Origin: an uncultured Pirellulaceae bacterium
Lineage (GTDB): Bacteria > Planctomycetota > Planctomycetia > Pirellulales > Pirellulaceae
Assembly (NCBI GenBank): GCA_938082855.1
Contig: CALKCC010000180.1
Span: 1-34,214 of the forward strand
DNA: 34,214 nt
Reading direction: 5' to 3'
The position numbers were made by a program, and so were the translations under genes. Below the pieces are notes generated by a model that saw nothing but the letters and a program-made list of their open reading frames with translations, was not told the origin of the DNA and ran no database searches. Each line of letters starts with the position of its first letter. Within the stretch, counting starts at the first letter, position 1. Below, one piece after another: positions 1-34,214 of the stretch.

Positions 1-736
1 CTTTTCCGAGGTGGACGACATTTTCGGCGATGTTCATTGCCAAAGCTGTTTTACCCATCGATGGCCGTGCGGCAAGGATCAGCAGTTCGTTGGCATGAAA
101 GCCTCCCATCATGCGATCAAGTTCGGTAAAGTGAGTTTCGACTCCATCCTCGGTTTGTTCGCCGCTCATACGAGCTTCCATCCGGTCCATCGCTTTATGG
201 AGGATTTCGTCCAGTTTGGAAACGCTTTGGCCTCCTCTGGCGTCCGCGATGCTATAAACCTTTTGCTCGGCCTGACTTAACAACGCTCGGCAGTCCACTG
301 CCTGTTCGTATGCTTCCCGGAGAATCTCCGTACCAACGTTGATGAGCGAGCGATAGATTGCCTTTTCGCGAACGATTTCCCCGTAGTAGACGGCATGGGC
401 TGCATTGGGGACGGCGGCGCCCAATTCGGCCAGATATTTGGTGCCACCGATCAAGTCATAAAGACTCTGCGACTTTAGCTCAGCAACCAGGAGCATCGCA
501 TCAATCTTTTTGGCATTGTCATGCATTTCAAGCATGACCTGATATAGTTTGCTGTTAGCTTCATCAAAGAAGTCATCCTTACGGACAACAAGCAAGACTT
601 CATCCATGATGTCTGGCTTAAGTAGGATACTTCCCAAAACACCTCGTTCTGCATCCAAGTCATAAGGGGGTTGGCGTTGCAGGATATCTGAGGTTTGCTC
701 AATGGCTGTGCTTCGTTTCTGTGGGGCAGTTGCCAT
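1..736 (-). CDS. dnaB: Replicative DNA helicase DnaB, N-terminal part (3' end outside window)
   Basis: Replicative helicase that unwinds the chromosome at the fork and recruits primase. Translating the minus strand from the ATG at 734-736 gives about 245 residues with no stop before the window edge. The N-terminal DnaB domain is recognisable (PPYDLDAERGVLGSIL near residue 24, then YYGEIVREKAIYRSL), followed by the linker and the start of the RecA-like motor with a Walker A motif (ARPSMGKTALAMNIAENV). The remaining motor motifs lie beyond position 1. There is no clear SD before the ATG. It is the last gene of the rpsF-ssb-rplI-dnaB group, but an intrinsic terminator separates it from rplI, so it probably has its own promoter in 737-837. 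No intein is seen in the visible part. Confidence 0.95.
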   Translation of the reverse strand, partial: MATAPQKRSTAIEQTSDILQRQPPYDLDAERGVLGSILLKPDIMDEVLLVVRKDDFFDEANSKLYQVMLEMHDNAKKIDAMLLVAELKSQSLYDLIGGTKYLAELGAAVPNAAHAVYYGEIVREKAIYRSLINVGTEILREAYEQAVDCRALLSQAEQKVYSIADARGGQSVSKLDEILHKAMDRMEARMSGEQTEDGVETHFTELDRMMGGFHANELLILAARPSMGKTALAMNIAENVVHLGK

Positions 737-837
737 AACGTTTGAGATCGTCGCGAGGAGTTAGGTAGTGATGAGCTTGGAACCCCCATTGTACCTGATT
801 AGGGAATGGGGAAAATACTTTGGAATGGTAGCTAAGT

Positions 838-890
838 AAAAAAGCCCTGCCCGCAAAGTTGCTTGATTCAAGCAGGAGTGCGGGCAGGGC
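838..890 (-). terminator. Intrinsic terminator downstream of rplI
   Basis: A perfect 12-bp inverted repeat (844-855 with 879-890, GC-rich, core GCCCTGCCCGCA) is followed on the minus strand by six T residues (complement of 838-843). A second small stem (TGCTT/AAGCA) sits inside the loop. It lies about 40 nt after the rplI stop and before dnaB, so it should end the rpsF-ssb-rplI transcript. Confidence 0.9.
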
Positions 891-928
891 CAGTATTTGC
901 AAGGTAGTCGGAGTTGACTCCCTGGTGC

Positions 929-1450
929 TTATTCGTCCCCAGCTGGTGGAACAACCCAAACTTTGAGTTCAGCAAGTTCGATATCCTGATGCAATCGAAC
1001 TTGAACAGGGAACAAGCCGTGTTCTTTAATTTGGCCATCGAGTAGAACGTGTTCGTTGTTGACCTGAATGTCTTTACCACGCAGTCCTTCGACGATCTCG
1101 GCAATGCCAACACTACCGTAGAGTACGCCTTCTTCATTAGCCTTGGATTCGATGGTGACACTTTCTTCGTTGATCTTATCAGCGATTTCACGCAATCCAG
1201 CCAAGCGAGCTTCCTGTTGTGCTCGGATCTTGGCACGGTGCTTCTCTACCATGCGTTTGTGGTGTTCGGTTGCAACCGTTGCCAGTCCCTGAGGGATGAG
1301 GTAGTTGTTTGCAAAACCAGGCTTAACTTCGACGATATCGCCTGAGTGTCCCAGGTTATCGACGGACTGGATTAGTAGCAATTCAACGCCACCATTGGGT
1401 CCCTTGGGGAGTCGCTTATAAGTTCGTTTCTTTTCCGGGCTTCTTGGCAT
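929..1450 (-). CDS. rplI: 50S ribosomal protein bL9
   Basis: Large-subunit ribosomal protein L9, which binds 23S rRNA at the base of the L1 stalk. The N-terminal domain signature is clear (VELLLIQSVDNLGHSGDIVEVKPGFANNYLIP, residues about 22-53), followed by the connecting helix and the C-terminal domain to residue 173. Compared with the usual start of L9, there is a basic extension of about 20 residues (MPRSPEKKRTYKRLPKGPNGG). The extension is in frame and has a good ATG, but no SD precedes it. It lies 42 nt downstream of ssb and is probably cotranscribed with it. The usual rpsR gene between ssb and rplI is absent. Confidence 0.96.
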   Translation of the reverse strand: MPRSPEKKRTYKRLPKGPNGGVELLLIQSVDNLGHSGDIVEVKPGFANNYLIPQGLATVATEHHKRMVEKHRAKIRAQQEARLAGLREIADKINEESVTIESKANEEGVLYGSVGIAEIVEGLRGKDIQVNNEHVLLDGQIKEHGLFPVQVRLHQDIELAELKVWVVPPAGDE

Positions 1451-1492
1451 GAGTATAGGTCACTTCAAAAAGGTAGTAATCGTTTGGTTTCG

Positions 1493-2035
1493 TTAAAATG
1501 GAATGTCGTCGTCTGCTGGCGGCATTCCCTGTTGTGCTGGAGGATCGTTATAAAATCCACCAGGTCCGTTGTCTTGTTGTGGAGGTGCTTGTTGGCTGGT
1601 GTTTCCGCCGTAATTACTTCCACCGCCGTATTGTGCTCCGCCAGTGTTATAAGAGCCTCCAGAGCCTCCGGATCCGGAACCTCCGTTGCCTCCATTTCCG
1701 CCACCTCGAGGAAGCATTTGCATCCTTTCACCGGTGACTCGCAGGCGACTGCGGCGTTGTCCTGTTTGTTTGTCGTCCCATTGGTCCAGGCGAAGTCGGC
1801 CTTCCACCATGACTCCGGAACCTTTTCCAAGGTATTGGTCGGCAACTTCGGCAGTGCGTCCCCAGAGGGTCACATCCACGAAAGTTGTTTCTTCCTGCCA
1901 TTGGCCATCCTGGCCTCGTCGGCGGTCATTCACAGCCAGTGTAATTTCGGTGACTGCGGTTTGATTACCTGTGTACTTTAATTCGACATCCCGCGTCAGG
2001 TTTCCCATCAGGATTACTTTATTAAAGCTTGCCAT
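1493..2035 (-). CDS. ssb: Single-stranded DNA-binding protein SSB
   Basis: Coats single-stranded DNA in replication, repair and recombination, and recruits partners through its acidic tail. The protein of 180 residues starts MASFNKVILMGNLTRDVELKY, a typical OB-fold beginning, and continues with WQEETTFVDVTLWGR. A Gly/Asn/Gln-rich disordered linker covers about residues 110-165. It ends in the canonical acidic tip DDDIPF. I chose the ATG at 2033-2035 because AAAGGAG lies about 8 nt upstream. An in-frame start at 2086 would add 17 residues that do not match the family. The gene sits between rpsF and rplI as in many bacteria. Confidence 0.96.
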   Translation of the reverse strand: MASFNKVILMGNLTRDVELKYTGNQTAVTEITLAVNDRRRGQDGQWQEETTFVDVTLWGRTAEVADQYLGKGSGVMVEGRLRLDQWDDKQTGQRRSRLRVTGERMQMLPRGGGNGGNGGSGSGGSGGSYNTGGAQYGGGSNYGGNTSQQAPPQQDNGPGGFYNDPPAQQGMPPADDDIPF

Positions 2036-2192
2036 TTGCCAACACTCCTTTGTTAAATTCTCAGCGTTTTGGTGACTCGATGCCAATGCGGCGCAGTTTA
2101 TCAGAGCAAAACACCAAGGGCAAGCAAATCAAAGTGATTATCCGATTGTCGCCAGGGGCGACGATCACGTTGATTGCTCAGGCCGCTACAGC

Positions 2193-2585
2193 TTATTCAG
2201 CTGCAACTTCTTCGGTTGCTTCTGATGACTCTTGTTCCGGCTCTTCTGCCGTGGATTCACCTTTGGCGTGGGCGATCAGGTGATCGACCAGGCGAGGATC
2301 AATTTTCAGAGTCAGGCTTCGCATGACGTTATCGTTGAGCTGGTTTGCTCGTTCGTATTCAGTCAGCTTGGTGCCTTCCAGACGCAGGTAAGTCAACCAA
2401 TAGGTTCCTTTACGGTTCCCGTTGATTGGGTAAGCCAGTTTCTGCTCGCTCCACAATCTTGAGACAAGGATTTCTCCGCCAAGAGAGCTTGCCGCATTGT
2501 TAATTGACTCCTGAACCCCGTGTGGGTCACGAGCGTATCGATTGGAATCGAGTATGAACATGCATTCGTATACGTTTGCAGCCAA
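2193..2585 (-). CDS. rpsF: 30S ribosomal protein bS6 (TTG start)
   Basis: Small-subunit ribosomal protein S6, which normally pairs with S18 on the platform of the 30S subunit. The 130-residue product shows YECMFILDSN near the N terminus, the conserved LAYPINGNRKGTYWL stretch and LNDNVMRSLTLKID. It ends in a Glu-rich tail (residues about 110-130), as is common for S6. The start codon is TTG at 2583-2585. AGGAG lies 8 nt upstream and the next ATG would remove the first beta strand. It is first in the rpsF-ssb-rplI run, 67 nt after pth. Confidence 0.95.
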   Translation of the reverse strand: MAANVYECMFILDSNRYARDPHGVQESINNAASSLGGEILVSRLWSEQKLAYPINGNRKGTYWLTYLRLEGTKLTEYERANQLNDNVMRSLTLKIDPRLVDHLIAHAKGESTAEEPEQESSEATEEVAAE

Positions 2586-2652
2586 TGTAAAATCTCCTAG
2601 TACTACATCACACGAATTCGGGTTTACGCCAGCCCGGACTTCGAATTTGTCG

Positions 2653-3240
2653 TTAGTTTTCGTGTGAGTTCGTATTTTGTTTTCGGTTGTATTGATTCAT
2701 ACAGAATTCAATTCCCTGCTGAACCCAATCTGCCACGGCTCCGGACGCAGAATCGACGACTTGTTTTATGTCAGGCAGTTCCGCTTTAGTGAACTTGCTT
2801 AACACATAATCTGCCGTATCCCACTGGGGAGGTGGCTGGCCGACGCCAATTCGCAATCTGGGGATTTCCTGTGTTCCCAGTTTGTTAATGATGTCTTTGA
2901 GGCCGTTTTGACCTCCGGAAGACCCTTGAGGTCGAAACCTCATCATGCCAACCGGAAGGCTGATGTCATCACAGATGACCAGTATGTCCCTGGGGGACAA
3001 TTTGTAAAAATCGCTTGCTGGCCGAACACTTCGACCGCTCGCATTCATGTACGTCATAGGACAGAGTAGCAGTCCCTTTTCCGTACCGAATTGTGTCTCA
3101 ATCACTTCGCCTTCAAATCGAGCTTTCGGTTTGCTCGACCCGTGACGTCTGGCAAGTTCTGCCAGAATCTGCCAACCCACGTTGTGTCGGGTGTCCTGGT
3201 ATTTCTTTCCGGGATTTCCCAGTCCAACGATTAGTTTCAT
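2653..3240 (-). CDS. pth: Peptidyl-tRNA hydrolase
   Basis: Cleaves the ester bond of peptidyl-tRNA released from stalled ribosomes, recycling the tRNA in the cytoplasm. The 195-residue length is typical. Family motifs are present: VGLGNPGKKYQDTRHNVGW (residues about 5-23, including the catalytic His and the conserved Asn), MTYMNASGRSV with the second conserved Asn, and ILVICDDISLPVG with the conserved Asp. It lies 52 nt downstream of rplY, the usual ctc-pth pairing, and is likely in the same transcript. Confidence 0.97.
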   Translation of the reverse strand: MKLIVGLGNPGKKYQDTRHNVGWQILAELARRHGSSKPKARFEGEVIETQFGTEKGLLLCPMTYMNASGRSVRPASDFYKLSPRDILVICDDISLPVGMMRFRPQGSSGGQNGLKDIINKLGTQEIPRLRIGVGQPPPQWDTADYVLSKFTKAELPDIKQVVDSASGAVADWVQQGIEFCMNQYNRKQNTNSHEN

Positions 3241-3292
3241 GGCACTTGGGCAAAGTGATTAAATTGTAATATCTTAACGTGGCGTCAAACGA

Positions 3293-3922
3293 TTACTCGT
3301 CTCCACCACTTTCTTCTGTTTCGTCACTTCCAGCGTCATCAGCATCATCAGCTGCACTCGCTTCTTCGGCTTCGGCTTCTTCAGCGGGAGCTGCAGGAGC
3401 GGCTGCTGCGCCACAGGTGACTACCACTGTACTGGGGTCACTTAAGAGGCTGACATTTTCAGGAAGTTCAATATCGCCCAAAGTGATGCTATCTCCGTCA
3501 TTCAGCGAGGAAACATCAGCGACAAGGCCGCTGGGAATATTCATCGCTGGTACGACAGCTGTTGTAATACGAATCACCTGATTGATGGAAGCTCCGGCAT
3601 CTCCGGTTAAAGAGATCGTCAATTCCACTTCAATCATGGCATTGGCATCCATCCGAGTTAAATCGACGTGCAGAACGGTACTTCCAAGGGCATCCCATTG
3701 GAGTTCCTGAATCTGAGCACTCTCTGTGATCGCCCCTTCAAGTTGAATGTAGGGTTGGTTATTTCGAACCGCTGAGTTGACCTGGGATTCCGGGATCGAC
3801 AGGTGAACAACGTCCTTACCCTGCCCATACAGAATCGCAGGTACCATGCCTGCCCGACGTAAACGACGAGTATTGGCTGAACCGGTTAATTCACGTGCTT
3901 CTGCTTGAAACAATTCCGCCAT
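3293..3922 (-). CDS. rplY: 50S ribosomal protein bL25, Ctc (long) form
   Basis: Binds 5S rRNA in the large subunit; the long form (TL5/Ctc type) adds a C-terminal beta domain. The 209-residue protein begins MAELFQAEARELTGSANTRRLRRAG, the standard L25 opening, with ILYGQGKDV shortly after. The second domain includes IPSGLVADVSSLNDGDSITLGDIELPENV. The last 35 residues are an Ala/Glu/Asp-rich disordered tail. The ATG at 3920-3922 is preceded by AGAGGAAG. Upstream lies a structured non-coding stretch of about 340 bp. Confidence 0.95.
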   Translation of the reverse strand: MAELFQAEARELTGSANTRRLRRAGMVPAILYGQGKDVVHLSIPESQVNSAVRNNQPYIQLEGAITESAQIQELQWDALGSTVLHVDLTRMDANAMIEVELTISLTGDAGASINQVIRITTAVVPAMNIPSGLVADVSSLNDGDSITLGDIELPENVSLLSDPSTVVVTCGAAAAPAAPAEEAEAEEASAADDADDAGSDETEESGGDE

Positions 3923-4261
3923 GGAATTCTTCCTCTTTTTAACTGATGGTTATTTGGTGTTTGATTGGTTTGGGATCTTAAACTTATCCATAATTCAATA
4001 ACTTAACACCTGTTTTTAGGTGTGAGATTGAAAACTTAAGATCGCTGCTATTCCAAGGCTAAAACTTTGGAATAACCCCTCTATAGACTTTATATAGAGG
4101 TCAAACAGATCATTTTGCCATAAAGACTGTGGATTACAAGGCCTAATGCAACGTTAGCACCCTACAGAAACCAAGATTTTTATGAGCTTTTAGCTGACAG
4201 GCAAAATGCTGAAATTTCGAGTGCAAACCGGAGTCAGATTCCGAGGTGCCGGCGGAATTTG
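3923..4261. other. Intergenic region with four inverted repeats
   Basis: No gene is visible between groES and rplY. The stretch is AT-rich and contains a series of inverted repeats: an outer pair GATCTTAA (3974-3981) with TTAAGATC (4036-4043) enclosing the hairpin ACACCT/AGGTGT (4006-4011, 4018-4023), then TATTCCAA/TTGGAATA (4049-4056, 4067-4074), then CCTCTATA/TATAGAGG (4078-4085, 4093-4100). None is followed by a long T run on either strand, so they do not look like simple terminators. They may form the 5' leader of the rplY transcript. A promoter for rplY is also expected here but is not clear. Confidence 0.5.
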
Positions 4262-4570
4262 TTAGTCGTTAGAGCGAAAAACGGCCACGATGTCATCGAC
4301 GGGCACGACAAACAGCTGATTGTCATGCTCGAATTCAACCGGAATGGCGTCTTTAGGATGAAAAAGAACTTTATCGTATTGTTTGAGCGGCATCTCATCA
4401 TCGTTTTCCACGACGGCGGAAATGGCAACAATCCGCCCGGTAATGGTAGGGATTTCAGCCGCATCGGGAAGAGCGATACCTCCACGGGTCTCACGTTTTG
4501 GTTCGTCTTTGCGAACTAAAATACGAGCTCCGATCGGTTCTACGGTTTCATACGTCTTTCGTTTTGCCAT
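4262..4570 (-). CDS. groES: Divergent GroES-type co-chaperonin (orphan)
   Basis: GroES caps the GroEL folding chamber. The product of about 102 residues has the GroES fold signature: EPIGARILVRKDEPKRE, a mobile-loop-like TRGGIALPDAAE, and a C-terminal VDDIVAVF matching the usual DDILAVI end. The middle is diverged: the roof region lacks the common YGGxEVK pattern and has IPVEFEHDNQLFVVP instead. No groEL is adjacent, so this is an extra or specialised copy. I start at the ATG (4568-4570). A TTG at 4577-4579 is possible, since GGAG lies 4 nt before the TTG and 13 nt before the ATG. The gene is inserted between prs and rplY. Confidence 0.85.
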   Translation of the reverse strand: MAKRKTYETVEPIGARILVRKDEPKRETRGGIALPDAAEIPTITGRIVAISAVVENDDEMPLKQYDKVLFHPKDAIPVEFEHDNQLFVVPVDDIVAVFRSND

Positions 4571-4730
4571 CGTGATCAAGCTACTCCGGTACTTCTAAGG
4601 ATTCGTGACTTTCCGAGGGACTAATAATAAAGAGGATTGATAGTTTTGGGGTAAGTTGAAAATTCAAGTTGACACCTTTGGCATCGAAGGGCATCGGTGC
4701 TTTCACCTAGGCGTTATCGCCAATCGACTG

Positions 4731-5687
4731 TTAGGGTTCATAGCTCGCAAAGATATCACTAATCGACTGGTCATGATGGACACGTTTGATGGCTTCTGCC
4801 AGTAAAGGAGCGACCGTCAATTGCTTGATTTTACTAACCTTACTTGCTTCCCCCAACGGGATGGTATCTGTCACGATCACACTGGTAATTGGTGAGTCTT
4901 CGAGGCGTTCTAATGCTGGTCCGCAGAAGACTCCATGAGTGGCAGCCACATGGATTTCACTTGCTCCGGCAGCCTTCACGAGTTCGGCGGCTCCACAAAT
5001 ACTGCCTGCCGTACTGATCATGTCGTCAAACATAAGTGCGACTCGGCCTTCGATGGGCCCGCCGATTAAGTTTTCCTGTGTCGTTTCCAATGCGCTGGCG
5101 CGTCGTTTGTCGACAATCGCCAGCTTGCCACCTAGTCGACGCACATGCCCAATCGCTCGCTTGATACTTCCTTCGTCCGGGCTGACGACGGCGAGGTTGT
5201 CTTCCTGAATTCCCTGGTCGATAAAGTATTTGTTCAGGACAGGGGCTGCATAAAGGTGATCGACCGGTACATCAAAGAATCCCTGAATCTGTGCGGCATG
5301 AAGGTCCATCGCCAGAACACGATCTGCGCCGGCTCGGGTGATCAGGTTGGCACATAACTTTGCCGCAATGGCAACTCGCCCTTCGTCTTTCCGATCCGAA
5401 CGAGCATAGCCAAAGTATGGGATAACGGCAGTGATCCGCGAGGCACTGGCCCGTTTGCAGCTGTCGATCATGATCAACAATTCCATCAGATTGTCATTTA
5501 CCGAGGGACTGGTGGGTTGGATGAGAAAGACATCCCTGCCACGCACGTCTTCCTCGATTTTGCAGTGACGTTCACCGTCAGGAAACGTACTGATTGTGAT
5601 TTGACCTAGAGGCAGATGTAGAAATCCACAAATGTCCTCGGCCAATTGAGGATTGGCACCACCACTAAATATCTTCAATTCGCGCAT
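4731..5687 (-). CDS. prs: Ribose-phosphate pyrophosphokinase (PRPP synthetase)
   Basis: Makes PRPP from ribose 5-phosphate and ATP, for nucleotide, His and Trp synthesis. At 318 residues it has family length. It shows FPDGERHCKIEEDVRGRDVFLIQ (substrate region), ARSDRKDEGR (ATP flexible loop), DLHAAQIQGFFD (catalytic region) and the PRPP loop FDDMISTAGS. The fourth loop position, often Asp (DDMIDTAG), is Ser here, a variant also seen in other family members. The ATG follows the TAA of the upstream uridylyltransferase gene with no gap, so the two are translationally coupled. This gives the known glmU-prs pairing. Confidence 0.96.
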   Translation of the reverse strand: MRELKIFSGGANPQLAEDICGFLHLPLGQITISTFPDGERHCKIEEDVRGRDVFLIQPTSPSVNDNLMELLIMIDSCKRASASRITAVIPYFGYARSDRKDEGRVAIAAKLCANLITRAGADRVLAMDLHAAQIQGFFDVPVDHLYAAPVLNKYFIDQGIQEDNLAVVSPDEGSIKRAIGHVRRLGGKLAIVDKRRASALETTQENLIGGPIEGRVALMFDDMISTAGSICGAAELVKAAGASEIHVAATHGVFCGPALERLEDSPITSVIVTDTIPLGEASKVSKIKQLTVAPLLAEAIKRVHHDQSISDIFASYEP

Positions 5688-6506
5688 TTAGTAACCTAGC
5701 TTTCTCATCTCGTCTTCCACCAGTTGCAGTTGCGATTGCGTATTCACGCTAAGTGCCTCACAAGGTTGAAGTACGGCTTTTGCATCTACTGATTCCCCCC
5801 GAGTTAGTAAGATCGCCGGGCAATCGGTAAGGTAGTACTCGTTTTGAGTGTTGTTGGTCTGTAATTGACTCAGAGACCATTGTAAGTGATCCGAATCAAA
5901 AACGTAGGTGCTCATGTTGACTTCATTGATCTGCCGTTGTGATTCTGTGGCATCCTTGTGCTCAACAATGCCGACGAATTGTCCTGCCTGATCTCGCACA
6001 ATTCGCCCCAAACCGTCAGGGGCATCACTGAGTAAGGAACCCAGAACGCATGCAAGAGTTTGTTCCTGCTGATAGGCTAGTAAAGCCTTAATCGAGTTGG
6101 GCTGAATCAGCGGGGAGTCTCCCGTGACAATGACGACGGGGCCTTGATGCTGAGCTAACTCTTCATGGCACATTTGCACGGCGTGACCGGTTCCCAGGCG
6201 TTGCTGCTGAGTGACGAAGGCAATATCTGATTCACCTTCGAATTCAGCACGAACCAAATCTTCCCTAAACCCCACAACCAACACGATTTTAGTCACCTGG
6301 GCATTTCGTAATGCCTCGACGACGTGCCGGACCATCGGTTTTCCACATACTGGAAACAGCACCTTGGGGAGCTCCGAATTCATTCTGGTTCCCTGACCTG
6401 CAGCCAATATGATTGCCAGTGTTTCTCCAGAGGAAACAGCGGTGGCGTTTTGATTTGCAGCGGATTCGGACATAGCTAAACGAGGTATTTCTCGTTGGCC
6501 TTCCAT
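5688..6506 (-). CDS. glmU: GlmU-type UDP-GlcNAc pyrophosphorylase, uridylyltransferase domain only
   Basis: Probably transfers UMP to GlcNAc-1-phosphate to form UDP-GlcNAc for peptidoglycan-type polymers and lipid A. The nucleotidyltransferase motifs are present: LAIILAAGQGTRMNSELPKVL (residues about 30-50), QQRLGTGHAV and VTGDSPLI, then EVNMSTYVF and NEYYLTDC. The protein ends at 272 residues, so the left-handed beta-helix acetyltransferase domain of standard GlmU (about 450 residues) is absent. It is coupled directly to prs. The start is uncertain: ATG at 6504-6506 or ATG at 6471-6473 (MSESAANQ), neither with an SD. A plain sugar nucleotidyltransferase is the alternative, but the prs linkage favours a GlmU role. 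Confidence 0.85.
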   Translation of the reverse strand: MEGQREIPRLAMSESAANQNATAVSSGETLAIILAAGQGTRMNSELPKVLFPVCGKPMVRHVVEALRNAQVTKIVLVVGFREDLVRAEFEGESDIAFVTQQQRLGTGHAVQMCHEELAQHQGPVVIVTGDSPLIQPNSIKALLAYQQEQTLACVLGSLLSDAPDGLGRIVRDQAGQFVGIVEHKDATESQRQINEVNMSTYVFDSDHLQWSLSQLQTNNTQNEYYLTDCPAILLTRGESVDAKAVLQPCEALSVNTQSQLQLVEDEMRKLGY

Positions 6507-6659
6507 GATGGACGGATCGACGGAGATAGGAAAAGGTCAGGGGCTCAAGGCATCCATGTGTAACAATATCATGCCACGAATAGAACATTCATTCTAGGGG
6601 CTATCAGTTTTGCCTCCCGTAAAAATTACTCTATCTCCTCAGACTGGAAAATCTCTTCG

Positions 6660-6689
6660 TTGACACTGTGAATAGTCTAGGTCTAGAAT
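6660..6689 (+). promoter_or_regulatory. Predicted sigma70-type promoter of argBDF
   Basis: A consensus -35 TTGACA (6660-6665) is separated by 18 bp from TAGAAT (6684-6689). It points towards argB, whose ATG is at 6811, implying a leader of about 115 nt. The surrounding 304-bp divergent gap (6507-6810) otherwise holds only the upstream region of glmU. No clear ARG box was recognised. Confidence 0.6.
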
Positions 6690-6810
6690 GACCTGTTTCC
6701 CCTGTAGCGAAGGTCTTCGGTAGTAGGGCTTATTCCCTTTTAACCGATCGCCTGGTTGCTCAAAAAGAATACAATTCCCCCGGGCTAGTCCTTTGGGGCA
6801 CTTACAAACT

Positions 6811-7683
6811 ATGCAAGACGCGATTCAAAAAGCAGATACACTCATTGAGGCATTGGGCTGGATACGCCAATTTCGTGGCAAGACCACGGTGATTAAACTT
6901 GGCGGCAGCATCATGAAGGATGAAGATGCGCTGCGACATGTTTTGGTGGATATCGTTTTCATGGAAACCGTGGGCATGCGGCCTGTTTTGGTTCATGGGG
7001 GAGGTGCGGCCATTAGCGCTGCAATGGACGAAGCAGGAATTGCTCCTAATTTCATTCATGGGCGTCGCGTGACGGATCAAAAGACGCTGGAAATTGTTGA
7101 AAGCGTTCTGGCGGGCCAAGTGAACCAGCGATTGGCCGAATTGATCGAGGAGATCGGCGGTCGGGCTATGACCCTCAACTTTGAGAGTACTCCCGTCCTA
7201 ATCGGCGAAAAACTTGACCTGCAAGTCGACGGCGAGTCCGTGGATCTTGGATTTGTTGGGCGCGTTACCGAAGTGGAACGAGCAGTCATTGAGAATCTCT
7301 GCTATGCAGGTACGATTCCTGTCATTCCATCGATGTGTCTCGATGATCAGGGGCAAAAATACAATGTGAATGCGGATACAGCAGCTACCACCGTTGCCCA
7401 ACTGCTAGGTGCGGACAAGCTGGTGTTTCTTAGTGATGTCAATGGTGTTCGGCGTGATAAGGAAGACGAATCAACGCTGATTAATTCACTTTCTGCAACG
7501 GAAGCACGCGAGCTAATTGCTTCGGGCGTGATCGATAGCGGTATGATTCCCAAAGTGGAAGCTTGCCTCGAAACGCTCGACCGCGGAGTCCAGAAAGTTC
7601 ATATTATTGATGGTCGTATTCGACATTCACTGTTACTAGAGATTTACACGAGTTCCGGGGTTGGAACGCAAATTACCAAATGA
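6811..7683 (+). CDS. argB: Acetylglutamate kinase
   Basis: Phosphorylates N-acetylglutamate, the second step of arginine synthesis. The amino acid kinase fold is clear: [14 protein letters not shown] near residue 25, [18 protein letters not shown], and [22 protein letters not shown] and [11 protein letters not shown] in the C-terminal half. The length is about 290 residues, typical. I start at the ATG at 6811 ([15 protein letters not shown]). An in-frame TTG at 6793 adds six residues with no support. First gene of a plus-strand run with argD and argF. Confidence 0.96.
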
Positions 7684-7786
7684 TCGGTTTTCGTCCATTC
7701 CGGCTGAAGCGAGCCTTGTAGACCGACCGATTCCTACTTATTTCCAATTACTTCATTACTATTAAGAAAACGAGAGGACCTGTGCC

Positions 7787-8986
7787 ATGGATAATTCATT
7801 CCTTAGCTCAGCAGATACAGTCGATTTATTCCGACAATATGTAGTGCCCAATTACGGTCGCTATAGTGTGAATCTCGTCCGTGGTGAAGGCTCCAATATT
7901 TGGGATGCCGAAGGAAACAAGTACCTCGATCTGTTTCCCGGATGGGGATGTAATTTGCTTGGGCATTGCCCGGAGCCCGTAGTCAAAGCCGTACAAAAAC
8001 AGGTAGAAACCCTTATTCATGTGCCCAATTCATGGCATCTGGAAGTTCAGGGGAAATGGGCTCAACTGTTGAGTGAGCGAAGTTTTGGTGGGCAGGCCTT
8101 TTTCTGCAATTCCGGAGCTGAAGCCAATGAAGCGGCTATCAAACTTGCAAGGCTGCATCACGGCCCCTCTCGTTACAAAATCATCACCTTCGAAGGTGGG
8201 TTTCATGGTCGAAGTCTGGCTACCACGACAGCAACCGCGCAACCTAAATACCATGAAGGATTAGGGCCACTTGTCGCCGGGTTCAACTATGCACCCTACG
8301 GTGATCTCGAGGCCGTAAAGGAACTGATCGATGACGAGACCTGTGCGATCATGATTGAGCCTATTCAGGGTGAAGGCGGAGTACGCATTCCTCCAGAAGG
8401 ATTTCTACAGGGATTGAGACAACTCGCCGATGAAAATGACCTGTTGCTCATCTTTGACGAAGTGCAGACAGGTTGTGGACGAACAGGTAAGTGGTTTGGC
8501 TATCAGTATTTCGATGTAACTCCAGATGTGATGACGCTGGCCAAAAGTCTATGTGGTGGCGTTGCCGGTGGCGCTATGCTAACTACCGCTGAAATAGCTC
8601 CCAGTTTGCGACCAGGTATGCATGCCGCCACGTTCGGGGGAAATCCAATTGCTTCGGCCGCTGGAATCGCCACGCTCCAGATGATTGAACAAGAAAATCT
8701 CCTGGAAAACGTGGGTGTGCTGGCTGATCTCTTTAAGACGCGGTTTTCCGAGCTCCAAAAGGAGTGCCAGTGGATCAAAGAGGTACGAGTTGCCGGAATG
8801 ATGGTTGGCGTCGAACTGGAAGTGGAGGGAGCTTCGGTGGTGCAGCAGTGCCTGGAGCGGAATCTCCTTATCAATTGCACTCAGGGCAATGTGATTCGCC
8901 TTCTACCTGCAATGAACTTATCGGTGGAACAGGCTAATCAGGGAGTGGATATTTTGTCCGAAGTGCTTCGCGAACTTCGAGCTTAA
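7787..8986 (+). CDS. argD: Acetylornithine aminotransferase
   Basis: PLP-dependent class III aminotransferase that converts N-acetylglutamate semialdehyde to N-acetylornithine; it may also serve lysine synthesis. The 399-residue protein has the class III pattern: [38 protein letters not shown] (phosphate binding), [30 protein letters not shown] and the PLP lysine in [10 protein letters not shown], then [21 protein letters not shown] lies a few bases before the ATG at 7787. It is 103 nt after argB and 91 nt before argF. Confidence 0.95.
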
Positions 8987-9077
8987 TTATCTCTTTCAAG
9001 ATTTCATAGCCGGTCTGATCAGAACCGGTCTGATGTAGTCACGTTTGTATTGCAAGCGTATCTAAAGGTATTAAAAG

Positions 9078-9995
9078 ATGAGACACTTACTTTCTTTATT
9101 TGATTTAACAACAGACGAAATTAAACAAATACTTGCATACTCATTACAGCTCAAGGCTGAGTTGGCTGAAGGTATTCGTCCTGCTGTATTGGCGAATCAC
9201 AACTTAGCGCTGCTGTTTGAAAAGCCCTCTCTCCGTACGCGGGTTAGTTTTGAGTCCGGAATCAGTCAGTTAGGTGGGCATGCGTTATTCTTAGGCCAGG
9301 ATGTTGGTTGGGGGAAGCGCGAGTCGGTCAAAGACTTCAGTGAAGTGCTTAGCCAGTATGTGGATGTAATTGCGTGTCGAAGTTATAAACACTCAACACT
9401 CGAACAGTTGGTGGAGTATTCCACTGTTCCTGTCATTAACGCATTAACCGACTATTCTCATCCATGTCAGGCTCTGGCAGATGTACTGACGATTCAAGAA
9501 GAATTTGACTCGCTTGAAAATCGTCATTTGGTATTTGTTGGAGATGCTAACAATGTATCTCGGTCTTTAGCGATCGCCTGTGGCAAGCTTGGTCTGAAAT
9601 TTACGCTGGCGGGACCAGCGGCTTACCAGTTTACTGACCAGGAGAAAGCTGAGATCGAATCAGGTTGTGACGGCGCTACTTTTGAGCAAACCGAAGATGC
9701 TGTGGGCGCCGTGGCTTCTGCTGATGCTATCTATACGGACGTCTGGGCCAGTATGGGGCAGGAGAAAGAGCAGAAACAACGCGAACAGGACTTTGCAGAT
9801 TATCAAGTCAACGAATCGCTGATGGCCGCTGCTCCGGAGCATGCGATCTTCCTTCACTGTCTACCAGCGAAACGCGGTCAAGAAGTGACCGACGCAGTGA
9901 TGGACGGTGCTCAAAGCCGAGTTGTCGCGCAGGCTGGAAATCGTATGCACGCTCAGAAGGGGCTGTTGGTTTGGCTGCTGGAAAAACAGCTGTAA
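9078..9995 (+). CDS. argF: Ornithine carbamoyltransferase
   Basis: Condenses ornithine and carbamoyl phosphate to citrulline. The 305-residue protein has the carbamoyl phosphate loop as [11 protein letters not shown] (common form STRTR, here SLRTR), [34 protein letters not shown] and the ornithine-binding [13 protein letters not shown] near the C terminus. It completes an argB-argD-argF group; argC, argJ, argG and argH are not in the window. It converges on rph with only 26 nt between stop codons. No strong terminator is seen, only the short palindrome AGCCTAGGCT overlapping the rph end. Confidence 0.95.
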
Positions 9996-10021
9996 AAATC
10001 TAACGGGCTCTTGTCAGAAGC

Positions 10022-10738
10022 CTAGGCTTTTAGAGACTCTTTTTGGATACGTGTGAGCTGTCGAATTCCCTTTTTGGCCAGACCTAATAAATCGGCCAGT
10101 TGAGTTTCACTGAATGTGCTTTCTTCGCCCGTTCCCTGAATTTCGACAAATTGTCCTTTTCCAGTCATGACGACATTCATGTCGACTTCGGCGGCGTAGT
10201 CCAATTCGTAGTCCAGGTCCAGATAGGCTTTGCCATCGACAATTCCAACACTGACTGCCGCCAGACTGTCACGAAGTGGTGATCTCTTTGGATTCGGCAA
10301 TTCCGATTGAAAGCTGCGTATGGCATCGACAACGGCGATGTAGGCTCCGGTAATACTGGCAGTTCGAGTGCCACCGTCGGCTTGCAGGACGTCACAGTCG
10401 ATAGCGATTGACCGTTCTCCGAGTGCTTCGAGATCGGCTACGGCACGAATGCTCCGTCCAATAAGGCGTTGGATTTCGGTGGTGCGACCGTCGACTTTCT
10501 TTCGGTCTCGGCGTTTGCGAGGGCTGGTACTGGAAGGCAACATATTGTATTCGGCTGTGATCCATCCCTTCCCTTTGCCCTCCATCCACGGTGGAACCGA
10601 ATTCTCCACGCTGGCAGTACAAAGTACGACAGTTTCGCCGGCTGAAAAGAGTACACTTCCAGGTGCCTTATTGGTGAAATGTCTCTGGACTTTAATCTCT
10701 CGAAGTTGATTTGCTCGGCGAGCCTTAGCTTTGGCCAT
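10022..10738 (-). CDS. rph: Ribonuclease PH
   Basis: Phosphorolytic 3'-5' exoribonuclease that trims tRNA 3' ends. The 238-residue protein carries the family motifs [79 protein letters not shown] and, near the C terminus, [14 protein letters not shown]. No extra domain is attached. It is the only gene in its direction here, 127 nt downstream of the pilus-type gene cluster on the same strand, and may use its own promoter in 10739-10865. Confidence 0.96.
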
Positions 10739-10788
10739 GTTGGTTCCTGATCGGCGTAGAATTTCTTATGTAGTTTACTGAATGACAA

Positions 10789-10817
10789 CGGCACAGGCCC
10801 TGATGAGTCCTGTGCCG
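10789..10817 (-). terminator. Hairpin downstream of the pilus-type cluster
   Basis: A 9-bp perfect stem (CGGCACAGG 10789-10797 with CCTGTGCCG 10809-10817, 11-nt loop) lies about 50 nt after the stop of the 850-residue gene. Only a weak T-rich tail (GTTGTCATT) follows on the minus strand, so termination efficiency is doubtful. Confidence 0.45.
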
Positions 10818-10865
10818 AAGTTGTTTTGATTGTCTAGATAGGTGTGATTGGTCAGCAGTGAAAGA

Positions 10866-13418
10866 TTACATCGGGAATCCACCCTCGCCACCGGCGTTGG
10901 GGTCCATCATGCCGCCCATACCGCCATCCATGCCACCTTCCATGCCGCCCATACCTCCCATCATGCCGCCACCGGTGTTTTCAGCTGGTGCATCGGGTTG
11001 GTAGTTATAGCGTTCCCACAATTTGGTGTCATCGATTTCACTTTGAACGGTGAAGTTGCCATCTTTATCAAACAGTACGAATTCACCAGGTGCAAAAATT
11101 GCGTTGTCCTTAGCAAACATCTTTTCGTAGTTAGTACCTTTGAACAGTTCTTCTCCACCACGTAGGTCGGCAATGATTACGTCGGTATTGAAGTTGAACT
11201 GAGGCAGGGCATTAATGACTTCCGTGATCGGATGTCCATATTCCGCATCTGCCGTGAAATTCAAGATGGCTCCTCGATTGACGGTGCGGTCAAATGGAAC
11301 ATCAACAGCACGTTTGGTGTCAAATACGATTGGCTTAATGATGCCACTAGGTTCTGAATCAATATACATGGAACCATTCGGAGCTCGTGTTTCCCGAGGA
11401 GCTGTAACAGATCCGGCTGCAATTTGCGTTGGATCTGGTACGGTAATCGCCTCACTTGGTGTACTCCATTCCGTCTTACGGAACCAGGTACTGCCATTGG
11501 CAGCATTCGCTCGAAGTCCTTTGACGCGTGCTAATGCATCGGCATTCAGTGATTGATCTGATGGGGCATTGTGGTCTCGATACTCATCCTCAGGATTTGT
11601 ATTAGGAAGGTTGGGGTCTTCGATCCAGAGTTGAACACGATATCGGTAGGTACGGCCAATTTTCGCAGAGAAGTCAAAGAATCGGACCATCTTGTAGTCA
11701 GGGATATTTGCGGACATCATGCCACCCATATCTCCGCCCATGCCGCCCATCATACCGCCCATGCCGCCCATCATGCCGCCCATACCGCCGGCCATGTCGC
11801 CCATACCGCCCATGCCGCCGGCCATGTCACCCATGCCGCCCATACCGCCGGCCATGTCACCCATGCCGCCCATACCACCAGCCATGTTTCCATTGCCGGC
11901 TGCAGCATTGTTGTTCTTAGGTTTACGACCGCTTCCGGGGATGTTGTTGTCGACGGGCTCTTCTGCTTCTTCCTCTGGTTCAGCTTCCGCTGCGTTTTCT
12001 TCCTCGACAGGAGCTTGTCCAGCGAGTGGAATTTCCGGGTGTCTTAGAATGCCATTAATATCTCGTAGCATCACGGGAGGGCAGCTCAGTGAGATGTACT
12101 CGTTGAGGTGTGTATTATCTACGATTTCAGTTGCTGTCCCAAACCATCGATCTGCTGCACGATTGTGTTCACGGGTACTGAGAAGGTATTCCCAGTTATA
12201 TTCCCCTTCGGCTTGCTGCAAGTCGTCGGTAATGTCAACCCGTTCGACAGTCATGAAAATGTAGTCAGGGCGATCGCGCATGGCGTCGTAACCTGAACGC
12301 ATGGCCAACGCTCGTTCGTATTCGTCAAACTGTTTTTTAAATGGCACCAAAGCTGTCACGCCGACAATCGTCTGAGCGACTGCTACAGGAGTACCCTTTG
12401 GCCCGTCATTGGCAGCAGGCATTCCGCCTCCACCTTCGGAGCCACCGGCCATACCAGCCATGTCACCCATTCCGGCCATATCGCCCATGCCGCCGCCCAT
12501 ACCGCCGGCCATGTCACCCATGCCGCCCATCATACCGCCCATGGCTCCACCGCCACCACCGTTTGGGCGGTAGCCGAGGATTTGCCCTCGATCGGCTCGT
12601 AGGCGTCTGATCGTGCCACCGGTGTTGGCGTCGCCGCCCATACCGCCGGCCATGTCACCCATACCGCCCATACCGGGCATACCGGCCATGTCACCGCCAC
12701 CGCCATCCATACCTGGGATGCCGCCGCCTGCAAACGGATCATTGTTGTTACGTTTAGGACGAGTTGGACGAGGTTTTTCTTCTTCGACTTTCTGAATCGC
12801 TGGTTCGTCACCTTCAGTTGGATCTACGGAACCTTCCGGGAGCACGTAAGCAACCGGGCCTGTAAGTGCGTTTACGCGTAAGTCAGTGGCAGCGTAGATT
12901 TCGGGATCTTCACGCTTCTTGGTGTTTCGATTAACAGGAGGACTCAAAAGACGGGACATGCCATAATCGGCTGCATTAATGTTGACCTCACCTGCTGCAG
13001 CTCGTTGTTCAAATGGCTGTTCTAAATCAGCAGTGTAGAGTTCTTTTTCCTGGTCCCAGTCGCCATTACTGATGGCACTATTGGCACTTGTAATCTGAGT
13101 TTGGAGTTCTTCGGGGGTTTTGGAAAAAGTATTACCCATCGAATCTTTACCCGCATTGAGCCCGGAATAGATTAGGTAACCGGAAGCTACTACGGCCAGC
13201 GTCAGCGCAATTTTTTCCCCGTAAAGGACGATTGGATTGTCGGTAACCTGCTTACCCTTGCGTTCCCGACTAGACGACTTCTTCTTAGATTTCGCTGGTG
13301 CTTCCGGCTTAGGAGCATCTGGATCCGCCGTGAGGTCGTCTTCACCAGTTGCCGCCAGAACAGCATTCATAATTGCTTCTGCTTCAGCGTCTTTTTTCTT
13401 TTTACGTCCGAATACCAT
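10866..13418 (-). CDS. Gly/Met-repeat inner-membrane protein of a pilus-type cluster, unknown function
   Basis: I do not recognise a family for this 850-residue protein. It starts with a basic cytoplasmic stretch (FGRKKKKD; KSKKKSSSRERKGK at about 43-56). One predicted membrane helix follows at about 66-86 (EKIALTLAVVASGYLIYSG), then a long presumably periplasmic part. Globular segments (about 90-215, 345-460, 570-800) alternate with Gly/Met-rich low-complexity segments at about 229-260, 288-333, 508-568 and 815-850. An acidic stretch precedes residue 490. The third segment contains three tandem copies of GGMGGMGDMA. A block around 573-600 (FFDFSAKIGRTYRYRVQLWI) looks beta-rich. It is the third gene after pilMN-like and pilO-like genes, the position where pilP often stands, but no lipoprotein signal is present. 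A scaffold in the same envelope complex is my inference. Confidence 0.75.
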   Translation of the reverse strand: MVFGRKKKKDAEAEAIMNAVLAATGEDDLTADPDAPKPEAPAKSKKKSSSRERKGKQVTDNPIVLYGEKIALTLAVVASGYLIYSGLNAGKDSMGNTFSKTPEELQTQITSANSAISNGDWDQEKELYTADLEQPFEQRAAAGEVNINAADYGMSRLLSPPVNRNTKKREDPEIYAATDLRVNALTGPVAYVLPEGSVDPTEGDEPAIQKVEEEKPRPTRPKRNNNDPFAGGGIPGMDGGGGDMAGMPGMGGMGDMAGGMGGDANTGGTIRRLRADRGQILGYRPNGGGGGAMGGMMGGMGDMAGGMGGGMGDMAGMGDMAGMAGGSEGGGGMPAANDGPKGTPVAVAQTIVGVTALVPFKKQFDEYERALAMRSGYDAMRDRPDYIFMTVERVDITDDLQQAEGEYNWEYLLSTREHNRAADRWFGTATEIVDNTHLNEYISLSCPPVMLRDINGILRHPEIPLAGQAPVEEENAAEAEPEEEAEEPVDNNIPGSGRKPKNNNAAAGNGNMAGGMGGMGDMAGGMGGMGDMAGGMGGMGDMAGGMGGMMGGMGGMMGGMGGDMGGMMSANIPDYKMVRFFDFSAKIGRTYRYRVQLWIEDPNLPNTNPEDEYRDHNAPSDQSLNADALARVKGLRANAANGSTWFRKTEWSTPSEAITVPDPTQIAAGSVTAPRETRAPNGSMYIDSEPSGIIKPIVFDTKRAVDVPFDRTVNRGAILNFTADAEYGHPITEVINALPQFNFNTDVIIADLRGGEELFKGTNYEKMFAKDNAIFAPGEFVLFDKDGNFTVQSEIDDTKLWERYNYQPDAPAENTGGGMMGGMGGMEGGMDGGMGGMMDPNAGGEGGFPM
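11719..11886 (-). repeat. Tandem Gly-Gly-Met coding repeat with 30-bp period
   Basis: Three consecutive near-identical 30-bp units occupy 11791-11820, 11821-11850 and 11851-11880, each encoding GGMGGMGDMA. They are flanked at 11719-11790 by shorter 9-18 bp units encoding GGM and MGGM. Differences between units are single synonymous changes (for example GCC/ACC in the written strand), showing recent duplication or slippage inside the gene. Confidence 0.85.
12422..12726 (-). repeat. Second, interrupted Gly/Met coding repeat region
   Basis: Degenerate copies of the same unit (GGMGDMAGG, GMGDMAGM, MGGMMGGMG) occur at about 12422-12556 and 12632-12726 within the N-terminal half of the same gene. 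They are separated by a short non-repetitive linker (about 75 bp). Units are less regular than those at 11791-11880. Confidence 0.75.
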
Positions 13419-13503
13419 CGCTATGGTTCTCCACCCGAATTTGCCCGGGTCTGTTTTTCATTAAACTGAAATTAGTTTTGGTTCATTAAAATTATAGGCG
13501 TAC

Positions 13504-15129
13504 TTATTCAGCACCGACATCCACAGGATCGCCTTGACCTGGGGCCTGTCCATTTCCACCGTCATCGGCACCGGCTGGTTGGTCGTCAGGATCGATTCCC
13601 AGGGCCAATGGATTTGGAGGATTGTAAATATTTACAATCCCGTATACTTCGACTTCCTGGTGATAGGGATGTTCAGATGCTTGTACGACTGCACCTCCCA
13701 TTCCACCTTCCATGCCGCCCATCATACCGCCCATGGCTCCACCCATGCCGCCGTCGGTACCACCCATGGCACCACCCATGCCGCCTTCCATACCGGAACC
13801 GCCTTCCATGCCACCGGCTCCACCGGCTGAGGCTCCACCTTTGTTGATACCACTTTCTCCGCCGATTCGTACTTGAAGTACTTCAATGCTTAGCTCGGCA
13901 TTTCCACATTCTGCGAGGAATTGTGACAAATACCGCATGTCCAATTTGAGACGGATTCGTGTTGGGTATCGTTTGGCAATTGCCAATTCGGGTTTGGGAG
14001 TTCTAGCTTCAGGGTCAAGTGCGTCTCGCAAAGCGGTGACTTGCAGTGGTTGGTATTTGTCATCGACATATCGCAAATCTCCCGGGTCATCAGAGGCTAC
14101 CAGATTACCACTTTCATCCTTGCCGCCGCCGTTGTTAGAGGAGCCACCTCCCTCGGGAGACATGGATCCCATTTGTTGCATCATGTCCATTCCGCCCATG
14201 CCGCCATCTTCGCCTCCAGCTTCGCCAGCTACAATTTTACCACCGTTGAGGATGGACTCTTTGGCTAGGTCCACACCGCTGGGGCCCAGTAGGTCACCGT
14301 TTTTGGCGAGGTCGATGCCGATGATTTCAGTAACCTTAGCGTTGTAGGCAGCTTCCGCCTCTTTGTTCAGGTTTTCAATAATGCTCAGCCATTGTTGGAG
14401 CACCCACAGGTCTTCCTGTGTATAGAGGATGGACAGAGTGGAGGGCGTTTCTGTAAATGTAAACCGAGCATCCAGAGCTTTTTGGTTATTGTCTTCCCAA
14501 ACCACCATATGCGTGGGTACATCCTGCTGGACCGTTGCATTTCCACCTCCGGTAGGATCGCCTCCGGCCGGATCACCACCAAAACCACCGGCAGCTCCAC
14601 CAAAGCCTTCGTCTTCGATTTGCGGTTCTCCCCAGGCAGCATCAATACGTGAGGCCAACTTAGGCATGTAGTCTTTCACGAAATCAGCGTAATTGGTTCT
14701 GGCAATACGGTTGACTTCAACAGATACATCTTTGTTGGTTGGGTTGATGACTCCGCCGGCAGTCACTTTGAGTTCAATCGGGGTGAGGGGAATGAACTGG
14801 TTTGCGGTAACCTGTGGAAGTTCACCTTCTGCAGTAGGCCAGTTGAAAGCAGTCTTTTGCGTGGTGTATTTGGCTTCCCAAGTTCGGTGGATGTCGAACT
14901 TCACCTGATTCATGATTTCTTCCATTCCGTCTTGGAAGTCCCCATTGGGGTGGTTGCTCTCATTGACCGATTTAATCTTACCGAGATCAGTGAACACGGA
15001 ATTGATACTGTTGGTTTGCTGCGTACGTTGATCGTTAAGCTGACCTACGGCAAGAAACCAGAGGACACCTACGGTCACTGTTACGATGCTGGAAAGGATC
15101 CAGAACAGATATTTTTTCGCGTCTGCCAT
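13504..15129 (-). CDS. PilO-like inner-membrane protein with Gly/Met-rich insertions
   Basis: The 541-residue protein has a very short cytoplasmic start (MADAKKY), a membrane helix at about 8-28 (FWILSSIVTVTVGVLWFLAVG) and a large periplasmic part, the topology of PilO/GspM proteins. A block around 385-432 (RIRLKLDMRYLSQFLAEC, then LSIEVLQVRI) plus VEVYGIVNIYNPPN near 491 fits the ferredoxin-like fold of PilO, which is inference from pattern only. Gly-rich linkers interrupt it at about 175-198, 302-345 and 434-480. The first linker shares FGGAAGGFGGDPAGG with the upstream PilMN fusion. The gene lies 96 nt after pilMN, across a hairpin, and 85 nt before the 850-residue gene. Standard PilO has about 200 residues, so this is greatly enlarged. 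Confidence 0.6.
   Translation of the reverse strand: MADAKKYLFWILSSIVTVTVGVLWFLAVGQLNDQRTQQTNSINSVFTDLGKIKSVNESNHPNGDFQDGMEEIMNQVKFDIHRTWEAKYTTQKTAFNWPTAEGELPQVTANQFIPLTPIELKVTAGGVINPTNKDVSVEVNRIARTNYADFVKDYMPKLASRIDAAWGEPQIEDEGFGGAAGGFGGDPAGGDPTGGGNATVQQDVPTHMVVWEDNNQKALDARFTFTETPSTLSILYTQEDLWVLQQWLSIIENLNKEAEAAYNAKVTEIIGIDLAKNGDLLGPSGVDLAKESILNGGKIVAGEAGGEDGGMGGMDMMQQMGSMSPEGGGSSNNGGGKDESGNLVASDDPGDLRYVDDKYQPLQVTALRDALDPEARTPKPELAIAKRYPTRIRLKLDMRYLSQFLAECGNAELSIEVLQVRIGGESGINKGGASAGGAGGMEGGSGMEGGMGGAMGGTDGGMGGAMGGMMGGMEGGMGGAVVQASEHPYHQEVEVYGIVNIYNPPNPLALGIDPDDQPAGADDGGNGQAPGQGDPVDVGAE
13692..13830 (-). repeat. Gly/Met coding repeat in the PilO-like gene
   Basis: Codes for residues about 434-480 of the PilO-like protein, made of GGMEGG, GGMGGAMGG and GGMMGG units. 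The repeat type matches that in the neighbouring 850-residue protein although the surrounding sequences are unrelated. Confidence 0.75.
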
Positions 15130-15150
15130 ATTAAAAATCTCTTTAGGCTG

Positions 15151-15185
15151 GAATCCATGACCTTGCAGGGAAGGTCTTTGGATTC
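15151..15185 (-). promoter_or_regulatory. Intercistronic hairpin between pilMN-like and pilO-like genes
   Basis: GAATCCA (15151-15157) pairs with TGGATTC (15179-15185) and, within it, GACCTT (15159-15164) pairs with AAGGTC (15171-15176). This gives 13 base pairs with a small internal loop and a 6-nt terminal loop. It lies 22 nt before the pilO-like ATG. A T5 run follows, but only 13 nt later, so it may be a stabiliser or partial attenuator rather than a terminator. Confidence 0.5.
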
Positions 15186-15225
15186 TCGGAGTGTGATTTT
15201 CTTTGTTTTGTTCTTTTGTTTTGGT

Positions 15226-17661
15226 TTAAATACCGGCTGGGGGGCCGTCAGGACCATCTACCGGAGGACCATCGGCACCACCAGGACCACCATTTTGATC
15301 GCCATTTAGTCGTGCTTCTTCCTCGGCTTGTTTTTCTCTTTCAAGTCGAGCTGCCTCGTCTGCTTCTGCTTTGAGACGATAGCGTTCGCTCACTTCATTC
15401 GGTTCCCACATGAATTGGACAGTGAACGAGTACTTATTTGCAGTGTATTCCTTCTCTTGCTCAACTGGGGCAGCATTACCTCCGGCATTGCCATCAGTTC
15501 CACCTCCGGTGGTATTGCCTCCAAAACCGCTCGACGGATCCGTGCCGGCACCGGCGCCACCAGCTGGGTCCCCGCCGAAACCACCGGCGGCTCCACCAAA
15601 GCCATTGTTGTTACCTGAGGCACCGATTTTAACTTCGCCCTCATCTTTGGTATCAACAAGTACAACATACTTGATGCCCATTTGTTCCATACTGAATGGT
15701 GTTACACCAAACGGAGTGGGCATCGTAAGGACGGAATGCCTCAGGCGTTCTAGTAATGCGTATTGAACGTGGCTCTTAAAGCCAGTTTCATTGTTGTTAT
15801 TGAAATAGTGATAGCCTTTCAGTTGAACCACCCAGGCACCATCTTCCGGCGCTGTGAAGTCATCACTTCCACTATCACCACTTCCTCCGGACGATCCGCC
15901 TCGGCCACCGTTGTTGTCCGCTGCTGCTGCGGCGGCTTTAGCGATGCGATCTGCTTCATAAGCTTTTAGGAATTCAACGTAAGCTTGGTTGTTTTGAACA
16001 AAACTGGCGTTATTGGCAATGCTGTCAAGCCAGGTCTGACGATCCTGATCTGTTTCATCTTTATCAGCGGTCAGTATGGAGCTGTTTTTTTCCCACCAGG
16101 CTTTCAGGTCGTCTTCGGTAAAGTAAGCATTGTCGACGGATTCAATGTAGATGTCAGGTCGATCTTTGAAATCGACAACATCCGGATCTCGCCACTGCGT
16201 CTGTTCACCGGGTAAGACAGAATTGATCGATCCGATTAATTCGAGCCACATTACCTGACGATCGCCGTTTCCGATCATCTGATTGCCGAAGCTGACCAGA
16301 TCGTCGTATTCCTTTTGGAGCTTCTCATAATCCTGTTTGTTTTTGGTCGACTTGGAGCTGGCTGTCTTGGCATTGGCAAGTTCGCCTTCCCAATGTCCAT
16401 CCATCGTAGCGCCACTGCTGTCGTGAGCCACTTTATTCCAATGCGTGTAGTTCAGGAAATAATTGAAAGTAAAGGCAACCAACAACAATGAGACAGCGGC
16501 GACCACCCAAGGTTTCTTCGAATCGACTAGGCGATCGAATAATAATTCCCGAGGCAGCAAATTCGTTTGAAGCTGTGCCAGTCCGAGTGTTTGCAGGCAG
16601 AGTCCATAGCAATTGCCGTAGGCAAGAACATTGTTACGGAATGTTGGACTGGCAGTGACGCTGGAACCTTTGAGTCGATTCCACGTTTCCAGCTCAACTA
16701 ATTCCAATTCCAGCTTCTTACCAACAAAAGACCGAAGCCCGGGAAGCTTAGCGGTATTGCCTAAAATGACAAGCCCTTTGATGGTAGCTTTACGGTCGAT
16801 GCCTTCGAAGAATCTCAGGGACCGTTGAACTTCCGTTCCCAGACTGTCATAGACACTACGCATGGCCTGGAAGACTCGCTTGGGATCCGGAGCTTCACGA
16901 GCATTACGTTTTAAGTGTTCGGCTTTGGCAAAAGTTAGTTTAAGTTGTTGCGTCATTTGCCGAGTGAAGTGGTTACCGCCGATGGGAATGCTGCGGTGCC
17001 AGACTCGAAACCCATTGGTAATGATCATGTCGGTCGTTTCCGTTCCGATCGACAAGACCATGTAACTGCCTGGAGGTGAATCCGGGTCAAATGCATCCGG
17101 GTCGGGACAGTTATCTAACAAGTCATAAGTGACGCAGTTATAGATCGCCATAGGGGCTAACTGAATCGCATCCAACTTCAGGTCAGCATTGTCAAACGGA
17201 CGCATCTCACGGACCACGTGGTCACGCTTCATTGCAAACAGTCCGACTTCGGCTTCCGTGATCAGTCCCTCAAGTTCCGTACCACCACCCATCTGCTGGT
17301 AGTCCCAGACAACTTCGGATAGTTCAAATGGAATTTGCTGGCGAGCTTCAAATTCAACGATGTCCCGTAATTTCTTCTGTTCGATTGGCGGTGGCTTGAA
17401 GAATTTAGCAAGGCCGGCCTGTCCTGAAACGGAGACGGCAACCCGTTCATCGTCAATGTCGTTACGTTCTTTGAGTTGGTCCAGAGCATCAGCAATTAAG
17501 GCCTCTGGATCTGCATCCGGTTGGCTCAGAATCTTTGGGTATTCGATGTAGTCGACTTGAGTTGCGACGACTTCACCGTCCTGTATCTCACAACGCATCG
17601 CTTTGAGCGCACATTGCCCGATATCAACTCCCCAAACTCCCGGATTCGTTTTTGCGGCCAT
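15226..17661 (-). CDS. PilM-PilN fusion protein (type IV pilus / secretion alignment complex)
   Basis: The first 360 or so residues are a PilM-type actin-like ATP-binding domain: GVWGVDIGQCALKAM (about 8-22), FEARQQIPFELSEVVWDYQ, LSIGTETTDMII (about 203-214) and the adenine motif VILGNTAKLPGL (about 298-309). Directly after it comes TNLLPRELLFDRLVDSKKPW (about 366-385) and a membrane helix (about 386-403), the hallmark start of PilN. A periplasmic part follows with a coiled segment and a Gly-rich linker at 687-720. In known systems PilM and PilN are separate and the PilN INLLP peptide docks into PilM; here the two are one 811-residue chain. The ATG at 17659-17661 has GGAAAGGG upstream; a TTG at 17676 is less likely. 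First gene of a three-gene minus-strand cluster. Confidence 0.85.
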   Translation of the reverse strand: MAAKTNPGVWGVDIGQCALKAMRCEIQDGEVVATQVDYIEYPKILSQPDADPEALIADALDQLKERNDIDDERVAVSVSGQAGLAKFFKPPPIEQKKLRDIVEFEARQQIPFELSEVVWDYQQMGGGTELEGLITEAEVGLFAMKRDHVVREMRPFDNADLKLDAIQLAPMAIYNCVTYDLLDNCPDPDAFDPDSPPGSYMVLSIGTETTDMIITNGFRVWHRSIPIGGNHFTRQMTQQLKLTFAKAEHLKRNAREAPDPKRVFQAMRSVYDSLGTEVQRSLRFFEGIDRKATIKGLVILGNTAKLPGLRSFVGKKLELELVELETWNRLKGSSVTASPTFRNNVLAYGNCYGLCLQTLGLAQLQTNLLPRELLFDRLVDSKKPWVVAAVSLLLVAFTFNYFLNYTHWNKVAHDSSGATMDGHWEGELANAKTASSKSTKNKQDYEKLQKEYDDLVSFGNQMIGNGDRQVMWLELIGSINSVLPGEQTQWRDPDVVDFKDRPDIYIESVDNAYFTEDDLKAWWEKNSSILTADKDETDQDRQTWLDSIANNASFVQNNQAYVEFLKAYEADRIAKAAAAAADNNGGRGGSSGGSGDSGSDDFTAPEDGAWVVQLKGYHYFNNNNETGFKSHVQYALLERLRHSVLTMPTPFGVTPFSMEQMGIKYVVLVDTKDEGEVKIGASGNNNGFGGAAGGFGGDPAGGAGAGTDPSSGFGGNTTGGGTDGNAGGNAAPVEQEKEYTANKYSFTVQFMWEPNEVSERYRLKAEADEAARLEREKQAEEEARLNGDQNGGPGGADGPPVDGPDGPPAGI

Positions 17662-18341
17662 TAGGACCCTTTCCAAAACTTCAAACCAAACAGAGTGTAA
17701 TTCAGCTGTTTGGAATTTATTCGGATTTATATATCTATTTAACTAGTTCGTACCAACCAAGGATTCTTCCTGTCGGCGCGCACTACCTTACAAACTGTAT
17801 CGACCAGAAACAGGGATGAATCTGGTGTTAGTTTGATAAGGATACTACACATCCTACAGTCGTCATGTCCATCACAACTTGGTGTAATCACAAAGCTCCG
17901 AATGGAGTAATTATAGCGATTACAACGAGGTTGTCGTGGTTTACGATGACCATTGCCTTTAGCAGCTGTTAGATAAGTCTATAAATGAATGATTCCGCAG
18001 TATTACCTTGGACAGAATTCAACCGCTAAAAGTTCCCTGATACCTCTGTGTTCCCTACTACTAATCTAGTGAAGTACGGGTTTTAGTGTCAATCATTTTC
18101 AGCCACTGGATTCTCATGTTTTGCCCTATCTGGCTTCTATCAAAAGAACGACTTAGCCGTGATTGTGAGTAAATCAAGTGAAATCACCGTACCACGTATG
18201 GCAGACGAGGCCAGATGAGCAAATAATGCAATAAGTACGTTGGAGGAACGACAATTTGGTACTTTGTCGTTGTTCTCAGCAAAGGTGTACATTACCGAGC
18301 TTGCACTGTCGCTCATCCTCTTTTGTTATGGTTGTTTATCG
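17662..18341. other. Long divergent intergenic region
   Basis: About 680 bp separate the pilMN-like gene from the GH38-like gene. The first 100 bp hold the predicted pil promoter. A nested inverted repeat occurs at 17883-17924: TGTAATC (17883-17889) with GATTACA (17918-17924), enclosing CTCC/GGAG (17896-17899, 17904-17907). Near the right end AACGACAA (18247-18254) pairs with TTGTCGTT (18264-18271) in the leader of the GH38-like gene. No convincing coding sequence or known RNA family was recognised. Confidence 0.5.
17728..17756 (-). promoter_or_regulatory. Predicted promoter of the pilus-type cluster
   Basis: On the minus strand TTGGTA (complement of 17751-17756) is followed after 17 bp by TATATA (complement of 17728-17733), pointing at the PilM-PilN gene start at 17661. 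The spacing is ideal for a sigma70-type promoter. Confidence 0.5.
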
Positions 18342-21170
18342 ATGCCCTACAAAGAACTATCCATCCTACTTTCCTGTCATAGTCTGGAGGATTTCCCGAC
18401 CTACCATGAGGGAGATGAAGCTGCTAGTTTGTTGGCAGGGTGGACAGGACTCTGGCATCCATTTCTGATTCACGAGTCGCGGGGGATTATCAAGTGGCAC
18501 AGGGTTGACGACCCCCCGGAAGAGCTTTTAGACAAATTGATCGTGGTCCCCTTGGCCAGCGCCGACAATTTACAAACCGGCTATCTGCAACGAGCAGAGG
18601 ACGCAGGAGCTCGGGTCATTAGTCGGCAAACCTGTCGGCAGGAAGTAATCCGTCAGGCACTGGAAGGCCAGGACGTACCTGAAATCGCTCAGGATCTAGT
18701 CGATGACTTTCTGGCTCTTGGATACTTTTACCTGCAAATCGAACTGTTAACCAGGCAGATGCGATACGCCAGTAACTTGGACGAGATTCACTTTGAAAAT
18801 ACCGTCTGCGATGCAGCTCGGTTTGCGGTCGAAGGGGAGCATGCTCAGGCCATCGAAAAAATTCAGTCCGCCTTTGATTTGTTATCAACCGAACGAGACC
18901 ACTACTATTCCGTGGATGCCTACCTGGTTGATATCAACATGATGGCGGAATCCACCTTAGGTGGAATGTTGCAGGAGGAGTTGAACGAGACGCCTCCCAC
19001 TAACCTGCTACTGGCCCCGTCACTCTATCAGTCACTGATGGACTCACACCCAGAATCCGCTCAGCTCATTCGCCAGCGTCTGGAAGATGAGTCTTTGAGC
19101 ATTCTTTGTTGTGAGCAGGATAGTATTCCTAACGCACTCCTGCCAGCCGAAGCGGTAAGAGCCTCACTACTTGCAGGGGCTCGGTCTTTTGAATCGGCAT
19201 TTGGAAAACCGCCTCAGGTTTATGGAAGAAGAGATTTTGGCCTGACAGCCAATCATCCCCAGTGGCTCAGTCAACTTGGCTTTTCGGCAGCACTTCATGT
19301 CCTCCTTGGAGAAGGTAGTTATCCGGAAAGTTCTCAGGCTAAGACACGTTGGGAAGGCCAGGATAACACCCAACTGGATTGCATTGCTCGTGTACCCTTA
19401 AACGCGAATCGGCATGAGACTTTTTTGGGATTATCTAATCGTCTGGGAGAGACGATGGATATGGACCATGTCGCTACGCTCTGCCTAGCTCACTGGCCAG
19501 GCCAGATTCTGCCTTGGTACGAGGATATACGTCGTGCTTCCAAGTACACCAATGCCTTGGGGCGTTTTGTGACGTTGGAAGAGTACTTTCGCGACACCGA
19601 CCTTCCCGGGATGAACGAGAAATTCGAAGGGGATCAATATAAGGCGCCGTACCTAAAACAGGCGATGATTAAAGGAGTTGCCAATCCAATTTCACGATGT
19701 AGTCGTTATTGGCGTCTACATAGTCGTCTGGAGTTGTTGAACGGGGCCAGCCTCATGTTAGGTTTGATGGGAGCGGACTTCGAGGACTTAGCCAGTCAAA
19801 TCCAGCAGACTCAAGAAAACTTGCTTTCGGTTAGCGCTGCGTTTGCCGAGGACTCGACCGAAGAACAGTTATCTCAAATTGAATCGTCAGTGGAGTCGCT
19901 TACTTCAGACATGCGAGAGAAACTTGCAGCAGCCGTTCCTCGGGATGGAGAACCGCAGTCTGGAGCGATCGTTTTTAATCCCTATGGGGTGACTCGAAGA
20001 TTTCAGCTGAACGAGGTGGAACTCGATCAGATTCCGCTGATTGAAAAACCCGTTTATGCGGCGGCAAGTGGGGGGACTGGCAAACAGGTTGTCGTCGATA
20101 CACCGTCGATTGGGTTTACCTGGTTGTCGGCGGGCAAGAAGAGGGAAAAGAGCGGCGCGGTCATTGCCGATAAAAACGTGCTCAAAAATGATTTCTTTGA
20201 AGTCATGATCAATGAAACCACCGGAGGAATTCAATCGATTAATTCCTACGATGCTCCACGTCACAACCGTGGCTCTTTTCAATTAGCTTATCGGCGCCCT
20301 GTGCGAAAAAAATCCGGGCGTCCTGCTGAACCTGACGATCTGGCAAATTACTCCGTCATGGCAGCTGATTCTATTGAAGTGACCGCTGCCAGTTCCGTTT
20401 ACGGTGAAATCACTGTGAAGGGTCGAATTATGAGCCGGCAGGGTGACATCCTCGCGAATTACATTCAGATCGTTTCTCTGCATCGAGGCTCGCGGGTTGT
20501 CGGCCTGGACATCGAGTTGGATATTCAGGAGCAACCAAAAAACAACCCATGGAATTCATACTACTGTCTCAGGTACGCCTGGGATAACGAAGCAGCAAGT
20601 GTATATCGTTCAGTCAACGATGTGCGACAACGCGCTTCGGGAAGCCGTCTGGAAGCTCCTCAGTACCTGGAAGTTGAATCAGATAAACGCACAGCATTAT
20701 TGACCGGGGGATTACCCTTTCACCGTCGAGTGGGTCGACGCTTTTTGGATTCAATCCTGGTGGTCCATGGTGAGACCGCACGGAAATTCCAACTCGGTAT
20801 CGGTATGGACCTGCCGCAGCCAGTCCACGATGCTCGGCAGTTTGGGATTTCTCCACTCTGGGGCAATGAGACGGCAGCTCCACCTGCGGGCCAATCGTCC
20901 AGTTCATTACTGCACGTCGATGCTCGCAATGTACTGGTAACACACTGGGAGGCATTGATCGAACAGGGGCAGTGTGTTGGGTTTAGGGCCCGCCTAATGG
21001 AAACAGCGGGCCGTCCTGTCAGAGTGCGCTTAACCAGTTGCCGTCAGGTCAGTCAGGCGTTTCAATCCAAATTAAACGGTGAGAAGATTGCTGACTGTAA
21101 CCTCGACCAAGGCCGTGTGATTCTGGAATTGACAGCCAACGAGTGGGTTGATTTAGAGGCTCGGTTTTAA
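18342..21170 (+). CDS. Glycoside hydrolase family 38-like protein, divergent
   Basis: The 942-residue protein resembles alpha-mannosidase-type GH38 enzymes in layout. An N-terminal barrel-like part is followed by a helical part and a C-terminal beta-sandwich starting near VLKNDFFEVMINETTGGI, a typical GH38 C-terminal opening. In the barrel, RRDFGLTANHPQWLSQLGF (Asp298) sits where GH38 has the nucleophile segment (x-D-P-F-G). LSCHSLEDF (His13, Asp17) and LAHWPGQILPWYEDI (His384) could be the metal-ligand sites, all altered from consensus. No signal peptide is seen from the ATG at 18342, suggesting a cytoplasmic enzyme. An upstream in-frame start at 18240 would add a hydrophobic stretch (ELALSLILFCYGCL), but I judge MPYKELSILL to be the real beginning. 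cmk follows after 36 nt. Substrate and activity are unknown. Confidence 0.65.
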   Translation: MPYKELSILLSCHSLEDFPTYHEGDEAASLLAGWTGLWHPFLIHESRGIIKWHRVDDPPEELLDKLIVVPLASADNLQTGYLQRAEDAGARVISRQTCRQEVIRQALEGQDVPEIAQDLVDDFLALGYFYLQIELLTRQMRYASNLDEIHFENTVCDAARFAVEGEHAQAIEKIQSAFDLLSTERDHYYSVDAYLVDINMMAESTLGGMLQEELNETPPTNLLLAPSLYQSLMDSHPESAQLIRQRLEDESLSILCCEQDSIPNALLPAEAVRASLLAGARSFESAFGKPPQVYGRRDFGLTANHPQWLSQLGFSAALHVLLGEGSYPESSQAKTRWEGQDNTQLDCIARVPLNANRHETFLGLSNRLGETMDMDHVATLCLAHWPGQILPWYEDIRRASKYTNALGRFVTLEEYFRDTDLPGMNEKFEGDQYKAPYLKQAMIKGVANPISRCSRYWRLHSRLELLNGASLMLGLMGADFEDLASQIQQTQENLLSVSAAFAEDSTEEQLSQIESSVESLTSDMREKLAAAVPRDGEPQSGAIVFNPYGVTRRFQLNEVELDQIPLIEKPVYAAASGGTGKQVVVDTPSIGFTWLSAGKKREKSGAVIADKNVLKNDFFEVMINETTGGIQSINSYDAPRHNRGSFQLAYRRPVRKKSGRPAEPDDLANYSVMAADSIEVTAASSVYGEITVKGRIMSRQGDILANYIQIVSLHRGSRVVGLDIELDIQEQPKNNPWNSYYCLRYAWDNEAASVYRSVNDVRQRASGSRLEAPQYLEVESDKRTALLTGGLPFHRRVGRRFLDSILVVHGETARKFQLGIGMDLPQPVHDARQFGISPLWGNETAAPPAGQSSSSLLHVDARNVLVTHWEALIEQGQCVGFRARLMETAGRPVRVRLTSCRQVSQAFQSKLNGEKIADCNLDQGRVILELTANEWVDLEARF

Positions 21171-21206
21171 TAGCCGTTGGTTTGGAAAGGAAACTGGAAT
21201 TCGTCC

Positions 21207-21854
21207 ATGATTGTTACCATCGATGGCCCGGCGGGTGCTGGAAAGAGCACTGTGGCTCGTAAACTGGCCGCTAAACTAGGATTTGATTTTCTGGATACCG
21301 GCGCGATGTATCGATGTGTTGCCTTGTCAGGAAGTCGGCAAGGTGTTGACTGGGAAGATGAAGCGGCTTTAGGCGAAATCGCTCGCAGCCTCCCATTAGA
21401 GTTTGATGGAGCTCGCGTACTGCTAGACGGGGAAGATGTGAGTGCGGCCATTCGTACTCCGGAAGTAACAGCCATTATTCACTATGCTGCCGATAATCTG
21501 ATGGTGCGAGAAGCCATGGTTGACTTGCAACGCAAATTGGCAGCCGAAGACAATGTGGTCACGGAAGGACGCGATCAAGGCACTGTTGCATTTCCTCAGG
21601 CCGAGTGCAAATTCTTTTTGTCGGCCAGCGCTGAGGAGCGAGCGAGACGTCGGGTTGAACAGTTACGTCAAAATGGAAAACAAGTGTCCCTCGAAGAAGT
21701 ACTGGAGCAGCAGACAGTGCGAGACGAACAGGACGAAGCTCGTAAAGTGGGTGGACTCAAAGCAGCAGAAGATGCACTCTATGTCATTACCGATGGAATG
21801 AAACCATTCGAAGTCGTCGAGCATCTGGAACGATTAGTTCGCATTCGTATGTAA
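21207..21854 (+). CDS. cmk: Cytidylate kinase
   Basis: Phosphorylates CMP and dCMP using ATP. The 215-residue protein starts MIVTIDGPAGAGKSTVARKL (P-loop) and shows FDFLDTGAMYRCVAL. The CMP-binding region has VVTEGRDQGTVAFPQAECKFFL, where many homologues have GRDIGT. A lid region follows with ERARRRVEQLRQ and a closing VRDEQDEARKVG. The ATG at 21207 has GGAAAGGAA upstream; an in-frame start at 21177 is not supported. It lies 36 nt after the GH38-like gene and 105 nt before plsC. The cmk-plsC order is known from other bacteria. Confidence 0.95.
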   Translation: MIVTIDGPAGAGKSTVARKLAAKLGFDFLDTGAMYRCVALSGSRQGVDWEDEAALGEIARSLPLEFDGARVLLDGEDVSAAIRTPEVTAIIHYAADNLMVREAMVDLQRKLAAEDNVVTEGRDQGTVAFPQAECKFFLSASAEERARRRVEQLRQNGKQVSLEEVLEQQTVRDEQDEARKVGGLKAAEDALYVITDGMKPFEVVEHLERLVRIRM

Positions 21855-21866
21855 CATGGTATAGTA

Positions 21867-21897
21867 CTCACAGCTTACGTCTCGCTGGCACTGTGAG
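21867..21897 (+). other. Hairpin between cmk and plsC
   Basis: CTCACAG (21867-21873) pairs with CTGTGAG (21891-21897) across a 17-nt loop, 12 nt after the cmk stop. No T run follows, so it is not a clear terminator. Confidence 0.35.
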
Positions 21898-21959
21898 AGA
21901 GACGATGGCTGAACCATCCCCGGTGAAATCAACAGCAGACAGGAAACAGTACCACGTTT

Positions 21960-22616
21960 ATGGCGGACTCAAACACAGGTCGGAAGCCTCTGGTTAAGTA
22001 CACGTTCTATGCCTTCTTCAGGTATTTGTTTCGCTTGGCCGGCTTACTGCTGTTTAAATATCACTGCATCGGAAGGCATTATCTCCCCAAGTCCGGAGGG
22101 GCGATTATCTGTGCAAACCATCAGAGTCACTTGGACCCACCGCTTGTTGGAATGGCTCCTTCCCGACACTGTATTTATCTGGCTCGCAAAACGCTGTTTA
22201 ATAATCCACTGTTTGGATTCATCATCGCCAACTTAGATGCCATACCGTTGAATCGCGATGGGATGGGGATTGAAGGGATCAAAGCGACACTTCGTAAGCT
22301 GCGAGCGGGTGAAGCGGTGGTCATGTTTCCGGAGGGAACACGGACGAAGACGGGTGAACTTCAACCTTTGAAAAGTGGGTTTATTACCTTAGCTCGGAGG
22401 TCGAAGGTTCCGTTAGTACCCTGCGGCTTTGTCGGGGCTTATCAATGCCTCCCTAAAGGTGGGAAACTGCCTCAATTCGAACGCATTCGTTGCGTTTATG
22501 GCCCCCCGATATCAGCGGAACAGGTTGCCGAGATGGATGACGAAGCGTTGATCGACTTGCTAACCGAACGAATGCAGGATTGCATTGCTCAGGCAGAAAT
22601 AAGTCGGGCTGGCTAG
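21960..22616 (+). CDS. plsC: 1-acyl-sn-glycerol-3-phosphate acyltransferase (PlsC family)
   Basis: Adds the second acyl chain to lysophosphatidic acid in membrane lipid synthesis. The 218-residue protein has a hydrophobic N-terminal segment (about 18-35). The acyltransferase motif I is ICANHQSHLDPP (NHxxxxD), motif III is MFPEGTRTKTGELQPLKSGF and a late LVPCGFVGAY corresponds to motif IV. It follows cmk in the same direction and converges on the HTH gene, with only 3 nt between the stop codons. Confidence 0.9.
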   Translation: MADSNTGRKPLVKYTFYAFFRYLFRLAGLLLFKYHCIGRHYLPKSGGAIICANHQSHLDPPLVGMAPSRHCIYLARKTLFNNPLFGFIIANLDAIPLNRDGMGIEGIKATLRKLRAGEAVVMFPEGTRTKTGELQPLKSGFITLARRSKVPLVPCGFVGAYQCLPKGGKLPQFERIRCVYGPPISAEQVAEMDDEALIDLLTERMQDCIAQAEISRAG

Positions 22617-22619
22617 GAG

Positions 22620-23750
22620 CTACTTTTCCATCCGCCGGGCAATGACGTCATGGTGTAGCGGTGTGATCTTTACGTTACTGGCCAGTTCTGTGAGCAAAAT
22701 ATCGTGACGTTGCTGCTTCGGAGCCGAGAATGAAAACTGAAGAACGAAGGCCCCAACTTGAACGCCGTGTCCAGAGTAAACCGGTGGCCAAAAATCCTCT
22801 CCCCGAGTAGCCAAAGTTCTGGCAAGCATTCGTGTGGCTCGCCCCGAAAACCCACCGATGACCATTTCCATTCGGCCTAAGGCCTCACGGTGAATGTAGA
22901 AAACCATGGCCGCATCTTCTGTCTTTTCATTCCATTGACAGACATCCCAAGACCCATCTTGCTTTTCAAACATGATCCCAGGAGTCTTGGGGAATTCACT
23001 GGCCGATAGACGAGTGCCTGCCATACAGGATTCTGGTTTGAGATCATCGTCACGATAACGAAGCATGATCGGACAACCGCGTGCTGTTCCCGCCTCAACA
23101 TGAGACTGATCTTTGAATGGTTCGCAATTGAAAGTTGTTGCCATGATGTGTTCAACAACCGGATTACTTTTGACGGATCCCAATCCAATTAACCCACGAT
23201 CGGAACTGAATTGGGTAAAGGCATCATAGACTTCAGCACTACGCCTAAAGACTTCGGCCTGATCTTGTTCACTGGGGCTCCAAACAAGAGACTGCTGCAG
23301 CGATTCCGGGTGGGGAAACGGTGCGGCTTCATTCATTTTGGAGGTACCTCCCAGTGATGAGATACCGTTGAGCAACTCGCCCATCAGCAGTGAGTCGGAG
23401 GCGACTAGCCAGGCGCCGTGTGGGCCATCTCCATCATCCTGAAATCGCCGAATTCCACAGCAGATCTCGATCCTTTGCCGGCGAGCCAACATTTCCCAGA
23501 AGTTCTCGGCTTCCACCGCGAATAAAGCCCCGGGCAGTTGATCGGCCGTGGCGTATCCGTGTTCGACGAGATAATCACAAAGGCGGGAAAGTGCCTTGAG
23601 AGGGATGTATTTGACTTCGTTCTTTAGTAACGCGGATACCTGATGACGGTCTAATCCAGTGTATTCAACAATCGCCTTCACTGTTCCGGGACGCTTACGA
23701 GGGTCGGGGACGTGGCCGAGGATTTCGGCAAGACGAAAGGAATATTGCAT
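22620..23750 (-). CDS. Helix-turn-helix protein of unknown function
   Basis: The first 70 or so residues look like an XRE/Cro-type DNA-binding domain: RKRPGTVKAIVEYTGLDRHQVSALLKNEV with a plausible turn and recognition helix, then YIPLKALSRLCDYLVEHG. The remaining 300 residues are a soluble domain that I cannot assign. Visible patches are WEMLARRQRIEICCGIRR, GAWLVASDSLLMGELLNGI, RGLIGLGSVKSNPVVEHIM and VIGGFSGRATRMLARTLA, suggesting an alpha/beta ligand- or nucleotide-binding fold. It contains no transmembrane segment. It is transcribed alone; its stop abuts plsC, and 23751-23850 upstream carries nothing recognisable. A transcription regulator with a sensor domain is the best guess. Confidence 0.7.
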   Translation of the reverse strand: MQYSFRLAEILGHVPDPRKRPGTVKAIVEYTGLDRHQVSALLKNEVKYIPLKALSRLCDYLVEHGYATADQLPGALFAVEAENFWEMLARRQRIEICCGIRRFQDDGDGPHGAWLVASDSLLMGELLNGISSLGGTSKMNEAAPFPHPESLQQSLVWSPSEQDQAEVFRRSAEVYDAFTQFSSDRGLIGLGSVKSNPVVEHIMATTFNCEPFKDQSHVEAGTARGCPIMLRYRDDDLKPESCMAGTRLSASEFPKTPGIMFEKQDGSWDVCQWNEKTEDAAMVFYIHREALGRMEMVIGGFSGRATRMLARTLATRGEDFWPPVYSGHGVQVGAFVLQFSFSAPKQQRHDILLTELASNVKITPLHHDVIARRMEK

Positions 23751-23850
23751 GGCAGTTACCGGAGCTAAGAAGGACCAACGGCGAATTCGAAAAGCTTAGA
23801 CTCAGGTATTTTAACCAACACGGCGGGTGTAATGTTGAGTCTTACTACCG

Positions 23851-24099
23851 TTAGGCCGCATTAGCGGTGGGAACTTCGTCGTTGATGCTGATTTCGGTAG
23901 TCTCTGCTTTGTCATCAATGAGAGACAGAATCCCCGTTTGCGGACTCCAGATAGCCTGTAATTCTGCGCAGAAAAAACGTCGTCCGCTATAACAGCCATC
24001 GGCTAACACAATGACCTCCTGCATTTCTGCAGTTGGGTCAGCCCCTTTCTCCAGAAAGAAGTCGATCGCATGAGCTCGGATAGTTTCAGATGATTCCAT
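23851..24099 (-). CDS. Small hypothetical protein
   Basis: An 82-residue acidic protein, MESSETIRAHAIDFFLEKG at the start, then EVIVLADGCYSGRRFFCAELQAIWSPQTGIL and an acidic tail. It has two Cys residues, no membrane segment and no recognised domain. The middle reads like a real compact alpha/beta fold (alternating hydrophobics) and codon use resembles the neighbours. An upstream in-frame start at 24138 would add 13 residues; the ATG at 24097-24099 fits better. It lies 100 nt upstream of the HTH gene in the same direction. Confidence 0.6.
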   Translation of the reverse strand: MESSETIRAHAIDFFLEKGADPTAEMQEVIVLADGCYSGRRFFCAELQAIWSPQTGILSLIDDKAETTEISINDEVPTANAA

Positions 24100-24375
24100 G
24101 GTTAGTAATGGCTGACATTTAGATAATTCAACAGGCAATAGGGATTTCGGTAAGTATGGACTTCTACGTTGATTGTTTCATTCTTTACAGGAACAGACTT
24201 TCCAAATCCCCCAAATTGCCAGATCCTTGCTTGCCACGCTTTAATAGTCGTCGACTAGCAGGCAAGGGTGATCAGAGAGCAATCCCATGCTTCGAATGGT
24301 GTGCTCACAATACTGACCTGCTACATAGACCAAGATCGCTCAAATTCGATCAAGTCCGCTCAAGACACCGAGCAT
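24100..24375. other. Intergenic region without a recognised gene
   Basis: This spacer between the 82-residue gene and the tRNA-Ser terminator holds no convincing gene. A 13-bp dyad TAGTCG-T-CGACTA lies at 24245-24257, flanked by CTTGCC (24230-24235) and GGCAAG (24261-24266), forming a nested inverted repeat that could be an operator. Its role is unknown. Confidence 0.4.
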
Positions 24376-24413
24376 AAAAAAACGTCTTCTGAGAATTCAC
24401 TCAGAAGACGTTT
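24376..24413 (-). terminator. Intrinsic terminator of tRNA-Ser
   Basis: A perfect 14-bp stem (24380-24393 with 24400-24413, 6-nt loop AATTCA as written) is followed on the minus strand by seven T residues (complement of 24376-24382). It starts 11 nt after the tRNA 3' end, so it should terminate the tRNA transcript. Confidence 0.92.
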
Positions 24414-24424
24414 GGTTTGAGAAG

Positions 24425-24511
24425 CGGATGGGCTGGGATTCGAACCCAGGGTACGCGTCAACGTACAGTAGTTTTCAAGACTACCGCCTTCGACCACTCG
24501 GCCACCCATCC
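24425..24511 (-). tRNA. tRNA-Ser, anticodon UGA
   Basis: The minus strand folds as an 87-nt class II tRNA: acceptor GGATGGG/CCCATCC, D arm GCC...GGC, anticodon stem GTAGT/ACTAC with loop CTTGAAA (anticodon TGA), a long variable arm with stem GTACG/CGTAC, and T arm CTGGG-TTCGAAT-CCCAG. The discriminator is G. The long variable arm and UGA anticodon fit serine. The 3' CCA is not encoded. The G3E GTPase gene lies upstream on the same strand, 127 nt away, and an intrinsic terminator follows. Confidence 0.97.
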
Positions 24512-24638
24512 TGTGAGGCTTGCAGGCGAACCTGCTGCTCGTTGTGTTGTTATCGGCTGATTTGATAAAAAAATCAAGCAGGGGAAAGAGCGAAAAGTCA
24601 AATCACCTACGGGAGTTCAGAATGGATTCCACCATGCT

Positions 24639-25739
24639 TTAGCTGGCTTGGTAGCGATGGGTTGGAACGGGTCTTCCTGGCCGGAAACTCTGGGTTTCAC
24701 CAAATTCCGCATTCCCGCCTACTTGAGCTACTGCAGCATGTACACATTCATGCACCAGTTTTGTCAGAATCTCAGGATCCATCGCGACTCGGGCATTCAC
24801 AATCAGGTCGGCTTTCCCTAATTCTCGTTGGCTGGCGAGTGAAATTTGGGCTGGCGTGTCACTACTGATTAGATTGGCGACGGCATGAGCAGCATCACCA
24901 ACGCCGATCGTCTTTAAGTGAGCGGTCTCTGCGCCAATCGCTTCGAGTGCAATGCGTAATCGTTCGATGATATCCAATAATAATCCGTCCAGATCAAACG
25001 GCGACTCGGCCTGCACCTGAAGACTGCTGTTGAGCCAACCTAGTTCCGCTTCGCCTTCGGCATAGATGTCATAATCGAGTTCAAGAATGCGGGAGCCGAA
25101 TTCCCCTTGTTGATCGATCATCGATACCAACTGTTCCATCCCTTCGCCCGTTTTGGCGGAGATTTTGACGACTGGGATATCAGGGTGTTTGGTCATTAAC
25201 AGGGATTCTAATTCGTTAACTTCGTCGATGGAAAGCTCGTCGATTCGATTGACGATCAGGAAATCAGCTTCCTCAAGCTGTTTTTCGAAAATGTAAGCCG
25301 CCTTGGGGGAAAATCCAGCATTGGCTTCCCCTTTGAGAATCCGGCGTCCGTGACTTGGCTTGAGAATGACGCCGTATGGAGCCACTTCGAACTCGTTTTG
25401 GTGTAAATGCTTCAGTGGTTGGACGACTGTGGCAACGAGGTCGGTGCAACTGCCGACTGGTTCGGCGATGATCACGTCCGGGTGTTGATCCTGGCTAAGC
25501 TTGGAGGTGGTGGCGGTCAACTCATTGAAATGGCAGCAGAAACAGGCACCAGCTACTTCACCAACTTCGAACCCTTGATTACGAAGTGTGTGGGTATCGA
25601 CCAGGTCCGAGGCTTGGTCATTGGTGACGATACCCACCTTCAATCCCTGAGATTGATACATAGCAGCCAATCGACCGATCGTGGTTGTCTTGCCGGCACC
25701 TAAAAAACCGCCGATCATGACAAATCGCATTTTCTTCAT
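24639..25739 (-). CDS. G3E-family (COG0523/CobW) GTPase, putative metal chaperone
   Basis: G3E GTPases insert metals or act as metallochaperones. The 366-residue protein has the P-loop GGFLGAGKTTTI (about 11-22) and the family cysteine motif in AGACFCCHFNEL (CxCC). DVIIAEPVGSCTDL is the Walker B region. The base-recognition motif is NRID, a variant of NKxD. The canonical CobW C-terminal domain and a His-rich linker are not evident. Instead there is a late segment LTKLVHECVHAAVAQVGG and a tail RPGRPVPTHRYQAS. Which metal or target it serves is unknown. It is 33 nt downstream of the DJ-1/PfpI gene, so the two are probably cotranscribed. Confidence 0.85.
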   Translation of the reverse strand: MKKMRFVMIGGFLGAGKTTTIGRLAAMYQSQGLKVGIVTNDQASDLVDTHTLRNQGFEVGEVAGACFCCHFNELTATTSKLSQDQHPDVIIAEPVGSCTDLVATVVQPLKHLHQNEFEVAPYGVILKPSHGRRILKGEANAGFSPKAAYIFEKQLEEADFLIVNRIDELSIDEVNELESLLMTKHPDIPVVKISAKTGEGMEQLVSMIDQQGEFGSRILELDYDIYAEGEAELGWLNSSLQVQAESPFDLDGLLLDIIERLRIALEAIGAETAHLKTIGVGDAAHAVANLISSDTPAQISLASQRELGKADLIVNARVAMDPEILTKLVHECVHAAVAQVGGNAEFGETQSFRPGRPVPTHRYQAS

Positions 25740-25772
25740 CGTTTTGACTCCTGCTAATGGGCGCGGGAAAAA

Positions 25773-26348
25773 CTATTCGGCCTGTGTGGCGGCGTCGAGC
25801 ATTTCCAAAAACGTCTTCATTAATGGGGCATTGTCATGCCAGGTTCGAGCGGAGACGATATTTCCGTCGACGACCGTTTCCTGATTAACGTAGACGCCTC
25901 CTCCCTGCTCAGCATCCATGGCACATTTGGCGACCGTGGTAACGTTGCGGCCATTGATGATCCCAGCTGATGTGAGGATTTCGACACCATGGCAAACGCT
26001 GGCCACAGGTTTGCCAGCATCGTGAATTGCCTTGACGACTCGATTTAAATCCTGATCGTATCGAATATATTCTGGAGCTCGTCCACCAGAGATGAAGACA
26101 CCCGCATAGTCGTCCGGATTCATGTCCTTAAAGGCGACATCCGCTTTGATGAAATAAGCTGGGCGTTCCTGCGTAATATCCCAGGGAATGCTTGAATCTG
26201 GTGGAATTTCGTGCAGGACGGTGTGATAGAGGCGGGCTTCAGGGCCGGCAACAACGACTTCGTAGCCAGCTTCCTGTAGACGGAAGAAAGGGTAGAACGT
26301 GTCGAGTGCTTCTGTGGCATCTCCGAGTGGCATTAGTACTTTTGCCAT
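25773..26348 (-). CDS. DJ-1/PfpI family protein
   Basis: Members are cysteine-dependent amidase-like, glyoxalase/deglycase-type or chaperone-like proteins; the exact activity here cannot be told. The 191-residue single-domain protein has KVLMPLGDATEALDTFYPF at the N terminus and VFISGGRAPEYIRYD. The nucleophile elbow is KPVASVCHGVEILTSAG, containing the expected catalytic Cys followed by His. It ends with VSARTWHDNAPLMKTFL. It lies directly upstream of the G3E GTPase and 174 nt downstream of the oxidoreductase, beyond a terminator. Confidence 0.88.
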   Translation of the reverse strand: MAKVLMPLGDATEALDTFYPFFRLQEAGYEVVVAGPEARLYHTVLHEIPPDSSIPWDITQERPAYFIKADVAFKDMNPDDYAGVFISGGRAPEYIRYDQDLNRVVKAIHDAGKPVASVCHGVEILTSAGIINGRNVTTVAKCAMDAEQGGGVYVNQETVVDGNIVSARTWHDNAPLMKTFLEMLDAATQAE

Positions 26349-26442
26349 GATTCACCTGTAGGTAATGATTGTTGTGTGTCATTCATGTTGAAGTGACAGT
26401 CGACGGTCTCGTCGTGGTCTGCCTTTCGAGTAATTATGGCAT

Positions 26443-26482
26443 AAAAAAAAGGCCGTGAATACCAACGGGTTTTCACGGCCTT
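26443..26482 (-). terminator. Intrinsic terminator after the Gfo/Idh/MocA gene
   Basis: An 11-bp stem AAGGCCGTGAA (26449-26459) with TTCACGGCCTT (26472-26482) and a 12-nt loop is followed on the minus strand by eight T residues (complement of 26443-26450). It lies about 40 nt after the oxidoreductase stop, separating it from the DJ-1 gene. Confidence 0.92.
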
Positions 26483-26522
26483 GTCGTTGACATGAAGTCT
26501 TCCACGTCGGTGCAACAGCAAA

Positions 26523-27914
26523 TTAGATGTTGTAACCGTTGTGGTATTCTTTTCGAACAATGTGAGCGACTTCAGGTGCGTTTGTAGGCACCATATTCTT
26601 CGCATCCCATTCGATCTTCTTGCCGTCTGCATAGACAGCGAGGTTACCGAGAAGAATAGTCTCGGTAAGAGGACCGGCGTAGTTCGGGAAGTTCGAAATC
26701 GGAGCAGGTCCACCTTTGATGGCATTTGCCAATTCAGTGAAGTGTCCTGGGGATTCCGGGAATTCGACTTCCTGATCGATGTCACCAATCAGTGTGAAAT
26801 CATCACCTCGAAGAACACCAGTATGCCGTGCGTCCTGACCGTAGTCACCAGGGGAGAAGAAGGAACCCTTATCTCCAACCACGAGCGAACCGGTGTTTAA
26901 CAGGCGAGCATAAGCTTTGGTGTCAGCTACGATTTCTTTTCCGTTTTTGTCCTTGAACTGGCTTCGTTTCGGGAACAAAGAACGATCTGGCTTTTCACCA
27001 CCGTCATACCAGTACATCGTCAGTGCTTCTCGTCCCTTGTAAGCAGGGAATTCAAAGGTGATTTTGCACTTAGCAGGATAGGTCTCTTTGTTGTGACCAC
27101 TGGTTTCAGCAACCACGCTAGTGGGATCAAACAGATCGAGTCCCATAAATGGCATGTTCAAAGTGTGGCAGGCCATATCACCAAGAGCACCGGTACCAAA
27201 GTCCCACCAACCACGCCATTTGAATGGAGTATAGGAAGGATGGTATGGGCGATGCTTTGCTGGACCTAGGAATTCTGGCCAGTGAATATGTTCTGGAATA
27301 GCAGGAGTATCTGTTGGTCGTCCACCGCCTTGAGGCCAAACCGGACGGTTTGTCCAAACATGAACTTCCTTGACAGCACCAACCACACCAGCTCGCAGTA
27401 GAGCAGCACTTCGACGGAGGTTACTTGAGGCAGTACCTTGATTACCCATCTGAGTCTGAACGCCAGCTTCCTTGGCAAGTTCACCTAGATGGCGAGCTTC
27501 CTGGATGGTGTGAGTCAGAGGCTTTTGAGTAAAAGTGTGCTTCTTGGCTTTAAGGGCAAGGGCAGCAGCAGGGGCATGGTTATGGTCAGGTGTGCTAACC
27601 GTTACGCCATCAAAACTGTCAGCAGCTTCTTCGAACATCTTGCGATAGTCATGAAACTTCTTAGCTTTAGGCCATTTGTCTGCAGCTTTGTTAAGGTTGC
27701 CGTCGTCGATATCACAGATGGCGACGATTTCACCGTGACGGGCCGCATCGTTGGAATCGCTGGTACCTTTACCACCAACACCGACACATGCCCAGCGGAT
27801 AACTTCATTAGCGGACGTGCTGGCTTTGAGTTCTCCTCCGCTGGCAGCAAAGAATCCTGTGCTGGCCGCGGCAGTAAGTTTCATAAAGTCACGTCGTTGT
27901 TGACGTTTAGTCAT
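26523..27914 (-). CDS. Gfo/Idh/MocA oxidoreductase with Tat signal
   Basis: NAD(P)-dependent dehydrogenase family that acts on sugars, inositols and related compounds; many planctomycetes carry numerous exported copies. The 463-residue protein starts with a twin-arginine signal, RRDFMKLTAAASTGFFAASG. A Rossmann domain follows with ACVGVGGKGTSD, AICDID and VSTPDHNHAPAAALAL, then QKPLTHTIQEARHLGELA, where the usual EKP is QKP. The C-terminal alpha/beta domain includes GALGDMACHTLNMPF and WWDFG. Export to the periplasm by Tat is inferred. AAGGAG lies 8 nt before the ATG. The substrate is not determinable. It is transcribed divergently from ribokinase and ends in a strong terminator. Confidence 0.93.
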   Translation of the reverse strand: MTKRQQRRDFMKLTAAASTGFFAASGGELKASTSANEVIRWACVGVGGKGTSDSNDAARHGEIVAICDIDDGNLNKAADKWPKAKKFHDYRKMFEEAADSFDGVTVSTPDHNHAPAAALALKAKKHTFTQKPLTHTIQEARHLGELAKEAGVQTQMGNQGTASSNLRRSAALLRAGVVGAVKEVHVWTNRPVWPQGGGRPTDTPAIPEHIHWPEFLGPAKHRPYHPSYTPFKWRGWWDFGTGALGDMACHTLNMPFMGLDLFDPTSVVAETSGHNKETYPAKCKITFEFPAYKGREALTMYWYDGGEKPDRSLFPKRSQFKDKNGKEIVADTKAYARLLNTGSLVVGDKGSFFSPGDYGQDARHTGVLRGDDFTLIGDIDQEVEFPESPGHFTELANAIKGGPAPISNFPNYAGPLTETILLGNLAVYADGKKIEWDAKNMVPTNAPEVAHIVRKEYHNGYNI

Positions 27915-28093
27915 TCGAATAACTCCTTCGAATACTCGATATAGATTAATTGATTATTGATAGAGGGGAATGTAATAAAGGTTACACCCTATTTGCCGCA
28001 AGTTCAATTTGCACGAATAAAAAAACTACAATGGCAGACGATGTTTGACGTGGTAGGCTGAATTGGAAATCCCTCTAGAAAGGAATCGCGACT

Positions 28094-29017
28094 ATGAGTC
28101 ACTTATTGGTGATTGGCTCAATCAATCTGGACCTAGTCCTCGAGACTCAACAGCTGCCGACTCCCGGCGAGACCGTGTTGGGAGGAACTTTTTCGCAGGT
28201 CAATGGCGGTAAAGGCGCCAATCAAGCCGTAGCCGCAGCTCGTGGCGGTGACAGCGATGTGGTCTTCATAGCGGCAGTAGGCAATGACGATTTTGGTCGT
28301 CAGGTCCTGCAGGCTTATGAGGAGGAGGCAAGGCTAAGTACCAAGTTGATTCAAACCAAGACAGGAGTTGCCACTGGGGTAGCCGCGATTTTAGTGGATC
28401 AGCAAGCTGAAAATATGATCTGTGTAGCACCTGGTGCCAACGCGCAATTGACCTCGGCCGACGTAGAGAGACTCGATGATGGTTGGTTTGATGACGCCCA
28501 GGTGTTGCTCGCTTCGATGGAAGTACCACTGACCTCCATCGAACAGGCGATCCTGCGGGCTAAGCAGCGAGGAGTCATGGTCGTGGTAAATCCAGCACCG
28601 GTTGTAGCTCAACTAGCAGATCAGGCTTTTTTGACTCAGGTCGATATTCTGACTCCTAACGAACATGAAGCATCCCAGTTGTCAGGCGTTACTGTTGAGG
28701 GCGTCGAGTCTGCGAAGGTGGCGGCAGCAGAGATTCGAAAAAAGTATTCCATTCCTGTTGTTATCGTGACATTAGGGGCGAACGGAGTTGTTGTGGATTC
28801 TGCTGATAGCAGTCTGCATGTACAGGCTCCCAAAGTCGATGCTGTGGATACGACAGCGGCAGGCGACTGTTTTAATGGTGTCCTTGCGACGCAGTTAGCC
28901 GCAGGAGTGCTTTTACAGCAAGCGGTCTCACTTGCAGTGCAGGCCGCGAGTATCAGCGTGACTCGCCGAGGTGCTCAAACATCAATTCCACAACGGAACG
29001 AATTTGACAAATTGTAA
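28094..29017 (+). CDS. rbsK: Ribokinase (PfkB family)
   Basis: Phosphorylates D-ribose at O5 with ATP. The 307-residue protein starts MSHLLVIGSINLDLVLETQQLPTPGET and has the substrate motif VNGGKGANQAVAAARGG (about 37-53). VNPAPV is also present. The PfkB signature near the C terminus is DTTAAGDCFNGVLA (RbsK-type AAGD), carrying the catalytic Asp. AAAGGA lies before the ATG at 28094. It is divergent from the oxidoreductase, with about 180 bp between them. No ribose transporter or regulator is nearby, so another sugar is possible. Confidence 0.9.
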   Translation: MSHLLVIGSINLDLVLETQQLPTPGETVLGGTFSQVNGGKGANQAVAAARGGDSDVVFIAAVGNDDFGRQVLQAYEEEARLSTKLIQTKTGVATGVAAILVDQQAENMICVAPGANAQLTSADVERLDDGWFDDAQVLLASMEVPLTSIEQAILRAKQRGVMVVVNPAPVVAQLADQAFLTQVDILTPNEHEASQLSGVTVEGVESAKVAAAEIRKKYSIPVVIVTLGANGVVVDSADSSLHVQAPKVDAVDTTAAGDCFNGVLATQLAAGVLLQQAVSLAVQAASISVTRRGAQTSIPQRNEFDKL

Positions 29018-29134
29018 GGACATGTTTTCGCTAGTATTTTTAGCTGTATTGCCCCGTGAATCCTAGCGAGAGTAAAATGGGGGCTTGGCTGCCTAGTTTG
29101 TCTCTATTCCCTCTAATCCCGTGTTCCTACATTT

Positions 29135-30292
29135 ATGCCTTCAGGTCCTAAAAATATTGCCATCCTCGGTTCGACCGGAAGTATAGGACGCTCCACATTG
29201 GACGTTGTTCGAGCGTGTTGTGATCGGCTTCGAGTTGTCGGGATTACTGGTCACGCCAATCTGGAGCTATTGAGTAGCCAGGCTCAGGAATTTCAGCCTG
29301 CGGTTACCGTGGTTTCTGATCCGCAAAGAGCAGCCACCTTTCAGCTTGCTGGTTGTCCAGAGACAACGGTGCTTTCCGGACAGGATGGCATTTGCGAGCT
29401 CGTGACTAGAGAGGATGTCGATCTGGTGGTGTCGGCGATTGTCGGTAGTGCCGGTCTGCGAGGTACGTGGGCAGCGATTGAAGCGGGCAAGACGATTGCC
29501 CTGGCGAATAAAGAAACGTTGGTAACAGCTGGCCCACTGGTGATGCAGCTTGCCAGTGATTGCGGCGTAGACATCCTTCCGGTTGACAGTGAACATAGTG
29601 CCATTTTTCAAGCGATGCAAAGCGGACGTGGGAAAGAAGTTTCACGAGTCGTGTTGACCGCCAGTGGTGGCCCGTTTCGAAACCACAGTGCAGAACAGCT
29701 GGAAGATGTCACGGTCGAAGATGCGTTGGCACATCCAACCTGGGACATGGGACCAAAGATCACCGTGGACTCAGCGACGATGATGAACAAAGCTCTGGAG
29801 ATCATCGAAGCTCGTTGGTTATTTGGATTGTCAATCGATAAGATCGACGTCGTAGTGCATCCGCAGTCGATCGTGCACTCGATGGTGGAGTATTGTGACG
29901 GTAGTGTTCTGGCTCAAATGAGTCCTCCGGATATGAAGCTCCCAATCCAATATGCGATGTCCTATCCGGAGCGTTGGGAAGGTCCCGCCGAAAAAATCGA
30001 TTTAACTCAAGCCTTCCAATGTGAGTTTCACCCACCTGATTATGAGCGGTTTCCGGCCTTGCTACTAGGTCGCGAAGTGGCCGAACGAGGCGGAAGTTGT
30101 GGGGCAGTATTAAATGCGGCGAACGAATCAGCGGTTGCCGGATTTCTAGATGGGCGGTTAAAATTCACTCAAATCGTCTCGGCTTGCCGGGATGTATTAA
30201 ATCATCATGACTACGACCCGAACCCCGATCTGGAGCAACTCATTGCTTTAGACCTGTGGGCTCGAGAGGAGATATTACGTTGGAAACCTTAA
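29135..30292 (+). CDS. dxr: 1-deoxy-D-xylulose 5-phosphate reductoisomerase
   Basis: Converts DXP to MEP, the second step of the MEP isoprenoid pathway, using NADPH and a divalent metal. The 385-residue protein has the NADPH motif ILGSTGSIGRSTLDVV, LANKETLVTAG, the metal site in LPVDSEHSAIFQAM, SGGPFRNHS and MGPKITVDSATMMNKALEIIE. The C-terminal alpha helical part is complete. Its last 13 nt overlap the rseP start, so the two are coupled, the dxr-rseP order known in many bacteria. No clear SD precedes its ATG. Confidence 0.97.
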   Translation: MPSGPKNIAILGSTGSIGRSTLDVVRACCDRLRVVGITGHANLELLSSQAQEFQPAVTVVSDPQRAATFQLAGCPETTVLSGQDGICELVTREDVDLVVSAIVGSAGLRGTWAAIEAGKTIALANKETLVTAGPLVMQLASDCGVDILPVDSEHSAIFQAMQSGRGKEVSRVVLTASGGPFRNHSAEQLEDVTVEDALAHPTWDMGPKITVDSATMMNKALEIIEARWLFGLSIDKIDVVVHPQSIVHSMVEYCDGSVLAQMSPPDMKLPIQYAMSYPERWEGPAEKIDLTQAFQCEFHPPDYERFPALLLGREVAERGGSCGAVLNAANESAVAGFLDGRLKFTQIVSACRDVLNHHDYDPNPDLEQLIALDLWAREEILRWKP

Positions 30293-32349
30293 TTGCCGCG
30301 TCGTTTGACGGGTTTTTGGCCGGTGCCTGGAACATAGGAAAAGTTCTGGCAGGGCTGGGGTTTGTTATTTTTGTTCATGAGCTGGGACACTTCTTAGTGG
30401 CCAAAGCTTGTGGCGTTCAATGTGACAAATTTTATGTCGGATTCGATGTTCCCATCAAAATCGGTCCGCTGAAAATTCCTAGTGCACTCTTTAAATTTCA
30501 GTGGGGCGAGACGGAGTACGGAGTGGGGACTATTCCGCTCGGTGGCTATGTCAAAATGCTGGGGCAGGATGATAATCCGAATATGGCCGAGGAAGAGGCC
30601 GCGCGCATTAAGACGGTTAACGAAGAGGGCGAGGAAATTCTCAATCCTCGTAGCTACCCCGCCAAAAACGTACCGCAGCGAATGGCGATCATTTCTGCCG
30701 GTGTGATTATGAATCTCATTTTTGGGATTCTGATGGCAGCAGCGGCCTACAAAATCGGGACTCCCATTCAGCCAGCGGCGGTCGGTGGAGTCACCTACGG
30801 ATCGCAAGCTTGGAAAGCCGGGTGGGAGCCTGGTTACGACCTGATTGGATTTGGGGATGGTGAGGAAGATAGCCGTTTCTACCGCTACACCTGGGATCTG
30901 AGATATGCGGTCATTGGCGCCGGCATGGATGGCGATCAACCGGTTAGTTTTCGAGTATTAGATCAGCAGCGTAATCGCAAAATCAGCGATGTAGTTCCTG
31001 TTCAAGCCAGTAACGAATCTAATCATCGAGCCATCGGTATTACGAGTGCCATCAACAGTACGGTTCTACTTAATACAGTCAACGCTGAAAGTAGTGAGTT
31101 GATGCTGTTGCCTGGGGATGAGGTGATAGAAGTCGCTGGTGTTCTTGTTGACCACGACGATGCAGGTCCTGAAGAGTCAAGGCAGCGTCTCGGATGGATT
31201 GTCAGAGAAGCATTTGCCAAAAATCCTTCTGAGTCAGTTGAAGTCAGGGTCTTACGAGCAGGTCAGGAAGTTTCACTGTCGGTGGAACCGGTTGCTATGC
31301 AATCGCCAGATTTTGTCCTGGGAATCGGCCCCATTGTTGCCTTTCAAGAAGGAAGTTTGGGAGAGACGTTGGGATTTCGTTTGGGGGATTCGATTCAAAT
31401 GATTAACGGGGAAGATTTGAGTGACGTTGGAGCAGTTCAGTTACCGCAATATCTTGCTCAATTTGATGGGCAGGATGTATCCTTTGGCGTTTCAAGACAG
31501 GACGGTGAAGCAGCAACGACTGTTGAAATCGTAGTCCCTGACTTTCAAAGTGCATTGACTTACGAAACATCTCTGACGCCCACCGCGGTGGGAGCTTTGA
31601 CGTCTCTTGGAATTGCTTATTCGAGCAATAATTTGGTAACTGCTTCACAGCATTCAGTGGTTCAAGCCGGAGACGAGTTGGTGGCGATGCAATTTGCCAA
31701 ACGTGAAGGCAGCACTGGGGAAGTGGATTCCCGACGGCTCAATGAGAGAAATCTCTCGCAATACCTGTCTTGGTTTTTCCTCCATGCCAATGCTCAATCG
31801 GAAAGCCCCGATGTGGAAATGCAGCTGAAGTTTAAGCGTCAGGGTAATGATGAACTGATCGCCGTAACGCCCGAATGGAATGAAGTCGAAGGACGTTTCC
31901 GAGCATCGCGAGGAGTTATCTTTAGGCCACTTCAGCGAGTGCATCAGGCTGCTGGATGGGGAGAGGCCATGCAGTTGGGCTGGACTCGTACGAAACAAGA
32001 TTTGCAGCGCGTCGGGCAAACGTTGGGGTGGATTGCTGATGGGACGGCCTCGGTAAAAGACCTCGGTGGTCCTGTGATGATTCTTAAAGTCGCAAAGGAC
32101 GAAGCTGCTGTCGATGTTACTCGACTGTTGTTATTCCTCACGATGCTGAGTGCCAACCTTGCGATTCTTAATTTTCTGCCGATCCCAGTATTGGATGGCG
32201 GGCACTTTGTCTTCCTGACCATCGAATTGATAACTCGTAAACCTGTCAGCGAGAGGATTCAGGGGTCCCTTTCGGTCCTGTTCCTATTCCTGCTTCTCGG
32301 TTTCATGCTGTTTATCGTTTCGAACGACATTCTACGATTGTGGTTCTAG
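30280..32349 (+). CDS. rseP: RseP-type site-2 intramembrane zinc metalloprotease, enlarged (TTG start)
   Basis: Site-2 protease that cuts transmembrane anti-sigma factors. The active site FVHELGHFLVAKACG (HExxH, His33-Glu34-His37) lies in the first helix and the second motif is NFLPIPVLDGGH (Asp639) near the end. Between them are four PDZ-like units with AGWEPGYDLIGF, LLPGDEVIEVAG, FRLGDSIQMING and VQAGDELVAMQF; the E. coli enzyme has two. At 689 residues it is about 240 longer than E. coli RseP. I start at TTG 30280, since AGGAG lies 8 nt upstream; a GTG at 30256 lacks a site. The start overlaps the dxr end by 13 nt. No sigma or anti-sigma gene is adjacent. Confidence 0.93.
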   Translation: METLIAASFDGFLAGAWNIGKVLAGLGFVIFVHELGHFLVAKACGVQCDKFYVGFDVPIKIGPLKIPSALFKFQWGETEYGVGTIPLGGYVKMLGQDDNPNMAEEEAARIKTVNEEGEEILNPRSYPAKNVPQRMAIISAGVIMNLIFGILMAAAAYKIGTPIQPAAVGGVTYGSQAWKAGWEPGYDLIGFGDGEEDSRFYRYTWDLRYAVIGAGMDGDQPVSFRVLDQQRNRKISDVVPVQASNESNHRAIGITSAINSTVLLNTVNAESSELMLLPGDEVIEVAGVLVDHDDAGPEESRQRLGWIVREAFAKNPSESVEVRVLRAGQEVSLSVEPVAMQSPDFVLGIGPIVAFQEGSLGETLGFRLGDSIQMINGEDLSDVGAVQLPQYLAQFDGQDVSFGVSRQDGEAATTVEIVVPDFQSALTYETSLTPTAVGALTSLGIAYSSNNLVTASQHSVVQAGDELVAMQFAKREGSTGEVDSRRLNERNLSQYLSWFFLHANAQSESPDVEMQLKFKRQGNDELIAVTPEWNEVEGRFRASRGVIFRPLQRVHQAAGWGEAMQLGWTRTKQDLQRVGQTLGWIADGTASVKDLGGPVMILKVAKDEAAVDVTRLLLFLTMLSANLAILNFLPIPVLDGGHFVFLTIELITRKPVSERIQGSLSVLFLFLLLGFMLFIVSNDILRLWF

Positions 32350-32406
32350 GTTTTTCGTTCTAGGTTTTTGCTTGGTTGTTCCTCGGATTGACCAGAAGGT
32401 AGTCGA

Positions 32407-33102
32407 ATGCTGGCTGGATCAGTTCAAGTTGTTCTGTTTGATGCGGTCGGGACAGTCATATACCCTCAGCCATCCATTGCAGATGCCTACGTGAGTATTG
32501 GCAGCAGATTCATTGATGACTTGGAGCCAGATGAAGTCTTAAGACGTTTTAAATCAGTGTTTTCCAAAGTCTTTAGTGCTGAGAATGCACGGTCACCGGT
32601 TACCGAGTCCTCGACGGTCGAGTCCTGGCGGCAGGTGGTGGAAGGAACGTTTCCTGAATTCGATGACGCTGATGGTGCGATGTTTCAGCAGTTGTGGGAT
32701 CATTTCGCAGATAGTCGTTCATGGGGAGTCTATGACGATGTCGCCGAATGTTTTACTCGGCTTCGGTCTCAGGGATTGCAGATAGGAATCGCATCCAATT
32801 TTGACAGTCGATTGGAACGAATCGTGAATCTTGATCCAGTCCTTAGTCAGGCAGAGTATGTTTTTCATTCTGCGCAATTGGGATGGAATAAACCTGCAGC
32901 CGGATTTTGTGATGGAATCACGAAGCGACTAGGGATTCAGCCGAATCAGATTGCACTCGTCGGAGATCGACTCGACAATGATATAGAACCTGCCTTGGCA
33001 GCGGGTTGGCAGGGAATCTGGATTGACCGCGACGAAGTTGGGCCAGCGGCATCGATACCCCAAGAAGTTCAGAGAATCGTAACGCTAAACGAACTTTCCT
33101 GA
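32407..33102 (+). CDS. HAD-superfamily hydrolase
   Basis: The 231-residue protein shows motif I as LFDAVGTVI (nucleophile Asp12), in which the second Asp of DxDx(T/V) is Val, as in REG-2-like and haloacid dehalogenase-like members. Motif II is IASNFDSRLERI, motif III is the Lys of LGWNKPAAGF, and motif IV is VALVGDRLDNDIEPALAAGW. A helical cap is inserted after motif I (about 20-90). The missing acid/base Asp makes ordinary phosphatase chemistry uncertain. It lies 57 nt after rseP and may be cotranscribed. The substrate is unknown. Confidence 0.85.
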   Translation: MLAGSVQVVLFDAVGTVIYPQPSIADAYVSIGSRFIDDLEPDEVLRRFKSVFSKVFSAENARSPVTESSTVESWRQVVEGTFPEFDDADGAMFQQLWDHFADSRSWGVYDDVAECFTRLRSQGLQIGIASNFDSRLERIVNLDPVLSQAEYVFHSAQLGWNKPAAGFCDGITKRLGIQPNQIALVGDRLDNDIEPALAAGWQGIWIDRDEVGPAASIPQEVQRIVTLNELS

Positions 33103-33132
33103 GCTCGTCTTTCATCAGTACTGGGAAGAATC

Positions 33133-34065
33133 TTACGCCGCATCACGGTGGTCTGAGTGTGCCGAAAGCTCGCCACTTTTCAACGCGACGACAGTGATTT
33201 TGTTTTTGCGGGCGTACTCAATCACATCTGCTTCATTGATGATAATGGTGTGACCTGCTTCTACCGCCAGGCAGCTTCCTCCAGCATTTTTAATGGACTC
33301 CAGTGTGCCGACGCCGATGGCAGGTACATCAAACCGACTATCCTGTTGTGGTTTTGCCACTTTGACCACAGTAAACCCGCCCTGTTTACAGAGTTCCCCA
33401 GCGCGTTGGATGCATAGGTCCGTTCCTTCCACAGCCTCGACTGCTAGGACGGCCTGATTTTTTACGACCACCGTTTGGCCGACGTCGAGGCCACCCATCT
33501 GTTTGGCGAGCTCCCAGCCAAATGAAATGTCCAACTGTTGTGATTTTGAGATTTTGGAGCCGGTGAGATTGCCTTCTTGCACGAGTAACTCCGGGGCAAA
33601 GTGGGTGGCGGGTAATACGGAAATTCCATGTCGCTCAAATAGATTAACAAAGGCGAGCAGGAATGTATCGTCTTTGCGGTCCTTTTTCTTGGCGATCATA
33701 AAGTCCCAAAACATTCGTAAGGTTGCGCGGTCTGGAATGTAATCCAGCCAGGCAAATTTTCGAAAGTATTGAACCTTGTGAATCTTTCCGGCAAATGTAA
33801 TGTGCTGCACTTGGTGTTGTTTGAAAAAACGAATGGCCATTCCGACTTTCGCAATGGGCCCCATGGTAAAGGCATCACACTCTTGGGCTAATGCTGGATC
33901 TGCATGTCCTTTGATACCAACGCCAATAACTTTATAGCCTTGACGCTTAAGACTTCTGGCCACGATGACCGGGTATTCTCCCCAGCCTGCCATCAGCCCA
34001 ACCGCTTTGGCGTTCAATCGTGATTCTGAGGTAAGAGCAGGGACTTCACTCACGTTAAGCGGCAT
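33133..34065 (-). CDS. lpxI: UDP-2,3-diacylglucosamine pyrophosphatase LpxI
   Basis: Hydrolyses UDP-2,3-diacylglucosamine to lipid X in lipid A synthesis, the alternative to LpxH. The 310-residue protein has AVGLMAGWGEYPVIVARSLK, KVGMAIRFFKQHQVQHITFAG and a C-terminal domain with VVKNQAVLAVEAVEGTD. VKVAKPQQDSRFDVPAIGVGT contains the conserved Asp/Arg-rich catalytic patch, and GSCLAVEAGHTIIINEADV follows. The ATG at 34063-34065 overlaps the upstream gene's end by 11 nt; ATG at 34090-34092 and GTG at 34051-34053 are alternatives. Its position after an lpxD-like gene supports the function. Confidence 0.93.
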   Translation of the reverse strand: MPLNVSEVPALTSESRLNAKAVGLMAGWGEYPVIVARSLKRQGYKVIGVGIKGHADPALAQECDAFTMGPIAKVGMAIRFFKQHQVQHITFAGKIHKVQYFRKFAWLDYIPDRATLRMFWDFMIAKKKDRKDDTFLLAFVNLFERHGISVLPATHFAPELLVQEGNLTGSKISKSQQLDISFGWELAKQMGGLDVGQTVVVKNQAVLAVEAVEGTDLCIQRAGELCKQGGFTVVKVAKPQQDSRFDVPAIGVGTLESIKNAGGSCLAVEAGHTIIINEADVIEYARKNKITVVALKSGELSAHSDHRDAA

Positions 34066-34214
34066 CCTGTTGGGTTGATTTATCAGCACCATCAGAGGGC
34101 GACTGATCCTCTTGTTGGCTGGCGAGTTGCTTTTCCAGTTTTTTGAGTCGTTTAATCAGGTCAGGGACTTTCGATAGTGCGGCGGCTTCACGCATGGCCT
34201 GTTTGACATCACGA
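34055..34214 (-). CDS. C-terminal fragment, probably LpxD acyltransferase (partial)
   Basis: The window edge cuts this gene; 52 residues and the TAA stop remain. The visible part is a basic helix (RDVKQAMREAAALSKVPDL, then IKRLKKLEKQL) and a disordered Gln/Ser/Asp tail. The helix resembles the C-terminal helix of LpxD, the UDP-3-O-acylglucosamine N-acyltransferase. That assignment also rests on the adjacent lpxI and needs the rest of the gene. The stop overlaps the lpxI start, so the two are coupled. Confidence 0.6.
   Translation of the reverse strand, partial: RDVKQAMREAAALSKVPDLIKRLKKLEKQLASQQEDQSPSDGADKSTQQDAA

Follow-up and report, generated by a model that had tools for sequence, protein, structure and literature searches.

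A natural single-chain PilM-PilN protein of Planctomycetota, with its NLLP peptide most likely docked in cis

Results

The fusion gene and its neighbours

The window (the whole stretch of DNA analysed, 34,214 nucleotides of contig CALKCC010000180.1 from an uncultured Pirellulaceae bacterium) carries on its minus strand, at 15226-17661, a pilM::pilN fusion gene encoding 811 residues plus a stop. The gene begins with an ATG at 17661, its last sense codon ends at 15229 and its stop codon occupies 15226-15228; the plus strand of the same segment contains stops throughout. The product consists, in order, of a PilM actin-like domain (residues 8-360, 16582-17640), the sequence TNLLPREL (residues 366-373), a membrane helix (residues about 385-404, 16450-16509), a periplasmic coiled coil (residues 424-467, 16261-16392) and a ferredoxin-like domain (residues 469-752, 15406-16257), all on the minus strand. 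The arrangement of PilM, TNLLPREL and membrane helix in one chain, as given in a preliminary description of this DNA, is borne out by profiles, sequence and a predicted model.

We observed that 78 of the 79 class genomes keep the gene as a single unbroken frame, of 708-1069 residues, and that Pirellulales relatives (loci L002-L021) have the same fusion with TNLLPxE...KKPW kept. Relative to L002, dN/dS is ~0.04 for the PilM part, 0 for the junction and 0.07 for the periplasmic part. We read 40 further long copies from across the phylum, and in most of them the membrane helix is directly preceded by a motif that clearly resembles NLLP. The PilM-PilN fusion is real, and it is an old, phylum-wide trait. 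The sole exception among the 79 genomes, G171 (C1:5475977-5477432), has the fused gene spread over several frames, through either sequencing indels or decay of the gene.

Two further genes follow on the minus strand, for single-span proteins of 541 residues (13504-15129) and 850 residues (10866-13418), both conserved in relatives, where the first of them also adjoins the fusion. In Pirellula sp. PB1.007 (locus L123) the fusion is followed by proteins of 491 and 570 residues and then by a secretin of 1237 residues, which gives the order M::N, O, P, Q, with O and P named by position. It is likewise by position that the 541- and 850-residue proteins are assigned here to PilO and PilP; profile comparison of the 541-residue family with PilO gave 37.5%, covering the membrane helix and coil only. 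We rejected matches of neighbouring genes to Amuc_1099 and Amuc_1098, which are weak or confined to the secretin core. A secretin similar to that of L123, of 1267 residues, lies on a different contig of the window's genome, in which a type IV pilus set of PilB, PilT, PilC and pilin was found, with PilB, PilC and pilin together on contig C118 and further motors besides. Four class genomes that are 99-100% complete each have a single PF11104 match together with PilB-PilT-PilB clusters, and PF05137 PilN was not found in any of the four. With one PilM, no PF05137 PilN and motors present, the fusion is the only candidate found to carry the motors; its role in the pilus machine is inferred.

Several features of the neighbourhood are recorded here in their own right. 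An identical stretch of 16 residues, GFGGAAGGFGGDPAGG, occurs in the fusion (about 15556-15603) and in the 541-residue protein (about 14550-14597), the underlying DNA differing synonymously, and the 541- and 850-residue proteins contain long Gly-Met repeats. A large gene at 18240-21170 of the window, transcribed divergently, which contains 'ILLSCHSLEDFPTYHEGDEA', stays beside the fusion in relatives, and loci L128 and L129 have a similar neighbour.

The PilM half

The PilM domain is complete by profile: PF11104 (PilM_2) matches residues 11-358 with 94.1 bits (cut-off 27; E 1.1e-26), and TIGR01175 (PilM) matches with E 2.2e-34 and 119 bits, slightly under its cut-off of 133. We built an AlphaFold model on an alignment of 54 fused proteins (mean pLDDT 81.5), for which a Foldseek search returned the engineered PilM:PilN1-12 chimera 5eou as top match. 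Structural alignment gave Z 33.9 against 2ych (chain A, 330 residues, 2.8 Å) and Z 32.1 against 5eou.

The preliminary description ascribed to this half all the PilM actin-fold motifs. Not all of these motifs are intact, however. In the phosphate-2 region (residues 201-211), the Asp of other PilMs is replaced by Ser204 (17050-17052, minus strand), and the adenosine motif has Asn as its second residue; K20 is retained. Across the 54-protein alignment the phosphate-2 position holds Ser in 17 of the 19 Pirellulales-lineage fusions, whereas each of the 35 remaining fused proteins has Asp there. The loss of this Asp is a lineage change within the PilM family and not grounds for exclusion from it. 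The N-terminus is changed as well. Free PilMs of the phylum begin M[FL]xxxKS..GLDIG and fused ones MAxxxxxWGIDIG, although at least 2 of about 60 fused proteins keep MF. The window fusion reads MAAKTNPGVWGVDIG here and does not have the M[FL]xxK motif, which is a mark of free PilM and not of the family profile.

The PilN half

The Pfam PilN family, PF05137, was not matched by the window protein or by 52 fused relatives; this family has matches in just 49 of 147 planctomycete genomes. We assembled a comparison set from the phylum itself, consisting of 21 loci at which a free PilM (mostly ~345-400 residues) has directly downstream a PilN beginning MIxINLLPxEyR. By hhalign, the second half of the fusion matched these separate PilNs with 98.9% and E 1.7e-16 over 233 columns; a repeat run gave a shorter best local alignment, of 129 columns at 97.9%. 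Taken in pieces, the docking motif and membrane helix alone gave 97.1% (E 4.8e-11), the coil with the first strand 80.3% (E 1.4e-5), and the folded periplasmic domain only 14.8%. Reversed controls gave 3.9% and 1.0%, and 10 column-permuted controls at most 0.1%. The match is specific, since proteins in the PilO position of the separate system scored only 39.8% against the same half. An absence of PilN similarity after residue 365, which the preliminary description had named as the finding that would overturn it, is thus not what the profile comparison shows, and on these alignments the second half of the fusion is a PilN.

With the PilN half alone, Foldseek returned nothing below E 0.001. Structural alignment placed the PilO core 5uvr (Z 5.7, 3.1 Å over 89 residues) level with unrelated structures, among them phage neck proteins and permuted S6; the likeness of the predicted domain to a PilO core therefore amounts to no more than a hint. 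The modelled domain runs alpha-beta-beta-alpha-beta-beta and contains two inserts, an order which was set by eye only beside the permuted ferredoxin folds of PilN, PilO, GspL and GspM (PMC4471445). The model helix that includes the membrane segment is ~40 residues long (371-412), with the membrane crossing beginning at about residue 384.

We also considered planctomycete PilMs of ~530-590 residues with strong PF11104 matches; those inspected had other tails or upstream read-through, and not PilN.

The junction peptide and its predicted docking

Within TNLLPREL, the putative docking peptide TNLLP (residues 366-370) lies at 16552-16566 on the minus strand. All 54 aligned fused proteins have P370, L368 is almost invariant among them, and Gly353 and Pro370 lie 17 residues apart in 51 of the 54. 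Free PilMs have a median of 8 residues beyond the equivalent Gly, and separate PilNs have 8 from Met to Pro; 8 + 1 + 8 = 17 is the spacing expected had one stop codon been lost from between two adjoining genes, which we regard as a suggestive coincidence and not as proof.

In the full model, the block of residues 361-370 has a pLDDT of 94. When the second half was modelled without PilM, the values were 63 (residues 356-365) and 81 (residues 366-375), a weak control in that these blocks are offset from those of the full model. The model lies closer to PilN-bound PilM (2ych, with PilN peptide, 2.8 Å; 3jc8, 3.1 Å; 5eou, with ATP, 3.4 Å) than to the PilN-free forms 5eox, 5eoy and 5eq6 (5.0-5.1 Å), and structures such as 2ych and 5eou were among those used to train AlphaFold. 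The alignment with chain B of 5eou, of which only the first and last aligned residues are known, reaches model residue 371, corresponding to author residue 366. PilN1-12 comprises deposited residues 361-372 of 5eou; with the implied numbering offset of 3, the alignment end lies inside this peptide and would set the NLLP of the model on that of the chimera. The best reading of these observations is that NLLP most likely docks in cis on its own PilM, and a closed, PilN-bound form of PilM is predicted for the fusion. Folding back of NLLP onto PilM, as the preliminary description supposed, finds its support in the predicted model only.

Distribution in the phylum

We ran the Amuc_1101 profile (NF045709) over 59 Planctomycetota genomes and took counts from the rows listed. 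At least 53 of the 59 have an unbroken copy extending past the membrane helix. In 10 genomes the profile crosses exactly one stop, from PilM into PilN, and each of the 10 also has a fused copy. In a tree built from the PilM domains of 44 fused proteins and from 27 free PilMs, the two kinds fall on opposite sides of one branch with 100/100 support, such that a single change is needed. The fused and separate systems are therefore old and coexist.

In many Planctomycetota genomes there are several PilMs of 550-700 residues that are fused or resemble the fused form, so that several systems may coexist in a cell. In a Pirellulaceae paralogue of 826-884 residues (L131, a minus-strand frame of 826 residues; L132 and L133, 872 residues), the C-terminal half contains a PilM-like domain, which comes directly after VKVNLLPPDY or VETNLLPNK and a basic stretch rich in FG. 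NLLP is there in cis on the opposite side of PilM, and a membrane helix is not evident at that place.

Discussion

We interpret the window protein as a natural single-chain PilM-PilN that belongs to the stator ring of a type IV pilus-like machine and has its NLLP docked in cis, and we think this reading probable. Other readings have to be weighed against it, beginning with whether one chain exists at all. That two genes were joined by a sequencing or assembly error, such as an undetected stop between them, is refuted by the recurrence of the fusion in independent genomes, from the single frame in nearly the whole class through the Pirellulales loci to the wider phylum, and the low dN/dS speaks in the same sense; we give this explanation practically no weight. 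The chain might instead be cut post-translationally, or PilN might also be started internally, so that the cell would contain separate PilM and PilN. The sequence is compatible with such products, and the linkers of the fused proteins' genes contain an in-frame ATG in 13 of 54 cases and a GTG in 17. Yet the linker of the window gene has neither codon, the 54-protein alignment has no conserved Met column in this segment, ribosome-binding motifs occur in only 2 of the 54 linkers, and linker length is nearly constant, all of which makes separate products very improbable.

A second group of alternatives concerns what the chain is and where its peptide binds. GspL of type II secretion is naturally single-chain, with a PilM-like cytoplasmic domain and membrane part in the same overall layout, PilMN has been described as its counterpart (PMC4471445), and the GspL cytoplasmic domains 4pht and 1yf5 were among our fold-search matches. 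However, the fold search favours PilM (E 1e-23 versus 4e-8), the GspL family was not hit when the window protein was scanned against Pfam or when 54 members were scanned against NCBIfam, and PF05134 is absent from the window's genome and from 3 of the 4 complete relatives, with a sub-threshold match elsewhere in the fourth. The NLLP motif, moreover, matches separate PilN. The reading of the fusion as GspL in place of a pilus PilM-PilN is mostly refuted, and we hold it to be quite improbable. Less easily dismissed, if still unlikely, is a swapped arrangement, in which NLLP docks on the neighbouring subunit and so builds the ring. The position of PilM in the ring brings neighbours close, and a monomer model cannot tell cis docking from a swap; against this, the linker is short and the model puts the peptide on its own chain with high confidence.

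Comparison with known systems separates what was known from what appears to be new. The nearest named relative is the Akkermansia family NF045709 ('Amuc_1101 family PilM-like pilus complex protein'); its profile covers window residues 54-488 (184 bits, E 4.7e-54). This profile spans PilM, NLLP and the membrane helix into PilN and is matched by all 54 fused proteins (best E 3e-80), but no planctomycete copy reaches its curated cut-off of 650 bits; by the profile scores and the curators' rule, the window fusion is a relative of Amuc_1101 and not an equivalog. Amuc_1101 is named PilM-like only in NCBIfam, its PilN half being unnamed; it belongs to MUL2, a locus for mucin utilisation, and is elsewhere called 'a PilM protein', without a reference structure (PMC13174399). 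With the type IVa PilM and PilN of Pseudomonas, Thermus and Myxococcus the fusion has in common the PilM fold, NLLP, one membrane helix, a coil and a ferredoxin-like domain. It differs in being one chain and not two proteins, in its replaced N-terminal motif and, in the window lineage, in the exchange of the phosphate-2 Asp for Ser.

BfpC of the bundle-forming pilus has a single-chain layout like that of GspL, and we know of no description of an NLLP motif retained in GspL; the fusion has no sequence-family match to GspL or BfpC. The engineered chimera 5eou resembles it in having a PilN peptide attached to the C-terminus of PilM, but was made in the laboratory and contains no more than 12 residues of PilN. 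A fixed 1:1 stoichiometry, which the preliminary description expected as a consequence of fusion, would be no change, for PilM and PilN are already equal in the M. xanthus machine model (3jc8/3jc9, 24 chains of each over the two entries), and a Thermus model is six-fold (PMC13039148). The Amuc_1101 relative in NCBIfam, the single-chain precedents GspL and BfpC and the 1:1 ratio of PilM to PilN were thus known already. The invariance of Pro370, the 17-residue spacing from Gly353 to Pro370 and the replaced N-terminal PilM motif are new features of the aligned sequences, and an earlier description of a PilM-PilN fusion was not found in a search covering part of the literature.

How such a subunit might work can be outlined. 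PilM, the cytoplasmic subunit of the stator ring, would be permanently attached to the part of the chain in the membrane and periplasm, and NLLP, which plugs the PilM groove in the case of separate PilN, is tethered to the end of the PilM fold through a fixed-length linker. PilM might then stay closed and PilN-bound, with the free PilM state and PilN exchange gone. The fusion would probably work with the 541- and 850-residue proteins and a PilQ-like secretin, and carry PilB/PilT motors. In the Pseudomonas PilM:PilN1-12 study, an N-terminal PilM motif reportedly mediates PilM dimers that are broken by PilN binding, and the PilM domains are said to close on that binding; if the N-terminal motif does make PilN-sensitive dimers, the fused protein would have lost the competitor. 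The further suggestion in the preliminary description, that fusion could alter the signalling of ATP state across the membrane, is weakened by the loss of the phosphate-2 Asp in this lineage and by Thermus PilM K26A, which does not bind ATP and can nonetheless, along with PilN, stimulate the motor PilF (PMC6325625).

More tentatively, and as a possibility that we rate below even, Planctomycetota and their Verrucomicrobiota relatives may share an ancient pilus-like machine in which the cis peptide locks PilM closed and PilN-bound for good, the motif of the free state has been dropped, and PilM is a structural adaptor and not an ATP-dependent switch. Were PilM so locked, the PilN exchange proposed for other pili would be unneeded for assembly or retraction. 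As the natural counterpart of a laboratory chimera, the fusion would let the importance of dynamic PilM-PilN binding for pilus motors be tested directly, and as a single polypeptide it would be a tractable target for structural work; it would also be a single-chain stator outside the GspL family. The Amuc_1101/MUL2B family would be re-labelled, which bears on glycan uptake by Akkermansia and on the fibres at the crateriform structures of planctomycetes, which bind dextran (PMC5394234) and in which the fusion may have a role.
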